64,000 bases of DNA from Streptomyces sp. NBC_01210. GTDB lineage: Bacteria > Actinomycetota > Actinomycetes > Streptomycetales > Streptomycetaceae. A model generated the notes under the pieces. It saw nothing but the letters and a program-made list of their open reading frames with translations. It searched no databases and was not told the DNA's origin. Positions 1 to 64,000 of the stretch are shown here, in pieces. The DNA lies in the NCBI RefSeq assembly GCF_036010325.1, contig NZ_CP108549.1, positions 496,001 through 560,000 on the forward strand, in the 5' to 3' direction. A program made the translations under genes and the position numbers. The stretch's first letter is position 1; every line of letters starts with the position of its first letter.

Positions 1-723
1 GCGGTGTATGCGCACGGCGGGTTCGTCAGTCAGGCCGTCGAGGACCGGATGGGCCTGTTCGACTGGGCGCCGGTCCTGGCCGCGGGGCAACGCCTGGTCC
101 GCTATGACGCCCGGGGGCACGGGCGATCCACCGGCGACCCCGTGGACACCGACTACACCTATCCCTCCCTTGCCGGCGATCTGCTGGCCCTGCTCGATCA
201 CCTGGGCGCCGCCGAGCCCGTCGACGCCATGGGCGCGTCCATGGGATGCGGCAGCGTGCTGCACGCCGCTGTCCAGGCGCCCGACCGGTTCTCCCGACTG
301 GTCCTGCTCATCCCACCTACGGCTTGGACGACGCGGGAGGCCCATGCTCAGGTCAACCGGGAATCCGCTGACACCATCGAACGAGAGGGAGTGGACGATT
401 GGCTCGCCGCCAAGGGGAAACGGCCTCGCCCCGCAGCCGTAGCCGACGTTCCCGAGTTCCCACCGACGCCCGCCGAGCGGGTACTGCCGTCCGTTCTGCG
501 CGGCCTGGCGCTGTCCGACCTGCCCTCCCCCACGGCAGTCGCGGCGCTGCGCCTGCCGGGCTTGATCCTGGCCTGGCCGGATGACCTGGGTCACCCCCTG
601 TCGACCGCGGAAACGCTGGCCCACTTGCTTCCGCACGCCGACCTGCATGTGTCCCGAGCTCGCGCCGACATCCGGACCTGGGGGGAACGCATCGCCGAGT
701 ACCTGACCGGGCCCCGGCCATGA
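1..723 (+). CDS. alpha/beta hydrolase, 5' end outside window
   Basis: The reading frame is open from the first base, so the true start probably lies upstream; 240 codons are visible. An HGGF oxyanion-type motif sits near the start, followed by DARGHGRS and a nucleophile elbow GASMG whose Ser is about residue 79 of the visible part. This order is that of small esterase or lactonase-like alpha/beta hydrolases. The C-terminal part is less conserved and I cannot place the catalytic His securely (a candidate is in LLPHADLHV). The substrate is unknown. It ends about 360 bases before the DUF6381 gene, so the two are probably transcribed separately. Confidence 0.85.
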   Translation, partial: AVYAHGGFVSQAVEDRMGLFDWAPVLAAGQRLVRYDARGHGRSTGDPVDTDYTYPSLAGDLLALLDHLGAAEPVDAMGASMGCGSVLHAAVQAPDRFSRLVLLIPPTAWTTREAHAQVNRESADTIEREGVDDWLAAKGKRPRPAAVADVPEFPPTPAERVLPSVLRGLALSDLPSPTAVAALRLPGLILAWPDDLGHPLSTAETLAHLLPHADLHVSRARADIRTWGERIAEYLTGPRP

Positions 724-1087
724 TCGGCATCAGCACCTTTACGTTACGAGGTGGAGATCGCCGCGGCTCCGCACGAGGATCACACCGGCAACGACGCCGC
801 CGACTGCGAGTCCGCCGTCGACCGGGGCCGATACGGGAATGCCCCGATACCGGCCACGAACTGGACGTGGTGCGCGTCCGGGGATCCTCCACAAACCCGG
901 ACCGGACGCAGCCCAGTCCTCGACCGGGAGCAAGCTCTGCATTGCCAGTGTCTCGTCGCGCAGATCTGGAAGCCGACACGGCGTTCGAGCTGCGTCGATA
1001 GCCGTGGGTGACCGTTCGAGATGCACGAGCGTGGGGGCGATGGTTCGCTGGTGCGGCCCGCTCTCCCCGTCACACCAAGGAGTGATC
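724..1087. other. intergenic, no gene recognised
   Basis: Open frames exist on both strands but have the skewed Arg/Pro/Ser composition of GC-rich non-coding frames and match no family I know. A strong AAGGAG at about 1076-1081 belongs to the next gene. Confidence 0.5.
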
Positions 1088-1279
1088 ATGAGCGTTGCAG
1101 GCGAGTCTGGCGGTCGTTCCAAGCAGATGCGTCAGAAGGCCCAAGAGATGGAGCAGGCCGCGGAGCGTGCCACGGATCCGGAGGAGCGTCAGCGGCTGAA
1201 GGACAAGGCCCGTCGGCTCAAGGAAGAGAGCCAGCAGGAAAGCGGCATGGGCGGCCGGGACATCGACCCCATGCTGTAA
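1088..1279 (+). CDS. DUF6381 family small hydrophilic protein
   Basis: A 63-residue, highly charged protein rich in Lys, Glu, Gln and Arg. The stretch QMRQKAQEMEQAAERA and the following DPEERQRLKDKARRLKEES are predicted to form one continuous helix or coiled coil. This is the layout of the small Streptomyces proteins grouped as DUF6381, whose role is unknown. The start is fixed by AAGGAG five bases before ATG. Such proteins often sit near stress genes; here a cold-shock gene lies 600 bases downstream on the same strand, too far to call an operon. Confidence 0.8.
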   Translation: MSVAGESGGRSKQMRQKAQEMEQAAERATDPEERQRLKDKARRLKEESQQESGMGGRDIDPML

Positions 1280-1897
1280 CGGCCCGTCGCAAGCACCGGC
1301 CGGTGGCAGCCCCCGCGACCCTCCAGGCGCGCGAGAGGCACTGGTTCGGTTCGCGAGAACCCTCGCGTACTGAACCGGGCCGCCGGCCGGTCATTTGTGT
1401 CTGTAGCAAGTTCTGGTCGGGTCAGTCTGCGGAGAGGGCCTGAAGCAGGTCCGGACCTTCGGGTCAGCATGCCTTGGCCTGGTGTCGTTGCCACAGATCG
1501 GCAGTGCGACCACGCCCGGCTCGGTCATTTTCTGCGCCGCCAGCAGTCCGGTCTCCTCCGCGCCGATGCATTCGGCACCGGGGGGTCGTGATCTCTCGCG
1601 CGGTCGTCGCGTGTCCGCCACGCCCGGGCCACCGCCCGGAAGGAGGCAGCCGGGAGACATACGGAGGTCGGGAGGCGCCGTTGGCGCAGTTGGGCCCGAC
1701 GAAGGAGCACGAGAATGGCGATGCCGGCTCCGGCTGGTCTCCGAATGCCGTTGAAGAACCTGCTGTCCGGGCGACTTGGGCGGTGCGTTCATCGACGGAA
1801 GCCGGCTCGCGATGGCAAGGTTCAGGAGCCGTGGCCGCGATGGGCTACGGGGCGCGGCCAAGGCCGTGCCGCGGCATGGAACAAAGGATGTGGACTG
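1280..1897. other. intergenic, no intact gene
   Basis: About 600 bases without a convincing gene on either strand. The last 150 bases presumably contain the long 5' leader usual for cold-shock mRNAs, but I could not define a structure. On the minus strand around 1490-1590 a short stretch reads like protein (GLLAAQKMTEPGVVALPICG) without a start or a family I recognise; it may be a gene relic. Confidence 0.4.
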
Positions 1898-2101
1898 ATG
1901 GCAACAGGCACCGTGAAGTGGTTCAACGCCGACAAGGGCTTCGGCTTCATCCAACAGGACGACGGCGGCCCGGACGTGTTCGTCCACTTCTCCGCCATCC
2001 AGTCCACCGGCTTCAAAGAGCTGCAGGAGGGTGACAAGGTCGAATACGACGTCACCCAAGGCCCCAAGGGGCCGCAGGCAGAGCAAGTCCACCGCATGTA
2101 A
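1898..2101 (+). CDS. cold-shock protein (CspA family)
   Basis: A complete 67-residue single cold-shock domain protein. It begins [18 protein letters not shown], contains the RNP1-type KGFGFI and RNP2-type VFVHFSAI motifs, and ends PQAEQVHRM. These proteins bind single-stranded RNA and DNA in the cytoplasm and act as RNA chaperones. Length and ends match the family exactly. The ATG follows AAAGGA by about nine bases. It is monocistronic in appearance: the next downstream sequence is a gene relic on the opposite strand. Confidence 0.96.
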
Positions 2102-2286
2102 GTAGGGCAGCATTCATCGCGCCAAGAAGTGCTGACCCTCGGTATCAGGGGCCTACGGCACGGTGCTGAGCCAGTGAGGGCGCGCGATGAACTCGTGCGC
2201 CTCCTGGACCGATGTTGGGGCCGCGCGCTCTCGTCGCCACCGGTCCGTTGTGGTCCCCGATGCAAGGGGGGCGGCTGGCCTCTGCG

Positions 2287-2550
2287 TTACGGCTGTTCGG
2301 GTTTGCGGGCCAGGAGGCAGCGGTGTTGCCTCCTCACCCGCTCGCTTGGCTCCTGCTCCCAGCGTGCGGTGACGACGACTCCGGCATGGCCCAGTAGTTC
2401 GGCGATGCGGTTCAGTGGCAGGAGGTAGGACTGGTACGACACCTGATGGCCATACCTCTGTGCCGGAGGCAAGTGCTCATTGCCGACACAGACCCCCAGC
2501 AGCAGGTAGCCGCCGGGCGTCGGCGTGCGGTGAAACTCGGCGAACACCAC
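2287..2550 (-). pseudogene. C-terminal relic of a class I SAM methyltransferase
   Basis: The minus-strand frame reads FAEFHRTPTPGGYLLLGVCV, then GHQVSYQSYLLPLNRIAELL and HAGVVVTARWEQEP, ending LLARKPEQP. This is the C-terminal third of a UbiE-like methyltransferase; the N-terminal SAM-binding motifs are absent. Upstream in frame the protein becomes an Ala/Gln/Arg-rich run that reaches a stop at about 2638. I take it as a truncated remnant; the 5' part was probably lost when the neighbouring TetR region arrived. Confidence 0.6.
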
Positions 2551-2637
2551 CGTCAGCTGCCCCGAGGGCTTCTCTGTTTGCCTGAGCGCGATCGCTGCCG
2601 CGGCTCGCGCCCGGGTGCGGGCTTGCTGCTGGGCCGT

Positions 2638-3237
2638 TCATGGCCGTGGTGCTTGAACAACGCCGACGATGACCGTGGCCACGACCTTGTGGACGGCTCC
2701 AGCCTCCGGCGGGCCGCCTTTCCGGTCGGCGAAAAGCATGTGTCCGGCCCCGATCAGCGTGGGAGCGAGGGTGTCGACGTCGGCATCCGCCGCGATGCGG
2801 CCCAGTTCGCGCTCGGTGGTGAGGTAGGAGGCGATCATGGCCGTAGCTTCCGTCAGTACCGGGATGCCGGTCGGCGTGGTCCGGCGGAGCCGGGCGCGCA
2901 GGTCATCCCGGGAGGTGACGAGGCCGACCATCGCCACAGCGACCGACCCGAACAGGTCCGTCAGAGCGCCGGTGAGGTTGTCGGCGACGCTGCCGGTCCC
3001 GGCGGAGTTGCGCAGGGCGGCGGCCTGGTTGTCGATCCGGCCGACGCGGTCCAGCACGAGCTCGGCGAGGAAGGCGTCGAAGTCGGCGAAGTGCCGGTGC
3101 AGGACGCCCTTGGCGCAGCCTGCCTCCGCGGTGACCGCGCGGCTGGTCAGCGCGCTCGGCCCGTCCCGGAGCAGGACACGCTCGGCGGCGTCGAACAGCT
3201 GCTCGCGCGCGTCGCGGATGGCTACCCCTGTCGGCAC
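2638..3237 (-). CDS. TetR/AcrR family repressor
   Basis: A 199-residue regulator. The N-terminal helix-turn-helix reads LTSRAVTAEAGCAKGVLHRH, followed by FADFDAFLAELVLDRV, the typical first helices of TetR proteins; the rest is the all-helical ligand-binding domain. I choose the GTG at 3237 because AGGAG stands nine bases upstream and the protein then begins PTGVAIRDAREQLFDAAERV. It is divergent from the methyltransferase gene, and two palindromes lie between them. It probably represses its neighbour and itself; the inducer is unknown. Confidence 0.9.
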   Translation of the reverse strand: MPTGVAIRDAREQLFDAAERVLLRDGPSALTSRAVTAEAGCAKGVLHRHFADFDAFLAELVLDRVGRIDNQAAALRNSAGTGSVADNLTGALTDLFGSVAVAMVGLVTSRDDLRARLRRTTPTGIPVLTEATAMIASYLTTERELGRIAADADVDTLAPTLIGAGHMLFADRKGGPPEAGAVHKVVATVIVGVVQAPRP

Positions 3238-3279
3238 CGTGCATCTCTCCTTCGCTGGCTGGGCCCGTTTCGATTGACG

Positions 3280-3320
3280 AGTGGGCGCATGCCCATTCAT
3301 AGTGGGCACATGCCCACTAT
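3280..3320. promoter_or_regulatory. tandem TetR-type operators
   Basis: Two similar inverted repeats lie between the divergent TetR and methyltransferase genes. At 3299-3320 ten-base arms ATAGTGGGCA and TGCCCACTAT flank two central bases, a perfect palindrome. At 3280-3297 a related copy reads AGTGGGCGCATGCCCATT with one mismatch in the arms. The second palindrome overlaps a candidate ATG of the methyltransferase, so binding could block initiation as well as transcription. Confidence 0.75.
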
Positions 3321-4140
3321 ACCGCCGGAGCGAGTGCCTCTTTCCGAACACGAGCCTCATGAACGCCGACAGGCAGCGGAATCGTTCGGCTCGGATGCCG
3401 AACGCTACGACCGGGCCCGGCCCCGCTATCCCGAAGGCATGGTGGACCGGATCGTCGCCTGCAGCCCCGGCCCCGACGTTCTCGACGTCGGCTGTGGTAC
3501 CGGAATCGCCGCCCGACAGTTCCAGGCGGCCGGCTCCAGGGTGCTCGGGGTGGAGCCCGACGCGCGGATGACCGACCTGGCGCGGCAGCTCGGGGTCGAG
3601 GTTGACGTAGCGACGTTTGAAGGCTGGGACCCGGCCGGCCGGGAATTCGATGCGGTCGTCGCCGGCCAGGCCTGGCACTGGATAGACCCGGTGGCGGGAG
3701 CGTCCAAGGCCGCGCAGGTGCTGCGGCCCGGCGGTCGACTGGCAGCGTTCTGGAACGTGTTCCAGCTTCCGCCCGACGTGGCGGAAGCTTTCGCCGCGGT
3801 CTACCGGCGGGTGATGCCCGACTCGCCGTTCAACCTCCAAGTGATGACGAAGCAAGCCCTGTACGGATACCAGGTGCTGTTCACCAAGGCCGCCGACGGG
3901 ATCCGAGAGGTGGGCGGGTTCAGCCACCCGGAGCAGTGGCGATTCGACTGGAAGTGGTCCTACACCCGGGACGCGTGGCTGGACCAGATGCCTACCCATG
4001 CCGCCCTCACCCAGCTGCCGCCCGACAAGCTGGCGGAGGTACTGGAGGGCGTCGGGGCCGCTATCGACGTAATGGGTGGCAGCTTCATGATGCGTTACGC
4101 GACGGTGGCGGTCACCGCGGCGCGAACCGCCGCCGCCTGA
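3310..4140 (+). CDS. class I SAM-dependent methyltransferase
   Basis: A 276-residue protein with the SAM-binding glycine loop VLDVGCGTG (about residue 60), an acidic post-strand-2 residue in VLGVEPDARM, VVAGQAWHWI as motif II and LRPGGRLAAFWN as motif III. This fits the UbiE/SmtA-like group that methylates small molecules; the acceptor is not predictable. The ATG at 3310 lies inside an operator and has no clear ribosome-binding site, so a leaderless transcript or the GTG at 3334 is possible. It is divergent from the TetR gene that probably controls it. Confidence 0.85.
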   Translation: MPTIPPERVPLSEHEPHERRQAAESFGSDAERYDRARPRYPEGMVDRIVACSPGPDVLDVGCGTGIAARQFQAAGSRVLGVEPDARMTDLARQLGVEVDVATFEGWDPAGREFDAVVAGQAWHWIDPVAGASKAAQVLRPGGRLAAFWNVFQLPPDVAEAFAAVYRRVMPDSPFNLQVMTKQALYGYQVLFTKAADGIREVGGFSHPEQWRFDWKWSYTRDAWLDQMPTHAALTQLPPDKLAEVLEGVGAAIDVMGGSFMMRYATVAVTAARTAAA

Positions 4141-4795
4141 CCCGACTCTGGTCGCCCTCCGCCGGCGGGGACGCAGGCCCAACCCGTGGTGCTGAATTCG
4201 TGCGAGTACCACTCTGCGCGCCGATATGACTCCCGGTGACGCGCCGCCGTTCGGTGCAGGCAAAGGGCCGGCTGCCGGATAGCCGTCTGCTCGGAGCATG
4301 GCCAGTTGAGGGCGGTCCGGAACCGCCACTCGACAAGGACGGCCATGCGCTTCTCGGCTCGGCCTCCTCCCGCTGCTTGTCGAAGAGGTTGACGCCGCAG
4401 GCCACGGTTTTGGTGGGCTCCCGGTCCCGAGCAAGGAGGTGCGGATGCACCGCGTCGAACTGCTTTGCCTTCGACGCCGCTGCCCGTCTCGCCGACGCGG
4501 CCGGGGACAACGCCGCCGTCCGCGCACACCTCGGACTCTCTGAGGCAGACCTCGACGTGCCGGATGCGCCGCTGACCCCAGCTATTGGTCACGCCGAATG
4601 ATCACGTCAGGTGCAGCATGGGACGGCCTTCGTACGACGAACCCCGTACGGACGGGTGTCCGGTACGGCGATCCAGGGGGACCATGGAAGCCGAAGCACT
4701 CACTGGACAAGAGGGCAGGCCGCAAACAAGTGGACAGGCCGAGGACCGCGGCGGAAGACGGCCCACGCGGTCCGGCAGGTGGAAGGAGTGCCCGG
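4141..4795. other. intergenic, no gene recognised
   Basis: About 650 bases. A plus-strand frame ending near 4601 finishes with a plausible helical stretch (DAAARLADAAGDNAAVRAHL) that I cannot assign; it could be the tail of a decayed gene. The last 15 bases hold AAGGAG, the ribosome-binding site of the phosphatase gene. Confidence 0.4.
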
Positions 4796-6895
4796 GTGAG
4801 CGTAGCCGAAGGTAATCCGGATGACACCGGTAAGCCGGAGGAAAGATCATCGCAGCCGAGCGGGCTGTTGGACCTCCTCAGTGTCGCCGCCGTGCTGCTG
4901 GACGCCGAGGGGCGGATCGTCTTGTGGAGCCCGCAGGCCGAGGACCTGTACGGCTACACCGCCCAAGAGGCGCTCGGGCAGTACGCGGCGCCGCTACTCG
5001 TGCACGAACAGCACTGGGATCTGGTGATCAAGCAGTTCGCCGAGGTCATGGAGTCCGGCCAGAGCTGGGCCGGAGCGTTCCCCATTCGGCACAAGGACGG
5101 CAGCACCCGGTTGGTGGAGCTGCGTAACATGCGACTGCTGGACGACCGCGGCGACTTCTACGCCCTCGGGCTCGCCACCGACTCACCGACGCTTCGAAAG
5201 GTGGAGCGCGATGTCGCACTGTCCACCCGGCTGATCTCCCAGTCCCCCATCGGGCTGGCGATCCTCGACACCGATCTGCGGTACCTGGCCGTCAACCCCG
5301 CCCTGGAGCAGATGCACGGCATACCCGCGAAAGACCACCTCGGCCGGCACTACCGCGAGATCATGACCTCAGCGAAGTTCGAGGTACCCGAGGTCGCGAT
5401 GCGGCAGGTCCTCGAGACCGGGATCCCCATGGTCGACCAGTCCACCATCGTCGGCCACACGCCTGCGGACGACCACAAGCATGCCTGGTCAATCTCGTTG
5501 TACCGGCTGGATGACCCCCAGGGACGTGTACTCGGGGTGGCCGACCTGGTGGTGGATGTCACCGACCGTTATCAGGCAGCCATGGAGGCTGCCGAGGCCC
5601 GGCGGCGCCTGGCCCTGATCGCCGACGGCTCCATTCGCATCGGCACCACCTTGGAAGTGGAACAGACCGCCCAAGAGCTGGGCGAGGTCACCGTTCCCGA
5701 GCTCGCCGACGTGGTCGCGGTCAACGTCCTCGACTCCGTCCTGGAAGACGGCCACCCAGCATCCCGCGACGGCCCTACCCTTTTTCGCGCCCTCGCGGTG
5801 AAGGCCGCCTATCCGACCGAAGCCGCTGAGGCCGCCGACCCACCCGGCCACCTCGCCGCCTACGACACCGACCGGCTGGCCACCCAATGCGTACGCACCG
5901 GCCGCCCGATCCTGATCACGCACGCGGACAACAACGACCTGGCGCGCCTCGCCCGCGACCGGCACGCCGCCACTCTGCTGGCCCGCGCCGGCGTGCACTC
6001 GTACATGCTGGCCCCGCTCACCGCCCGCGGCCAGATCCTCGGCTTCGTAAGTCTCACCCGCGCCCGCAACCCCCTGCCCTTCGACGAGGACGACCTCGCC
6101 CTCGCCACTGAACTGGCCTCCCGCGCCGCCGTGTGCATCGACAACGCCCGCACGCACCAGAGCGTGCGCAACGCCGCCGAGACCCTGCAACGCAGCCTCC
6201 TTCCGGAACACCCGCCGCACCTTCCAGGCCTGGAGGTCGCCTCCCGGTACCGGCCCGCACAGGCCACCTACGAGATCGGCGGCGACTGGTACGACGTCCT
6301 CCCGCTCGACAGGGACAAGACCGCACTCGTCGTGGGCGACGTCATGGGCAGCGGCATTGACGCCGCCGCCACCATGGGCCGCCTGCGTACCGCCACCAGC
6401 GCCTTCGCCGACCTCGACCTCGACCCCGCCCAGGTCCTCCAGCACCTCGACAAGATCACCTCGGGGCTGGAGCACTACATCGCCACCTGCGTGTACGCCG
6501 TCTACGACCCACACCGCGCCGACTGCCACATCGCCACCGCCGGCCACCTGCCCCCCGCCCTCGTGCGCAGCGGCAGGCGCCCCGAACTGCTCGACCTGCC
6601 CACCGGCACCCCGTTGGGAGTGGGCGGCGTCGCCTTCGAGACCACCACTTTCGACCTCGGCCCCGGTGACCAGCTGGTCCTGTATACCGACGGACTGGTC
6701 GAAACCCGCCACCACCCCATCGACGAGCGCCTGGAAACCCTCCTCCACCTGTTGGACAGGCCCGACCGCCCCCTGGAGGAAACCTGCGACCGGCTCCTTC
6801 ACGAACTCCGGCGTCCCGACGACCCCGATGACGTCGCCCTGCTCATCGCCCGCGTGCAGCCCTTCATGCCCAGCTCTGAACATCTTCAGCGTTGA
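4796..6895 (+). CDS. PAS-PAS-GAF-SpoIIE (PP2C) serine phosphatase
   Basis: A 699-residue cytoplasmic signalling protein. Two PAS domains (about residues 20-130 and 135-255; GRIVLWSPQAEDLYGY starts the first) are followed by a GAF domain (about 270-445) and a C-terminal PP2C-like SpoIIE domain (about 460-695). The phosphatase shows GGDWYDVLPL, VVGDVMGSGIDAA and LVLYTDGLVE, with the metal-binding aspartates present. Such proteins dephosphorylate anti-anti-sigma factors and so tune alternative sigma factors in response to signals sensed by PAS/GAF. The GTG start is supported by AAGGAG seven bases upstream. No kinase domain or cognate anti-sigma gene is adjacent, so the partner is elsewhere. Confidence 0.95.
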   Translation: MSVAEGNPDDTGKPEERSSQPSGLLDLLSVAAVLLDAEGRIVLWSPQAEDLYGYTAQEALGQYAAPLLVHEQHWDLVIKQFAEVMESGQSWAGAFPIRHKDGSTRLVELRNMRLLDDRGDFYALGLATDSPTLRKVERDVALSTRLISQSPIGLAILDTDLRYLAVNPALEQMHGIPAKDHLGRHYREIMTSAKFEVPEVAMRQVLETGIPMVDQSTIVGHTPADDHKHAWSISLYRLDDPQGRVLGVADLVVDVTDRYQAAMEAAEARRRLALIADGSIRIGTTLEVEQTAQELGEVTVPELADVVAVNVLDSVLEDGHPASRDGPTLFRALAVKAAYPTEAAEAADPPGHLAAYDTDRLATQCVRTGRPILITHADNNDLARLARDRHAATLLARAGVHSYMLAPLTARGQILGFVSLTRARNPLPFDEDDLALATELASRAAVCIDNARTHQSVRNAAETLQRSLLPEHPPHLPGLEVASRYRPAQATYEIGGDWYDVLPLDRDKTALVVGDVMGSGIDAAATMGRLRTATSAFADLDLDPAQVLQHLDKITSGLEHYIATCVYAVYDPHRADCHIATAGHLPPALVRSGRRPELLDLPTGTPLGVGGVAFETTTFDLGPGDQLVLYTDGLVETRHHPIDERLETLLHLLDRPDRPLEETCDRLLHELRRPDDPDDVALLIARVQPFMPSSEHLQR

Positions 6896-7015
6896 TCGGG
6901 CAGGAGTTCCGTTGACGGGGCCCGGCGATGGTTTGGCCCCGTGGTGGGTGTGGACTGTGGCGCTTGATCGGAGGGCCACACCGGATGGCCGAGATGGCCC
7001 TCCGTCCAGTAGCCG

Positions 7016-7591
7016 TCAGCTCCGTCCGGAACCCATGCCTGACTCCGTGCGGGCGGGTGTAAGTCGCTCGTCGCCGGGCCCAGGGGTTCTCGTTCGGTCC
7101 TTGTGCTTCCCGCCGCGCTCGGCGCGCTGCCGCCCGGGGTGGGGCTGGAGGCTGAGCGGGCCGAACTCGTCCATGCAGAAGACGACTTCGGGCTCACGGC
7201 CCTCGGGTATGACCCAGCGGTCGCGGGAGGTCTTCCAGGTCTTCATGCGTTGAAACGAGATGCCCTCCTCGCGGAGCAGGACCCGAAGAACCTCGTGGCT
7301 GATGTCGTCGACCACCCCCTCGGCGACCAGGAAATCAGCCAGCCTGGCCAGGCTCCAGGTCGTGAGCGACTCAAAGCCGTCGTCGTTGAAGCCGTGAATC
7401 ACGTCCCGGACCCGGTCCGCGCTGGTGAACGTCACCTCGGCGATCCTCGCGACGGGCATGCCCTGCGCGGACAGCAGCACCGTCTGGGCCCGCCGCTATG
7501 TCACCACCCACCCGCTGCCCCGGCGGACGATCCGCACAAGGCGCCGCCCTTCGTCGTCATCGATCTCGCGGGCGCGTACTCGTTCTGCCAC
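7016..7591 (-). pseudogene. IS630-family transposase relic
   Basis: The frame starts GTG at 7591 and reads VRAREIDDDEGRRLVRIVRR, then meets an in-frame TAG where family members have Trp (VVT-stop-RRAQ). It continues through the helix-turn-helix region VLLSAQGMPVARIAEVTF. About 45 residues are then missing before TTWSLARLADFLVAEGVV, and about 20 more around TSRDRWVIPE. A frameshift near 7095 moves the remainder (ARRRATYTRPHGVRH) into another frame, and the catalytic C-terminus is gone. It cannot encode an active transposase. A related relic lies at 10423-10811 in the same orientation. Confidence 0.85.
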
Positions 7592-7657
7592 CCGGGCAGC
7601 CTGACGACACAACGCTGCCCGAACGGTCCCTCGCCGCATACGGGCTGACCGTCGACA

Positions 7658-8257
7658 TCAGGATGACTGCGGTCGCTGTAGTCCCTGGAGGAGCAGTTCG
7701 ACCAATCGGCGGGGGTCATAGCGGGGATCGCTGTCACGTCCGATGCAGAGGTTGCCGATGCCGCGCATCAGTTCGTAGGCATGCGTACCGGGCCTGATCT
7801 CGCCGGCGTTGACTGCGGCGTCGAGCAACTGCGCGCAGACGGGCACCAAGCGGTCGAGGAAGTAGGTGTGCAGCGCATCGAAGCCGCTGCTGTCCGATTG
7901 CAGCGCGTTAGCGAGTCCGTGCTTCGTGACCAGGAAATCAACGAAGAGGTCGACCCACTGACGGAGCGCTGCGAGCGGAGAGTCGGCACTGACCAGCAGG
8001 GTGGGACCGGCCTCGGCGCAGGCCTCGACCTGGTGGCGGTAGACGGCGACGACGAGATCCGCCCGATTTGGGAAGTGGCGGTAGATCGTCCCCATCCCAA
8101 CGCCGGCTCTGGCCGCGATCTCACGGATCGGCGCGTCGACGCCGGAGGTGACGAACACCGCAGCGGCGGCGGTAAGCAGCGTCTGCTGGTTGCGCAGCGC
8201 GTCGGCCCGCTTGCTTCGGGCCGGCACGTCCCCGGACTGGCTTGTAGTGGGCACCAC
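7658..8257 (-). CDS. TetR/AcrR family repressor
   Basis: A 199-residue regulator. The DNA-binding region reads IREIAARAGVGMGTIYRHFP, a textbook TetR helix-turn-helix, followed by NRADLVVAVYRHQVEA. The GTG start is chosen because GGAAGGAG stands just upstream. It is divergent from the alpha/beta hydrolase gene at 8422, and two copies of a 15-base semi-palindrome occupy the shared promoter. It probably represses that hydrolase and itself; the signal is unknown. Confidence 0.9.
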   Translation of the reverse strand: MVPTTSQSGDVPARSKRADALRNQQTLLTAAAAVFVTSGVDAPIREIAARAGVGMGTIYRHFPNRADLVVAVYRHQVEACAEAGPTLLVSADSPLAALRQWVDLFVDFLVTKHGLANALQSDSSGFDALHTYFLDRLVPVCAQLLDAAVNAGEIRPGTHAYELMRGIGNLCIGRDSDPRYDPRRLVELLLQGLQRPQSS

Positions 8258-8285
8258 GCTCTCCTTCCGACGGCCGTTGACAAAG

Positions 8286-8324
8286 CGGAACACTGCTCCG
8301 TATATTAAACGGAACAACGCTCCG
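8286..8324. promoter_or_regulatory. repeated operator between TetR and hydrolase genes
   Basis: Two direct copies of a 15-base semi-palindrome, CGGAACACTGCTCCG at 8286-8300 and CGGAACAACGCTCCG at 8310-8324, are spaced 24 bases apart (start to start) with an AT-rich spacer. Outer CGGA and TCCG form the inverted half-sites. Position and symmetry fit the site of the divergent TetR protein. Confidence 0.65.
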
Positions 8325-8421
8325 GTTTTCAGTCTAGCTGAAGCCGCACGCTCCTGACCGCCTCACCCGCCGCCGGCCGAATAAGACCGGCAGCAGAGGC
8401 CATGGAAGGCAAATACGCATC

Positions 8422-9399
8422 ATGAGTGAATCGACATACACAGCCGACGCCGTCAACTCGCCCACTCCCGTCCTCTCGGTCAGTCCGGTTGTGCTGTCAG
8501 CTCCCGGCCGAGCCGTGGACCTGCAGATGCGAGTCTCCGCTCCCGTGACCGGGAGCGAGCTGCCGGTCATCCTTCTCTCACACGGCCAGGGCTACTCGAA
8601 CCACCTCTCCTCACTGAACGGCTACGCCCCACTCGCCAACTTCTGGGCGGCGCACGGCTTCGTCGTGATCCAGCCCACCCATCTGAGCTCGAAGACGCTG
8701 AGTCTGGATCCCGATACCCCCGGGGCGCCTCTGTACTGGCGATCACGGGCCGAGGACATGAAGCGCATCCTCGACCAGCTCGACGTGATCGAGGCCGCCG
8801 TTCCGCAGCTCCTCGGGCGCCTGGACCGAAGCAAGGTCGCCGTGGCCGGGCACTCGATGGGCGGACACACCGCGAGCCTGCTGCTGGGCGCCCGGCTCAC
8901 CGATCCGCACGACGGAACGGAAGTGAACCTGGCCGAGCCCCGGATCAAGGCGGGTGTACTGCTTGCCGCGCCCGGCAGAGGCGGCGACGCCCTCACCGAG
9001 TCCGCAGCCGAGAACTACTCGTTCTTCTTGACCACGGACTTCTCCGAAATGACGACGCCCGCGCTCGTGGTCGCCGGCGACAAAGACACCTCTACCCACC
9101 TGACGGTTCGGGGCCCGGACTGGCACACCGATCCGTACTTCCTCTCCCCGGGCCCCAAGTCCCTGCTCACCCTGTTTGACGCAGAGCACGGGCTCGGCGG
9201 GGTCTCTGGATATGACGTCGCCGAGACGACGGACGAGAACCCCGAGCGAGTGTCTGCGGTCCAGCGGCTCACCTGGGCCTACCTCCGCACCGAGCTCTAC
9301 CCCGGGGATTCCGCCTGGCAGGCAGCGCGTGACGCGGTGACGGCCGGCCCCAACCCGCCGGGGCGGGTCGAATCCCGCGCACGTCAAGCAGTTGAATAA
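8422..9399 (+). CDS. alpha/beta hydrolase, chlorophyllase/dienelactone-like
   Basis: A 325-residue cytoplasmic hydrolase with no signal peptide. It shows ILLSHGQGYSNH as the oxyanion segment, the nucleophile elbow VAGHSMGGHT (Ser about residue 151), LVVAGDKDTSTH near the acid and FDAEHGLGGV with the likely catalytic His. This pattern matches chlorophyllase-like and platelet-activating-factor-acetylhydrolase-like proteins of actinobacteria, which often detoxify esters. The ATG start leaves a short leader. It faces a TetR repressor across a double operator, so it is probably inducible by a substrate-like ligand. Confidence 0.88.
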   Translation: MSESTYTADAVNSPTPVLSVSPVVLSAPGRAVDLQMRVSAPVTGSELPVILLSHGQGYSNHLSSLNGYAPLANFWAAHGFVVIQPTHLSSKTLSLDPDTPGAPLYWRSRAEDMKRILDQLDVIEAAVPQLLGRLDRSKVAVAGHSMGGHTASLLLGARLTDPHDGTEVNLAEPRIKAGVLLAAPGRGGDALTESAAENYSFFLTTDFSEMTTPALVVAGDKDTSTHLTVRGPDWHTDPYFLSPGPKSLLTLFDAEHGLGGVSGYDVAETTDENPERVSAVQRLTWAYLRTELYPGDSAWQAARDAVTAGPNPPGRVESRARQAVE

Positions 9400-9594
9400 G
9401 TCGTCCCGGAAGCGTGACGCTTCCGCGCACACCTCTCCCCGGACAGCATCAGGCAGCAGACTCACCCTCACGGCCTTCGTCATGATCAGTGCACCTTGGT
9501 CGGAGCACATGATCAGACGAAGGCCGCCCGCACGTCTGCCGAACAGCACAACCAGAAATCAAGTTCGAGTGACGTTCGGACGCTGGTGAGTAAC

Positions 9595-10119
9595 TCAGGC
9601 GGCAACCAGTGAGGCGCGGATCCGACTGACGGCACGCAGGACCTCGTCTCGGTTCTTCGCTCGCTTGATCCATGCCGGAAGGCGGGCCACCAAGGTCATC
9701 TTTTGTCCGGTGTCGTACCAGGGCGCTCGTTCTCGCAGCGACGCTTGGACGAAACGGCGGATCAGGTCGAGATGTTCGAGGTTGTACGCCCACAACCACC
9801 CATGCCTGGTCTCAACCTGGAACCACAGCGGCATACCGAAGTATGGATCCGTCGCGGGTTGAGCTGTGCCACGGGAGAGCGTGACAAGACGGCCGCTCCA
9901 CACCCGTGACAGTCCGCAGCCACGGCAGACCAGACGTCGCGGCCTGAACAGCATCCGACCTCCGGGATCGGAGTCTTCGGGCGCTGGAATGACACGAGCG
10001 GCCTTCGCACAACCGGGGCATCGCACAATGATCGAGCTGATGAAGTCGTACTCGGTACTGCGCGGATCCCGGAACCGACCGGAGAGCAAGGCCATGCGCT
10101 GAGTATGCAGCTGCCCCAC
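9595..10119 (-). CDS. conserved zinc-ribbon protein of unknown function
   Basis: A 174-residue protein, conserved in Streptomyces as far as I recall but without known role. A zinc ribbon is formed by RCPGCAK and, about 35 residues on, VCRGCGLSRVW, which resembles the TFIIB-type ribbon. The second half has an aromatic segment (FQVETRHGWLWAYNLEHLDL) and a basic tail. Start is uncertain: GTG at 10119 or ATG at 10095 (MALLSGRFRDPRSTEYDFIS), neither with a strong ribosome-binding site. It is a lone gene next to an IS relic. Confidence 0.75.
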   Translation of the reverse strand: MGQLHTQRMALLSGRFRDPRSTEYDFISSIIVRCPGCAKAARVIPAPEDSDPGGRMLFRPRRLVCRGCGLSRVWSGRLVTLSRGTAQPATDPYFGMPLWFQVETRHGWLWAYNLEHLDLIRRFVQASLRERAPWYDTGQKMTLVARLPAWIKRAKNRDEVLRAVSRIRASLVAA

Positions 10120-10258
10120 AGATCAGCGCATCCCGATTCGACCACTCACGCTCAGGCCCGCCGGCACCCTGCCAGAGCCGGACGAAGGTTCAAGAACAAG
10201 CTAAGTGCCTGTTCTTGAACCGGTAGGTCGGCGCGACTGCATATGACAAGATCAGCTT

Positions 10259-10423
10259 GTGGCTCGACATTCGGTGACCTTGAGCAGAATCGAGCTCGCA
10301 GACTGGCGAGCTGTCTACTCCTGGGCCTCCCTCGCCCAGGTCTGCCGCTTCCAGGCCTGGGGACCGAACACCGAAGAGCAAACGCGCGCGTTCGTGGCGA
10401 CTGCGGTCGAGGCCTGGGCGCAC
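10259..10423 (+). pseudogene. 5' fragment of a GNAT acetyltransferase
   Basis: The GTG at 10259 opens a frame reading VTLSRIELADWRAVYSWASL and FQAWGPNTEEQTRAFVATAV, the N-terminal strand and first helices of a RimJ-like GNAT protein. After about 55 residues the sequence passes directly into the 3' end of an IS630 relic lying on the other strand. The acetyl-CoA-binding loop is missing, so the fragment is not functional. I did not find the remainder of the gene beyond the relic. Confidence 0.65.
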
Positions 10424-10811
10424 TCTTTGATGTGGCCGTAGAGCTTCGCCCGGCGCCTGCGGCGGGGCTCGCGGCCAGGGTCTTTGTGCCTGCCCCGCGT
10501 TCGGCCCACTGTTGGCCGGGGTGGGGCATCAGGTTGAGCGGGCCTAACTCGTCCATGCAGAAGACGACTTCGGGCTCGCCTTCCTCGGGTATGACCTCGC
10601 CGTCAGCGATCGCGTAGAGGTGTTCGACACGGGCCTTCTTGGCCGCGTAGTCGGGGTCGCGGGAGGTCTTCCAGGTCTTCAGGCGTTGAAAGGAGACGCC
10701 TTCCTCGCGGAGCAGGATGCGCAGGCCCTCGTGGCTGATGTCGTCGACCACCCCCTCGGCGACCAGGAAATCCGCCAGCTTGGACAGACTCCAGGTGGAA
10801 AACGGCAGGCC
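10423..10811 (-). pseudogene. second IS630-family transposase relic
   Basis: The minus strand reads LPFSTWSLSKLADFLVAEGV, then LRILLREEGVSFQRLKTWKT and EPEVVFCMDELGPLNLMPHP, the central part of an IS630 transposase including the first catalytic Asp region (CMDE). A frameshift near 10500 is followed in another frame by RHKDPGREPRRRRRAKLYGHIK, where about 20 family residues are missing. Both ends of the transposase are absent. It abuts the truncated GNAT gene at 10423. It is not the same fragment as the relic at 7016, so at least two insertions or one broken pair existed. Confidence 0.8.
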
Positions 10812-10934
10812 GTCAGTCTGGTAGCCATGCCTCCCGGAACGGGATCCCGAGAGGCTCGTCCCTTGCAACTGCCCTGTCCTCGAGCCTTGGACGCGTGCCA
10901 ACGGAGCAGGAGCGACGTCACGCGATCACAGTGG

Positions 10935-11135
10935 TCAGCCTTGAGGCTCCTGCGGTTTGACCTCGACCTCGCTCAGGCTCTGGTCTTTGAGTTCGGTGCG
11001 TGCCTCGGTTCGGTGTCCCCGGGCGATGTAGTCACGCACGACCGCTTCGACGGCGTCCTGGGGCGAGCCGACCCCGGCCAGGACCATTACTTCCACCACC
11101 AGTTCGGCATCGAGACTGATGTTGACCTTGGCCAC
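10935..11135 (-). CDS. VapB-like ribbon-helix-helix antitoxin, no toxin gene
   Basis: A 66-residue protein beginning MAKVNISLDAELVVEVMVLA, then GSPQDAVEAVVRDYIARGHR. This is the pattern of VapB/DUF2191 antitoxins: a DNA-binding beta strand, two helices and a charged tail that would normally block a PIN-domain VapC RNase. ATG follows AAGGGGG by about eight bases on its strand. No PIN-domain gene is adjacent on either side: an IS relic lies downstream and rox sequence upstream. It is either an orphan antitoxin left after toxin loss or acts with a toxin elsewhere. Confidence 0.8.
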   Translation of the reverse strand: MAKVNISLDAELVVEVMVLAGVGSPQDAVEAVVRDYIARGHRTEARTELKDQSLSEVEVKPQEPQG

Positions 11136-11247
11136 GAGCGGCCCCCTTCATCGGTCCGGGACTCTAACAGCCGCACAGCAGCGACTCGTTCCCGCTGCGG
11201 TTCAATGGCACGGAACAACAACAGGGCGAACGTTGCCTGATGCGGCA

Positions 11248-11343
11248 CTAGACGGCCTGTGCCAGCTGGTCCGGCCGTGTCGTCCGTGGGGCAGCTCGAC
11301 GGGCTCGCTTGCGGGTGAGTCGTCTGGTCATGAGCGTGATCGC
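11248..11343 (-). pseudogene. possible C-terminal transposase scrap
   Basis: A minus-strand frame reads AITLMTRRLTRKRARRAAPR and ends QLAQAV-stop at 11248. The basic C-terminus resembles the last helix of IS4/IS5-type transposases. The evidence is weak and rests on composition and a few residues. Confidence 0.3.
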
Positions 11344-11381
11344 GGCCCAAGGTCCCACCCTTTCGAACTACAACTGCGCGC

Positions 11382-12821
<1,440 letters not shown>

Positions 12822-12971
12822 TCAACGAGATTGGATTTCGGCCAGCCGCTCCGCGCAGTCCGACGGCAGGCACACCCGCACCTCCGCGCCGAGTGCCCGC
12901 AACCGCACCGCGAGTCCCACGGGCGGTTCGACGTTCCCGCGCGGCCCATACGTCGACAACAACGCACGCAC
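12822..12971 (-). pseudogene. glycosyltransferase stub upstream of rox
   Basis: A 49-codon frame starts GTG at 12971 and ends TGA immediately before the rox ATG. It reads VRALLSTYGPRGNVEPPVGL, then AVRLRALGAEVRVCLPSDCA and ERLAEIQSR. This is the N-terminal Rossmann start of a GT1-type antibiotic glycosyltransferase (family consensus MRVLLSTxGSRGDVEP). Some rifamycin-resistance loci carry such a glycosyltransferase. The rest of the enzyme is missing, so I read it as a deletion product that joined a resistance promoter and 5' end to rox. The tight TGA-ATG junction would permit translational coupling. Confidence 0.75.
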
Positions 12972-13031
12972 TTCGCGGATCTGTTATTTCCGCAGGTTCT
13001 GGCCTTGGCCGACGATTCTGCAGCACGACCC

Positions 13032-13050
13032 GGGCCTTGCCGCAAGCCCC
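13032..13050 (-). promoter_or_regulatory. rifamycin-associated element (RAE)
   Basis: On the minus strand this is GGGGCTTGCGGCAAGGCCC, identical to the 19-bp inverted-repeat element I recall from promoters of rifamycin-inactivation genes in actinomycetes. It stands about 60 bases before the glycosyltransferase stub and 210 before rox, in the right orientation. It implies rifamycin-inducible transcription of the stub-rox unit. Confidence 0.85.
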
Positions 13051-13073
13051 CCGGTGCGCTATATGTTGAGAGT

Positions 13074-13097
13074 GGCAAGGAGTGGTATCTCCTTGCC
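13074..13097. other. perfect hairpin next to the RAE
   Basis: Nine-base arms GGCAAGGAG and CTCCTTGCC enclose a six-base loop. It lies 24 bases beyond the RAE, upstream of the rox promoter. It may end transcription arriving from the other side or be a second operator. There is no T-run. Confidence 0.5.
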
Positions 13098-13195
13098 CTT
13101 TGTCGTGCGCTGTGGACGGACAAGCTCCTCCCGAAGCGGTGACGCGCCGCGCACGGCGACGTCGGCGGTCCAGAAGGACTTCCCATGGGCTGCGG

Positions 13196-13420
13196 ATGCA
13201 GCCGCGGAAGAACGAGAGGATCTTCACCCTCTCCAGTCAGGCCGGCTCGAACGTCGTCGAGAGCGCGGCCATTCTCATGGAGTTCGTCGCCGCGCCGCAC
13301 AAGCGTTGGGCGGAGCTCGCCAAACGCATGCACGACACCGAGCACGTCGGCACGACACCACTTGAGGTCCGGGTGCCGTTAACGAACCACCTATTCGTTC
13401 TCGGCATCCTCGGCGCATGA
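13196..13420 (+). pseudogene. fragment of a DUF47/PhoU-like protein
   Basis: The frame reads NERIFTLSSQAGSNVVESAA, then ILMEFVAAPHKRWAELAKRM and HDTEHVGTTPLEVRVPLTNH. This corresponds to the first helices of DUF47 proteins, which pair with PiT phosphate transporters; those are about 205 residues long. Only about 70 residues are recognisable before the frame ends at 13420. A small deletion appears to sit after EHVG. No pit transporter gene follows. I regard it as a truncated, non-functional copy. Confidence 0.5.
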
Positions 13421-13454
13421 TCGCCATCATGCCGGGCCAACCTGGCGTTCAGCG

Positions 13455-13494
13455 GGGCCAACTCAAGCGCTAAAGGGCCAACTGAAGCGCTAAG
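13455..13494. repeat. two tandem 20-bp repeats
   Basis: Two adjacent copies: GGGCCAACTCAAGCGCTAAA (13455-13474) and GGGCCAACTGAAGCGCTAAG (13475-13494), differing at two positions. They border the transposase-like scrap that follows and may mark an insertion scar or a short hairpin-rich end. Confidence 0.7.
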
Positions 13495-13502
13495 AGGTTG
13501 TC

Positions 13503-13608
13503 TCACGTGGCAAGTTTCGCGAGCTTCTTGTAGCAGGTCAGGGCGGCGGCCATGGCCAGGCCTCGGCTCAGCCAGTCGTTGCGGACCACGTACGGGATCT
13601 TGAGACCA
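13503..13608 (-). pseudogene. C-terminal scrap of a transposase-like gene
   Basis: The minus strand reads LKIPYVVRNDWLSRGLAMAA and ALTCYKKLAKLAT-stop. I have a weak memory of this tail at the end of decayed transposase genes in Streptomyces, but cannot name the family. It lies between the 20-bp repeats and the DinB gene. Confidence 0.35.
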
Positions 13609-13618
13609 CGAGCATCCC

Positions 13619-14221
13619 ATGGCAGGCTCATGCCGCGTGATCGATGAATTCGCGAAAGACAACCTGCACGGGAGACTGCGGCGGGACCGCAAGACGCTGC
13701 TCTGGAAACTCGACGGCTTGTCCGAATACGACGCCCGCCGACCTTTGACAGCGACCGGGACCAACCTCCTCGGCCTGGTCAAACACGTGGCTACCGTCGA
13801 GGCCAGGTACTTCGGCGAGGTCTTCGACCGCCCTTCCCCGGAACCGCTGTCCCGGTGGCAGGACTACAACGGCAACGATCTGTGGGCGACCGAGGACGAG
13901 ACCCGCGATCAGATCATCGGGTTCTACCGGCACACGTGGGAACACTCGGACGCGACGATCAACGAGCTTCCCCTCGACGCCCCCGGCCACGTGCCGTGGT
14001 GGCCGGAGCCTTATCCCAACACAAATCTGTTCGCCGTCTTGGTCCATGTCCTCGGCGAGTCCATCCGGCATGCCGGGCACGCCGATATCCTGCGCGAGGG
14101 CCTCGACGGCCGGACCGGGGTGCGCTCCGAACACGAGAAGCAGATCGACGAGGAAGCCCGTGCAGCCTACTGCGCGAAGATCGAGCAGGCCGCCAGGTCG
14201 GCCGCACCAATCAAGGCTTAG
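13619..14221 (+). CDS. DinB family (DUF664) protein
   Basis: A 200-residue four-helix-bundle protein. Family features are LLWKLDGLSEYDARRPLTAT, then NLLGLVKHVATVEARYFGEV, and VHVLGESIRHAGHADILREG. The three metal-binding histidines expected for DinB/YfiT proteins can be placed in KHVATVE and IRHAGHAD. Some members use mycothiol or related thiols as cofactor, but the substrate here is unknown. Start is uncertain: ATG at 13619 or, better by alignment memory, GTG at 13637 (VIDEFAKDNL). The stop codon is part of a hairpin, and the gene appears monocistronic. Confidence 0.85.
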   Translation: MAGSCRVIDEFAKDNLHGRLRRDRKTLLWKLDGLSEYDARRPLTATGTNLLGLVKHVATVEARYFGEVFDRPSPEPLSRWQDYNGNDLWATEDETRDQIIGFYRHTWEHSDATINELPLDAPGHVPWWPEPYPNTNLFAVLVHVLGESIRHAGHADILREGLDGRTGVRSEHEKQIDEEARAAYCAKIEQAARSAAPIKA

Positions 14222-14243
14222 AGGAAATGCCGTTGCCTCTAAG
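14217..14243 (+). terminator. hairpin over the DinB stop codon
   Basis: Arms CTTAGAGG and CCTCTAAG, perfectly complementary, enclose an 11-base loop. The TAG stop of the DinB gene lies in the first arm. A T-rich tail is lacking, as is usual in Streptomyces. Confidence 0.6.
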
Positions 14244-14506
14244 TCACATCACTTGCGACTTGAGCGCTTCCGTTGTCCCGCTTGGCCAACTACGACGCTC
14301 ACCACGCGGTCCGGGCTCTGGCGGCGGAGGTGAGGGGTGGGCGGCCCACACGAAGGAACGGCCGTTTCTGATGCCCGCACCGACCCAGCAGCTGGGGGCG
14401 GGCCTCGGCACCGCTGCCGGCCCAGATGGGTGGCCGTCCTACTCCGGTCTTCGCCCGGACTCATCGTGACGCGACGGTCCCGCCCGACCAATGCGGCTTG
14501 CCGCGG

Positions 14507-15127
14507 TCAGGGCGAGTGAAGTCTCGACAGCGCCTGCTGCAGTTGGTGCGGGGCGAGCGGGGTGCCGGGCAGTGACGCGCCGGGGGAACGCAGGCCGTTG
14601 AGGAACAGAGTCAGTGGACGTAGCCATGCGCCGGGGGATGCGGCCTCAGCAGCGGGGACGGCCCGGCCGAGGGCTGCGAGGACGAAGAGCAGGTCCTCCA
14701 CTGTGACGTCGTCGCCGACGGCGCCCCTCTCGCGGCAGCGTGCGAGGAGATGACCGAACGTTTCAGCGTTGTGGGCGTGCAGGTCTTCCAGCGAGGGGAT
14801 GCCGGGAATGGTCGTGGTCATCAGGTCGGTGACGCCCCGGTCTTCGGCAAGTCCGGTGAAGATGTGCATCACGTAGGCGACCAGACCCGTCCAGGGATCT
14901 TCGCTTTCGCGGGCACGCTCGCCCGCCTCCCGCGTCGCTGCCAGCAGGTCGTGGAACACGGCCTCGATCAGGGCGGCGCGGTCGGGGAACCGCCGGTACA
15001 GCGTGGCGTTGCCGACGCCTGCCCGGCGGGCGATCACATCGAGGGGTGCCTCCACGCCCTGCTCCGCGTACACCTCCCGAGCAGCGTCCAGGATCCGTCG
15101 GCGGTTGCGCTCTGCGTCTTGTCTCAC
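14507..15127 (-). CDS. TetR/AcrR family repressor
   Basis: A 206-residue regulator with the TetR helix-turn-helix LDVIARRAGVGNATLYRRFP followed by DRAALIEAVFHDLLAATREA. The C-terminal domain carries the Pro/Leu-rich segment of SACE_7040-like regulators (LLFVLAALGRAVPA). GTG at 15127 is the likely start (VRQDAERNRRRILDAAREVY). It is divergent from the cytochrome P450 gene, with two palindromes in the 156-base gap, so it probably controls the P450 and itself. Confidence 0.9.
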   Translation of the reverse strand: MRQDAERNRRRILDAAREVYAEQGVEAPLDVIARRAGVGNATLYRRFPDRAALIEAVFHDLLAATREAGERARESEDPWTGLVAYVMHIFTGLAEDRGVTDLMTTTIPGIPSLEDLHAHNAETFGHLLARCRERGAVGDDVTVEDLLFVLAALGRAVPAAEAASPGAWLRPLTLFLNGLRSPGASLPGTPLAPHQLQQALSRLHSP

Positions 15128-15146
15128 GTCTCCACGCTACCTCAAA

Positions 15147-15207
15147 ACGAGGAGTACTCCCCACTTTCTGCTACGGTCAGGAACCGGCAAACGGGGAGCA
15201 CTCCCCG
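15147..15207. promoter_or_regulatory. paired operators between TetR and P450 genes
   Basis: Two related palindromes: GGAGTACTCC at 15151-15160 (perfect) and CGGGGAGCACTCCCCG at 15192-15207 (seven-base arms, two central bases). They share the core GGAG-N2-CTCC and are 42 bases apart centre to centre, i.e. four helical turns. Confidence 0.75.
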
Positions 15208-15283
15208 GTTGTTGTTTGTTCGTCGTTGGTTGTCGCTGCCGCAGCCATCCGTCGCACGTCCATGACCCCGGAGGACAGACACC

Positions 15284-16501
15284 GTGACACTCGTCGAACT
15301 GGTCCCCGACCAAGCCCGCTTCACCACCGATCCCCACAGCCGCTACGCACAACTGCGCGCACAAGGCGCCGTCCACCACGTTCTGCTGCCTTCGAAGGAA
15401 GCGGCATGGCTGGTGACCGACGCCGCCGCCGTACGAGCCGCGCTCGCCGACGAGCGGCTGCGCAACGACATCCGGCACTCCGCCTCCTGGACCCACGACG
15501 GCGGGTACGCGATCGGGCGGAACCTGCTGCAGGTCGACCCTCCGGATCACCCCCGGCTACGACGGCTGGTGGCAGGTGAGTTCACGCGGCACCGCATCCA
15601 GGCACTGCGACAGCGCGTCCAGGACATAGCCGACGGACTGGTCGACGCGATGGCACCGGCGGGGCGGGCCGACCTCGTCGACGCCTACGCCTTTCCCCTG
15701 CCGGTGACCGTGATCTGTGAACTGCTCGGAGTACCGGGCGCGGACCGGGACACCTTTCGCGCCTGGTCCGCCGAGATCGTCGCTGCCACCAACCACGAGA
15801 CAGCTTCAGCCGCCGCCTCGGCGATGACCGGCTACCTCACCGACCTCATCGAGACCAAACGAAGCCAGCCACTCGCCGCGCACACCGAAGCGGACGGTTC
15901 AGCCAAGGGTGATCTGCTGCACGCCCTTGCCCACGCCAACAGCACACAGGAAGAGCCACTGACACCGCCGGAGCTGCTCGGCATGGCCTTCCTGCTTCTG
16001 GTGGCCGGTCACGAGACCACGGCCAACCTGATCGCCAGCACTGTCCACCTGCTGCTCCGCCACCCTGCCCAGCTCGCAGCCCTGCAAGCGGACTGGACCC
16101 TCCTGGAAGGCACCGTGGAGGAAGCCATGCGCTACGAGCCCCCCGCACTGGCCACCACCTACCGCTACCCCGTCGAACCAGTCACGATCGCCGGCACCAC
16201 CATCCCCAAGGGCGCCCCCGTCATTCTCGGCCTGGCCGCCGCCAACCGAGACCCGGCACTGTTCCCCGACCCGGACCGATTCGACATCCACCGCGACCCC
16301 GCCAACACCCGCACCCACCTGTCATTCGGCCACGGCATACACCACTGCCTCGGCGCGCCACTGGCACGACTGGAAGCCGCAATCGCAGTCCGGACCCTCC
16401 TCGAACACCTCCCCCACCTCGCGCCGGCGGACCCATCCACCCCTCCCGAATGGCGTCCCAGCCTCCTGCGCGGACTGCACCGACTGCCCGTGACCTGGTG
16501 A
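15284..16501 (+). CDS. cytochrome P450 (CYP107-like)
   Basis: A 405-residue soluble bacterial P450. It has the I-helix oxygen-activation motif AGHETT (residues 241-246), the K-helix EEAMRYEPPA, and the haem loop SFGHGIHHCLGAPLARLE with Cys355 as thiolate ligand. It would monooxygenate a hydrophobic small molecule with electrons from a ferredoxin system encoded elsewhere. GTG start follows GGAGG by about ten bases. No ferredoxin or biosynthetic gene is adjacent. The divergent TetR repressor suggests induction by a ligand, fitting xenobiotic oxidation or tailoring of one compound. Confidence 0.95.
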   Translation: MTLVELVPDQARFTTDPHSRYAQLRAQGAVHHVLLPSKEAAWLVTDAAAVRAALADERLRNDIRHSASWTHDGGYAIGRNLLQVDPPDHPRLRRLVAGEFTRHRIQALRQRVQDIADGLVDAMAPAGRADLVDAYAFPLPVTVICELLGVPGADRDTFRAWSAEIVAATNHETASAAASAMTGYLTDLIETKRSQPLAAHTEADGSAKGDLLHALAHANSTQEEPLTPPELLGMAFLLLVAGHETTANLIASTVHLLLRHPAQLAALQADWTLLEGTVEEAMRYEPPALATTYRYPVEPVTIAGTTIPKGAPVILGLAAANRDPALFPDPDRFDIHRDPANTRTHLSFGHGIHHCLGAPLARLEAAIAVRTLLEHLPHLAPADPSTPPEWRPSLLRGLHRLPVTW

Positions 16502-16628
16502 ACCACCAGGCACCGCCCGCCGCTTACCGCCATTCCCCGGCAGCTGCCAGGAGTCGCACCGGGGTGGTGCGGGCCATGCTGGGGCGGAGGGCCGCGCAGA
16601 CGGCGATCCGGCCAACAAGAGACGCGCC

Positions 16629-17279
16629 TCACCGCAAGACGGAACGCGCGATGCGGAATCCCACGTCGTCGATCTGGAAGGTCGGGTGGCTGCGGCGCCG
16701 CACCGAGGCCCGGCAGCTCCAGGGCTCGTCAAACCACCCACCGCCACGTAGTACCCGATAGGTGCCGTAGACCTCGGCGTCGTAGACGTCCCAGCACCAC
16801 TCCCAAACGTTGCCCAGCATGTCGTACAGGCCCCACGCGTTGGGCTGTTTGAGGCCCACGTCGTGAATCCGCTCGTGCGAGTTGCCGCGATGCCAAGCAA
16901 TCTCGTCGAGCCGCCCGTACCGCGCGTCGGCCGTACCGGCACGACATGCGTGCTCCCACTCGGCCTCGGTCGGTAGCCGGTACCCGTCAGCGGATGTGTC
17001 CCACTCGATACCCTCGACGTCAGCATGGAGGCGATACGCGGGTGCCAACCCCTCGCGTTGGGAAAGGGCGTTGCAGAACCGGACAGCGTCCAACCATGAA
17101 ACGCCCTCGACGGGCAGGTGGTCGCCTTGCGCGGTGCTCGGCCGCCGGCCGGTGACCTGTGCGTACCGCGCCTGGGTGATCGGGAACGCAGCGAGCCGGT
17201 AGGGCGCAAGCTCGACCGACCAGCTGCGCTGAGTTCGCCGGTCCGACAGCGTCACCTGCCCCGGCGGGATGGCAGTCAT
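16629..17279 (-). CDS. SUMF1/formylglycine-enzyme-fold protein
   Basis: A 216-residue FGE-sulfatase-fold protein. Hallmarks are ITQARYAQVTGRRPS, HLPVEGVSWLDAVRFCNALS, GYRLPTEAEWEHACRAG, NVWEWCWDVY and VLRGGGWFDEPWSCRASVRR, ending VGFRIARSV. True sulfatase-activating enzymes have a Cys pair in a CxxxxC motif here; this protein keeps the first Cys (WSCRAS) but not the second. Formylglycine synthesis is therefore doubtful, and it may belong to the many SUMF1 relatives of unknown role. ATG at 17279 is chosen because AGGA stands eight bases upstream. It is convergent with the P450 gene. Confidence 0.85.
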   Translation of the reverse strand: MTAIPPGQVTLSDRRTQRSWSVELAPYRLAAFPITQARYAQVTGRRPSTAQGDHLPVEGVSWLDAVRFCNALSQREGLAPAYRLHADVEGIEWDTSADGYRLPTEAEWEHACRAGTADARYGRLDEIAWHRGNSHERIHDVGLKQPNAWGLYDMLGNVWEWCWDVYDAEVYGTYRVLRGGGWFDEPWSCRASVRRRSHPTFQIDDVGFRIARSVLR

Positions 17280-17565
17280 CTCGTTTCCTGCGCTCGCGTC
17301 CATAAGCGGGCGATCTTACCAACTGTCTGTCCCCGTGCAGCGGACAGCTCAGCGCCGCTCGTAGGTCGCCAGGGCCCACCAACAGCAACACCCCTTCGAC
17401 AAGCGGTCTCCGCACGGGTGGCGGCGCCAAGGACCATCAGCCGTATGAATGACCGGCAGCCGGCAGACCAGGAAGGCGCCGCCAAGGAGTCACCTCACGA
17501 CGAGCAAATGCCGCGTCCCGGGGAGACGGCGTCGCTCTCCAGTCCTCGCTGGCACACTGGCGGAC

Positions 17566-18087
17566 GTGGACAACACGCTGTGGGTGGCTGCGCTGACGGC
17601 CGGAACTGCCGTGCTGGCCAGCTGGGTTACCAGTCGAGGGAACGCCAATGCGGCACGGCTGCAGGCCGAGGCAGCAACCGAGTCTCACCGCCTCGCCCGG
17701 CAGCGTGAAGCCAGGCGAGCCGCCTATGCGGCCGTCATCGACAAGGCCGTCGCCATCGGCGAGTTGTACTGGAAGATCCCCGAGGCTGCTCACATCGCTG
17801 ACCCCGACAGCCGGCGCGCAGAGCTGCTGCGGCTGCGCGAACAGATACGGGACGTGTACGCCTCCCTCCTGCGCTGCGTACAAGTGGTCACCCTGGAAGG
17901 CCCGGACGATGTCGCCGAAGCAGCCACCGCCCTGGACAAGGCCACACCGTCCACCGCCCGGCTGATGCGCGCCATGGCCGACGGCGACACCGCCGCCGAA
18001 GAACTGCTCACTGAGGAAACCCGCGCCTACTGGCCCGCGATGACCGAATTCATCGAACGCGCCAGCAAAGCCGTCCGGGCCATGTGA
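17566..18087 (+). CDS. small membrane-anchored coiled-coil protein
   Basis: A 173-residue protein of unknown function. One N-terminal transmembrane helix (LWVAALTAGTAVLASWVTS, residues 4-22) is followed by a long charged helix (AARLQAEAATESHRLARQRE) and further helical sequence, probably cytoplasmic. GTG at 17566 gives the cleanest N-terminus. The layout, one short N-terminal membrane helix then SxR-type helices, is shared with the protein at 21175-21642, though sequences differ. Its stop is about 240 bases from the convergent MerR gene. Confidence 0.75.
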   Translation: MDNTLWVAALTAGTAVLASWVTSRGNANAARLQAEAATESHRLARQREARRAAYAAVIDKAVAIGELYWKIPEAAHIADPDSRRAELLRLREQIRDVYASLLRCVQVVTLEGPDDVAEAATALDKATPSTARLMRAMADGDTAAEELLTEETRAYWPAMTEFIERASKAVRAM

Positions 18088-18326
18088 CCCCTCGCCCGCG
18101 GCCTGACCCGTGCCCCTACCGAGCGCCGGGCGGTCTCGTCTCCCGAAGAAAGTCATGCTGCCTGGCCGTGGAGATCGCGCCGGGAGCAGGAGCGGCCCAG
18201 CCGGCGAGTGGCGTCGCGTGCCGACGACGCCCTGGCCCACGTGTTGACCCCGCCCGGCGAACACCGTGCTCCGCCCGAGTACTTCGTGGCCCGGTGAGGG
18301 AGAGTTCGCCGATGCTCCGGCGGCGG

Positions 18327-18674
18327 TCAGGACTCGGCAGCCCTGCCCGCGTCTGCTGTGGACTTGCGTAGCTCCTCGTTGAGTCTCAGGGCTTCTTCGA
18401 GCTGGTCTTCCAGGATGACGATGCGGCAGGCCGCGTCGATGGGAGTGCCGGCGTCCACCAGTTCGCGTGCGCGGGCCGCGATACGCAACTGGTAGCGGGA
18501 GTAGCGGCGGTGGCCACCGTCCGACCGCAGTGGGGTGATCAGGCGGGCTTCGCCGATGGCCCGGAGGAAGCCGGGCGTGGCGCCGATCATCTCGGCCGCG
18601 CGGCCCATGGTGTAGGCGGGGAAGTCGTCATCGTCGAATCGATCGCTGGTGGGCGATGGAGTTTCTGGGGGCAC
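18327..18674 (-). CDS. MerR-type transcriptional regulator
   Basis: A 115-residue regulator. The winged helix reads [20 protein letters not shown], then [20 protein letters not shown], the MerR DNA-binding signature; [20 protein letters not shown] leads into the short dimerisation helix. There is no ligand-binding domain or metal-binding Cys. Start GTG at 18674 is supported by GGAAGAGG five bases upstream. A 30-base perfect palindrome lies only 26 bases before the start, inside the likely 5' leader. Regulators of this short type are common in Streptomyces and their targets are mostly unknown. Confidence 0.88.
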
Positions 18675-18699
18675 TTGCACCTCTTCCGGAACGCGTCGA

Positions 18700-18729
18700 G
18701 GGCCCCGGTGCCGTACGGCACCGGGGCCC
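18700..18729. promoter_or_regulatory. 30-bp perfect palindrome before the MerR gene
   Basis: Arms of 13 bases (GGGCCCCGGTGCC and GGCACCGGGGCCC) meet around central GTAC; the whole 30-mer is self-complementary. It may be an attenuator or terminator hairpin in the leader of the MerR mRNA, or a terminator for rightward transcription, followed by GAGGGGTTTC. Confidence 0.7.
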
Positions 18730-19433
18730 CGAGGGGTTTCAACACCATCTACCGGCGCTGAGCGCCGACTTTCGGTTTCCGCATGTCCGCCTGGGAGGTC
18801 GGAGATACGGGGATCGCGGATGCTTGACCGGGGACCACCTTCCAATCCGGGGCCTGCGGTACCCGAGCGAACTGAAACCTCGCTCGGGCGATCCTGATGG
18901 CGTCTGCTCCTCTCTCACTCATCTCTTCTTTGGGTCGGTACTGCTCTCTGAACACGCTGTGCTGCTCGGCGACCCCTGGGGCCGCCCGGCCCGGCAACCA
19001 GCCCTGGGGCCTTCCCGTACTTCCTGGCCCCAGAACTCCACTGCCGTGCCGTGCAATGCTCGCGCCAGTTCGTCTCTGCCGCGTATCGCTGACTTCGTTG
19101 GCTACAACAGGAACACTAGCCACGCGAGTACGCAATGTCTATCTCAGCCACGACAGATTTCCCCCATTCAGGGGGAGAAGTTATCTGCTCCTCCCTGCGG
19201 GGACGCCACGCCGGGATGGTCAGCCGGCGATGGACGCCACGCCGAGGTTCTGGGTTGGCGGACCGCCCATCCGCGTCCGCCGGCACCCCAGCGCGTTTTG
19301 GCGACAGCGCGCCCGGAACCGTGCTCCGCGATGGTTCTCCCGGGTGGTCATGGGAGCGGGATCGCCCGGGGCGGGTAGTCAGCAGATCTGTGCCACCTGT
19401 CCTTTCCCGTACTCGACCCTCGACGGAGCCGTC
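18730..19433. other. 700-base intergenic region
   Basis: No convincing gene on either strand. It contains a second strong hairpin at 18862-18888 (arms CCCGAGCGA and TCGCTCGGG, nine-base loop). A short minus-strand frame from 18921 ([20 protein letters not shown]) is preceded by a purine-rich run but matches nothing known. The last 20 bases hold GGAG for the LLM gene. Confidence 0.5.
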
Positions 19434-20258
19434 GTGAAATTCGGAGTCTCGACCTTCATCACCGACCAGGGCATCAGCCCGACCGCGCTCGGAACCGCAC
19501 TGGAGGAACGCGCGTTCGACTCGTTGTTCATCGCTGAGCACACCCATATCCCGGCGGACCGTCAGACGCCCTACCCGGGCGGTGGTGAGCTGCCGGAGAT
19601 GTACTACCGCACCCTTGACCCCTTCGTCGCCCTGACCGCGATCGGTGTCGTGACCGAACGCCTGCTCCTGGCCACCGGTATCGCGTTGATCCCGCAGCGC
19701 GACCCGATCATCACGGCGAAGGAGGTGGCCTCGCTCGACCTGATCTCCGGCGGCCGCGTGATCCTCGGCGTCGGTGTCGGCTGGAACCGTGAAGAGATGA
19801 GGAACCACGGCACCGACCCCTCCACCCGCGGTCGGCTCGCCGACGAGCGGCTACGCGCCATGCGTGAGCTGTGGACCGCGGAGAAGGCCGAGTTCCACGG
19901 CGAGTTCGTGGACTTCGATCCGGTCTTCGCCTGGCCCAAGCCCGTGCAGCGCCCCCATCCGCCGATCTACGTCGGCGGCGGCGAGGGCGCGTTCCGGAGG
20001 GTGGCGCAGCTCGGAGACGCGTGGCTGGCCAACAGCCTGCCGCCGCAGGAACTCGGTCCGAAGATCGAACGGCTGCGCGCCCTTGCCGACCGAGAGGTGC
20101 CGGTGACGGTGTACGCGGCTCCCGACGATCCCGAGCAGATCGAGGGCTACAGCCGTCTGGGGGTCGAGCGGCTGCTGTTCTACGTGCCGACGATGCCCGA
20201 ACGGGAGACGCTGGAGTTCCTGGACCGGCTGGCCGAAGTCGCTGCCCGGTACCGCTGA
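19434..20258 (+). CDS. LLM-class F420-dependent oxidoreductase
   Basis: A 274-residue luciferase-like TIM-barrel enzyme. It begins MKFGVSTFITDQGI and shows FDSLFIAEHTHIP, TGIALIPQRDPIITAKEVAS, ISGGRVILGVGVGWNREEM and PHPPIYVGGGEGAFRRVAQL, the pattern of the F420-dependent branch (TIGR03619-like). Hydride transfer from reduced F420 is expected; the substrate is unknown. GTG start follows GGAG by about six bases. A second probable F420 enzyme begins 110 bases downstream on the same strand, so the two may be co-transcribed. Confidence 0.92.
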   Translation: MKFGVSTFITDQGISPTALGTALEERAFDSLFIAEHTHIPADRQTPYPGGGELPEMYYRTLDPFVALTAIGVVTERLLLATGIALIPQRDPIITAKEVASLDLISGGRVILGVGVGWNREEMRNHGTDPSTRGRLADERLRAMRELWTAEKAEFHGEFVDFDPVFAWPKPVQRPHPPIYVGGGEGAFRRVAQLGDAWLANSLPPQELGPKIERLRALADREVPVTVYAAPDDPEQIEGYSRLGVERLLFYVPTMPERETLEFLDRLAEVAARYR

Positions 20259-20368
20259 GAAGCCGGAAACCGCTGCGCCTCGGGGATGCGGGACCGATCC
20301 GAGAATCCGCAACCGCCCTAGCCGCCATAGCCGCCGTGAATGCCATGACTACCGGAAAGGGGGTGCGG

Positions 20369-20797
20369 ATGCCCGCTCTGACGAGCGCTGAGGCACGGGA
20401 GCGGTTCGCCGCGGCGCGCTTCGCCCACCTCGCGACGGCCGACACGGCGGCCCACCCGCATCTGGTGCCGGTGGTGTTCGCCCTGGACGGCGACACGGTG
20501 ATGCTGGCCGTGGACCACAAACCGAAGCGGACGACGCGGCTGAAACGCCTGGCCAACATCGCCGCCAACCCGTCGGTCTGCCTGCTCACCGACCACTACG
20601 AGGAGGACTGGGACCGCCTGTGGTGGGCCCGGGCCGATGGCGAAGCCCGATTGCTTCCGGCACCGGACCGGTCCCCCGAGGCCGCCCGCTGCATCGGCCT
20701 GCTCACGGCGAAATACCAGCAGTACGCCGACCGGCCACCCGACGGACCGGTGGTCGAAGTCTCGGTCCTGCGCTGGAGCGGCTGGCACGCGTCGTGA
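20369..20797 (+). CDS. PPOX-class F420-dependent oxidoreductase
   Basis: A 142-residue split-barrel flavin/deazaflavin protein. It contains RFAHLATADTAAHPHLVPVV and FALDGDTVMLAVDHKPKRTT, then NPSVCLLTDHYEEDWDRLWW. This is the TIGR03668 type of the pyridoxamine-oxidase-like family, whose members bind F420. ATG at 20369 is chosen because AAAGGGGG lies upstream. It probably forms an operon with the LLM-class gene just before it; together they suggest F420-based reduction of a shared or related substrate. Confidence 0.9.
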   Translation: MPALTSAEARERFAAARFAHLATADTAAHPHLVPVVFALDGDTVMLAVDHKPKRTTRLKRLANIAANPSVCLLTDHYEEDWDRLWWARADGEARLLPAPDRSPEAARCIGLLTAKYQQYADRPPDGPVVEVSVLRWSGWHAS

Positions 20798-20907
20798 GCC
20801 GCGTGTCGGCCGCGCGCGGTCCGTGAGCGCCGCCGGCACGGTTGGTGCTGAGCTGCTGAGCTGCTGAGACAAGGAGGTCCGGGGACAGCGGCCCTCGCGC
20901 ACATGGA

Positions 20908-21147
20908 CTACAACTGGGTGGCTCGGCGGAACAGGGCCGTCCAGAGGAAGGATTCGCCGAAGAGCGGAGACTCGGGCGGTTCGTCGTGCATGCGGCGCAG
21001 TTCGACTTCCGTCAGGTCGGAAAAGATCCAGCGCAACGACTCCGGCGTGTAGGCGAGTCCGCCATGGAGGCGGGACTGGCCGTAGAAGTCCGCGTCGGGG
21101 AGTTCGGCGCCACCGCGGTCCAAGTTGGCGGGTGTTGGCTTGCTCAC
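20908..21147 (-). pseudogene. C-terminal relic of a SAM methyltransferase
   Basis: The frame reads GGLAYTPESLRWIFSDLTEV and ELRRMHDEPPESPLFGESFL, ending WTALFRR. This is the C-terminal part of a class I methyltransferase; the SAM-binding N-terminus is absent. The first 30 residues (MSKPTPANLDRGGAELPDAD) do not look like the family. I take it as a truncated gene, though a small expressed protein cannot be excluded. Confidence 0.55.
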
Positions 21148-21174
21148 CGTAACGGGGGGCGCGTTGTTGTGCGC

Positions 21175-21642
21175 TTACTGCGGCCGGGCGAGGGTGGTGC
21201 GCATGGCGTCCATCAAAGCGTGCCGGGCTTCCCGCAGTGCCCGTCGTGCCTCGGTGCAGCCGGCATCGCTCCACGTCTCGCCTTGCACCACCGCGTCCCG
21301 GTAGGTCACGAGCTTGTCGGCGACACCCTTGGTCCTCTCCACGACCTCGACGGGCGCGATCAGTTCGAGCGCGTACTGCCTTGCATACACCCCGTGGTCC
21401 CGGGTGACCGTCCACGCCATCTGCGCCCGCTCCTCCGCCGACCGGTGCACCTCCCGGCTCGCATGGGATATGACATCCCGCGCCTGAGCCAATGCCTCCA
21501 GGTACTGGACGTACACCGACCGCAGCGATTCTCGGTCTTGAGCCACGCTGTCCCTGCGCCAGCGGACCCGGTCCGTGGCCAGGGTGCTGCCCACTCCGAT
21601 CGCCCCGCCCAACGCCACCGCGACCACAGCCGTCCAGTCCAT
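21175..21642 (-). CDS. small membrane-anchored coiled-coil protein
   Basis: A 155-residue protein of unknown function. Residues 5-23 (AVVAVALGGAIGVGSTLAT) form one membrane helix, followed by a charged helical region (RWRRDSVAQDRESLRSVYVQ) and further helices through ALREARHALMDAMRTTLARP. ATG follows CGGCA with no strong ribosome-binding site. Its plan resembles the 17566-18087 protein: membrane helix, basic stop-transfer, long helical cytoplasmic part. Neither has an obvious partner. Confidence 0.75.
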   Translation of the reverse strand: MDWTAVVAVALGGAIGVGSTLATDRVRWRRDSVAQDRESLRSVYVQYLEALAQARDVISHASREVHRSAEERAQMAWTVTRDHGVYARQYALELIAPVEVVERTKGVADKLVTYRDAVVQGETWSDAGCTEARRALREARHALMDAMRTTLARPQ

Positions 21643-21726
21643 TGCCGCAGCATAGGAACAGCCCTGCCCCCGCGTGGCCTCTTCGGTGGGATCCCCCCTT
21701 GTTCCAGACGCGGTCGGCGCTTCAGC

Positions 21727-22182
21727 TCAGTCCTGTGGTGTTGTTACGCGGCTCCCGCCACTGTCAGCCGCGACTGGCAGGAGCAGGAGCCACTGCGGCA
21801 GCCGGAACAGCGGCTTCGACGAGCCGACCGACAGTGTGAGGACGCTGCGGATGCGCGCCGTCGGAGCCGGGTCGGCGGCGAAGTCGGCGAGCAGCCCCGG
21901 GAGCGCCGCTGCGGCGGCAGGCGCGTGGAACTCCTCGACCAGGCCCTGCGGCAGTACGGTCAGGTCCCCGGCCAGGTTTCCGGTGTCCGGGTTCGGCGTA
22001 TGGTCGGTGGTGGTGAACACGGCCTCGAAGACCAACTGGCGCTTGCCCGCCCACCGTCGGTAGATCGTGTCCTTGCCGACACCGGCCCGCGCGGCCATGG
22101 CCCCGATCGATGTCGAGCCGAACAGGCCTGGGTGCCGGACACCCATCATCGGCGCCGGATTCAGCCAGGCACCACGCTCCAC
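21727..22182 (-). pseudogene. truncated TetR-family regulator
   Basis: The helix-turn-helix is recognisable from GSTSIGAMAARAGVGKDTIY and RRWAGKRQLVFEAVFTTTDH, but the preceding helix is replaced by unrelated sequence (MERGAWLNPAPMMGVRHPG). After LLADFAADPAPTARIRS the frame leaves the family, with no TetR C-terminal domain. Both ends are therefore damaged. It directly abuts the serine hydrolase gene on the same strand, which it may once have regulated. Confidence 0.7.
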
Positions 22183-22183
22183 C

Positions 22184-23332
22184 TCAGACGTCGGCCGCGT
22201 ACCGCCAGAAGTCCCGCATCAGCGCGGGGAAGCTCGGTCCGCCCAATTGCAGCTGGCTGAGCATGATGGTGACCCCGCCGGTGGACGGTGTGATGTGCGC
22301 TGTTGTTCCGGTGCCACCGACCCAGCCGTAGCGTCCCGGCACACTCCACGGTTCGACGGCCTCGATATCAACCGCACCACCGAAACCCCAGCCCATGCCC
22401 TCGAGGAACAACCCGGCGGACTCTCGCTCGGACGGGGTCAGGTGATTGGCAGTCATCTGCCGCACCGACTGGGGCGTGAGCAGCCGGCGGCCGCCCGCCG
22501 TCCCTTCGGCGAGCAGCATCCGGCCGAAGGCGAGCCAGTCGTCGGCGGTCGAGACCAGACCGCCGGCGCCGCTCGGGAACACCGGCGGGCTGCTCCACTG
22601 CCCGTCGGCGGCGTCCACCAGCTCGAGACCGCCCTCGGGATCGGTCCGGTAGTAGCCGGTGAACCGGTCGAGCTTGGCCGCCGGTACCGCGAATGCCGTG
22701 TCGGCCATCCCGAGCGGCTCGAACAGCCGCTCGGCCAGGAACTCGGGCAGCGGTCGTCCCGTGACCCTGGCGATCAGCACGCCCTGAAGGTCGGAGCTGA
22801 TGTTGTACAGCCAACCGTCGCCCGGCTGGTGCAGCAGCGGAATACGGGACAGCGCCGCCATCCACTCGTCCGGCGCGGGGACGGTCTGTGGCTGCGGAGG
22901 TCCCTGCTTCAGCTCGCTGAACAGGGGCGCGACCGCGGGCAGCGAGAAGTCGGACGGGAATCCGTACCCGGCACGGGAGCTGAGCAGGTGGAACACGGTG
23001 ATCGGCCGGACCGCCGGGACAACGTCGTCCACCGGCCCGGCCGGCGTACGGACGACGCTCGGTGACGCCAGCTCCGGCAGCCACTGCCCGACCGGGTCGT
23101 CCAGCGCGATCCGGCCGTCCTCGACGAGCATCATGACGGCCGCGGCAACGATGGGCTTGGTGATCGATGCGATGCGGAAGATCGAGTCCCTGGCCATCGG
23201 GGCGGTGCCCTCGACGTCGACGGATCCCACCGCCTGCACCTCGACCCGGTCACCGCGGGCCACCAGGCCCACCGCTCCCGGCACCGAGCCCTTACTGACG
23301 TGCGTCTCCAGCGTGTCGCGCAGATCGGTCAT
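22184..23332 (-). CDS. serine hydrolase, class C beta-lactamase fold
   Basis: A 382-residue protein of the beta-lactamase/DD-peptidase clan (Pfam Beta-lactamase). The SxxK motif is SITK (residues 56-59), the second motif is YNIS, and the KTG-like third motif is replaced by GGTGTTAHITP near the C-terminus. There is no signal peptide, so it is cytoplasmic, like EstB-type esterases and LovD-like transferases. ATG at 23332 (MTDLRDTLETHVSKGSVPGA) is chosen over an upstream start. Substrate unknown. It lies head to tail with a truncated TetR gene. Confidence 0.9.
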   Translation of the reverse strand: MTDLRDTLETHVSKGSVPGAVGLVARGDRVEVQAVGSVDVEGTAPMARDSIFRIASITKPIVAAAVMMLVEDGRIALDDPVGQWLPELASPSVVRTPAGPVDDVVPAVRPITVFHLLSSRAGYGFPSDFSLPAVAPLFSELKQGPPQPQTVPAPDEWMAALSRIPLLHQPGDGWLYNISSDLQGVLIARVTGRPLPEFLAERLFEPLGMADTAFAVPAAKLDRFTGYYRTDPEGGLELVDAADGQWSSPPVFPSGAGGLVSTADDWLAFGRMLLAEGTAGGRRLLTPQSVRQMTANHLTPSERESAGLFLEGMGWGFGGAVDIEAVEPWSVPGRYGWVGGTGTTAHITPSTGGVTIMLSQLQLGGPSFPALMRDFWRYAADV

Positions 23333-23429
23333 GGTCCACCCTCTCAACTGTGCGGTCGGAGACAGGACTCTCGCCGCGGCGCAGAATCATCGGGCCGGTG
23401 CCGTCGAATCCAACCCGATCACCCGCCGC

Positions 23430-24137
23430 TCACCTCAGCGCGGAGGACCCTGATGTTCCGGGGGGCTGTTTCACCGCCGTCAGCGTCGCGTAGACCACGA
23501 CGTTGCCCCGGTAGCCAGTGCGCTTGGTGTAACTGCCGCCGCAGGTGATCATCCGCAGTTCAGGCACGTCGGAGCCGCCATAGACCTTCTCGTTCGGAAA
23601 TTTCTTCTTGTCGTAAACCTCCACGGCGTCGACGGCGAACACGGCCACACGCCTGTCCGCCCGGCTGATCTCGATGGTGTCGCCCTTGGACAGGGCGCCG
23701 AGGCCGTGGAAGACGCCGGGGCCGGTGGGCGTGTCCACGTGCCCGGCGGTGACGGCTGTTCCTACCGAGCCGGGAACAGTGCCGTCGCCGTACCAGCCGG
23801 CACGGCTGGGGTGGTCGGCCGGCGGCGGCCGTAGCCTCCCTGCCGCGTCGAGAGCCAGCCTTGTCATGGGGGCGTCCACGCCGATGGCGGGGACCCTAAG
23901 CCGGACCGGATTCGACGGAGGAAGCGGCAGGACGGCGCGGCCCGCGGCTGAGGCGGTGCCGCTGCGGGCGGGGCGTACAGAGGTGGAGAAGGCCTGGGCC
24001 GCCGACGGCTGCGGTGGCTGCTCGTCGCGTGCCCCGCTGATCACCAGCACGGTACCGGCCATCAGTGCGCAGGCCAGGAACCTCACTGAAGGGGTGGACG
24101 AGTGCAGGCAAGCGCTGGTCTTGTGCCCTGTTTCCAT
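23430..24137 (-). CDS. class F sortase
   Basis: A 235-residue membrane-anchored transpeptidase. An N-terminal hydrophobic segment (VRFLACALMAGTVLVISGA) is followed by a Pro/Ala-rich linker and the sortase barrel from PVRLRVPAIGVDAPMTRLAL. Catalytic residues are visible: His133 in TAGHVDTP, Cys199 in LRMITCGG and Arg210 in TGYRGNVVVYA. Class F enzymes are the actinobacterial group with poorly known substrates. The gene for a small secreted protein lies directly upstream on the same strand, separated by a tandem-repeat region, and is the likely partner. Confidence 0.95.
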   Translation of the reverse strand: METGHKTSACLHSSTPSVRFLACALMAGTVLVISGARDEQPPQPSAAQAFSTSVRPARSGTASAAGRAVLPLPPSNPVRLRVPAIGVDAPMTRLALDAAGRLRPPPADHPSRAGWYGDGTVPGSVGTAVTAGHVDTPTGPGVFHGLGALSKGDTIEISRADRRVAVFAVDAVEVYDKKKFPNEKVYGGSDVPELRMITCGGSYTKRTGYRGNVVVYATLTAVKQPPGTSGSSALR

Positions 24138-24190
24138 CGCGATTGAGCCTCTGCTTCGCGGCGGGGTGGCGTGGGGTCCTCGCGGCCCCC

Positions 24191-24269
24191 GGGCCGATGC
24201 AGGTCCGGGCCGATGCGATCTGGGTCGATGCAGGTCCGGGCCGATGCAGGTCCGGGCCGATGCGGTGGG
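24191..24269. repeat. five 15-16-bp tandem repeats
   Basis: Unit GGGCCGATGCAGGTCC occurs as copies at 24191, 24207 (15 bases, diverged end), 24222 (one change), 24238 and 24254 (diverged end). They fill the gap between the secreted-protein gene and the sortase gene. No spacers, so not a CRISPR. Confidence 0.9.
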
Positions 24270-24279
24270 AGTTGGGCAG

Positions 24280-24771
24280 TCAGGTTCGGATGCCGCTCAG
24301 GCGTCGGCGTCTCCTGACCACACCCGCGGCGGCGGCTCCGGCGAGCAGCACACCGCCCAGGGCGTACTGCCTACTTCTGTCTTTGGCCGGCTCGAAGCCG
24401 GCGTCGACCGAGCCGCTCGGCCGACGGCCCGTGACCTGGTACGTATCCGTGACCTTGGTCCGCGGCGGGCACTTCACGGTGACTGTGTCGCTGCCGGGCT
24501 CAGTCCCTTCCGGGACCTGAAACTCGCCGGTGAGCACACCCTCACCGTCACCTTCGAAGAGGTGGAACGCCCCTCCGGCCTCCGACTCTCCCTTGCCATA
24601 GGTCACGTCCGGGCCGCAGGCCGTGGTGCTGACGGTGACCTTGGAGCCCGGGGAAACGCTCCCCGGGCCGATGTCAAGGCCTGAGTCACCGGTGGCGAAA
24701 GCGGCCGGGACCGACAGGCAAAGGGCACCGAGAACCAGGCCGATACCTACACCAACATGTGTGTTACGCAC
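24280..24771 (-). CDS. secreted cell-surface protein, likely sortase partner
   Basis: A 163-residue exported protein. GTG at 24771 follows GGAGG and starts a signal peptide (VGVGIGLVLGALCLSVPAAF, cleavage near AFA-TG). The mature part is an Ig-like or beta-rich domain with two Cys (TACGPDV and TVKCPPRT). The C-terminus is the sorting-signal layout: hydrophobic YALGGVLLAGAAAAGVV then RRRRR. An LPxTG motif is absent; DAGFEPAKD precedes the hydrophobic segment instead. It lies just upstream of the class F sortase gene, as in many Streptomyces. It may be simply membrane-anchored or carry a non-standard signal. Confidence 0.85.
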   Translation of the reverse strand: MRNTHVGVGIGLVLGALCLSVPAAFATGDSGLDIGPGSVSPGSKVTVSTTACGPDVTYGKGESEAGGAFHLFEGDGEGVLTGEFQVPEGTEPGSDTVTVKCPPRTKVTDTYQVTGRRPSGSVDAGFEPAKDRSRQYALGGVLLAGAAAAGVVRRRRRLSGIRT

Positions 24772-25011
24772 GAGGATCCTCCAACGGAGCAGTGTCCGGC
24801 CTGTCTGCGCGGCGCCTCTGCTGTGCTCCGCTCCCGAGGCAACCGACAGTCCGTCAGCTCCGCAACATGACGCATCGCCATATCCGTCACCCAGGCAGGC
24901 GTAGTGGCTGCTCTCGCTTGATCGTTTACGCAGGTCACCGGAGCAGAGACCGTCACGCCGGAGGAAACACCAGAAGGACGGCGAACGGGCTAGTGACCTG
25001 TGCCAGGGATT

Positions 25012-25160
25012 CGTTGGCAGTACGTACCCGGTGAGGTTCTCGACATTGCTGGTACCGGCGCGACTGATGCGCAGCCAGACTTCCTGGACGGCGTCATCGA
25101 CCTCGCCGAGCGAGCCGAGCATCAGGTAGGCCACCGCTCGCAGGTGAGTCCGGTCTTCCT
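25012..25160 (-). pseudogene. fragment of an ECF sigma factor (SigJ-like)
   Basis: The minus strand reads HLRAVAYLMLGSLGEVDDAV, QEVWLRISRAGTSNVENLTG. This is sigma region 2.1-2.2 of a SigJ-type extracytoplasmic sigma factor. Regions 2.4 and 4 and the SnoaL-like tail are missing, and no start codon precedes it in frame. The following sequence is unrelated. Confidence 0.75.
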
Positions 25161-25549
25161 GTCGGCGCGAGAGCGGCCGTGTGTACGTCTCCGAGAGCCC
25201 CGCGATGGACAGTCCGGTTGGTGGTCATTCTCAACCACATCGAAAAGATGGTGCGGGCCCGCGTCTCGGGCAGGCTGCTTGACGCGAAAGCAGCGGGAGT
25301 ACACACGCTGACCCGGCCCCGCCCGAACGGACCTGACATGTGTCGGGGTCCCTGGTCGTAGCGGTGCGCGCATGGCATGCACCGGGACGACTTCTACGCC
25401 TCGCGGCAGGTCGGTCACGGTTCCTCGGCCGAGCTTCCTGCGCCGACCCCTAAAACCGCTGGCGCGCTGATCGGCAGAACACGATGATCGAAAGACGGCA
25501 CCAAGCGGCCTGAGAATCGGCTTGGCTCACAGAGTGGAGAGGAATCGCT
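25161..25549. other. intergenic, no gene recognised
   Basis: Upstream of the sigma relic and before the GNAT gene I see no coherent protein. GAGAGGA at about 25538 is the ribosome-binding site of the acetyltransferase. Confidence 0.45.
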
Positions 25550-26083
25550 GTGATCGTGACGGTGGAATTGCGTCACGTCGACGAGGAGATGCTCCAAGGG
25601 CTCCTCGCGGTGGCTGTCAACGAAGCGGCACCCGGCGAGGTCATGCCACCCGTGGCCGGTCCGCCAGGCTGGACGCCGGCACGGCAGGACGCCTTCCGGG
25701 CCTGGCATCGGGATCGCCGGCCAGGACTGGCCGGTCCGCTCCGAGAAAGCACATTCGCGATCCTCACCGACGGGCACATCGTCGGATCAGCACGGCTGGC
25801 CTGCCGCGACAGTCAAGAGGTGCTCGAAACAGGCATGTGGCTTGCACGTTCCGCACGCGGGCGCGGAATCGGCACCGCCGCCCTCCGGGCGCTCCTCAAC
25901 GAAGCGGCGAGAGCAGACGCACGCCTCGTGGTCGCCGAAACCACCGCCACCAACCTCGGGGCAATCGCCGCCTTGCGCCGAAATGACGCCAGGCTCACCA
26001 CGGACCAGCACAACGGTCACGTTCATGCCCATCTCCCCCTGGACCAGGCACAACCCCCGCCGCTGGCGTCACCGAACCCGTGA
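25550..26083 (+). CDS. GNAT family N-acetyltransferase
   Basis: A 177-residue cytoplasmic acetyltransferase. The acetyl-CoA pyrophosphate-binding loop is WLARSARGRGIGTAALRALL (R/Q-x-x-G-x-G/A pattern), preceded by strand FAILTDGHIVGSARLACRDS and followed by ARLVVAETTATNLGAIAALR. The substrate is unknown. GTG at 25550 is chosen because GAGAGGA stands upstream at the right distance. It stands alone, between the sigma relic and an IS21 scrap. Confidence 0.9.
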   Translation: MIVTVELRHVDEEMLQGLLAVAVNEAAPGEVMPPVAGPPGWTPARQDAFRAWHRDRRPGLAGPLRESTFAILTDGHIVGSARLACRDSQEVLETGMWLARSARGRGIGTAALRALLNEAARADARLVVAETTATNLGAIAALRRNDARLTTDQHNGHVHAHLPLDQAQPPPLASPNP

Positions 26084-26131
26084 TCCTTCGGCGGCATTCC
26101 GCACGAGTTCACCGGCCCAAGTGCGCGTGGC

Positions 26132-26218
26132 GAAGGACTCGTTCGAGGCAATGGCCACGTTGTTCTTCTCCTCACGCTCCGTCAGAACCCTGAACGGCAG
26201 CTCGGCTCTTCTCAGCAC
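26132..26218 (-). pseudogene. IS21 helper ATPase (IstB) scrap
   Basis: The minus strand reads LRRAELPFRVLTEREEKNNV then AIASNESF, which matches the conserved C-terminal segment of IstB-like ATPases (LTEREEKNSVAIASNESF). Only about 29 residues remain; Walker motifs and the istA gene are absent. Confidence 0.7.
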
Positions 26219-26291
26219 TGGGGTCTGCTGCGAAAGCACTGGTCACGCCCATCGCAGGCAGCAAGGTGGTTGGCTGCTACCGTCCGCGTGC

Positions 26292-26684
26292 ATGAACGAC
26301 AGTGTGTACGTGGGCAAGGCAGGCCGAGACGCGGCGATGGACCGAGGATGGCTGCTGGGACACTTCAAGGACACGGGCGATCCACGGCACAGCGAGGCCG
26401 TTGAGATCAAGTGGGGTGTTCACCCGCGCGGTGACGAGCGTGCCCAGTGGGTGACGGGTGAGGCGCGTACGGCTCTGCTCGTCCTGATCAGTGGCCAGTT
26501 CCGCGTTGATCTGCCTGGTCGCAGCGTGCTCCTGACCGAACAAGGCGACTACGTCGTGTGGGGCCGAGATGTGGAGCACTCCTGGTACGCGGAGGAAGAA
26601 TCTGTCGTGATCACAGTCCGCTGGCCTTCCGTTCCCGGCTACCGAGCCCCTGATGAGAAGAGTCAGGCCCGGTCTTCCGCCTGA
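26292..26684 (+). CDS. cupin-like protein (often mislabelled signal peptidase I)
   Basis: A 130-residue single-domain protein with a cupin-like beta barrel: AVEIKWGVHPRGDERAQWVT, then LLVLISGQFRVDLPGRSVLL and DYVVWGRDVEHSWYAEEESV, ending VITVRWPSVPGY. Two His residues (GVHPRGDE and VEHSWYAE) could bind a metal. As I recall, similar Streptomyces proteins are labelled signal peptidase I, but there is no membrane segment or Ser/Lys dyad. ATG at 26292; no strong ribosome-binding site. Its role is unknown. Confidence 0.8.
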   Translation: MNDSVYVGKAGRDAAMDRGWLLGHFKDTGDPRHSEAVEIKWGVHPRGDERAQWVTGEARTALLVLISGQFRVDLPGRSVLLTEQGDYVVWGRDVEHSWYAEEESVVITVRWPSVPGYRAPDEKSQARSSA

Positions 26685-26710
26685 CGCCCTCGGCGGCCTC
26701 CTCACGCCCA

Positions 26711-27100
26711 TCACCCCGTGATCCCCAATGGGCTGTTCCACCGTTCGGCGATGGTGGCCGCACGGGCGAAGTGGGTGGCAGCCTCGTCGTCGCGGCCGAC
26801 TAGCCTCGCGAGTTCGCCGAGCGTGTACGCGACCGGCCGGATGGCCAACGTGAAACCCGAGGAGGGCGGCGGTGCGTCGCGGTAGGGCAGCAGTGACGCG
26901 TACAGCTCCTCGGCGCCCTTCTTCTCGCCGATCCCGACCATCGCCATCGCGCGGAAGGTCGCGAGGACCTTGAAGAAGTAGTCCGTTCGGATCGGCCCGG
27001 CCTGTGCCAGGACCTGCCGGGCCTCGTCCAACCGGCCGGCGGCGGCCAGAGCCGCGGCGAGCAGGTCCTCGGTCAGCGGGCCGTAGGCGTCGCGAGCCAT
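26711..27100 (-). pseudogene. C-terminal TPR part of a broken BTAD/AfsR-type regulator
   Basis: The minus-strand frame reads MARDAYGPLTEDLLAAALAA, LDEARQVLAQAGPIRTDYFF and YTLGELARLVGRDDEAATHF, the C-terminal TPR region of a large BTAD regulator. It is out of frame with the ATPase part that precedes it at 27073-28055; several hundred codons between them are missing. The frame ends at 26711 with ERWNSPLGITG. Confidence 0.75.
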
Positions 27101-28055
27101 TGCCAGACAGCCCGATGCAATCGGAACCGCCCCGCGACCGCATCCTCGTGGACGAGGGGTTCGGCGCCGGATGTTCCGTCGCAGAGGAGGGGGGCCAAGG
27201 CGGCGGCCGACTCGGATGGGGGCGGGAGGGCGGCGGCGACGGTACGGAGGGCTTCGGCCCAGGCCCAGGCGGGCGGGGCGCCCTCGGTGTCGGTGTTGCG
27301 GCCGATCGCGACGAGCCATCCGTCACGGCGCAGGCGGTGCGCCAGCCGTTCCAGCAGCGCGGACTTGCCCAGACCCGCTTCTCCGGTGACCAGGGCGACA
27401 CCCGGGCCTGTCGTGAGCACCTGGTCGGCGGCAGTGGTGAGGAGCGCCAGCTCGGACTCACGGCCGACGAACAGGTCCGCGTCGGTGGTGGGTTGGGCGA
27501 GTGTGGCGGGTTGGCTGGGAACGGGTTGCGCGGGAAAGACCGACGGGCTCGGCGACTGATGCGGTGGGGTGTCCGTTGCGGCGTGGAGGACCGCTACGCG
27601 TTGGGTGAGGATGGCCTCTTCGAGTTCGGTCAGGGCGGGGCCGGGGTCGAGGCCGACCTCGTCGGCGAGGACCGCACGGGCCCGGCGGAGAGCGGCCAGC
27701 GCATCGGCCTGCCGGCCCACGGCCCAGAGCGCCAGGGCGTGGAGGCGCCAGCCTTCCTCACGCAACGGCTCGTCGCGGGTGAGCAGTTCGGCCTCGGGAA
27801 CGGTTCCGGAGACGTCGACGGAGCGCAGCCCTGCGGCGACGTGGAGCTCCCGGGCGACCTGCCGCAGCTCCTCCAGGCGCGCGGTCTCGGCGCGGGCCCA
27901 CGACTCGTCGGCCGTCTCCGCGTACGCCGGGCCCTGCCAGAGCGACAGCGCCTCCTCGAGGAGGCGCCTGGCGGTGCTCGGCTCGGGCTTGAGGATCTCG
28001 CGGGCGTCGCGGAGCAGCCGCTCGAAACGCCAGGCGTCGACCGCGTCGTCGAGGC
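27073..28055 (-). pseudogene. BTAD + ATPase part of a broken AfsR/SARP-type regulator
   Basis: From about 28055 the frame reads VDAWRFERLLRDAREILKPE, then WRLHALALWAVGRQADALAA (BTAD domain) and a Pro/Ser/Gln linker. The AAA-like module follows: LFVGRESELALLTTAADQVL and ALVTGEAGLGKSALLERLAH with Walker A GEAGLGKS. The N-terminal winged helix is missing: the sequence 5' of VDAWRF belongs to a hemerythrin gene on the other strand. The 3' end breaks off at LHRAVWQWL near 27100. The regulator has therefore lost its DNA-binding domain and most of its middle. Confidence 0.8.
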
Positions 28056-28443
28056 CGCCGCGACCCTGGCGAGGGCCGAGGCAGCCGTGCCCGCCTGGGA
28101 AACCGGGGCGGGAGAGACAGAGCGCGACCTGCTCGTGGCCGCTCTCACCGAGCACCGCGCGGTCCTTGTGGAGCACCTCGACGACGAGGAGGAGTCGCTG
28201 CTCCCGCTCGCCGAACGGCACTTGTCCGCGCGGGAGTGGAACGCGCTGGGTGATCACTTCATGGCGAGCACACCCAAACCCAAGCTGCTGTTCTTCCTCG
28301 GCATGGTCCTCGAGGAAGCCGATCGGACCGAGCGCTCGATGATCCTCGGCCCCCTGCCGCTCCCCGCCCGCCTGCTCTGGTACGCCGTCGGCCGCCCTCA
28401 GTACTGCCCGCAAGATCCGCCGCATCCGCCACGTCCGCCGCTG
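28046..28443 (+). pseudogene. hemerythrin-domain protein, 5'-truncated and frameshifted
   Basis: The plus strand reads VAALTEHRAVLVEHLDDEEE, SLLPLAERHLSAREWNALGD and LLWYAVGRPQY, the C-terminal half of an actinobacterial hemerythrin-like protein with its HxxxE iron-ligand motif (HLDDEEE). The 5' end is fused head to head with the broken BTAD gene near 28050. A frameshift near 28400 splits the expected basic tail (ARKIRRIRHVRR-stop at 28443). Confidence 0.7.
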
Positions 28444-28548
28444 AAGGCCCTACAAGAGGCATTACAGAGCGTACCAGTCGGAGCTGGCGCGCCCCATGGC
28501 GATCACCTCGGCTCACACCATTCCGTTCCTTCTCCCCGGAGATCTGCA

Positions 28549-28938
28549 ATGAACCTGAAGCACCTCGCCACCGGCCTCGCCGCCTTGGGCGGCGCATTCA
28601 TCGTCAAGGGCGTGCGTGACATCGCGACCGGCCTGGTCGTTTTCGCGCTCCTCCTGTCCGGGCACCGCAGGGCGCTGGGCTGGGCGATGCTGGCGATAAC
28701 CTTCGCTCCGGCCGGCGACATGATGATCGTCCTGAGCAATGACGGATCACCCAGCACCGCGTACGGGGTCCACGGCCTCACCGCCGCCGCGGTGGCGGTG
28801 ACCGCCGGTCTGCTCCTGCACGAGCGCCCGCTCCCGGCGAGCACCCCTGGGTTCGCCGAACCGGCCTCACACCCTGCGGTGGGAGCGGGACCCGGTCGCG
28901 CTTTCGGTGGCCTTCCGTGGCTCCGGCGCGGAAGGTGA
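28549..28938 (+). CDS. DUF4267 membrane protein with internal deletion
   Basis: A 129-residue membrane protein. It reads MNLKHLATGLAALGGAFIVK, GVRDIATGLVVFALLLSGHR, LGWAMLAITFAPAGDMMIVL and TAYGVHGLTAAAVAVTAGLL, which is the DUF4267 pattern. Family members have about 25 more residues between the first helix and VKGVRD, so an in-frame deletion is likely, perhaps removing part of the first extracellular loop. GGAG eight bases before ATG supports the start. The C-terminal tail overlaps the end of the convergent membrane-protein gene by 72 bases. Confidence 0.75.
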   Translation: MNLKHLATGLAALGGAFIVKGVRDIATGLVVFALLLSGHRRALGWAMLAITFAPAGDMMIVLSNDGSPSTAYGVHGLTAAAVAVTAGLLLHERPLPASTPGFAEPASHPAVGAGPGRAFGGLPWLRRGR

Positions 28939-29829
28939 TCCAGAACCACGCATCAAACGTCGCCCAAGTCCGACCCGTCCCCCGTCCGGCAGCACCGCCT
29001 CATCCCTGGGCGGACGCACTCGGAAGCGTCCGTGAAGCAGCCCCAACACGATTGCGGCCCCGATGGCAATCAGGTGCTCACGAGCGGCCAGATTGGGTTT
29101 GACGACCGACTCCAGCACCATGGAGCCACCGGTGAAAGCGAACAGAACAGGCGCCCGCCGGACCACCGCGAGGTAGGTGAACAGGCCCACCACCGCCGCA
29201 GACGGCCCCGTGTCAAGCACCTGCCCGATCTCAGGCGGCAGCCCCAGCCCCCACCACCCCGGACCGAGCGCAATCATCACCCGCACGCTGAGCGTGCCGG
29301 CCAGCGTCGTAGCGTACGCAACCACCAGAGTCCGGGTACGGCCCAGCGAAAGCTCGGCAAGCGCGAACGCGAGGAACAACTGCGTAATGCCCGCCCACAC
29401 CGGCAGATCCAGCGCAGGCACAAACAGCGACACAGGAGTCCGCAACAAGGCAAGAGGCAGCGGCAGGTCAGCACGCACCTCGCCGAGCAGGCGCACCACC
29501 ACCGCACCCCTCGGCGTCACGTGAATCGCGTGGAAGAAGATAACTGCGAACGTCGCCAGCAACGCCAACGAGACCCCGCCCAACCCCCGGCGCACAAGCC
29601 CCCGCACCGGCTCCACGACAACACCACGCCACTCCCCCAGCAGCGTGCCCCCCACAAAACGCACCAGCCAGCTCAACGCACCGTACAACCGCGCCCGGAC
29701 ACCCCCACGCGCCACGCCCGGCACCTCGTCGGCAACAGCCTCGCCCCCGCCGTCCCGGCCCCTCTCAAGAACGTCATGCCGAACACCCGTCCCACCGGAC
29801 ATCTGCCGACCAACCCCCCTCACGCTCAC
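28867..29829 (-). CDS. rhomboid-like integral membrane protein
   Basis: A 320-residue membrane protein with about six hydrophobic helices: LALLATFAVIFFHAIHV, ITQLFLAFALAELSL, TLVVAYATTLAGTLSV, SAAVVGLFTYLAVVRRAPVL, VLFAFTGGSMVLESVV and LIAIGAAIVLGLLHGRF. TGPSAAVVG resembles the rhomboid GxSG position (GPSA), but the catalytic His is uncertain, so it may be an inactive rhomboid-like protein. A long charged N-terminus and basic C-terminus face the cytoplasm. Start is uncertain over the first 60 residues. The 3' end overlaps the DUF4267 gene. Confidence 0.75.
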   Translation of the reverse strand: MSVRGVGRQMSGGTGVRHDVLERGRDGGGEAVADEVPGVARGGVRARLYGALSWLVRFVGGTLLGEWRGVVVEPVRGLVRRGLGGVSLALLATFAVIFFHAIHVTPRGAVVVRLLGEVRADLPLPLALLRTPVSLFVPALDLPVWAGITQLFLAFALAELSLGRTRTLVVAYATTLAGTLSVRVMIALGPGWWGLGLPPEIGQVLDTGPSAAVVGLFTYLAVVRRAPVLFAFTGGSMVLESVVKPNLAAREHLIAIGAAIVLGLLHGRFRVRPPRDEAVLPDGGRVGLGRRLMRGSGSPSAPEPRKATESATGSRSHRRV

Positions 29830-30028
29830 AGCGCCGAACGACCCTGCCCATCAGCGCATCGCTGTGGCCACGCACCTCCAGATCGTGCACCAAGTCGCAC
29901 AAGACCTGCACATGGGGGCCTTGGGGACGATCGGCTACATCTCTTCAACTCCCCGGTGTGGCCGAAAACATGCCTCAATCTCGCTCGTCCCGCGCATCGC
30001 CTGCACCGCCCTCCCGGCCACTCATAGC

Positions 30029-30889
30029 ATGGTCGCCTTACACGACCAGATTGCCGAGGATGCGGGTGAGGACTGGATGAAACGCGAGGCGTGGCGCCCG
30101 GACGCCATCGACACGAAGGTGCCCAGCGTGGCGCGTATGTACGACTACTACCTGGGGGGCGACGACAACTACCAGTCCGACCGTGAGGCCTGCGAGCAGT
30201 TGCTGGTTCAGGTTCCCAGCACGAAGACGCTGGCCGTCAACAACCGTCGTTTTCTGCAGCGTGTGGTACGTATGCTGGCCGCGGAGTACGGCGTGCGCCA
30301 GTTCATCGACCACGGCTCCGGTCTCCCGACCCAGGACAATGTCCATCAGGTCGCCCAGGCGGTCGATCCGGCCTCACGAGTGGTGTACGTCGACAACGAC
30401 CCGATCGTGCTGGCACACGGTCGAGCTCTGCTGGAAGAGAACGACCGCACCGCCGTCATCCAGGCCGACATGCGGGACACGGAAGTCATTTTCGGTCACG
30501 AGGAGACGACACGGCTGATCGACTTCAGCCAGCCGGTCGCTGCTCTGTTCGTGTCGGTGATGCACTGCATCCCGGACGAGTCCGACCCGGGCGCCCTCGT
30601 CCGTCGGGTTGCGGAACGTCTCGCGCCCGGAAGCTTCCTTGTCGTCTGCCAGCTCGTCAGCGACCGGCCGGAAATCCGGAAGTTCGTCACCGACTTCATG
30701 GCGGAAGCCACCGGAGGTCACTGGGGGCGCGTCCGCGAGGAACACGAGGTGGCGGAGTACCTCACCGGGCTGGAGATCTTGGAACCGGGCCTGGTGGAAG
30801 TGTCGACCTGGCGACCGGACTCCGACCTCGCGCCCGCCCAGCTGACCGATGAATGGATCGAGTGGGGCGGCGTCGCTCGGCTCCCTTAG
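30029..30889 (+). CDS. SAM-dependent methyltransferase, DUF574 family
   Basis: A 286-residue protein of the S-adenosyl methyltransferase PF04672 family, abundant in Streptomyces. It shows KVPSVARMYDYYLGGDDNYQ, the SAM-site segment FIDHGSGLPTQDNVHQVA, VVYVDNDPIVLAHGRALLEE and AALFVSVMHCIPDESDPGAL. Substrates are unknown. ATG at 30029 has no ribosome-binding site, so a leaderless mRNA is possible. A 14-bp-stem terminator separates it from the convergent XRE gene. Confidence 0.93.
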   Translation: MVALHDQIAEDAGEDWMKREAWRPDAIDTKVPSVARMYDYYLGGDDNYQSDREACEQLLVQVPSTKTLAVNNRRFLQRVVRMLAAEYGVRQFIDHGSGLPTQDNVHQVAQAVDPASRVVYVDNDPIVLAHGRALLEENDRTAVIQADMRDTEVIFGHEETTRLIDFSQPVAALFVSVMHCIPDESDPGALVRRVAERLAPGSFLVVCQLVSDRPEIRKFVTDFMAEATGGHWGRVREEHEVAEYLTGLEILEPGLVEVSTWRPDSDLAPAQLTDEWIEWGGVARLP

Positions 30890-30921
30890 CACCGGCGTCC
30901 AACTCGCCCTCCGCATCGACA

Positions 30922-30961
30922 GTTCCGGGTGGGATGCGCCTCGCGGGATCCCACCCGGAAC
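30922..30961. terminator. bidirectional terminator
   Basis: Perfect 14-base arms GTTCCGGGTGGGAT and ATCCCACCCGGAAC with a 12-base loop lie between the convergent methyltransferase and XRE genes. Confidence 0.9.
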
Positions 30962-30970
30962 GCTGCTGTG

Positions 30971-31873
30971 TCACGAGCCGGACAGGCGCTCCCGGATCAG
31001 CTCGATCGACTCCTTCGGAGTGAGGGCGCAGGCCCCGAGCCGGTCCAGCATGTCGCGGTACTGCTCGACGACCTGCGGTTTCTGGCTGAACGTGCTGTCA
31101 GTCAGGTGCTCGATGTAAACGGCGTCCTTGAGCTCGCCGAGTGCGAAGCGCAGATACGTCACGCCGGTGCCGACACCGGCCGAGGCGGTCACATCCAGCG
31201 GAGCGATCTGCAGAACCACACGGCGCTGCTCCATTATCGCGGCGAGATACTCGAGCTGCCCGCGCATCACCTCCGGTCCGCCGACCGTGCGCATCAGCAC
31301 GGACTCGTCGATCAGCACCCACAGACGGGGCGCGTCCGGCTGTTCGAGCTGCCTCTGCCGTTCCAGCCTGAGGTCCACCCGTCGCCCGACGTCGTGCGGA
31401 TAGAGGTGGGCGGGGCCGGAGCTGATGACCGCACGCGCGTACGCGGGCGTTTGCAGCAAGCCCGGTACATAGAACGGCTCGTAGGTACGGATGGTGGCCG
31501 CCGCCCCTTCCAGGGCGACCAGCGGAGCGAAGAAGTCGGACAGGACATCGCTGAACGAGCGCCACCAGTCCGGCCGACGTGACTGCTCCACCAGCCGCAG
31601 GAACTCAGCGACACGCTCCTCATCGCTCACCCCGTACAGGCTCAGCAGGGCCAGAGCGTCAGCGGGCTTGCAACCGTGCCGACCGAGCTCAATCCGGCTG
31701 GTCTTCGACCGGGAGAAGCCCAACCTGGTGTCGACGCCGGACGGGTCGAGTCCAGCGCTCATGCGCAGCTGGCGCAACTTGCCGCCCAGAATGAGTTTCA
31801 GGGCGGTCGGGTTGCTCTCAACCGCGCCCAGTGACTCGACGAACAACGACGGGCTCGGTACAGCTGCAGCCAT
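30971..31873 (-). CDS. XRE-family regulator with DUF5753 (Scr1/WhiJ type)
   Basis: A 300-residue regulator. An N-terminal XRE helix-turn-helix (LGGKLRQLRMSAGLDPSGVD, then GFSRSKTSRIELGRHGCKPA) is followed by the DUF5753 domain with EPFYVPGLLQTPAYARAVIS and GGPEVMRGQLEYLAAIMEQR, ending PKESIELIRERLSGS. Such proteins act with the small DUF397 protein encoded next to them, as in WhiJ systems that control development. ATG at 31873 is preferred (AGGAG six bases upstream). The DUF397 gene lies 89 bases upstream on the same strand. Confidence 0.93.
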   Translation of the reverse strand: MAAAVPSPSLFVESLGAVESNPTALKLILGGKLRQLRMSAGLDPSGVDTRLGFSRSKTSRIELGRHGCKPADALALLSLYGVSDEERVAEFLRLVEQSRRPDWWRSFSDVLSDFFAPLVALEGAAATIRTYEPFYVPGLLQTPAYARAVISSGPAHLYPHDVGRRVDLRLERQRQLEQPDAPRLWVLIDESVLMRTVGGPEVMRGQLEYLAAIMEQRRVVLQIAPLDVTASAGVGTGVTYLRFALGELKDAVYIEHLTDSTFSQKPQVVEQYRDMLDRLGACALTPKESIELIRERLSGS

Positions 31874-31962
31874 CGCGCGCTCCTGCGGATTATGAGAAGA
31901 CCACGACATTATCGAGCACAGCAGGAGCAAGCCAGGGGGAACCGGTCGGCCACCACTCCCTT

Positions 31963-32196
31963 TCAGCCAATCATGGAGTCGAAATCGCCGGCTCGGGCTC
32001 CCGCCAGGAAGGCAGCGATCTCCTCCCTGGTGTAGACGAGGGTCGGCCCATGCGGATCACGGGAGTTGCGCACGGCCACGTTCCCGTCCGGCAGAGCCGC
32101 CATCTCCACGCAGTTTCCCGTGGCGTTGCTGTAACTGCTCTTGATCCACGTCACCGAATTCAGCGCACCCACCTGTATGCCGTTGGAGAACTCCAT
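31963..32196 (-). CDS. DUF397 protein
   Basis: A 77-residue protein with the DUF397 signature WIKSSYSNATGNCVEMAALP, then GNVAVRNSRDPHGPTLVYTR and EEIAAFLAGARAGDF. DUF397 proteins are encoded beside DUF5753/XRE regulators and antagonise or assist them. Here it precedes such a gene by 89 bases on the same strand. A HATPase gene is divergent. A GGGAGGG run lies 13 bases before ATG. Confidence 0.93.
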   Translation of the reverse strand: MEFSNGIQVGALNSVTWIKSSYSNATGNCVEMAALPDGNVAVRNSRDPHGPTLVYTREEIAAFLAGARAGDFDSMIG

Positions 32197-32257
32197 GCCC
32201 GCCAGACCCTCCCCGCTCGTACATTAGTTCGCCCCGGAACCAGCCATGCAATCTCAG

Positions 32258-32269
32258 ATGCAATTGCAT
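32258..32269. promoter_or_regulatory. palindrome between DUF397 and HATPase genes
   Basis: ATGCAATTGCAT is a perfect 12-base palindrome, flanked by CTCAG repeats (CTCAGATGCAATTGCATTCTCAG is partly symmetric). It is a candidate site for the XRE regulator at 30971. Confidence 0.5.
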
Positions 32270-32350
32270 TCTCAGGGCGCGCTCGACAATACTCGTCCTT
32301 CATCGGCTGCCGCAGCATCGAACACCGAAGCCTGCAGGGGGACATGACCA

Positions 32351-32941
32351 GTGACGACTCACATGTCAGCCTCTTCGACGATGAGGTTCGAGCAAGAGGT
32401 GCCTCGTCGGTGTGACGGCCGCGAGGCGACACCGCTGCCCCAAGGCCTGTGTGCGGACTCAACGGACCTCGGCCACGACGAATGCTCCGGCCCCGGCCTG
32501 TTCGCCGCCTGCGGCCTGGACGGCCGGCCCCAGAACGCGCGTCAGTCACGGCAGTTCGTCACCATGACCCTGAACAGGTGGGCGTTGCAACCGCTTGTTC
32601 CCGATACGGAGCTGGTCGTCAGCGAACTCGTCACCAACGCCGTCCAGCACGCCTTGACCCACACTGCGGCGGACGCCGAGGGGTACCCCCTCTGGTTGGG
32701 CCTGTTCCGGCATCCCGGACATCTCGTCTGCGCCGTGGCCGATCCGAGCCCGGATCCGCCGCGCCCGCGCGACCCCGACACCTTGGCGCTCGGGGGCAGA
32801 GGGCTTGCACTGATCGACGCGCTGAGCGACACGTGGTCCTGGTCCCCGACGCTGCCGTACGGAAAGACCATCTGGGCGACGCTGCCCCTCCCCAGCCCCT
32901 TCCGTCCAAAGCCCCGCCCCCTGCCCCGGCGCCCCGCGTAG
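32351..32941 (+). CDS. ATP-binding regulatory protein (RsbW-like HATPase)
   Basis: A 196-residue protein with a GHKL ATPase domain of the anti-sigma type. Motifs are the N-box VVSELVTNAVQHAL and GGRGLALIDALSDTWSWSPT (G1), with VCAVADPSPDPP between. These proteins bind sigma or anti-anti-sigma factors, sometimes phosphorylating them. It begins at GTG 32351 or ATG 32363; the 40-residue N-terminus is Cys-rich. It is divergent from the DUF397/XRE pair, forming the trio commonly seen in Streptomyces. Confidence 0.9.
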   Translation: MTTHMSASSTMRFEQEVPRRCDGREATPLPQGLCADSTDLGHDECSGPGLFAACGLDGRPQNARQSRQFVTMTLNRWALQPLVPDTELVVSELVTNAVQHALTHTAADAEGYPLWLGLFRHPGHLVCAVADPSPDPPRPRDPDTLALGGRGLALIDALSDTWSWSPTLPYGKTIWATLPLPSPFRPKPRPLPRRPA

Positions 32942-33010
32942 CCGCGCAGCCAGCGCCGCATTCATGGCCGACAGCAGCGGCAGGGCGGCGGCGCTCGTGA
33001 CTCCAGACCC

Positions 33011-34744
33011 CTACGCCCGAGCGCCAACCTTGTGCAGGAAACGTCGCAGCTTGGTAAGCGGCCAAGTGTTGATGACGTCGTCCTTCGTCAGCCATCCACG
33101 CTGCGCCGTGCCCACTCCGTAGCGCATGTACGGCAGATGCGTGGTGGAGTGCGCGTCCGAGTTCACCGCGAACTTCACGCCGTACCGCTTCGCGCGCAGA
33201 ATGTCCTCGTCGCAGAGGTCGAGACGCTCCGGATGCGCGTTGATCTCCAGGGCGGTGCCCGTTCTCGCACAGGCTTCGAAGACCGCGTCGAAGTCGGCGT
33301 CCATGCCGGGGCGCTTACCTATCCGGCGAGTGGTGGGGTGGCCGATGATGGCAACGTTCGGGTTCTCGCAGGCACGTACGAGCCGACGGGTGAGCGCCTG
33401 TCGGCTCTGGTTGAAGTGTGAATGGACAGACGCCACGCACAGGTCGAAGCCCTCCAGGAAGTCGTCCGGCCAGTCGACCTCCCCTTCCGGGCCGATGTTG
33501 AGTTCTGTCCCGTGCAGAAGCCGCATCCCGTGGTGCTTCCGGTCGAGTTCGCGTACGCGCTCGCGCTGCGCGAGGATTTTCTCGTCGGTCATGCGCTGCA
33601 TATAGAGGTTCGGAGCGTGGTCGGTGATCGCGTAGTACGCGTAGCCGCGGTCGGCAGCGGCGGCGACCATGTCCTCCAGTGGGGCGAGGCCGTCGGTGAG
33701 GTCGGTGTGGGTGTGCAGGTCACCCCTGATGTCGTTCTCGGCCAGGAGGTCGGGGAGTTCGCCGCGCAGCCCTGCCGCGATCTCCCCCCGGTCCTCACGC
33801 AGGGGCGGCGGTATCCAGGGCAGGCCGAGCTTGACGTAGATGTCCTCCTCGGTGTCCGCGGTGATCCTCTCGCCGCTCTCGGCGTGGAAGAGCCCGTGCT
33901 CGGAGAGCTTGAGCTTGTGGCGTACCGCGATCTCGCGGGTGCGGATGTTGTGCGCCTTGGATCCGGTGAAGTACTGCAGTCCCGCTCCCCAGGATGCGGG
34001 CGGAAGGACCCGCAGATCCACCTGGAGGCCCTTGGTGGTACGGATGGACGTCTTCTTCTCCCCGTGCGCGATGACCTCGGCCGTGTCCGGAAGGTTGCTC
34101 AGGGCCTTCATGAACGGCGCCGACCGCTCCGCCGCCACCAGGATGTCGATGTCCCCGATCGTCTCCCTCATACGGCGCAGCGATCCCGCGTAGGTGCAGC
34201 GTTCACATCCGGGGATCCCGGACAGTTCGGAGACGATGTGCTCCGCGATGTCCATCGCGGCGCTGATGAGGATCCGGCCACCGCCGGCCTCCTGCATCAG
34301 GGAGATGCCGTGGAGGATGTTCTCCTCGGTCTTCTCACCGAAGCCCTTCAGGTCGCGCAGCGTCTCCTCGCGGATGGCGTCCAGCAGCTGGTCCACGGAG
34401 GTGATGCCCAGCTCCTCGTACAGGACCATGGCCTTCTTGGGCCCGAGCGTGGGGATGGTGATCAGTTCGCGGACGCCGACGGGGATCGATGCCCTGGTCT
34501 CCTCGATGGTGGCGACGTGACCGGACTGCAGATACTCGGCGATTTTGTCGGCGATCGATCTGCCCACGTTGGGGATGTCCCGCAGACCCTTGGCGTCGAG
34601 CTTCGAGACGTCCGCGTGGTAGCCGCCGACGGCACGGGCGGCCTTTTCGTAGGCACGCGCCTTGAAGGCATCCCCACCGCTGATCGCGATCAGGTCGGCG
34701 TACTCCTCCAGGAGTGATTCGACCTCCTCGTTGGCTCGGACCAT
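33011..34744 (-). CDS. polX: PolX-type DNA polymerase with PHP domain
   Basis: A 577-residue family X polymerase. Helix-hairpin-helix repeats (LRDIPNVGRSIADKIAEYLQ and ITIPTLGPKKAMVLYEELGI) precede the nucleotidyl-transferase core, seen as GSLRRMRETIGDIDILVAAE with the Asp pair. The C-terminal PHP domain begins DLHTHTDLTDGLAPLEDMVA and contains HGTELNIGPEG, HSHFNQ and VNSDAHST, the metal-binding His and Asp residues. It probably fills gaps and removes damaged 3' ends in base excision repair. ATG at 34744 (MVRANEEVESLLEEYADLIA) is chosen. It is monocistronic. Confidence 0.95.
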   Translation of the reverse strand: MVRANEEVESLLEEYADLIAISGGDAFKARAYEKAARAVGGYHADVSKLDAKGLRDIPNVGRSIADKIAEYLQSGHVATIEETRASIPVGVRELITIPTLGPKKAMVLYEELGITSVDQLLDAIREETLRDLKGFGEKTEENILHGISLMQEAGGGRILISAAMDIAEHIVSELSGIPGCERCTYAGSLRRMRETIGDIDILVAAERSAPFMKALSNLPDTAEVIAHGEKKTSIRTTKGLQVDLRVLPPASWGAGLQYFTGSKAHNIRTREIAVRHKLKLSEHGLFHAESGERITADTEEDIYVKLGLPWIPPPLREDRGEIAAGLRGELPDLLAENDIRGDLHTHTDLTDGLAPLEDMVAAAADRGYAYYAITDHAPNLYMQRMTDEKILAQRERVRELDRKHHGMRLLHGTELNIGPEGEVDWPDDFLEGFDLCVASVHSHFNQSRQALTRRLVRACENPNVAIIGHPTTRRIGKRPGMDADFDAVFEACARTGTALEINAHPERLDLCDEDILRAKRYGVKFAVNSDAHSTTHLPYMRYGVGTAQRGWLTKDDVINTWPLTKLRRFLHKVGARA

Positions 34745-35244
34745 ATCTTCATGGTGCTCCGATACCGCTGGACAGGCAGCTTCCGATGCTGTGCGCCGAG
34801 GGGCCCGGCCCTGGCCGGACCGCCGAGGCATCGTCACAGCGCCGACCGTCGCGGTGAGTGCCATGCAGCGCGGCGACCGGCAGGCCGCGGGCGCGGTCCG
34901 GACAGTGGACAGATCACGCCGAGTTTATGGACTGCTGCTTCGGATATCGCAACAGCCACATAAAACGGGTGACGCAAGCCAGTTATCATGAATGCCTTTG
35001 ATTACATGGTCATGATCCATCCAGGTCTGCTCAATCGAATCCAATGGAGCGGACTGCCATGGAAGTGGCGAAAATCCGATTGAGATGCTGCTACGGATTC
35101 CGTAGGCAAATGGGCGTTGACGTTGCGGTTTCCGCAAGGTTCCATGGCGCCTCGGGAGCAGGTTCTACCCATTGCACAGCCGCCCGGAGGCGATAGCGCT
35201 CCCGCTCGACACCCGTCGCACGAATCGATCGGAACCACCACTCC
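34745..35244. other. intergenic with an AT-rich island
   Basis: No gene recognised. About 34960-35110 is clearly less GC-rich than the rest of the window (for example ATGAATGCCTTTGATTACAT), and probably contains promoters for the permease and perhaps for polX. Three ATGs occur close together but open only short frames. Confidence 0.5.
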
Positions 35245-36660
35245 ATGACCGAGACGCTTCGCACCCCCGTCCCCGACGCAGTCCTTGAAGTGCCCGAGGC
35301 GGCGGATGGCAGCACTCCTCAGAAGCTCAAGCGCTCCATCGGTGTGGTGGGCGGCACTCTGCTCACGCTGTCCTGCGTGACGCCCGCCTCCACGCTCTTC
35401 GTCGTTGTCCCTGACCTGTTTTCCAGCCTCGGTACCGCGACTGCGCTCACCATCGCGATCGGCTCGCTGCTCTGTATCGCCGTCGCCTTCTGCTACTCGG
35501 AACTCGGCACCCTCATCCCGAGTGCCGGCGGCGAGTACGCCATGGTGTCGACCCTGGCCGGCCGGCTCGCAGGCTGGCTCGTCTTCGTGCTGTCCCTCCT
35601 CGTCGTGGTGATCGTGCCGCCGGTGATCGCCATGGGCACGGCGGACTACCTCGCCCCGATCGTCCACCTCAACCCCTCCTACGCCGGCGCCGGCGTGATG
35701 CTGCTCGCCACCCTGGCCGGCCTGCTCGACCTGCGGGCCAACGCCTGGATCACCGGCGTCTTCCTGGTGCTCGAAGTGATCGCCGCAGCCGTCGTCGCCG
35801 TCCTCGGCTTCGCGCACTCCCAGCGCGGCGCGGGCAGCCTCGTCGACCTGACGGTGGCCGGCTCCGACGGGAAGACCGACCCCGTCACGGCGATGCTGAT
35901 CGTCTCCGGGCTGGCCATCGCCCTCTTCGTCACGCAGGGCTTCTCCACCGCCGTCTACCTCTCCGAGGAACTGGACAACCCGCGCCGCAACGTCGCCCGC
36001 ACCGTCCTCACCACCCTCGCCATCTCCGCCGTGATCATCCTGGTGCCGGTCATCGCCATCACCATGGGCGCCCCTGACCTCGCGGCCCTCACGAGCGGCG
36101 ACATCAGCGGCATGGTCACCGCGTGGAGCAACTCTGCCGTCGGCACCTTCGTCAGCCTCTGCGTGGCCCTCGCGATCATCAACGCGGGCATCGTGATGGT
36201 CATCCAGAACTCCCGCGTCCTGTTCGCCTCGGCCCGCGACAAGGCCTGGCCCCAGCCCGTGAACAACGCGCTCTCAAAGCTCGGCCGCTTCGGCTCCCCC
36301 TGGGTCGCCACGCTCGTCGTGGGCGTTCCCGGAGCGCTCTTGTGCTTCGTGAACCTGGACACCCTCTACGGCGTCACCGGGGTCTCCGTCACCGGCATGT
36401 ACCTCCTGGTCGCCGTAGCCGCACTGCTCGCCCGCCGTGGATCGCACGCCGCCCAGCCCGCCTGGCGGATGCCTCTGTGGCCCGCCATGCCGGTCCTGCT
36501 GATCGCCGTGCTCGCGTACATCCTCAGCCAGCAGGAAATGACCTACCTGCTGTGGACCGGAGGGATCACGGCCGTCGCCACCTTGTACTGGGTCTTCTAC
36601 CTGCGGCCGCGCCGTGACACGAGGTGGCTGGTCTCCATCCCTGAGGACGCACGGGCCTGA
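35245..36660 (+). CDS. APC-family amino acid permease
   Basis: A 471-residue membrane transporter with about 12 transmembrane helices. It begins after a soluble N-terminus with LKRSIGVVGGTLLTLSCVTP, and has YSELGTLIPSAGGEYAMVST, the helix-2/3 region typical of APC symporters, then FVTQGFSTAVYLSEELDNPR. The protein would import amino acids or polyamines with protons. ATG at 35245 has only a weak ribosome-binding site. No biosynthetic or regulatory gene is adjacent, so substrate cannot be narrowed. Confidence 0.92.
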   Translation: MTETLRTPVPDAVLEVPEAADGSTPQKLKRSIGVVGGTLLTLSCVTPASTLFVVVPDLFSSLGTATALTIAIGSLLCIAVAFCYSELGTLIPSAGGEYAMVSTLAGRLAGWLVFVLSLLVVVIVPPVIAMGTADYLAPIVHLNPSYAGAGVMLLATLAGLLDLRANAWITGVFLVLEVIAAAVVAVLGFAHSQRGAGSLVDLTVAGSDGKTDPVTAMLIVSGLAIALFVTQGFSTAVYLSEELDNPRRNVARTVLTTLAISAVIILVPVIAITMGAPDLAALTSGDISGMVTAWSNSAVGTFVSLCVALAIINAGIVMVIQNSRVLFASARDKAWPQPVNNALSKLGRFGSPWVATLVVGVPGALLCFVNLDTLYGVTGVSVTGMYLLVAVAALLARRGSHAAQPAWRMPLWPAMPVLLIAVLAYILSQQEMTYLLWTGGITAVATLYWVFYLRPRRDTRWLVSIPEDARA

Positions 36661-36893
36661 CACCGTCAACCGGCGAGGTCCCAGCCGGGCATCACGATGT
36701 GACGCACCGACTGGCCACCATGGCCGACAGGCTTCCGTGAGCCGCGGAGGCGTGTCGGCCATGGGCACGACGACCTGGTCGGCAGTACTGCTGGGCGCGG
36801 CCGTCGTGGTGCACCACCTTGCGCTGGGAAGAGGCGGAGTGGATGGGTCACCGGATCTGACCGGACGGCGGAGAACCGTGGTGTGATGGCGCC

Positions 36894-37286
36894 GTGAGCC
36901 GCGCTGCAGAAGAGTCCAACCGCCGCATGCTTCGGGCACGGGATGCGATGGACCGCGGCTACGCGCAGCCGCTGGACGTCCCGGCCCTGGCCCGGATCGC
37001 CCATGTGTCGCAGGCGCACTTCACGCGCACCTTCCGGGCCACGTTCGGCGAGACGCCGCACCGCTACCTGCAGCGCCGCCGTGTCGAGCGTGCGATGTTC
37101 CTGCTGCGGGAGACCGACCGCAGTGTGACGGACATCTGCTTCCAAGTCGGCTTCGGCAGCCCGGGAACCTTCAGCCGAACATTCCGCGACATCGTGGGCC
37201 GGTCACCGAGGACGTACCGCAAGGAAGCGGCGGCCACGGACGTACCGACGTGCTTCACGATGGCGTGGATGCGGCCGAGCTCCTGA
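36894..37286 (+). CDS. small AraC-family regulator
   Basis: A 130-residue protein consisting almost entirely of an AraC DNA-binding domain. It shows ALARIAHVSQAHFTRTFRAT, PHRYLQRRRVERAMFLLRET and the second helix-turn-helix VTDICFQVGFGSPGTFSRTF. There is no N-terminal sensor domain. GTG at 36894. A VOC-family gene lies about 75 bases downstream on the same strand and may be its target; AraC-VOC pairs of this kind occur repeatedly in actinobacteria. Confidence 0.93.
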   Translation: MSRAAEESNRRMLRARDAMDRGYAQPLDVPALARIAHVSQAHFTRTFRATFGETPHRYLQRRRVERAMFLLRETDRSVTDICFQVGFGSPGTFSRTFRDIVGRSPRTYRKEAAATDVPTCFTMAWMRPSS

Positions 37287-37362
37287 CCGTCCGCACTGCC
37301 CTTACCCGTCCGTCGACTGAGCAGTTTCGGATAAGTTTTCGTCCGGCTTGCCCGGTAGCGTG

Positions 37363-37778
37363 ATGCGAATGTCAACGCCATCACGCACTCACAGATCTAC
37401 GTCCTCGACCAGGACGAGGCCCTCGACTTCTACGTCGGCAAGCTTGGCCTGGAGGTCAACGCCGACGTCGACCTGGGCTTCATGCGCTGGCTGACCGTGA
37501 GCGTCCCCGGTCACCCGGAGCGCCAGATCCTGCTGGAGAAGCCGGGCGCTCCGGCGATGTCCGAGGAGACGGCGCAGCAGGTCCGCGAGCTGGTGACCAA
37601 GGGGGTGATGGGTGGCCATCTCATCTTCAGCACGGACGACTGCCGCAAGACGTACGAGACGCTGTTGGGCCGGGGCGTGGAGTTCACCGAGGAACCCACC
37701 GATCGTCCGTACGGAACCGACTGCGGCCTCCGCGACCCCTTCGGCAACAGCATTCGCTTCACCCAGCCGAAGGCCTGA
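37363..37778 (+). CDS. VOC/glyoxalase-family protein, start codon out of frame
   Basis: A vicinal-oxygen-chelate protein of about 135 residues. The frame reads VNAITHSQIYVLDQDEALDF, YVGKLGLEVNADVDLGFMRW, then HLIFSTDDCRKTYETLLGRG and GTDCGLRDPFGNSIRFTQPK. In frame there is no ATG, GTG or TTG before the family's usual N-terminus: a TAG at 37356 precedes it. The ATG at 37363 is separated by two extra bases (CG) from AAT GTC AAC. That suggests a 2-base insertion after the old start codon. Initiation at ATG 37482 would lose the first beta-alpha-beta unit, so the gene may be inactive. Confidence 0.6.
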
Positions 37779-37849
37779 GGGCTGTCCCAGGGCGTGTTAC
37801 GGCGAACTCGCCGAGTGGGCGGGAGGCACCCTCCGCGGACGAACTGCCG

Positions 37850-38000
37850 GGCCTCTCCGGGGCTTCCTGGCCAAGGCGGAAGTCGGCGACAAGACCGTCG
37901 GCGTCGGGCGTCGGCGAGGTGGTCCGGCACCCGGGACGCCCGGACTCGTCGACGCGGTACGCATCGGCCTCGTGCCAGTCCTCCTTGGGAACGGCACCCA
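37850..38000 (+). pseudogene. fragment of a RibD/dihydrofolate-reductase-like protein
   Basis: The plus strand reads LRGFLAKAEVGDKTVGVG, then after a frameshift LVDAVRIGLVPVLLGNGT. This matches the C-terminal strands of RibD-C/DHFR-like reductases (GDKTV...LVDEL-I-PVLLG-G). N-terminus and NADPH loop are absent. Confidence 0.55.
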
Positions 38001-38023
38001 CAAGTCGGCCGCGTCATGGATCG

Positions 38024-38188
38024 TCATGCCGACGCGTCTGCCGACATCAGCCTCTCCAGCTTGTCGACACTCTGAGTCCAGCCCTCCTCCTTCAGGGCGT
38101 AGCGCTCCACAGTGGCGAAGTGCTCCTGAGTGATTACCAGCTCCGTGGCCTGACCGCCGAGATCGCGAAGCGCGAGCGTCACTACCCT
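38024..38188 (-). pseudogene. fragment of an AHSA1/SRPBCC protein
   Basis: The minus strand reads VVTLALRDLGGQATELVITQ, EHFATVERYALKEEGWTQSV and DKLERLMSADASA, the C-terminal strand and long helix of an activator-of-Hsp90-like (AHSA1) SRPBCC protein. The N-terminal two thirds are missing. Confidence 0.65.
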
Positions 38189-38438
38189 CTGCCGGTCCCC
38201 GAGGTCTTCCACCGCTTCACCCGTGCCGACCCCAGCCGTTCCGGCAGCGCCGGGGGAAACCTTCCTGGGGCAACCACCGCCTCCGCTGACTGCTGAAACG
38301 CGGCCTGCTTCCCGTGAGGATCCCGTACTGGGTCGTGGCGATTCCCGGTGAATCACCGCAGGCGGGACGTCGTCGCAGGGCCGCACCTTCGAGGCGGTGC
38401 CCAGGTCGGCCGCCGACCCGGGCACCCAGTTCGCGCCT

Positions 38439-38888
38439 CTACTCCGTGAACTGGAAGGCCCACGCCTGGCGTCGGTCGTTGACGTCGAGTGACCTCAGGG
38501 CGGTTCGGGGAGGGAAGATCCTCAGCAGGCTGAGGTCCAGGGCCAGCTCCTGGCCGTCGACGGGGCCTCCAGGGACGACGACGTGGAAGGTGTGCGGCTG
38601 CGCGCTCTGGTAGAGCGTCCACTCGCGGGGCTCGGGGTACCCGACGACCGGCTTGTTCATCTCCGGGTCGCCGTCGAAGGACAGATACGTTTGGGTCCTG
38701 AGATTGCGGATCGTGCAGTTGCCGTTGCTGAGCTCCTCCAGTTGCCATTCCTGCTCGCCGGGGTTGCCGGTGGGCGGCAGCAGGACAACGGGTGTCTTGG
38801 GCTCCTCTTCGCCCAGCGTGAGCAGTTGCTCGCCAGGACGGGCGATCATGTAGAGGCCGTTCGGTACAGGCGCCAAGGCCGACTCCAC
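38439..38888 (-). CDS. beta-trefoil protein (I66 inhibitor-like)
   Basis: A 149-residue protein with three similar beta-rich repeats: GLYMIARPGEQLLTLGEEEP, WQLEELSNGNCTIRNLRTQT with YLSFDGDPEMNKPVVGYPEP, and WTLYQSAQPHTFHVVVPGGP. This is the beta-trefoil layout of fungal-type serine protease inhibitors (MEROPS I66), which also occur in Streptomyces. There is no signal peptide. GTG at 38888 with a weak ribosome-binding site. The function as an inhibitor or lectin is a guess. The gene stands alone among relics. Confidence 0.7.
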   Translation of the reverse strand: MESALAPVPNGLYMIARPGEQLLTLGEEEPKTPVVLLPPTGNPGEQEWQLEELSNGNCTIRNLRTQTYLSFDGDPEMNKPVVGYPEPREWTLYQSAQPHTFHVVVPGGPVDGQELALDLSLLRIFPPRTALRSLDVNDRRQAWAFQFTE

Positions 38889-39350
38889 TTCTGACGTGCG
38901 GCGCCCGCGCGGGATGCCGCCGATCTTTTGGGCCTCCGAATCCCTTCCCCGCCCATGCGCGACAAAGGTCGGAAAAGCTCTGCGTCACCCTTCAGGAGTA
39001 CAGCGGATTCGTCCCGGCGTTCGACCAACTCATCGAAGGTGTCCTCCGGTGCCTTCAGTGGCGTGTCCGGTGGCAGTTGCTCTGCCGGCTCCTATTGCCG
39101 GTGACGAATACCGACTCGGGGCCCTACGCGCGGCGGATCGCGAACGGATCAGCAACACCCCCTGGCAGCCTCCGCCCCTTCACCGCCCCTGCGCGGGCCG
39201 CGAGGCTTGCTGTGACCTACCTCACCTACGCCTGCCAGTCATGTGCACGAACTGCCTGGTCAGCGCCTCGCTCCGGCAGTCACTGACTGCCCGTTGGCCG
39301 GATTCGTCAACAAGCTGTCATTGCGGCCAGTTCGACACCGGATACAGGCT
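38889..39350. other. intergenic before the glxA-like gene
   Basis: No gene recognised. The right half must contain the promoter of the four-gene operon starting at 39351. The 30 bases before the GTG (TTGCGG and GATACAGG) could be -35/-10 elements giving a leader of only a few bases; this is a guess. Confidence 0.4.
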
Positions 39351-40373
39351 GTGACCGTGTTAGAGCGACGTGTTGTGGTGGTTGTTTACTCCGGTGCGCA
39401 GGCCCTGGACATCACCGGACCCATTGAAGTGTTCGATACCGTCAACCGGCTGCTCCCCAAGTCGGGTGCCCCCTACCGGATCGAGTTCGTCTCCACCGAT
39501 GCGCCACTGGTGCGGACCAGCTCAGGGGTGGTGATCGAAGCCGCCCCGCTGGAAGCGGGTCAGGGCCCGATCGACACCCTCCTCGTCCCGGGCGGATGGA
39601 GCCTGAACGACGCGCTCGGGAACCGGGAGCTGGTCTCGTGGATCGGCCAGGCCGCCGCCCGGTCGCGGAGAGTCGCGTCCGTATGCGGCGGATCTTTTCT
39701 GCTCGCCGAGGCGGGCCTGCTCGACGGGCGGCGCGCCACCACGCACTGGGCGTACTGCGAGCAGATGGCCTACCGCTACCCGAACGTGACGGTGGACCCC
39801 GAGCCGATCTTCATCTGGGACGGCCGGTTCGTCACCTCGGCGGGAGTGTCGACCGGCATCGACATGGCCCTCGCTCTGGTGGAGGCCGACCACGGCGCGG
39901 CGTTCGCGCTGCAGATAGCACGTTTTCTGGTGCTGTTCCTCAAGCGGCACGGAGGACAGTCGCAGTTCAGTGCCGTCCTCGACGCCCAGTTGGCCGATCA
40001 CGCGCCGATCCGGGCCGCACAGGAGTGGATCCTGGACAACCTGGAGGAACCGCTGCCCGTGGCCGAGATCGCCCAGCGGGCCAATATGAGCCTGCGCAAT
40101 TTCGCCCGGGTGTTCCGGCGCGAGGTGGGCACGCCCCCCGGCCAATACGTCGAGCGGACGCGTATCGCCCGCGCCCGCGAGCTGCTGGAGACCACCGATC
40201 TGACGGTCGGCCAGGTAGCGCGCCGCTGCGGATTCGCGGCCCCCGAGACGTTCTTCCGCTCCTTCGGACGAGCCCTGGGACTCACCCCGAACGAGTACCG
40301 ACACCGCTTTCAGATCATCTCGCCGTCCGGCCTCATGGTCCAGCCCGACCAAGCTGACAGGAGCTCCGTATGA
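39351..40373 (+). CDS. GlxA-type regulator (DJ-1/PfpI + AraC) with TTA codon
   Basis: A 340-residue regulator. The N-terminal DJ-1/PfpI domain (about residues 5-190) has LDITGPIEVFDTVNRLLPKS, LLVPGGWSLNDAL and SVCGGSFLLAEAGLLDGRRA with the nucleophile-like Cys. The C-terminal AraC domain shows PVAEIAQRANMSLRNFARVF and VGQVARRCGFAAPETFFRSF. GTG at 39351 or 39357. The fourth codon (second from the later start) is TTA, read only by the bldA leucyl-tRNA, so translation is probably tied to development. Its stop overlaps the next gene's ATG (ATGA), placing it first in the operon and probably regulating it. Confidence 0.93.
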   Translation: MTVLERRVVVVVYSGAQALDITGPIEVFDTVNRLLPKSGAPYRIEFVSTDAPLVRTSSGVVIEAAPLEAGQGPIDTLLVPGGWSLNDALGNRELVSWIGQAAARSRRVASVCGGSFLLAEAGLLDGRRATTHWAYCEQMAYRYPNVTVDPEPIFIWDGRFVTSAGVSTGIDMALALVEADHGAAFALQIARFLVLFLKRHGGQSQFSAVLDAQLADHAPIRAAQEWILDNLEEPLPVAEIAQRANMSLRNFARVFRREVGTPPGQYVERTRIARARELLETTDLTVGQVARRCGFAAPETFFRSFGRALGLTPNEYRHRFQIISPSGLMVQPDQADRSSV

Positions 40374-42151
40374 CAGCCACGCCACGCGAGATTCGCGAGG
40401 GATGCGGGGTACGCCTTGTCGACTACCTGGCAGCAGAGTTGACCAGGGCCGGCGTCACCCACCTCTTCGGCGTCGGCGGTGCGAACATCGAGGACCTGTA
40501 CGACGCCGTCCACCGCAGCAGCACCATCCGCGGCGTTGTCGCCAAGCACGAGTTCTCCGCCGTCACCATGGCCGACGGATACGCCCGCGCCACGAGGCGC
40601 CTCGGCGTTGTCGCAGCCACCTCGGGCGGCGGCGCGATGAATCTTGTGCCGGGTCTGGCGGAGGCATACGCCTCACGGGTGCCGGTGCTGGCTCTCGTGG
40701 GACAGCCGCCCACCGGCCAGGAGGGCCGGGGGGCGTTCCAGGACTCCAGCGGCAAGGCAGGCTCCTTCGACGCCATGGAGGTGTTCACACCCGTCTCCCG
40801 GTTCTGCGCCCGGGTCGATGACGCGGACGCGTTCGCGGAGTTACTGCCCCGGGCGGTCGCGGCGGCACAGACCCATCCGAAGGGGCCGGCGGTGCTGCTG
40901 CTGCCCAAGGACGTGCAGCAGGCACGGATCGAGGTGCCCGTACGCGGCGTGACGCCGACGCCGCTCGTGCCGGCAGCGACCGCGTCGCGCGCGTCCGCTG
41001 CGGGGCTCGAAGCCGAGGCTCGGGACGCTGCGTCGACCGCGCTTCGCGGCGCGAGCCGTGTCCTCGTCATCGCCGGTGAAGGGGTGGCCGCCGCGAATGC
41101 GTGCGCGGAGCTGGCGGAGCTGGCCCGGCGGCTCGGGGCCTGGGTGGCGGTCACCCCGGACGCCAAGGATGTGTTCGACAACCGGGACCCCCGGTTCGCA
41201 GGTGTAGCCGGGGTGATGGGGCATGCAAATGTCGAAGACTGTCTGCGGCGGGCCGACTTCTGCGTGCTGGTTGGCACCCGGCTGCCGGTACTGGCACGCG
41301 GCGGACTGGACCAGGCCCTGGCCGCCACCCCGGTCGTCTGCATCGACCCCGAACCGCCGTTCGTAGCCGGCATCGCGCTGGGCGGGAACCTGCGGGACAC
41401 GCTGCGTGCAGTGGCGCGGCAGCTTCCGTCGCGCCCGCTTCCCTGCCCGGAGCACGCCGGTCCCCTACCGACGCCCCCACCGACGCCGGTTGCGCAGGCC
41501 GGTGGTGGAACCATCTCCTACGCCGAGGCGGTTGCCGCGGTCGAGGCGGCACTCCCCCAGGACGCGCACGTCTTCGTGGACGCCGGCAACGCAGGGGCCA
41601 GCGCGGTCCATCTGCTTCCGGCACCGCGCCACGGCCGCTTCGTGGTGGCGGTCGGCATGGGCGGCATGGGCTACACCTTCGGTGCCGGCATCGGCGCCGC
41701 ACTGGCCACGGGCCAACGCACCTACGTACTCGCGGGCGACGGAGCGTTCTTCATGCACGGGATGGAAGTGCACACCGCCGTTGAGTACGCCGCACCCGTG
41801 ACCTTCGTGATCTTCAACAACAACGCCCATGGCATGTGCGCCATCCGCGAAGAGCTCTTCCAGGGCGGCGTCCGCAGCGACGACCTGTTCGCCCGGACAG
41901 ACATCGCCGCCGGGGTGGCCGCCGCCTTTCCGGCCCTTGGGGCCACATGGGCCGGCGACGCCGCGCAACTGTGCCAGGCGCTGCTGCGCAGCAACGCGCG
42001 CAGCGGCCCGGCGTTCATCTCGCTGGACTGCGACGCCCGGGAGATCCCGCCCTTCCTTCCCTTCCTGTCCTTCACCGAAAGCACTCAACGCACTGAAAGC
42101 ACCGAGAGCGAGGAGAGTTCCGATGAGCGCGGACCCGTCCACGTTGGCTGA
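40370..42151 (+). CDS. thiamine-diphosphate enzyme, acetolactate-synthase-like
   Basis: A 593-residue ThDP enzyme with three domains. N-terminal Pyr domain: VTHLFGVGGANIEDLYDAVH and AKHEFSAVTMADGYARATRR with the cofactor-activating Glu; SRVPVLALVGQPPTGQE follows. Central domain: SRVLVIAGEGVAAANACAEL. C-terminal PP domain: VLAGDGAFFMHGMEVHTAVE ... NNNAHGMC, the GDG-NN metal site. It probably joins an alpha-keto acid to an aldehyde or second keto acid (acyloin or acetolactate-type carboligation) or decarboxylates. The Ser/Thr/Glu-rich tail overlaps the next gene by 29 bases. Overlaps on both sides indicate one transcript. Confidence 0.93.
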   Translation: MTATPREIREGCGVRLVDYLAAELTRAGVTHLFGVGGANIEDLYDAVHRSSTIRGVVAKHEFSAVTMADGYARATRRLGVVAATSGGGAMNLVPGLAEAYASRVPVLALVGQPPTGQEGRGAFQDSSGKAGSFDAMEVFTPVSRFCARVDDADAFAELLPRAVAAAQTHPKGPAVLLLPKDVQQARIEVPVRGVTPTPLVPAATASRASAAGLEAEARDAASTALRGASRVLVIAGEGVAAANACAELAELARRLGAWVAVTPDAKDVFDNRDPRFAGVAGVMGHANVEDCLRRADFCVLVGTRLPVLARGGLDQALAATPVVCIDPEPPFVAGIALGGNLRDTLRAVARQLPSRPLPCPEHAGPLPTPPPTPVAQAGGGTISYAEAVAAVEAALPQDAHVFVDAGNAGASAVHLLPAPRHGRFVVAVGMGGMGYTFGAGIGAALATGQRTYVLAGDGAFFMHGMEVHTAVEYAAPVTFVIFNNNAHGMCAIREELFQGGVRSDDLFARTDIAAGVAAAFPALGATWAGDAAQLCQALLRSNARSGPAFISLDCDAREIPPFLPFLSFTESTQRTESTESEESSDERGPVHVG

Positions 42152-42776
42152 CATCCCCGGCCTGATGCGGATCGAGAACACCGGCAAGGAGGAGCTGACC
42201 GCCCACTGCATGGACCTCACCCGCGCGGTCTATCCGCACCACCAGGTCTACGGGCAGTACTGCACCATCCACGAGCACGTCGACTGTCCACCGGAGCAGG
42301 CCTATGACTACCTGCGCCAGGGTCACCACCTGGAGGAGTGGACCTGCAGCCTGCGGGACTTCGCGCCCGCCGGCACCCCGGGACTGTGGGTCGGCCACGA
42401 CCGGCTGGAGGACGACACCAGGATCTACTGCAAGGTGGTGGCCAACCCCGAGGCGATGACGGTGGACTACCACTGCTCCTGGGACCAGGGCGAGAAGCTG
42501 TGGATGATTTACCTGATGCGCGTCGTCCCGGCCCCGCTGGTGCTCAACAAGCCGGGGTCGGTGATCACCTGGACCAACTGCCGGCACCCGTACTACGACG
42601 ACAACCCCCACCCCGAGACGGCGCCCCGCCCGGAGCGGCCGTGGGTGGGCGACTACTGGGATCTGTTCTACGCGGGCCACACCGTGGAGATGAGAAACCT
42701 CAAGGCAATCCTGGAGCACCGCCACCGCGGCGGCCTGCCCGTCAGCGTGCCACCTGCGACGGCGGTGCTGCAGTGA
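42123..42776 (+). CDS. SRPBCC-family protein of the acyloin-like operon
   Basis: A 217-residue protein. ATG at 42123 follows GAGGAGAG by about six bases, within the end of the ThDP gene. The START-like (helix-grip) fold is suggested by YCTIHEHVDCPPEQAYDYLR, EEWTCSLRDFAPAGTPGLWV, IYCKVVANPEAMTVDYHCSW and a long C-terminal helix. No catalytic motif is certain; several Cys and His residues are notable. SRPBCC proteins bind hydrophobic small molecules and can act as cyclases, aromatases or carriers. Position between ThDP enzyme and ketosynthase suggests it processes their shared intermediate. Its TGA overlaps the next GTG (GTGA). Confidence 0.8.
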   Translation: MSADPSTLADIPGLMRIENTGKEELTAHCMDLTRAVYPHHQVYGQYCTIHEHVDCPPEQAYDYLRQGHHLEEWTCSLRDFAPAGTPGLWVGHDRLEDDTRIYCKVVANPEAMTVDYHCSWDQGEKLWMIYLMRVVPAPLVLNKPGSVITWTNCRHPYYDDNPHPETAPRPERPWVGDYWDLFYAGHTVEMRNLKAILEHRHRGGLPVSVPPATAVLQ

Positions 42777-43792
42777 ACACGGTCAGCCTCACCGATGTCG
42801 CAAGCTACCTTCCCGGTGAGCCGGTGCCCGCGGAGTTCTACACCGAGTACCCCGGAGCCGAGGACAAGCTCCGCGACCACCCCATGTTCAAGGTCCCCCC
42901 GTTACGTCACCACGTGGCCGCGGACGAGACCAACGCGGACATGATCGAGCGCGCGGTTCAGCCCCTGATCGAACGGCACGGCAGGGATGAGATCCGCGAC
43001 GTGGATGTGCTGTTGGTGCACAGCCAGGTGCCGGACCTCCCGTTCGTGGGCGCGGGCACCGAAGTGGCACGCCGACTGGGACTGCACCCGGAATGGCTGA
43101 TCGACGTGGCCAACGCGGGCTGCGCGTCATTCGTGTACATGCTCAAGCTGGCCCGTCGGCTGCTCACCACCACCGATGCGAGAACCGCCCTGATCTGCAA
43201 TGCGCAAAGCGCCGCAGGCCAGTGGTTCACCCAGTCCGAGGTGCGCAGGCTCGCCCAGGCCGCGATACCGGGCGACGGCTGCGGCGTGGGATACGTGACG
43301 ACCTCGGCCGGCGCCCCGGTGCTGGATGTGGAGACCCGGCACATCGGTGCCTACGCCGGCGACATGACCGTGATGCTCGACGACGGCCGCAAGTACTGGG
43401 AGCCCGGGGAGTCCCAGCTGCGGATCGGATTCACCGAGGCCGGCGTCGCCAAGGTCCTGGCACGCGGGAACCGCCTCGTGCCAGAGGTGGTCACGGACCT
43501 GTGCGGGCGACTCGGGGTGGCCACCACCGAGATCGACGTGTTCATCACCAACCAGCCCAACCGAACGTTCCTGCGGAACTGGCGCGAAGCCCTGCAACTG
43601 CCGGCCGAACGGCACCTGCACACGTTCGATCAATGCGGGAATCTATTCGGAGCGGCGATCCCGATCACCTTGGACCGTGCCATCCGCTCACAGCACCTCG
43701 AGGACGGCGACCTGGTGGTGCTGGGGGGATTCGCCCACGCAGGCGACTTCGCCGGTGCCGTCGCCATCCGCTGGCGCGGAGGGCGGGGATGA
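42773..43792 (+). CDS. KASIII/FabH-like enzyme with His-to-Asn change
   Basis: A 339-residue thiolase-fold protein. Catalytic Cys117 lies in VANAGCASFVYMLKLARR. The second active-site position reads FITNQPNRTF: Asn260 stands where FabH has His (HQAN). Asn290 in QCGNLFGAAIP matches the FabH Asn. Without the His, normal malonyl decarboxylation is doubtful; the fold is also used by acyltransferases that move acyl groups to alcohols. With the ThDP enzyme upstream this suggests acylation of an acyloin. GTG at 42773 overlaps the SRPBCC stop. Last clear gene of the operon. Confidence 0.9.
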   Translation: MNTVSLTDVASYLPGEPVPAEFYTEYPGAEDKLRDHPMFKVPPLRHHVAADETNADMIERAVQPLIERHGRDEIRDVDVLLVHSQVPDLPFVGAGTEVARRLGLHPEWLIDVANAGCASFVYMLKLARRLLTTTDARTALICNAQSAAGQWFTQSEVRRLAQAAIPGDGCGVGYVTTSAGAPVLDVETRHIGAYAGDMTVMLDDGRKYWEPGESQLRIGFTEAGVAKVLARGNRLVPEVVTDLCGRLGVATTEIDVFITNQPNRTFLRNWREALQLPAERHLHTFDQCGNLFGAAIPITLDRAIRSQHLEDGDLVVLGGFAHAGDFAGAVAIRWRGGRG

Positions 43793-44055
43793 AGGCTGGA
43801 GTACGGCGCCTCATCGTGCCGGAGCCGCGACGGCGGTCCGACGGCGCTCGTCTTCAAAGCGTCGGTGGTAGACCGAAGGCCGGGAACAGCCCTGCGACGG
43901 CATCGTCATGCGGATGTCCTGCGCTGTGATCGCAACGGCCGCCGTACGACGTCCCGCCGCGCGGTCGGCATGCCTGCGCACTCGATCGGGCGAAATGCGG
44001 CTCCACGGCCCTGTGGCTGGCCCGGGAGGCTTCGCGGCGGCGATATGGCTGTCCC

Positions 44056-45558
44056 ATGGCGATTCTTACCCGTTCCACTGAAGGTGCAGAGGTTCAGCCG
44101 AACGAAGCGCAGCAACCACCCACCAGGTGGCCGGCCGGCCTGTGGCTGTGGCTGTGGCCGACGCTGGCCACCCTGGCAGTGGCCGGGTTCCGCATCGACG
44201 CCCCGCAGTTGGTGACTGATGAGCTGGTCACCTGGGACGTGGCCAAGCGCAGCTTCGGGCAAATCCTGGCCACCCTGCACAACGTGGACGCGGTGCACGG
44301 CACGTACTACGTTCTGATGCACGGGTGGATGACGGTCTTCGGAGATTCACCCCTGGCCCTTCGCCTGCCCTCTGCGCTCGCCATGGCCGGAACAGCTGCT
44401 CTTGTGGCACTGATCGGGCATAGGCTGTTCGGCCGACGTGCCGGGATGTGCGGCGGACTGTTGTTCGCCCTGATCCCTGCCGTGAGCCGGTTCGCCCAGG
44501 AGGCCCGCAGTTATGCCCTGGTGGTCCTGGCAGTCGGCCTGGCGACACTCCTGCTGCTCCGGGCCTTGGACGTGCCTCGAAGCTGGAGACGCTGGGCAGG
44601 GTATTCCCTCTGTGTGGCGGTCATCGGACTGCTGCATCTGGTGGCGCTCACCGTCCTGCTGCCGCACTTGGTCGCAACGGTCCTGCGAGCTCGGCACAAG
44701 CGCTGGGCACTGTGGGGCTTTTGCCTCGCGGTCCTGGCTGGTACGGCCTGCGTGATCCCGGTGGTGCTGTCGGGCAGGTCGCAGGTGTCCCAGCAGCTCT
44801 GGTACGTCCCTCGGCCGGACGCGTGGGGTCTGGTCGATATCTGGCCGAAGGTGTTCGCCTCGGGCCTGTGTGCCGGAGCGGTGATCGCGCTGGCGGTGGT
44901 GGCACCCAAGAAGCGCCGCGACGCCCTCCTGCTGTGCGCCGCCCTGGCCGTGCTGCCCCCACTGGTGGTGTGGGTGGCCTCCCTCGGAGACATCTCCTAC
45001 TTCCGTTTCCAGTACCTCTTGTTCACCCTGCCGGCCTGGGCGGTGCTGGCGGGGGCCGGGCTCGCCGCGGCGGCGACGTCCCGGGTGGCCGTCACGGCAA
45101 CCCTGACCGCAATCGCTCTGCTCGTACTCTCTGACCAGCACAAATTGAGAGAGGAGTACGCACACCACGACGACGTACCAACGGATTACGTGGGAGCCGC
45201 GGAAGTCATCATGAAGTACCACCGCCCTGGGGACGCGGTGGTCTACAACAGGGAGGGCCCGGCCTGGATGCTCGACCAGGGGGTTCGTTACTACCTTCCG
45301 CGGGACGTGAAGATGCGGGAAGTCTTCCTGGCCACGCCGGCTGCCGACAACGACGAGCTGTTTCCGGTCTATTGCCTGGAGCCGGCCAGGTGTCTGAAGG
45401 ACGAGAGCCGGATCTGGCTGGTGGTTCCGGGCAACAAGCCGGATCCGCTGGATGCGGTCCCGGCAAGTCAGGCATGGGTGCTGCGCACTTTGTACAAGAA
45501 CTACGGGACGGAACGCCTCTCGGGTCTGACCGTGGCTCTGCTCCAACGAAAGGTGTAG
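44056..45558 (+). CDS. GT39-type membrane glycosyltransferase (mannosyltransferase-like)
   Basis: A 500-residue membrane protein with about nine transmembrane helices and a C-terminal soluble part. The first loop carries LVTDELVTWDVAKRSFG with the acidic pair typical of ArnT/PMT-like GT-C enzymes, and RFAQEARSYALVVLAVGLAT follows, as in actinobacterial dolichol-phosphomannose-type transferases. Such enzymes use polyprenyl-phosphate sugars to glycosylate exported lipids or proteins. The 145-residue tail (from DYVGAAEVIMKYHRPGDAVV) is probably outside the membrane. ATG at 44056. It stands alone after the four-gene operon. Confidence 0.88.
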   Translation: MAILTRSTEGAEVQPNEAQQPPTRWPAGLWLWLWPTLATLAVAGFRIDAPQLVTDELVTWDVAKRSFGQILATLHNVDAVHGTYYVLMHGWMTVFGDSPLALRLPSALAMAGTAALVALIGHRLFGRRAGMCGGLLFALIPAVSRFAQEARSYALVVLAVGLATLLLLRALDVPRSWRRWAGYSLCVAVIGLLHLVALTVLLPHLVATVLRARHKRWALWGFCLAVLAGTACVIPVVLSGRSQVSQQLWYVPRPDAWGLVDIWPKVFASGLCAGAVIALAVVAPKKRRDALLLCAALAVLPPLVVWVASLGDISYFRFQYLLFTLPAWAVLAGAGLAAAATSRVAVTATLTAIALLVLSDQHKLREEYAHHDDVPTDYVGAAEVIMKYHRPGDAVVYNREGPAWMLDQGVRYYLPRDVKMREVFLATPAADNDELFPVYCLEPARCLKDESRIWLVVPGNKPDPLDAVPASQAWVLRTLYKNYGTERLSGLTVALLQRKV

Positions 45559-46069
45559 CGCCCGTCGTCCGCGGTGGCGTCGTGAGGGTGAGGCGGTCGT
45601 CTCGCAGGTGACGTGCACCAACTCCCCAGCATGCACGCCCCGTTCGCGGCCTCACGTTGCAGAGTCCGGGTACGTTCGGATCTGGCCTGCGCCGGCCGAC
45701 TGCTGCACCATCAAGTCATGTGGTTCTTCCTGGTGCTCCTATATCGCTCATTGCGCTCGCCTCCTGGATCGACTGGAAAGCACGACGGCGCAGGAGTCAG
45801 CGGCGAAGACACGTCCTGGATGAACAAGCGGGCACCTTGAGAGACCGAGGGCCGCAGCGCACTGCCCGCACCGGCGTTGAACAAGGCGCGGGAGCGGGCC
45901 CGGGACGCGGACCGCTCCTCCCGCGGAACCCGCCACCGCACCTCATGACCGTCAGCCGGAAGTTACCGTCTCCGCATTGGCGATGAACACGTCCAGGAGC
46001 GACAGCTGGGCACCGTGGACGTCCTCGCGGGAGCGGGCGTCGAGCGGCTTTCCCTGATTCTCCTCGTAA
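45559..46069. other. intergenic, no gene recognised
   Basis: About 500 bases. On the minus strand near 45960-46020 a short frame reads QLSLLDVFIANAETVT and may belong to the decayed kinase that follows. Nothing else recognisable. Confidence 0.4.
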
Positions 46070-46415
46070 CTCTCGGGGGCCACCTCAGTCCGCGGTCCTC
46101 GATCTCCACCAACAGGCCGTCAGTGACAAGCTCGGATCGGATGATGACCTTCGACCTCGTCGGGGAGAGCCGAGTGGCATTGTCCAGCGGCTCCGCCGGG
46201 AAGTGGCTGATCCGGCTGATCACGCGGGGCTCCACGCTGGTCTCGTCCAGAGCGTGCCTCTCGATCCGCCGGAATTCCTCGACTTCCCAGGCGGCCTCGC
46301 GCGGCAGGCCGGCGACACGCATGGGCTCGGTGTGAGGCTCCGGGATCTCACCACCCGCCAGGATGAGCAGGTTCTCGATCTGCCGCCGCATGCCCACCGT
46401 CAACTGGTCGGCTCT
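46070..46415 (-). pseudogene. relic of a sensor histidine kinase
   Basis: The minus strand reads MRRQIENLLILAGGEIPEPH, EVEEFRRIERHALDETSVEP, ISHFPAEPLDNATRLSPTRS and LVTDGLLVEIEDRGL. This is the linker plus N-box (AEPLDNATRLSP) of the nitrate-sensor-like histidine kinases common in Streptomyces conservon loci. The sensing half and the G-boxes are missing. Confidence 0.75.
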
Positions 46416-46582
46416 CATGCAACCGGAACGGCGCCTGCGACCTCGGCTCCGCACTCCGCCGCCGACAACGTCCCGCGAGCGACCCGGCGAGGCGTCTCGC
46501 CGTCGCCGACGGGCCTCACTTAACTGTCGCAAAAGGCCGTGTGCGGACATTCAGCACACCGGCTGTTTTCCCGAGGAGAGTC

Positions 46583-47893
46583 ATGCCTTCGAACCAACAC
46601 CCGCCGGGGACGACCGCGGGGCGGGTGCTGCGGAACCCGAAGATCTGGGTGCTGCCCACGGTCATTGTCGGAGTGGTGTCCCTGTTGCTCTCCCTCATCT
46701 ACTTGGGCGGCATCCTCAACCCGCGCAGCGATCTGCATCGCATGCCCATCGGGCTGGTCAATGCCGACCGGGGCGCCACGGTGATGGGACAGCGGGTGAA
46801 CCTGGGAGCGCGCATCACCGCGGGCATCAGGACCTCACCCGACCCCAGGGACCAGGTCTCCTGGCGAGTGCTGGACGCGGCCGAGGCCAGAGACGGTCTG
46901 GCCTCGGGCAAGCTGTACGGCGTCCTCGAGGTGCCACAGAACTTCTCCGCCTCGGTGGCTGCGCTGGAGACCACCGGGCAAAAGGCCCCGGCCAGACCGA
47001 CGATGACCGTGCTGACCAATCCCTCCGCCGGCAGCCTGGGCGCGTCGTTGGCCACCTCGATCGCCCAACAGGCAGCACACGCCGCATCGAAGCAACTGGG
47101 CCGCTCGCTCACTGAGCGCCTCCAGACCCGAGACGGTCAAGTGACCAACGCCGAGCGGCTCTTGCTCGCTGATCCGGTCTCGGTCGCAGTGAAGGTCGGT
47201 CATCCGATCGGCACGCACAGCGGCCTCGGGCTGAGTGCCTTCTACTACACGCTGCTGCTGGTGCTGGTCGGCTTCCTGGGCGGCAACGTGATCAGCAACA
47301 GCGTCGACGTCGGCCTCGGCTACGCGGCCAGCGAGATCGGGCCCCTGCGCAGACAGCGGCCCACGGTGCCCATCTCGCGCACGCAGACGCTCATGGTCAC
47401 CTGCGCGATGTCGGCCGCACTGTCCTTGCTGACGTCCAGTCTGATCCTCCTCGCCAGTGTCGCGATCCTGGGGATGAACGCCTCCCACATCCCGCTGCTC
47501 TGGCTCTTCTCGGTGTGTGCCTCAGCCACGGTGGGGGTCGGCGTCCAGGCCCTGAACGCCGCGTTCGGCGGGATCGGGCAGCTGATGAGCATGTTTGTCT
47601 TCATCGCCCTGTCGCTGCCGTCCTCCGGAGCCACCATCCCGCTGCAGGCACTGCCCACCTTCTATCGCGTGCTGTCCTACTTCGAGCCAATGCGCCAGCT
47701 CACCGACGGCGTCCGGGCGATCCTGTACTTCGACGCCCGCGCCGATGCCGGCCTCACCCGGGGCTGGACCATGATGGGCATCGGGTTGGTGGCCGCCCTG
47801 CTCTTCGGCTTCGCCATGACCACGTACTACGACCGCAAGGGGCTGCACCGCATCGTGCCCGAGCCCGCCGAGCAACCCACGGCGAGCAGCTGA
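46583..47893 (+). CDS. YhgE/Pip-type ABC-2-like membrane protein
   Basis: A 436-residue membrane protein. After a short basic N-terminus there is one helix (IWVLPTVIVGVVSLLLSLIY), a large extracytoplasmic domain of about 170 residues beginning MPIGLVNADRGATVMGQRVN, then five further helices from LSAFYYTLLLVLVGFLGGNV. This is the YhgE/Pip layout (phage-infection protein, ABC-2 permease-like), linked to export in type VII-like or lipid systems. ATG at 46583 follows GAGGAGAG. No ABC ATPase gene is adjacent. It is convergent with the HxlR gene across a hairpin. Confidence 0.88.
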   Translation: MPSNQHPPGTTAGRVLRNPKIWVLPTVIVGVVSLLLSLIYLGGILNPRSDLHRMPIGLVNADRGATVMGQRVNLGARITAGIRTSPDPRDQVSWRVLDAAEARDGLASGKLYGVLEVPQNFSASVAALETTGQKAPARPTMTVLTNPSAGSLGASLATSIAQQAAHAASKQLGRSLTERLQTRDGQVTNAERLLLADPVSVAVKVGHPIGTHSGLGLSAFYYTLLLVLVGFLGGNVISNSVDVGLGYAASEIGPLRRQRPTVPISRTQTLMVTCAMSAALSLLTSSLILLASVAILGMNASHIPLLWLFSVCASATVGVGVQALNAAFGGIGQLMSMFVFIALSLPSSGATIPLQALPTFYRVLSYFEPMRQLTDGVRAILYFDARADAGLTRGWTMMGIGLVAALLFGFAMTTYYDRKGLHRIVPEPAEQPTASS

Positions 47894-47906
47894 CTCTGCT
47901 GACCGA

Positions 47907-47925
47907 CCGGCGCCGGGGGCGCCGG
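47907..47925. terminator. hairpin between convergent genes
   Basis: CCGGCGCC and GGCGCCGG arms around GGG, just after the YhgE/Pip stop and before the end of the HxlR gene. Confidence 0.75.
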
Positions 47926-47947
47926 TGCACGCCTCGCCCCCGCGCGG

Positions 47948-48466
47948 CTACGCCGGTCGTCTGCGACCTTCGGGGTTGTTGGCGTAACGGGCGCGCATTG
48001 CGTCACTGGCGGCGGGGCCCGCGGTGAAGCTGTATGCGTCACTGTCATCGAGCCGGTGGCCGGTCACGGCATCGACCACTACGGGTTCGACCTCCTCGCC
48101 GCTCTTCGCGTCCACAAGGATCATGCTGCGCTGGGACGGGTCGAGGCGGGCATTGCCCCATGCGGCCAGCGCCACGATCACCGGGCGCAGGGAGCGGCCC
48201 AGTTCGGTGAGGACGTACTCGTGGCGTACGGGGTTGGTCCGGTACGGGCGGCGTTCCAGCAGGCCGTCGGCGACCAGGGTCTTGAGCCGGGCGGTGAGCA
48301 TGCTCGAAGAGATGCCCAGACTGTCCTGGAACTGGTCGAAGCGGGTGTACCCGTCGAATGCGTCGTGGAGGATCAGCAGCGTCCACCACTCGCCGACGTG
48401 CTGCACCGTCGTGGACAGCGGGCACTCGCGGTCCTCCAGCCTGATCCGGCTCGCCAAGGTGACCAT
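47948..48466 (-). CDS. HxlR-family regulator
   Basis: A 172-residue regulator. The winged helix shows CPLSTTVQHVGEWWTLLILH, DGYTRFDQFQDSLGISSSML and RLKTLVADGLLERRPYRTNP, the HxlR signature with its conserved Cys (ECPL). The C-terminal 60 residues form an extra domain. ATG at 48466; ribosome-binding site weak. It is divergent from an SDR gene; a 33-base inverted repeat lies between them. HxlR proteins often sense electrophiles through the Cys, so the SDR and NTF2 genes may belong to a detoxification unit. Confidence 0.92.
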   Translation of the reverse strand: MVTLASRIRLEDRECPLSTTVQHVGEWWTLLILHDAFDGYTRFDQFQDSLGISSSMLTARLKTLVADGLLERRPYRTNPVRHEYVLTELGRSLRPVIVALAAWGNARLDPSQRSMILVDAKSGEEVEPVVVDAVTGHRLDDSDAYSFTAGPAASDAMRARYANNPEGRRRPA

Positions 48467-48481
48467 CCCCAATGAGTTGCT

Positions 48482-48514
48482 GCTAAAGTAGAAGTTACTA
48501 GCTTCTATTTTAGC
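48482..48514. promoter_or_regulatory. HxlR operator
   Basis: Inverted repeat GCTAAAGTAGAAG ... CTTCTATTTTAGC: 12 of 13 positions pair across a seven-base centre. It is AT-rich in a GC-rich region and covers the divergent HxlR/SDR promoters. Confidence 0.85.
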
Positions 48515-48569
48515 AGTTACGACGGGAGCGGTGCTGTGCAAGCCCGTGCCCGGGATCGGATCCCGTGTG

Positions 48570-49352
48570 ATGTCCCCTCTCAGTGAATCCCTCGGCGGCA
48601 GGCGTGCTCTGGTCACAGGCGGCACCAAGGGCGTCGGCGCCGCCATCGCCGAGCGCCTCGGCCAGGCCGGCGCGACCGTGCTGGTGACGGCCCGCAGCAA
48701 GCCCGATGACCTCGACCCCACGCTCTTTGTCGGCGCAGATCTGTCCACCCCCGAAGGGGCCGCGGGCGTCGTCGGCGCTGCGCTCGAGCGCCTTGGCGGC
48801 GTGGACATCCTGGTGCACAATCTCGGCGGGTCCGACGCGCCGTCCGGCGGCTTCGCCGCTCTGAGCGAGGACGACTGGGCCAAGGAACTCAACACCAATC
48901 TGCTGGCCGCCGTGCGCCTCGACCGCGGCCTGCTGCCCGGCATGATCGAAGCCGGAACGGGGGCGATCGTGCACGTCTCCTCGATCCAGCGCCGCATGCC
49001 TCTGTGGAACGGCACCCTTGCGTACGCCGCCGCCAAGGCCGCGCTGACGACTTACAGCAAGGGCCTGGCCAACCAGGTCGCCCCGCACGGAGTGCGCGTC
49101 AACACCGTCTCTCCGGGCTTCGTACAGACCACCGCCGCCGACGACCTCGTCGACCGGATCGCGCGCAACGCCGGCATCGCTCCCGAAGCGGCGCTGGAGC
49201 AGCTGATGGACTCGCTCGGAGGCATTCCGCTCGGCCGCCCCAACCGGCCCGAGGAAGTCGCCGAGTTGGTTGCCTTCCTCGTCTCCGACCGCGCCTCCGC
49301 CATCGTCGGCGCCGAACACGTCATCGACGGCGGCACCACCCCCGCCGTCTGA
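48570..49352 (+). CDS. short-chain dehydrogenase/reductase
   Basis: A 260-residue classical SDR. It has the cofactor motif [16 protein letters not shown] (TGxxxGxG), NLGG as the NNAG equivalent, Ser in VHVSSIQRR, catalytic YAAAK and the C-terminal [23 protein letters not shown] at 48570 gives a normal N-terminus ([18 protein letters not shown]); the GTG just before it is possible. It is divergent from the HxlR gene and probably regulated by it. An NTF2-like gene follows after 60 bases on the same strand. Confidence 0.95.
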
Positions 49353-49412
49353 AACCAAGCGGCCTGAGACCACGCCGTCTGAAACACGCCGACAACCACA
49401 GTCAGGACAGCC

Positions 49413-49778
49413 ATGAACGCCAACCAGGCCGAGGGCCGGCCCATCGAGCCGACCGCACTCCCCGAGGCGATCACCCGCTACCTCAAGGCCCATCGCGCCC
49501 ACGACACCGCCACCGCGATCACCTCGTTCGCCGCTGACGCGACGGTGATCGACGACGGCCACACCTACAACGGCAGCGCAGCGATCGAGAAGTGGCTGAC
49601 TCGCTCCGCCGGCGAATACACGTACACCATCGAGCTCACCGGTGCCCAAGAGGTCAACGGCACCCGCTACATCGCCACTCACCGCCTCGAAGGCAACTTC
49701 CCGGGCGGGGTCGTCGATCTGCGCTACCAGTTCACGCTCCGCGGCGGCCACATCGAACTGCTCGTCATCGAACCCTGA
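49413..49778 (+). CDS. NTF2/SnoaL-like protein
   Basis: A 121-residue single-domain protein of the nuclear transport factor 2 superfamily. It shows LPEAITRYLKAHRAHDTATA, ITSFAADATVIDDGHTYNGS and IEKWLTRSAGEYTYTIELTG, ending GHIELLVIEP. Such proteins are small-molecule enzymes or binding proteins. ATG at 49413 follows AGGACAG. It lies 60 bases after the SDR gene and is probably co-transcribed, possibly acting on the same substrate. Confidence 0.88.
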   Translation: MNANQAEGRPIEPTALPEAITRYLKAHRAHDTATAITSFAADATVIDDGHTYNGSAAIEKWLTRSAGEYTYTIELTGAQEVNGTRYIATHRLEGNFPGGVVDLRYQFTLRGGHIELLVIEP

Positions 49779-49875
49779 GACATGAGGCGTGTCGGGCCAA
49801 TGCGACCCGGCGTGCGACACGGTGACGAATGCGCGACAGCAGGCCCAACCGCTGGATGCGGGAGAGAATCACGAA

Positions 49876-51156
49876 GTGACCGAACCTTCAGCGGCTCCCG
49901 GCCTGTCCGGGCAGACCGTTTGCGGCGACGACATGCGAACGCCGTGGCGCGATTTCCTGCGGACCGAGACGGGCAGTGCCACGTTCCTGCTGGTCGCGGT
50001 GGTGGCGGCGCTTGCCTGGGCAAATATCGGGCCGGCCTCCTACGAAGCCTTCTGGGGCACGCACCTGTCGATCGAGCTGGGTTCCCACGGCGTGTCGCTC
50101 AGCCTGCGCGACTGGGTCAACAACGGTCTGATGACGCTGTTCTTCTTTGTCGTCGGACTCGAAGCACGCCGAGAGTTCGACATGGGGGAGCTGCGCGAGC
50201 GGCGACGCGTGACACTGCCCGTGCTCGTCGGCATCGCCGGCATGCTCGTACCGGTGGCCATCTTCCTCGGCATCAACAGCGGCCACGCCTCGGTGCACGG
50301 CTGGGGCGCCGCGATGTCCACGGACACCGCCTTCGCCCTGGGCATGCTTGCCCTGCTCGGCTCGCGCCTGCCGACGGGCCTGCGTGCCTTCATCCTCACG
50401 GTCACCGTCGTCGACGACTTCGTCGCGCTCGGCGTCATCGCCGTCGCCTACAGCGACCGCATCGCCATGGCCGCCCTCGTGGTGGCACTGGGCCTCTTCG
50501 GCGTCGTTCTGCTGGTGCGGGCCGCCGGTGTACGCCAAGGCCCGGTGTACGCGTTGCTCGCGGTCGCGACATGGACGGCACTGCTGAAGTCCGGCGTCGA
50601 CCCTGTCGTCACCGGTCTGGCCGTCGGGCTGCTCACGTATGCGTATCCGGCGGCCCGTAGCGACCTGGAGCGCGCGAGCGGCTTGTTCCGGATGTTCCGT
50701 GAACAGCCGACACCGGAGCTCGAGCGCTCGGTACGGCAGGGACTGGCATCGGCCATCTCGCCGAACGAACGGCTGCAGCGGATGTTCCACCCGTGGACCA
50801 GCTATGTGATCGTGCCGCTGTTCGCGCTGGCCAACACGGGCATCCCCATCGGCGCCGAGCAGCTGTCGGCTGCGATGAGGTCGCCGGTCACCATGGGCAT
50901 CCTGCTCGCCTTCGTCCTGGGCAAGCCGGTTGCGGTCCTCAGTATGTCGTGGCTGGCGAGCCGGCTCAGCCACGGACGGGTGCGTCCGCCGGTCGGCTGG
51001 GGCGCGACGGCGGCCGGCGGCACCATCGCGGGCGTCGGGTTCACCGTGTCCCTGCTGATCGCGACTCTCGCCTTCACCGGCGACCAGCTGGAAGAAGCGA
51101 AGATCGGCATCCTCGCAGCGGTCGTTTCGCCCTCACCTGGGCGGTCACGGCCGTGA
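49876..51156 (+). CDS. nhaA: Na+/H+ antiporter NhaA (frameshifted from its DsbA-like domain)
   Basis: A 426-residue NhaA. Typical segments are [75 protein letters not shown] and [20 protein letters not shown]; the antiport Asp pair is in TVVDD. Helices are about 12. In many actinobacteria NhaA is fused to a C-terminal thioredoxin-like domain. Here the frame leaves the fusion at IGILAAVV and ends at 51156, while the expected continuation ([20 protein letters not shown]) runs in another frame. GTG at 49876 follows GGAGAG; ATG at 49933 is also possible. The NhaA part itself is complete. Confidence 0.9.
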
Positions 51157-51758
51157 TCGGACTGCTACCGCGCCGTACGCAGATTCGTGCACTGTTGGGC
51201 GCGACGGAGGGCATCGTCGACCTGGCCGCGACCGTCGACGACGAACGCGATCACATCCGTGGCCCCCGGGACGCACCGGTGACCGTGGTCGAGTACGGCG
51301 ACTTCGAATGCCCCTATTGCGGCAAGGCGGAACCCGTCATCCGCGCTCTCCTGGCCGACTTCGGGGATGTCCGCTACGTATGGCGGCATCTGCCCCTGAC
51401 CGATGTCCACCCCCATGCCCAACTGGCCGCGGAAGCGTCCGGTGCCGCAGCCGCCCAGGGTGCCTTCTGGCGGATGCACGATCTCCTCCTCAAACGCCAG
51501 GACGCCCTGAAGACCTCCGATCTGGTCGGCTACGCGGCGGAGCTCAGCCTGGACGTCCAGCGTTTCGAGCGCGACCTGCGGAAGCGGGTGGGCGCCGCGC
51601 GGGTGGCCGAGGACGTGGAATCCGCCGACCACAGCGGCGTGTCCGGGACGCCGACCTTCTTCATCAACGGAGTACGCCACCACGGCGCCTACGACATCGA
51701 CCATCTCTCCGCCGCCGTACGAACGGCCCGCCAGCGCGCGGCCGTCCAACAGCCGTAG
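51153..51758 (+). CDS. thioredoxin/DsbA-like domain split from NhaA
   Basis: A 201-residue DsbA-fold protein if started at GTG 51153, whose GTGA overlaps the NhaA stop. The active-site motif is CPYC in [20 protein letters not shown], followed by [20 protein letters not shown] and the cis-Pro segment [20 protein letters not shown]. It is normally the cytoplasmic C-terminal domain of a NhaA fusion. Here it could be re-initiated by translational coupling, so both parts may still work as separate chains. It could equally be a dead remnant or a sequencing error. Confidence 0.75.
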
Positions 51759-51930
51759 CTCGTCCAACAGCCACAGTTTCGGAACCCACGCCCGCGACAA
51801 CCGCAGGGTCGGGAGCACGAAGGGCAGGAGTTCCCCACGGTGCGCGCGGAACATCGCTCAAGTCGCTGGACCTGTGACCAGGGCCTACGATTCTTTTGGA
51901 GCTTTGTCCTCTCGTGACGGGAGCCGGCTC

Positions 51931-53142
51931 ATGACGCGCTTGCACACACGGCTGCGCAGAGGGGCGGCGGGCGCCGTGGCGGCCGGGCTGCTGGTGATCT
52001 CGGTGTCCGCGGAATCCGCGTACTCCCAACCCGCCCCGGCACCAACCGTATCCTCCACTTCCTCGTCCGACTTCCCGCAACTCACTCCCGCTGTGGCCAA
52101 GCAGTTGGACAAGGCAGTCACACAAGTCATGCGCGAAGCGCACGTGCCCGGCGTGACGGTTGGCCTGTGGGCTCCCGGCAAGGGCAGTTACGTCCGCGCG
52201 TTCGGGGTCGCAGACAAAGCGACCGGCGCGCCCATGTCCACCGGCTTGAACATGCGACTCGGGAGCGAAACCAAGACCTTCACCGTGACTGCTCTGCTCA
52301 TGCTGGTCGACCAGGGCAAGATCAGCCTGGACGACCCGATCGGGAAGTACGTGGACGGTGTCCCCAACGGAGACCGGATCACTCTGCGCGAGCTGGCGGG
52401 TATGCGCAGCGGACTCTTCAACTACTCCATGGATCCGGACTTCTTCAAGGCACTGACAACAGACCCCCGACGACCGTTCACGCCGCAGGAGTTGCTCGCG
52501 TACTCGTTCAAGCACCCCGTGCAGTTCCAGCCCGGTGAGAAGTTCGAGTACTGCAACACCAACTTGATCCTGGTCGGCCTCGCCGTGGAGAAGGTCAGCG
52601 GTCAACCCCTGGCGGAGTACATCAACCGGAACGTCCTCGCACCGGCGGGCCTGGACCATACGCTCTTCCCGAAGGCCGCGGAGTTCCCGGCCCCGCACGC
52701 CCACGGCTACACCGACCAGACGGCGACCGGCAAGACCGAGGACGCGACGGACTGGAACCCCTCCTGGGCCTGGGCCGCCGGAGCCATGATCTCCGACCTC
52801 AACGACATGCGTACGTGGGCCGGCACCCTCGCCACCGGCACTCTGCTCCGCCCCGCCACGCAGGCCCAGCGCCTGAAGATGAGCCCGAGCGGCCTGCCGA
52901 ACACCGGTTACGGCCTGGGCATCTTCAACGTCGCGGGCTGGATCGGCCACAATGGCTCGCTGCCCGGCTACGAGTCCCTGGTCGTCTACCTGCCGGAGTC
53001 GAAGGCGACCCTGGTCGTGCTCCTCAACACGGACATCGGCTACAAGGGCTCTGAACCAAGCACTCTCTTCGGCCAGGCGATCACCAGCATCGTGACCCCG
53101 CAGCACATCTTCAAACTGCCCGCCCAGCCGGCGGGGCGGTGA
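51931..53142 (+). CDS. secreted serine hydrolase / DD-carboxypeptidase-like
   Basis: A 403-residue exported enzyme of the beta-lactamase clan. Signal peptide: RLRRGAAGAVAAGLLVISVSAESA, cleaved near SAY-SQ. SxxK is SETK (112-115), YxN is YCN (207-209) and the third motif is HNG (340-342), the pattern of D-alanyl-D-alanine carboxypeptidase R61-like proteins. Substrate could be peptidoglycan stem peptides or an exogenous ester or amide. ATG at 51931 follows GGGAG. Stands alone downstream of the NhaA/DsbA pair. Confidence 0.93.
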   Translation: MTRLHTRLRRGAAGAVAAGLLVISVSAESAYSQPAPAPTVSSTSSSDFPQLTPAVAKQLDKAVTQVMREAHVPGVTVGLWAPGKGSYVRAFGVADKATGAPMSTGLNMRLGSETKTFTVTALLMLVDQGKISLDDPIGKYVDGVPNGDRITLRELAGMRSGLFNYSMDPDFFKALTTDPRRPFTPQELLAYSFKHPVQFQPGEKFEYCNTNLILVGLAVEKVSGQPLAEYINRNVLAPAGLDHTLFPKAAEFPAPHAHGYTDQTATGKTEDATDWNPSWAWAAGAMISDLNDMRTWAGTLATGTLLRPATQAQRLKMSPSGLPNTGYGLGIFNVAGWIGHNGSLPGYESLVVYLPESKATLVVLLNTDIGYKGSEPSTLFGQAITSIVTPQHIFKLPAQPAGR

Positions 53143-53362
53143 GCCCGGCGGAGCCACGCCGGCGCTGACCGGGTTCGTCATCTGCCCTCGGCTCTGGGGA
53201 GCAGGCGCCATTCTCATGGTGCTCAGCCGGAGCGCCCGCTCCCCGTCTTTTATGGCCATTGGCATCGGCTTCGTCGCCTTGGGACACATCGTGAAGCCAA
53301 CGCAATGTCCCAAGCCCGCTGGGCAATCCGTCAGCTCCGGAGGTCAAAAGCCGAGCCAGGTC

Positions 53363-53929
53363 TCACCCGGACGAAGGAGCCGGCTGTTCCGCCGGGGGAT
53401 TGCCGGTGAGAGCGCTGTAGTAGACGGATTTCTGCTGCTTGGTGCGCTCGCTTTGGTTCTTTGCGACCGATGCTTCCAGGGCGTTGCGCACCAGTGTGAC
53501 GTTCACCGTGCGCTCCGGGTGCACCTGCGCCAGCTCCTTGGTAACTTCGGCTGCCGACCGCGGTTCATGGTGCTCGGCGAGCAGGGCGACGACGAGTTCA
53601 CGCAGCGACGGCCCGGCAGGTTGTGCCTTCGCATCGGCCTTTCTCTTCGGCCCATTCTTGGGGCGCTTGCCCGTGCCGGCAACCACGTTGGCGCGCCGCG
53701 CCCTGGGCACCGCTGAGGTCGTTGCCGCTGTGGTGTCCTTGGCAGGGGCGGCCCCGAGGGTTGCCTGCATGCTCACCAGCAGCTCGTGATCCTGTTGCAG
53801 CGCCTCAAGCTGGTCATGCAGTGCGGCAGCCTCGGACTTGAGGCGTTCTTGTTCCCTCGCGTTGGCCTCGATGTCGGTAGCAACTTGCTTCGCATATTGG
53901 GATTTCAGGGTGGGGTTGTTCTCCGGCAC
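53363..53929 (-). CDS. coiled-coil / winged-helix protein, unknown
   Basis: A 188-residue protein. The N-terminal 60 residues form a coiled coil (NAREQERLKSEAAALHDQLE), followed by a basic, Ala-rich linker (RPKNGPKRKADAKAQPAGPS) and a winged-helix-like C-terminal domain (LRELVVALLAEHHEPRSAAE, LVRNALEASVAKNQSERTKQ, QKSVYYSALTGNPP). It probably binds DNA through the last domain. I know similar Streptomyces proteins without a name. GTG at 53929; GGAAAGAG lies upstream. Confidence 0.8.
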   Translation of the reverse strand: MPENNPTLKSQYAKQVATDIEANAREQERLKSEAAALHDQLEALQQDHELLVSMQATLGAAPAKDTTAATTSAVPRARRANVVAGTGKRPKNGPKRKADAKAQPAGPSLRELVVALLAEHHEPRSAAEVTKELAQVHPERTVNVTLVRNALEASVAKNQSERTKQQKSVYYSALTGNPPAEQPAPSSG

Positions 53930-54685
53930 GACAGCTCTCTTTCCTCGTACCTGTGTTGATGCCGGATGCTACCCACACTGACCGTGTTTATAGAACGCTG
54001 AAGTAGCTGGTAAATCTCGTACGGCGCTGCCGGCACGAGTGAAGTGCCGCCGGCACCCAGTCCCCCGTCGTGTGTCCAGGGCGCCGAATGGCTCGTCGAC
54101 AAGCGGTAGTTCGGGCCGCCGTGCTCAAGGGCCTGGCCCAACTCCGAATAGTGTGCGGGATTCTGCCGGGTGAGCAACGACCGGCAGCGTCGCCAGGAAG
54201 TGACTGCAGCAAGTCACCACCCTGATAGCCGGACACCGAATGTGAGGCCCACGCGATTTCATGCTCGTCGACGCGCCACCCCAACCATGCGAAAGCTCGT
54301 TGGCTCACCGGCTCCGAGGCTGGACCACTGTGCGTAATCGCAGACCGTAGCCCTTGACAGCGCCTCCTCACGGCCCGCAGGATCGCCCCGTGAAGCTGTC
54401 AGACAGCCAGACAGGTGGCCCGGTGGCCCGGTGCGGACTTCCTGCCGGTTCACGCCCGCCCGGTGCGCTACCGCCGTAGTTCACGCCCGTGAGATCGACA
54501 CTCTCGTTGCGGCCCATGCCGAGCCTTGCGGTGTTTGACCGGGCGGGCTCTTCCCTGCCGCTGGGGAGGGAGCCGCTACCTGCCCTTCGCCGTCAGCGGT
54601 CCGCAATGGCATGACCCGAATTCCTCTCCGGCAGCGGCAATGAGTGCCGCAGAAACCGACCACGTCCAGGACAAGGCCCTAATCG
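53930..54685. other. 750-base region without recognised gene
   Basis: A minus-strand frame near 54200-54300 reads SQRAFAWLGWRVDEHEIAWA and SVSGYQGGDLLQSLPG, which is protein-like but unassigned and lacks clear ends. It may be a gene relic. The promoter of the response regulator should lie in the last 100 bases. Confidence 0.4.
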
Positions 54686-55450
54686 ATGCAAACCCAGACA
54701 ATACGGCGCATCTATCCGTGCCCACCGGTCCGCGCGCACATGCCGACGTTGGTGTCGGTCGACGAGACCACGAGTTCGACGTTGGCCCTGAGGCTGGGCC
54801 AAGCGGGTCTCGCGCTCGGCGCCGCTGTGCGTTGGGGAAGCGAGTCGGCCTGCGCCTCCGTACTGGAACGAAGACCGGCGATGATCCTGCTCGACGTGCC
54901 CACGACGGAGGCCGACGGGCTGGCAAGGCTCGTCCGGGCCGCCTCTTTGATCGCCCCCGTCGCCGTCCTGCGCCCCGACGGGCGGGATGCCGTCGCCGCG
55001 TTCACAGCCGGCGCATTCGACGTCCTCGACCGGCAGAGACCGGCCGCTGAGCTGGCCTGGCGCATCCATGCCGACCTGAGACGCCGCCCACCCACGCCGG
55101 AGCCGCGTGGGTCAGCGGGGAGTACCGCCAGCCAGCGCCTCCTGTTCGACCTGATCGCCAGAGCGCAGGCTCCCGTCTGCTGCCATCATCTGAGACTGCT
55201 CCTGGGAACAACCTGCCTGCCCATGACGCTTCGGGCACTCAAGGCACGTATCCAACGGCTGCTGCCCGACTTCGCCGACCACGGACTGGCACTGATCGTG
55301 GACCAGCAGTGGGGGCTGGCGACCTACCGCACCCGGAGCGCGGCTCCCGGCACCGGTGCCCCCGGCCCGCCGAAGTCGCGGCCACCCCTCGAACTGCCTG
55401 CGGCTCCGGTCCCACCCGCGTCGATCGTCCAGCTGCCCACCGCCACCTGA
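54686..55450 (+). CDS. atypical response-regulator-like protein
   Basis: A 254-residue protein. Residues about 20-125 look like a degenerate receiver: PAMILLDVPTTEADGLARLV has the phospho-Asp position in LLDVP, and GAFDVLDRQRPAAELAWRIH matches the end of a receiver, but the acidic pair near the N-terminus is not apparent. The C-terminal part (LFDLIARAQAPVCCHHLRLL, RALKARIQRLLPDFADHGLA, VDQQWGLATYR) resembles an OmpR-type winged helix. A Pro-rich tail follows. Start ATG at 54686 or 54740 (MPTLVSVDETTSSTLALRLG). No kinase gene is adjacent; signalling is probably phosphorylation-independent. Confidence 0.7.
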   Translation: MQTQTIRRIYPCPPVRAHMPTLVSVDETTSSTLALRLGQAGLALGAAVRWGSESACASVLERRPAMILLDVPTTEADGLARLVRAASLIAPVAVLRPDGRDAVAAFTAGAFDVLDRQRPAAELAWRIHADLRRRPPTPEPRGSAGSTASQRLLFDLIARAQAPVCCHHLRLLLGTTCLPMTLRALKARIQRLLPDFADHGLALIVDQQWGLATYRTRSAAPGTGAPGPPKSRPPLELPAAPVPPASIVQLPTAT

Positions 55451-55520
55451 GCCGCCCCAAGAGCCGCACAGCCCCGTACGGTCAAGCCGGCACACAGCTG
55501 ATGGCAATTGAAGGGGATCT

Positions 55521-56456
55521 TCAGTGGGCGATGCTGTCGATCAGCTCCCGTGCGCCCTGGCGCAGCAGGGTGACGGCGACGGATGTGCCCAGGGTGGCGG
55601 GGTCCAGGGGGCCGGCCCATTCGTGGGCGTTGAGGACGGTCTTGCCGTCGGGGGTGAACACGCAGGCGCGCAGGGAGAGGTCTCCGTTGCGATGAGACTT
55701 GGCGTAGCCGGCGATGGGGCTGTTGCAGTGGCCCTGGAGGACGTGAAGAAACATACGTTCCGCGGTGGTCTCGCGGTAGGTGTCAGCGTCGCCGAGGGCG
55801 CTGACGGTGTCGATGAGGGTGGTGTCGCCCTCGCGGCATTGCAGGGCGAGGACTCCGGCTCCGATCGGCGGACACATCACCTCGGGCGAGAGGACCTCCG
55901 TGATCACGTCGGTGCGGCCGATGCGCTCCAGGCCGGAAACGGCGAGGAGGAGAGCGTCGGCTTCGCCGGCGGCGAGTTTCTCCAGACGTCGGTTGGCGTT
56001 GCCGCGGAACGGCACGCACTCCAAGTGCGGGTGGGAAGCGGCGAGTTGGGCGACGCGGCGCACGGAGGAGGTGCCGATCCTTGCGCCGGCCGGGAGTTCG
56101 TCGAGCGTGAGGCCGTGGGGGTGGATGAGGGCGTCTCGGATGTCGTCGCGCTTGAGGAATGCGGCGAAGGTCGTGCCCGCGGGGAGGGGCCGGTCGGCGG
56201 GGACGTCCTTGACGCAGTGCACCGCGAGGTCCGCCTCGCCTGCGAGGAGGGCGGCATCCACCTCCTTGGTGAACGCCCCCTTCCCTTCGACCAGGGAGAG
56301 GTCGCCCATCCACTTGTCGCCAGTTGTCTTGACCGGGACCACCTCGGTCGTGGTGGCGGGGTGGAGCGCGGCCAGCTCGGTGCGGACGCGCTCCACCTGG
56401 GCCAGGGCCATGGGCGAGTCGCGGGAGACGATACGGATCAGCTCAGGGGCGGACAT
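55521..56456 (-). CDS. hemC: hydroxymethylbilane synthase (HemC)
   Basis: A 311-residue porphobilinogen deaminase. It contains [38 protein letters not shown] with VKDVP (substrate-binding KD), [20 protein letters not shown] and the dipyrromethane-cofactor loop [13 protein letters not shown] with Cys244. It condenses four porphobilinogens to hydroxymethylbilane in tetrapyrrole synthesis. ATG at 56456 ([15 protein letters not shown]) preferred. Streptomyces normally have hemC in a hemACD cluster; here no hem gene is nearby, so this is probably a second, stand-alone copy. It is convergent with the response-regulator gene. Confidence 0.95.
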
Positions 56457-57035
56457 GTCGCCCACGATAGACCGTCAGATCCGTGCGCGTACCACCGGCT
56501 TGGGCGCCCATCTCGGCGGTGTGACAGGTGGGTTGGGCTGCTCGGGCAGGTGTGCGAGGAGGGCATCGGCACATGGCTGGTGGCCGGCGGGCCGGATGGC
56601 CTGCGGCATCAGGTCTACGCGACCTACCGGCCGCCCGGCTCCGGCAGGTCGATGAGGCGGTGGAACACCCCCGGGCGGCAGTCGACGTACGCGAGGGAGA
56701 GGCGAGGGAGAGGCGAGAGCCACTGTAGGTGTCGAGCCATGTGTCCGCGTCCGCGGTCTCGAAGGTGATCCATCGTCGCCCAGGGTGGTCACGACCGCCT
56801 GCCGGGCTTTGCCCGGCCTGCAGGCCGCCCCCGCCAACCAGTTCACCCTCACCGGTGCGTACGCTTCCCGCTTGGGCGAACCGGTGATTGAACGAAAGCT
56901 GCCGGCAGGCCGTACAGATAAGGGCGGCCCCGAGCTCCCAGGCCTGGTCCGCCGTGCCACCACCGGGCTTCGCATGGAAGGACCTTCGGGTTGTCACTCT
57001 TCACGCGCCCTCGTCGGCGTCCGAATACGGACAGG
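56457..57035. other. intergenic with a decayed minus-strand gene
   Basis: On the minus strand about 56640-56780 the sequence reads WITFETADADTWLDTYSGSR, then in another frame LAYVDCRPGVFHRLIDLPEP. An 11-base tandem duplication (GAGGGAGAGGC repeated at about 56693-56715) falls exactly at the frame change. The family is unknown. Confidence 0.4.
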
Positions 57036-58871
57036 ATGGCGGAGGGCCTGACACCGGACGATGCCGTCGCAGGTCAGAACGCCGCCGCGAGTGACGGCAC
57101 CGGCGATCGTGAGGACGCCACCGCAGGTGACGCCGCCAGTGACGCCCCGGCCGACCGGGCCGACCCGGACGAGGCTGTCGCAGACGGCGGCTGGCGGGGC
57201 AAGCACCCGGCCGCGGCACAGGCCGTGGGGTGGGTGACCACCGCCCTGGCCGCCGTGCTTGTGCTCTTCGCCCTCCTCGTACCGAACGAACTCGGCCGCC
57301 TCACGCCCGGCGCGTTCGCGCGCATCCCGGTGGAGGGGATCTTCGGCGCTGCCGTGCTGCTCGTCCTGCCGCCGAAAGCGAGGCGGGTCGGAGCGGTCAT
57401 CGCCGGGGTCGGCCTCGGCCTGGTGACCATCCTGAACCTCCTCGACATGGGCTTCTACTGGGTTCTCGACCGACCGTTCGACCTGGTGCTCGACTGGATC
57501 CTGTTCGACGACGCCGAGTCGTTCCTCAAGGACTCCGTCGGCCCGGCCGGCGCAATCGGTGCCGTGATCGGGGTCGTGATCCTCGTCCTCGCCCTGCTCC
57601 TCCTCATGACGCTGGCGGTCGTCCGGCTGAGCCGCCTCATAGCCCGGCACAGTGCCATGGCGACCCGCACCACCGTGATACTCGGGACCGCCTGGATCAC
57701 CTGTGTGGCGTTGGGCGTGCAGATTGCCGGCGTGCCGGTCGCTTCCAGGAACACGGCCGAGCTCGCCCAGCACCGCGCGCAGGCGGTACGTGCCGGCATC
57801 AAGGACGAGCGGGAGTTCGCCAAGGAAGCCGGCGTCGACAAGTTCAGCGACACCCCGGCCGACCAGCTGTTGACCGGGCTGCGCGGCAAGGACGTCATCT
57901 TCGCCTTCATCGAGAGCTACGGCCGCAGCGCGGTCGAGGACCCGGCAATGGCGTCGCAGGTCGGCACGGTGCTCGCCAACGGGACCAGTCGGCTGCGCGC
58001 GGCAGGGTTCTCCTCCCGAAGCGCCTTCCTCACCTCGCCGACCTTCGGCAGTGGCAGTTGGCTGGCGCACTCCACTTTCATGTCAGGCCTGTGGATCAAA
58101 AACCAGCAGCGCTACCGCAGCGTCACCTCGAGCGACCATTTGACCCTCACCGGCGCCTTTCAGCGCGCCAACGCCTGGCGAACGGTGGGCATCATGCCGG
58201 GCGTCACCCGGTCCTGGCCGGAGGGGCAGTTCTACGGCCTCGACAACGTGTACGACTCCCGGGAGCTCGGGTACAAAGGCCCGAAGTTCAGCTGGGCGCC
58301 CGTCCCCGACCAGTACAGCCTTTCGGCCTTCGAGCGCCTCGAGCACGGCAAACCGGGCAACAAGCCGTTGATGAGCGAGATCATCCTCGTCTCCAGCCAC
58401 AACCCCTGGGCGCCCATCCCCAAGACGATCGGCTGGGACAAGCTCGGCGACGGCTCCGTCTACAACACCATCAAAAAGGAGGGCAAGGACCCCAAGGAGG
58501 TGTGGAAGGACGCCGACCAGGTGCGCACCGAGTACCGGCGTTCCATCGAATACTCGGTGAGCAGCCTCGTCTCCTACGTGGAGAAGTACGGAAACGACAA
58601 CACCGTGCTCGTCTTCCTCGGCGACCACCAGCCCGCCTCGATCGTCACCGGCGCCCACGCCAGCCGGGACGTACCCATCGCGATCGTCGCCCACGACCCG
58701 GCCGTCATGGACCGGATTGCCGGCTGGGGCTGGCAGGACGGCCTGAAACCTGGTCCGAAGGCCCCGGTCTGGCGGATGGATTCCTTCCGCGACCGGTTCC
58801 TGACCGCCTACGGCCCACAGCCCGGCCACACCCCGGCGGCGCCAACCCGGAGTATCTCGCAGCATCGGTGA
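57036..58871 (+). CDS. membrane-bound sulfatase-family protein (LTA-synthase-like)
   Basis: A 611-residue protein. An acidic N-terminus (about 60 residues) precedes five membrane helices, including AVGWVTTALAAVLVLFALLV, AVIGVVILVLALLLLMTLAV and TVILGTAWITCVALGVQIAG. The extracytoplasmic catalytic domain starts near KDVIFAFIESYGRSAVEDPA, with Ser/Tyr at the nucleophile position, and continues through FGSGSWLAHSTFMSGLWIKN and VLVFLGDHQPASIVTGAHAS (metal-binding DH). This is the alkaline-phosphatase-superfamily layout of lipoteichoic-acid synthase-like enzymes, which transfer phosphoglycerol-like groups outside the cell. ATG at 57036. Stands alone; convergent with the ADH gene. Confidence 0.9.
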   Translation: MAEGLTPDDAVAGQNAAASDGTGDREDATAGDAASDAPADRADPDEAVADGGWRGKHPAAAQAVGWVTTALAAVLVLFALLVPNELGRLTPGAFARIPVEGIFGAAVLLVLPPKARRVGAVIAGVGLGLVTILNLLDMGFYWVLDRPFDLVLDWILFDDAESFLKDSVGPAGAIGAVIGVVILVLALLLLMTLAVVRLSRLIARHSAMATRTTVILGTAWITCVALGVQIAGVPVASRNTAELAQHRAQAVRAGIKDEREFAKEAGVDKFSDTPADQLLTGLRGKDVIFAFIESYGRSAVEDPAMASQVGTVLANGTSRLRAAGFSSRSAFLTSPTFGSGSWLAHSTFMSGLWIKNQQRYRSVTSSDHLTLTGAFQRANAWRTVGIMPGVTRSWPEGQFYGLDNVYDSRELGYKGPKFSWAPVPDQYSLSAFERLEHGKPGNKPLMSEIILVSSHNPWAPIPKTIGWDKLGDGSVYNTIKKEGKDPKEVWKDADQVRTEYRRSIEYSVSSLVSYVEKYGNDNTVLVFLGDHQPASIVTGAHASRDVPIAIVAHDPAVMDRIAGWGWQDGLKPGPKAPVWRMDSFRDRFLTAYGPQPGHTPAAPTRSISQHR

Positions 58872-58991
58872 GGACCCGTCAGGCTGTGCGACTCCGGACC
58901 CGACTCGGGAGCCCCCTTTCCTCCGTAGGACGAGATGCCGCTGCACTGACCACTGAGCGGTGCCCGAGCGGGCGGGCCGCGCGGCAGTGGA

Positions 58992-60014
58992 TCATGACGT
59001 GACGAGTACCGCGACCCCGGTGACGCGACCGACCGCAAGATCTTCCAGGGCTTGGTCGGCCCTGCGCATCGGATAGCGCGTGACCCGCACCGTAGGCCGC
59101 AGCCGCGCCGCTTCGGCGAGGAAGGCACGGCCGTCCTCGCGGGTGTTGGCCGTGACGCTGCGCACGGTCCGCTCCTGAAAGAGATGCTGGTCGTAGTCGA
59201 GCGGAGGCATGGCACTCAGGTGGATACCGGCGATCGCGAGTGTGCCGCCGCGGTCCAGCGCCTCGAGCGCCGCCGGCACAAGGCGCCCGGCCGGGGCGAA
59301 CAGGATCGCGGCATCCAGCGGCCGCGGGGGTGCGCCCTCTCCGGCGGACGCCGCCCCGAGTTCCAGCGCCAGCCGTTGCGCTGGTGGCGACCGAGTGACG
59401 ACATGGACCTCAGCACCCCGCGCGATGGCGAGCTGGGCGGTCAGATGCGCGGAGGCTCCGAACCCGTAGATGCCGAGCCGACCGCCGCGCGGCAGGTCGG
59501 CCCGCTGAAGCGCCCGATAGCCGATGATTCCGGCGCACAGCAGTGGCGCGGCTTCCTCGTCACCCCACCCATCCGGCAGGACGTAGGCAAATCGAGCATC
59601 CACGACCATGTAGTCGGCGAAGCCACCGTGGATGTCCCAGCCGGTATAGCGGGAGTCGGGGCACAGATTCTCCCGCCCGGTACGGCAGTAGTGGCACTGC
59701 CCGCAGGTTTCCGCCAGCCAGGCAGCCCCTGCCCGGTCACCGACGCGGAAGTTCTGAACGGCGGACCCCGCGGCGATCACCTCGCCCACGACCTCGTGGC
59801 CCGGCGTGCAGCGTGGCCGGTGGGGTGCCAGGTCACCCTCGGCCAGATGCAGGTCGGTCCGGCACACCCCGCAGGTGCGCACGCGCAGCAACAGCTCACT
59901 CGGGCCGGGCGCGGAAGTCTCGCGCTCCACAAACCGCAGCGGGGCGGACGCGATCGGCACGGGGTGCTCGACAACCCAGGCGGATGTAACCACCGGACTC
60001 GGGGGCACCGTCAT
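58992..60014 (-). CDS. zinc-dependent alcohol dehydrogenase
   Basis: A 340-residue MDR-superfamily enzyme. Catalytic zinc ligands are in [18 protein letters not shown] and [10 protein letters not shown]; structural zinc Cys residues are in [17 protein letters not shown]. The NAD(P) fold shows [17 protein letters not shown]. The nearest type I recall is AdhP/AdhA-like (CGVCRTDLH). It probably oxidises or reduces a small alcohol/aldehyde. ATG at 60014 ([20 protein letters not shown]) with AGGAGAG five bases upstream. It ends about 120 bases from the convergent sulfatase gene. Confidence 0.95.
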
Positions 60015-60053
60015 CACTCTCCTGCCCGCTCTTCATCTCTCAGCCGGCGAACG

Positions 60054-60285
60054 TCACCGACGAACAGTGGTCAGCGCTACCTTCGGGTTGGCGGCGAGCG
60101 CCCGCACCTCGTACGCACTTGGCAGGGTGCAGATGACGATGTCAGCGCCGGACCAGAGGAAGCCGAGGGGGACGACGCGTGGCCCTCCGTCCAGCGGTGT
60201 AAGCCACGCGAGCAGGGATGTCCGAGGACATGAGCTCGAGCGCGAGCGGCTTGTTCAGGACCTCGGCGACTTCTCTTCGATCCAC
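60054..60285 (-). pseudogene. PPOX-family protein, frameshifted and truncated
   Basis: GTG at 60285 with AGGAGG upstream opens VDRREVAEVLNKPLALELMS and SDIPARVAYT. One base is then lost and the other frame continues LDGGPRVVPLGFLWSGADIV, ICTLPSAYEVRALAANPKVA to TGA at 60054. It is a pyridoxamine-oxidase-like protein (about 140 residues in intact members) cut to about 75 and broken by the frameshift near 60200. Confidence 0.8.
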
Positions 60286-60409
60286 TTCGGCCTCCTGCGG
60301 GGGCGTTTGGCCTGTCGGCAGAGCACGATACGTCCCGGTGCGGCCCACTGTGCCGACGGCGCGCCCGGCGTGCTGGGCCGCCTGAGGTGACCACCAGCTG
60401 CTGCCTCTC

Positions 60410-60829
60410 CTACGCCGGCGCGCTGTGGGCCCGCTCACGCAACGCCAGCCACTCCTGAAGCTCGATCAGATTTCCTTCCGGGTCCTTCAGATACGCGACC
60501 CGCATCCGGTCGCCCATCGGTCCCGGGTCCCGGACGAACTCCGCCCCCCGCGAGGCGAGCTCGGCGTGCGCGGCGTCCAGGTCATCCACCCGCAGCACCA
60601 CCAGAGCCCGGTATCCGTTCGGATCACTCTCCAACCCCGGCAGCACACCGGCCATTTGCGCTCGGTCCTGCAGCGCGATCGCGGCGTGTCCGGTATCGGG
60701 ACTGAGCTTGGCGTACGGGCCGCTCTCGGCCTCGAACTGCGGCTTGAGTCCCAGCACATCCCGGTAAAAGCGATAGACGGCGGGGAAGTCGGCCACCAGA
60801 AGGCGTATCTGGGTGAGTTCCATACCCAT
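60410..60829 (-). CDS. VOC/glyoxalase-family protein
   Basis: A 139-residue vicinal-oxygen-chelate protein. It shows MELTQIRLLVADFPAVYRFY, RDVLGLKPQFEAESGPYAKL and VLRVDDLDAAHAELASRGAE, ending RVAYLKDPEGNLIELQEWLA with the C-terminal metal Glu. ATG at 60829 or 60823. Substrate unknown: resistance proteins and small-molecule isomerases share this fold. It is divergent from the HAD gene with only 66 bases between them. Confidence 0.92.
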   Translation of the reverse strand: MGMELTQIRLLVADFPAVYRFYRDVLGLKPQFEAESGPYAKLSPDTGHAAIALQDRAQMAGVLPGLESDPNGYRALVVLRVDDLDAAHAELASRGAEFVRDPGPMGDRMRVAYLKDPEGNLIELQEWLALRERAHSAPA

Positions 60830-60895
60830 CTTTCTATCCCAGTTCCGGTCCCGGTTCCGAGCGCCGGGCGCCGGGCGGTTCAGTAACATCGGGCG

Positions 60896-61706
60896 ATGAA
60901 ACCTCCTCGGTTGATCGCCACCGATCTCGACGGCACACTCCTGCGCCGAGGCGGCGTTCTCTCGGAGCGCACCGCGCGCGCCCTGCGCAGCGTCGTCGAC
61001 GCCGGTGCGGAGATCGTCCTCGTCACCGCCCGGCCACCCCGGTTCGTCGACATGCTCACCACCGCGACCGGCCTGGTCGGAACGGCGGTGTGCAGCAACG
61101 GTGCCCTCGTCTACGACGTCGCGGTGCGCACCGTCGTCGAAACACGGGCCCTGCCGGTGGCCGCCGCCCGCCAGGTGGCCACCGTGCTCTCGGAAGCCGC
61201 ACCCGGACTGGGCTACGCCGTGGAGACGGGCCATCAGGTTCTGTACGAGCCGGGGTTCGGGCTTCGGTTCCCCGGGGGGCGCCGACACCGAGGTGGCAGT
61301 GGCGTCCCTGCTGGACCTGTGGCTGACCGATGTACCCATCACCAAGCTGCTCGCCTGGTCGGCGCAGCTCGATGCGGACTTCCTGCTCGCAGCCGCGGAA
61401 GCGTCGGCCGGCGGGGTGGCGCAGTTCACCCACTCGGGCGGAGTGGGTCTGCTGGAGATCAGCGCGCCGGGTGTCAGTAAGGCAAGCACCCTCGCTGCCC
61501 TGTGCGCCGCGCGCGGAATCGACTCCTCGGAGGTGGTCGCGTTCGGCGACATGCCGAACGACCTGGCCATCCTGCAATGGGCAGGCACCGGCTTCGCCAT
61601 GGCCAACGCCCATCCTGCGGTGCTCTCCGCGGTGCGGCGGCACACCGTGTCGAACGAGGAAGACGGGGTGGCTGTCATCCTCGAACAGCTCTTCAGCAAG
61701 GCCTGA
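60896..61706 (+). pseudogene. HAD (Cof-type) phosphatase broken by a G-run frameshift
   Basis: The first frame reads MKPPRLIATDLDGTLLRRGG (motif I DLDGT), VLVTARPPRFVDMLTTATGL and AVCSNGALVYDVAVRTVVET to about 61280. It continues only in the +1 frame: GADTEVAVASLLDLWLTDVP, LEISAPGVSKASTLAALCAA and VVAFGDMPNDLAILQWAGTG (motif IV GDMPND), ending at 61706. The shift lies at CCCCGGGGGGCGCC (about 61271-61284), where one extra G explains it. All motifs of a Cof-type sugar-phosphate or FMN phosphatase are otherwise intact, so a recent mutation or sequencing error is likely. Confidence 0.85.
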
Positions 61707-62134
61707 TCGGCTCGGACCGGTGCGATCGGCCGGGCTGGCCTTCCGGCAATCGACCATAGGCCCGGGGCCTGCTCCGGGAGTGCAATCGGCTTGCCCCAGC
61801 GCGCCCCGTTGCGCGCGGGGCGGGGCGAGTGCCTCCGGTGGCCGCGGCGGACGGCGTACCTCGGGCCGGAGAGCATCGATGTGGAGGCTGGAGGGTGGCT
61901 TCCAGTGGGCGACCCTGCCGTGTGGCCTACGCCGCGGGTGACTGGACCCGACCCGACTCCACCCTCGGACGGGGTGCGGGTACTGCCTAAGTCGCTCTGT
62001 TTCATCGACGCCGTCGGCTCCCATCTGCGCGTCCGGGACCCCACTACGAACGCGGCCATTCCTCTCGTCCTCGCCATTGCCGCGCTCACGGTGCGCCTGG
62101 CGACCATCTGACGGCGCGCCGATCCCCGCTGGGC
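61707..62134. other. intergenic, no gene recognised
   Basis: About 430 bases. A plus-strand frame ending at 62111 finishes with a hydrophobic helix (AAIPLVLAIAALTVRLATI), but the rest is of low-complexity composition and has no ribosome-binding site; I do not call it. Confidence 0.4.
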
Positions 62135-62587
62135 TCACCCGCCCCCGAGTGAGCCGACATCGTGACCGTTGGCGGTCAGCGTGACGTCGATGTTGCCCCG
62201 TGTGGCATTCGAGTAAGGACACACCTGATGTGCGGCAGCGACGATCCGCGCTGACTGCTCAGGATCCTGAATCTGCGGCAGGGTTACATGGAGCTCAACC
62301 GCGATCTTGAAACCATGATCCTCGGTGGGAAGGAGGCTGACCCGACTGTCGATCGAAACGTCGCCCGTCTCGACGCGTTCGCGACGCCCCACCACGCCGA
62401 GTGCACCCTCGAAGCAGGCCGCATAACCCACTGCGAAGAGCTGCTCCGGGTTCGTGCCACCCCCATCGCCGCCCATCTCTTTCGGCACACGGAGCTGGAC
62501 GTCCAGGACCCCGTCATTTGTGCGCCCATGGCCGCTGGCGCGACCGCCTGTGACGGTTGCCTCCGCCGTGTAAAGAACTCGTGCCAT
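62135..62587 (-). CDS. ohr: organic hydroperoxide reductase Ohr
   Basis: A 150-residue OsmC/Ohr-family thiol peroxidase. It begins MARVLYTAEATVTGGRASGH and has the two redox Cys: Cys58 in YAACFEGALG and Cys123 in HQVCPYSNATRGN, ending VTLTANGHDV. Ohr reduces organic hydroperoxides with lipoylated partners. ATG at 62587 follows GGAGG by five bases. No MarR-type OhrR gene is adjacent, so regulation comes from elsewhere. It is followed by the sensor kinase gene on the same strand upstream. Confidence 0.95.
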   Translation of the reverse strand: MARVLYTAEATVTGGRASGHGRTNDGVLDVQLRVPKEMGGDGGGTNPEQLFAVGYAACFEGALGVVGRRERVETGDVSIDSRVSLLPTEDHGFKIAVELHVTLPQIQDPEQSARIVAAAHQVCPYSNATRGNIDVTLTANGHDVGSLGGG

Positions 62588-62719
62588 CTCGACCTCCACT
62601 CCGGATCTCCCGCCGACACACCGCACCCGCCACGTCGCCGAAACAAAGTACGGCGACACGACGGGGCGTCCGAGGCAGGACCGTTCCGGCAGGAGATTCC
62701 TCTCTGATGCGGGCACCTC

Positions 62720-64000
62720 TCATGCGGGCACCTCTCCTGTCGGGACGGCAGGTTCGGTTCGGGAGTTCTCAGCAGCACCGGGCGACGGTTCCTCGGGGTT
62801 CGAGGGCGGTGTGATCGGCAGGCAGACGCGGAATCTCGTGTCACCCGGCTGCGAGTCCACTCTGATGTCGCCATGGTGCTTGTTGACCACAATGCGGTAG
62901 GAGATGTCGAGGCCCAGACCGGTGCCCTCGCCCACCGGCTTCGTAGTGAAGAAGGGCTCGAAGATCCGCGGGCGAATGTCGGCCGGGATGCCGGAGCCGG
63001 TGTCGCGGACCTCGACGAAGAGTCGGTCGCCGTCGCGCCAGCTGGCAATCGTGAGGGTACCGCTGCCGTTCATCGCGCCGAGTGCGTTGTCAATGAGGTT
63101 CGTCCAGACCTGGTTGAGCTCCGCGCCGTACGCCGGAACGGGCGGCAGGCTGCGGTCGTACTCCTTCACCACCCGCACGGCCGGGGGGATTTTGGCCTGC
63201 AGCATCACCAGGGTGGCGTCGAGGAGTTCATGGACGTCGACGGGCTGCTGAGCGGCACGGTCGAGCTGGGAGTACTGGCGTGCCGCATCCACCAGACCCG
63301 AGATGCGGTTGACGGCATCCTCGATCTCTCCCATCAGGAGCTCGGTGTCGATCGTGTACGTCAGCCATCCCACCGCGGCCTGCCGGTTCTCGTCGCCCAG
63401 GCTGTCGGTCGCCTCGGACAGCCATGAGGCGTCGATGCCGCCGGCGACCAGGGTGGGGGCGATGTCCCAGGGCCGGCCCACGTCGTGGTCCTCCAGCCAG
63501 TCGCTGACTTCGTCCTCGGCGTCGGAGGCCTCGATCGCCGACAACTTGGGGGCGTTGGAGGCGCGCTGGACGGCCGCGTCCTGCATCTCGACCAGGTGGT
63601 GCAGTCGAGTGCCGTCCACACGGCCGTCGGCGATGAGGGCGAGCTTGTGGCGCATTTTGGTGACCCGGTCGCGCAGAGAGTCGGTGGCGCGTACGGCTGC
63701 CGCCGCGGGGTTGTTGAGCTCGTGGGTGAGTCCGGCGGTGAGCGAGCCGAGGGCCTCCAGGCGTTCGCGTTCGCCGATGATGGTGTTACTGGCACGGGTG
63801 CCGAAGAAGAGGCCTTCGAGCAGATGCAGGGCCATGGGGAACCAGGTGCGCACCGCGTAGGCGAACTCTTCGGCGGGCAGCACGAAGAGTTCGACGTCCG
63901 TGATGGCTCGCAGCGTGTTGGGGTAGGCCTGGTCCACCCGGTCCCCGAGGTAGGCCTGAGTGGCTCCGCTGTAGACGCCTACCTGATCGGTGCGGCCGAA
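62720..64000 (-). CDS. sensor histidine kinase, N-terminus outside window
   Basis: The frame is open to the right edge of the window, so the 5' part (minus strand) is missing; about 426 codons are visible. An N-terminal sensory region ends like a cyclic-nucleotide-binding domain ([20 protein letters not shown]). DHp box [20 protein letters not shown] carries the phosphoacceptor His; the ATPase domain shows [20 protein letters not shown] (N-box), [20 protein letters not shown] (G1) and [15 protein letters not shown] (G2). A Pro/Glu-rich tail follows. This resembles the cNMP-binding histidine kinases of actinobacteria. No response-regulator gene is visible. Confidence 0.92.

Follow-up and report, generated by a model that had tools for sequence, protein, structure and literature searches.

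What might be made by a run of four overlapping genes in Streptomyces sp. NBC_01210, and is the gene set more than a chance neighbourhood? Within the window analysed here, a stretch of DNA of 64,000 nucleotides, all four genes were found to be open on the forward strand at the coordinates originally claimed for them, preceded by a conserved block.

39294..39333, forward strand: conserved upstream block TTGGCCGGATTCGTCAACAAGCTGTCATTGCGGCCAGTTC, from the upstream-region comparison
39351..40373, forward strand: GlxA-type regulator of 340 residues, GTG start; Pfam DJ-1/PfpI and AraC-type HTH domains
40370..42151, forward strand: ThDP-dependent carboligase related to CqsB3/NzsH, 593 residues; Pfam TPP_enzyme N, M and C domains
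42123..42776, forward strand: SRPBCC/Bet v1-type cyclase, CqsB2 homologue, 217 residues; Polyketide_cyc2 at 20.8 bits, cut-off 27.4
42773..43792, forward strand: KASIII-like acyl-condensing enzyme of 339 residues, GTG start; Pfam ACP_syn_III

The junctions described in the initial annotation (ATGA at 40370, a 29-base overlap at 42123-42151 and GTGA at 42773) are all present, and its label GlxA is acceptable as a family name for a protein with DJ-1/PfpI and AraC-type HTH domains. Among the 80 best related loci kept from the scan, the ThDP, SRPBCC and KASIII genes (the trio) are adjacent in 79 and follow the order ThDP-cyclase-KASIII in 75. The scattering in relatives for which the initial annotation had allowed was not found, the one exception being a Nocardia plasmid locus (L012) with its KASIII gene 5 kb away on the opposite strand. 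Trio loci occur from Streptomycetaceae and mycobacteria through to Planctomycetota, covering several phyla. In all 51 loci L029-L079 the regulator precedes the trio (in 49 under a stricter rule), no copy being adjacent in any of the 29 loci L080-L108; the same 29-base ThDP/SRPBCC overlap, set by the stop codon, recurs in 47 of those 51. Trio adjacency, the upstream regulator and the kept overlap argue against a chance gene set, and the proposal that the genes act as one operon is upheld.

The block at 39294..39333 is the probable promoter/operator region of the operon, and the DJ-1/AraC regulator would act on the operon through it; all 21 upstream regions compared (that of the window and those of 20 of the 51 regulator-bearing loci) contain GTCATTGC. 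The window copy fits what we take to be the consensus of an AdpA-type site, TGGCSNGWWY. Since this consensus matches in just 3 of the 21 upstream regions, the reading as an AdpA-type operator is weak and was rejected.

The initial annotation knew of no described Streptomyces system with this set of enzymes, which proves to be wrong, as the carbazole core is composed of CqsB3 (ThDP enzyme), CqsB2 (carbazole synthase) and CqsB1 (KASIII-like), equivalent to NzsH, NzsI and NzsJ (PMC7466098). In the ThDP tree the enzyme of the window forms one clade (support 100/99) with 18 other trio enzymes and six carbazole-cluster enzymes, the latter assigned to the carbazole type from the gene order of their loci and the CqsB2-type cyclase found there, with CqsB3 and NzsH themselves absent from the tree. 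This clade has two halves, with the carbazole enzymes inside one and the window's enzyme in the other, and BbmA and two acetolactate-synthase-type proteins stand outside it. Rows of the ThDP, KASIII and cyclase trees were chosen by hand to span taxa. An earlier ThDP tree with long outgroup rows gave unclear grouping; the final tree left out five paralogues from the genome itself, CsmA and trio rows L009, L048 and L066, carried L175 in place of L020 (same place) and gained four carbazole-type rows.

Clustering with ordinary acetolactate synthases, an outcome considered at the outset, is not what this tree gives, and that identity was also rejected by score (230.7 bits, where 538.35 is required); for none of the 25 NCBIfam families listed does the enzyme reach the curated threshold. 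The partner of E. coli acetolactate synthase I in the tree is another protein of this genome, encoded elsewhere, at L003. The best solved match is BbmA (PDB 8x3x, 8xod) at E 3e-65, compared with 5e-32 for one oxalyl-CoA decarboxylase chain, an identity rejected on this PDB comparison. BbmA resembles the window's enzyme in belonging to the acetolactate-synthase-like ThDP family, but is placed with the acetolactate synthases, outside the clade of trio and carbazole enzymes. The pairing first noted here, in which a ThDP enzyme of the carboligating type neighbours an acyl-joining enzyme like KASIII, stands.

The SRPBCC protein, regarded in the initial annotation as an added component, is instead a homologue of the ring-closing enzyme CqsB2. 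CqsB2 (6ipv) is the sole PDB sequence matched at E <= 10 (E 4.4e-51), with 43% identity over 194 aligned residues. Five CqsB2 residues have been proposed as catalytic, Tyr144, Tyr172, His206, Glu209 and Glu105 (PMC7466098); the first four correspond to Tyr130, Tyr158, His186 and Glu189 of the window cyclase, and the Glu105 position is occupied by Asp93, so that four of the five are kept. The two tyrosines are present in 353 of 353 aligned homologues and the His/Glu pair in 352. Asp is found at the Glu105 position in 261 of 263 members of the trio-type lineage, which is without the 6-residue insert of the carbazole type; the insert-bearing lineage (n = 90) has Glu in 69, Asp in 10, Met in 10 and Asn in 1. 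The cyclase tree separates trio and carbazole lineages as two sister groups. Judged from these sequences, the trio operon is a separate, widespread lineage, sister to the carquinostatin/neocarazostatin core.

The KASIII-like enzyme carries Cys117-Asn260-Asn290 instead of Cys-His-Asn, retaining the Cys and the last Asn, and was correctly called a variant KASIII. Of 102 trio loci, 101 have Asn for the catalytic His and the remaining one is cut off; the His is retained in all six carbazole-type loci. In the KASIII tree the window's enzyme groups with two carbazole-type KASIII-like proteins against five FabH-type proteins (support 100/100). Because the His is absent, the reaction may differ from that of the carbazole type. 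A xenocyloin-type acyloin ester pathway, as initially suggested, would limit the enzyme to acylating the hydroxyl of the acyloin, with the SRPBCC protein binding or handling the product. Such a pathway would agree with the loss of the His, which fits acyl transfer without decarboxylative condensation, and with the esters into which the products of CqsB1 and NzsJ turn spontaneously (PMC7466098); nevertheless the cyclase gene shares the gene run in 79 of 80 loci and its product retains ring-closing residues for which an ester pathway has no need, and we regard this reading as improbable.

A full-length aminotransferase gene is found directly downstream of the trio in 40 of the 80 best loci. Downstream of the window's KASIII gene a search for such a gene or its remnant gave none (best E 0.03), and a 42% paralogue is located elsewhere in the genome. 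The aminotransferase of L055 has an internal stop, and L044 and L057 give short matches only. The absence of the gene here, the internal stop and the short matches would suit a degenerate carbazole cassette that has lost its aminotransferase, whose KASIII is weakened and whose product is no longer made. We consider this very improbable, as the regulator and trio of the window are intact and 84-95% identical to their L034 and L055 counterparts, the upstream block is kept, and Asn is common to every readable trio-type KASIII, so that the replacement of His is not a local decay.

The aminotransferase of the relatives is of the histidinol-phosphate transaminase type (PRK03321 subfamily) and therefore not tryptophan-specific by sequence. 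The six trio aminotransferases compared are 44-56% identical to those of three of the five carbazole-type loci having one and just 34-43% identical to the other two; that the two groups of aminotransferases have a history in common is weakly indicated and was set aside, as the tree, with long branches, does not resolve it. The lack of tryptophan specificity would agree with a pathway of the same chain logic using phenylpyruvate or 4-hydroxyphenylpyruvate for indole-3-pyruvate, leading to a naphthalene-type or other substituted aromatic. The near-constant Asp at the Glu105 position could likewise reflect a change of substrate, and the lineage covers several phyla from which we know of no carbazole reports. 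Such a pathway is nonetheless unlikely: the nucleophile in the CqsB2 mechanism is the indole ring (PMC7466098), and phenyl reacts far less readily in that role; the residues of that mechanism are near-invariant in both lineages; and in Tsukamurella, a genus that makes carbazoles, a trio-type cyclase is the only CqsB2 relative found.

The trio-type cyclase is the sole CqsB2 relative in 15 of 16 genomes of that genus, and a CqsB2-type query returns the same 15 places and no others; the genus was recognised as Tsukamurella since G557 is 100% identical to T. tyrosinosolvens in 12 of 12 genes compared. All 12 Tsukamurella loci fetched have the full trio. The source of the lipocarbazoles is Tsukamurella pseudospumae (reference 7 in PMC7466098). 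The association with the trio stands at the level of the genus, not of the producing strain, Acta 1857. The lipocarbazole frame is a 1-alkyl-2-methylcarbazole, as given in the relevant passage of PMC11350554. Flavodoxin (8 of 12 loci), a TrpB-like gene (9) and MeaB (11) occur beside the Tsukamurella trio. Flavodoxin and the TrpB-like gene were rejected as pathway genes, neither being found in 29 other loci searched (L082-L108, L009, L012); MeaB, as well as the TrpB-like gene, seems to be a usual neighbour in Tsukamurella. Streptomyces chromofuscus, the species named for carazostatin, has no record among the 80 best loci.

As close relatives of all three carbazole-building enzymes are found in the operon, its product is probably a tryptophan-derived, carbazole-like compound, in our reading a 1-alkyl-2-methylcarbazole, which may be of the mono-oxygenated type. 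We favour, with somewhat better than even confidence, a regulated minimal pathway of the carbazole type, a sister to the carquinostatin/neocarazostatin core, giving a lipocarbazole/carazostatin-type product. The substrates, reaction order, product and regulatory role that we infer would be as follows. Tryptophan would be converted to indole-3-pyruvate by an aminotransferase, here from elsewhere in the genome; that the window's trio has no such gene beside it speaks against this reading. The ThDP enzyme would take indole-3-pyruvate together with pyruvate. The KASIII-like enzyme would take an ordinary fatty acyl group (from CoA, or the ACP of fatty-acid synthesis) onto its Cys and join it to the acid from the ThDP step with loss of CO2, Asn-Asn serving for His-Asn as its carbonyl/enolate-binding pair. 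An ordinary donor fits, since no ACP or second KASIII was found among the ten ORFs scanned in 30971-53142 (not all small ORFs). The SRPBCC cyclase would then close ring A onto indole C2, and the end product would be a 1-alkyl-2-methyl-3-oxygenated carbazole, an antioxidant with its alkyl chain from the fatty-acid pool. A mono-oxygenated carbazole requires one two-electron reduction; a non-systematic look at neighbours recognised no reductase conserved beside the trio. We know of no product of any trio-type locus.

The machinery for mono-oxygenated bacterial carbazoles was still to be identified as of a 2020 review (PMC7466098), and the trio provides a concrete three-gene candidate for it. The lineage also shows genes for carbazole-type assembly to be far more widespread than the few described clusters, and the trio KASIIIs supply a series of natural condensing enzymes in which Asn stands at the place of the catalytic His. 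More tentatively, and less likely than not, the trio lineage could be the older and wider system of which the carquinostatin/neocarazostatin cassette is one branch, with mycobacteria, planctomycetes and others being unrecognised makers of lipid-carbazole antioxidants.

Amongst known systems, the xenocyloin pathway has the ThDP carboligase XclA beside KASIII-like XclB/XclC and, to our knowledge, no SRPBCC cyclase; compared by description and not by sequence, it shares the pairing of ThDP and KASIII-like enzymes with the window. The chlocarbazomycin/carbazomycin clusters of S. tubbatahanensis and S. diacarni keep homologues of NzsH, NzsJ and NzsI together (PMC10100901), a likeness to the trio drawn from the published gene description alone. 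The closest parallel is the carquinostatin/neocarazostatin core, where neighbouring genes encode members of the three families found in the trio; cores of this type unite with the trio lineage in the ThDP and KASIII trees, and their aminotransferase appears akin, if weakly, to that of the relatives. The gene order differs, ThDP-cyclase-KASIII in the window against KASIII-cyclase-ThDP in the carbazole type, as do the Asn for His in the KASIII, the Asp for Glu105 in the cyclase and its missing 6-residue insert. The window further has a DJ-1/AraC regulator in front and, in the ten ORFs scanned, no prenyltransferase or other tailoring gene, ACP or second KASIII, whereas clusters of the Nzs type have a pathway ACP and second KASIII (NzsE/NzsF) as well as tailoring genes; a second KASIII was also not seen in two of six carbazole-type loci. 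The carbazole core of ThDP, SRPBCC and KASIII enzymes is thus already known, and what is new here is a sister lineage of it with an altered KASIII.

The operon consists of four overlapping genes, with overlaps of 4, 29 and 4 bases, exactly as the initial annotation had stated:

39351-40373, + strand, DJ-1/PfpI and AraC regulator, first gene
40370-42151, + strand, ThDP enzyme, second gene, 4-base overlap with the regulator
42123-42776, + strand, SRPBCC protein (cyclase), third gene, 29-base overlap with the ThDP enzyme
42773-43792, + strand, KASIII-like protein, fourth gene, 4-base overlap with the SRPBCC protein

The window occupies positions 496001-560000 of a 9.1 Mb contig in a genome of 9.2 Mb. 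The ten scanned neighbouring ORFs are apparently unrelated to the operon; they include an amino-acid permease and a PolX-like DNA polymerase upstream, and a PMT_2 membrane protein, an ABC-2 type transporter protein and a short-chain dehydrogenase downstream. No aminotransferase gene was found in the window.

Against solved structures, with a threshold up to E 10, the SRPBCC protein matched CqsB2 alone (6ipv, E 4.4e-51; 43 % identity over 194 aligned residues), which is described as the carbazole synthase of carquinostatin (PMC7466098). On alignment, four of the five proposed catalytic residues of CqsB2 (Tyr144, Tyr172, His206 and Glu209) were present in the window's cyclase, and the fifth, Glu105, was replaced by Asp93. 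The ThDP enzyme matched BbmA best, followed by CsmA and acetolactate synthases, and its score fell far under the acetolactate synthase cut-off. NzsH of the neocarazostatin core is reported to perform the same reaction as its carbazole-core counterpart (PMC9822442). The operon's set of enzyme families is that of the carbazole core, and the earlier statement that no such set had been described in Streptomyces is incorrect; the operon is real and ranks beside a known kind of pathway.

Using an alignment of 21 cyclases as query, a scan of genome contigs yielded 522 stretches encoding a relative of either lineage, the best 80 of which were taken as loci. In 79 of these 80 the three enzyme genes (the trio) are adjacent, in the order ThDP-cyclase-KASIII in 75 and cyclase-KASIII-ThDP in 4. 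The exception, from Mycobacterium shimoidei (L085), holds a lone cyclase and a second trio running off the locus end; this solitary trio-type cyclase (10001-10624) lies ~7.5 kb ahead of the second set's ThDP gene. Hosts of the relatives include Streptomycetaceae, Micromonosporaceae, Mycobacterium and kin, and Rhodococcus, as well as Planctomycetota, Bdellovibrionota, Myxococcota and Pseudomonadota. Four plasmid loci were fetched out of six matches; the trio forms one run in three (L009, L011 and the carbazole-type L010), and in L012 the KASIII gene is separate and on the opposite strand. Matches in two pieces, for KASIII in L009 (9636-10636) and for ThDP in L176 (8794-10773) and L218 (6757-8640), are possibly frameshifts or low-similarity gaps.

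The regulator lies upstream of the trio in all 51 loci L029-L079 (49 under a 400-base rule with single BLAST pieces) and beside it in none of the remaining 29 of the best 80. An aminotransferase of the histidinol-phosphate-transaminase type (PRK03321 subfamily) adjoins KASIII at full length in 40 of the 80 loci and partially in 4, one of them at a contig end; its nearest paralogue in the window's genome is 42 % identical and located elsewhere. Short aminotransferase matches beside Streptomyces trios (L055:11683-12096, with an internal stop; L044:8429-8596; L057:11676-11783) look as though the gene were dispensable. Downstream of the trio, two Planctomycetota loci carry a gene for an MMPL-type transporter (L088:13556-15928, L100:13487-15784); a cytochrome P450 gene follows in L080 (8916-10259) and in L081 (11686-13949), the latter with a methyltransferase too, hinting that products may be exported or tailored.

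Within the window's genus, 37 of 392 genomes, its own included, matched a CqsB2-type query; identities of 71-86 % place 5 of them with the CqsB2 type, identities of 42-49 % in whole matches place 33 with that of the window, and one genome has both. With the window's cyclase as query, 9 of 150 relatives matched, its own genome counted, one weakly and one being CqsB2-type. On one Streptomyces contig (G833:C22), a CqsB2-type locus (L216, 272748-273371) and a trio-type one (L217, 414853-415404) lie ~142 kb apart. The presence of both types in one genome suggests that they do different jobs.

A clue to the product comes from Tsukamurella. A trio-type locus is present on a T. tyrosinosolvens record, and trio-type cyclases occur in 15 of 16 genomes of one genus, where a CqsB2-type query matched only those 15 places. 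This genus is Tsukamurella, since one of the 16 genomes (G557) is 100 % identical to that record in 12 of 12 genes compared. All 12 loci fetched from the genus hold the full trio, with a MeaB gene alongside in 11. The trio region labelled T. tyrosinosolvens 'plasmid 7' (L011, NZ_LR134449.1) also lies, at 100 % over 12 genes, inside a 4.9 Mb contig (L163, G557:C3), and the plasmid label may therefore be an assembly matter. Lipocarbazoles, 1-alkyl-2-methylcarbazoles (PMC11350554), are listed as 3-oxygenated, with Tsukamurella pseudospumae Acta 1857 appearing as their source in the reference list (both PMC7466098). We take them as the mono-oxygenated type, whose machinery is still to be identified according to the same review, and T. 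pseudospumae is expected to be one of the 15 genomes.

The proposed steps would follow the carbazole core, from an aminotransferase through ThDP carboligation and acyl condensation to cyclisation. Since neither a dedicated ACP nor a second KASIII turned up among the ten neighbouring ORFs scanned, the acyl group would come from an ordinary fatty acyl thioester; a mono-oxygenated product would require a two-electron reduction, for which no candidate enzyme emerged. A conserved block upstream of the regulator carries GTCATTGC in 21 of 21 copies examined, which would fit the DJ-1/AraC protein acting as its controller. The idea of an AdpA-type site was discarded, since such a site matches in only 3 of 21. 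Tentatively, the carquinostatin/neocarazostatin cassette could be one branch of an older, wider system, with mycobacteria, planctomycetes and others as unrecognised makers of lipid-carbazole antioxidants; we consider this less likely than not, and its odds were lowered slightly because the 522 stretches are drawn from the two lineages together and the proposed operator did not hold up.

In trees, the cyclases form two sister groups (100/100). Trio KASIII enzymes form a single group (95/90), and join two carbazole-type ones against five FabH-type proteins (100/100). In the ThDP tree the enzymes of the two lineages group together, apart from BbmA and two acetolactate-synthase-type proteins (100/99). 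This clade has two halves: the carbazole-type enzymes fall within one, beside Planctomycetota trio enzymes (93/94), and the window's enzyme in the other; the three gene histories therefore disagree in detail. Homologous clusters are mentioned for S. cattleya, Sorangium and Scytonema (PMC7466098), and one Sorangium cyclase groups with CqsB2. No paper on the trio-type lineage was found among open-licence PubMed Central papers. Among 353 aligned cyclases (the window's, CqsB2 and 351 matches listed, 120 each of 828, 124 and 877), Tyr144 and Tyr172 are present in all and His206 and Glu209 in 352, one being truncated. At position 105, Asp is found in 261 of the 263 sequences that lack a 6-residue insert; the 90 with the insert have Glu (69), Asp (10), Met (10) or Asn (1).

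Six carbazole-type loci (L010, L175, L213-L216) all show the order KASIII-cyclase-ThDP, whereas that of the window's lineage is mostly ThDP-cyclase-KASIII; a second KASIII is nearby in 4 of the six and an aminotransferase in 5. The catalytic His site of the KASIII-like enzyme reads THQPN in all six, whereas the window's lineage has Asn in place of His, reading TNQPN or SNQPN in 101 of 102 trio-type loci (some places fetched twice; in the 102nd, L085, KASIII is cut off). The catalytic Cys and second Asn are present in the aligned sequences. With Asn in this place, two amide groups may suffice for the enolate of the acid substrate, which sheds CO2 readily, or the acyl group may be transferred first and then migrate. 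Because its KASIII triad is not intact, the operon does not strictly count as a CqsB/Nzs cassette, but it probably works like one.
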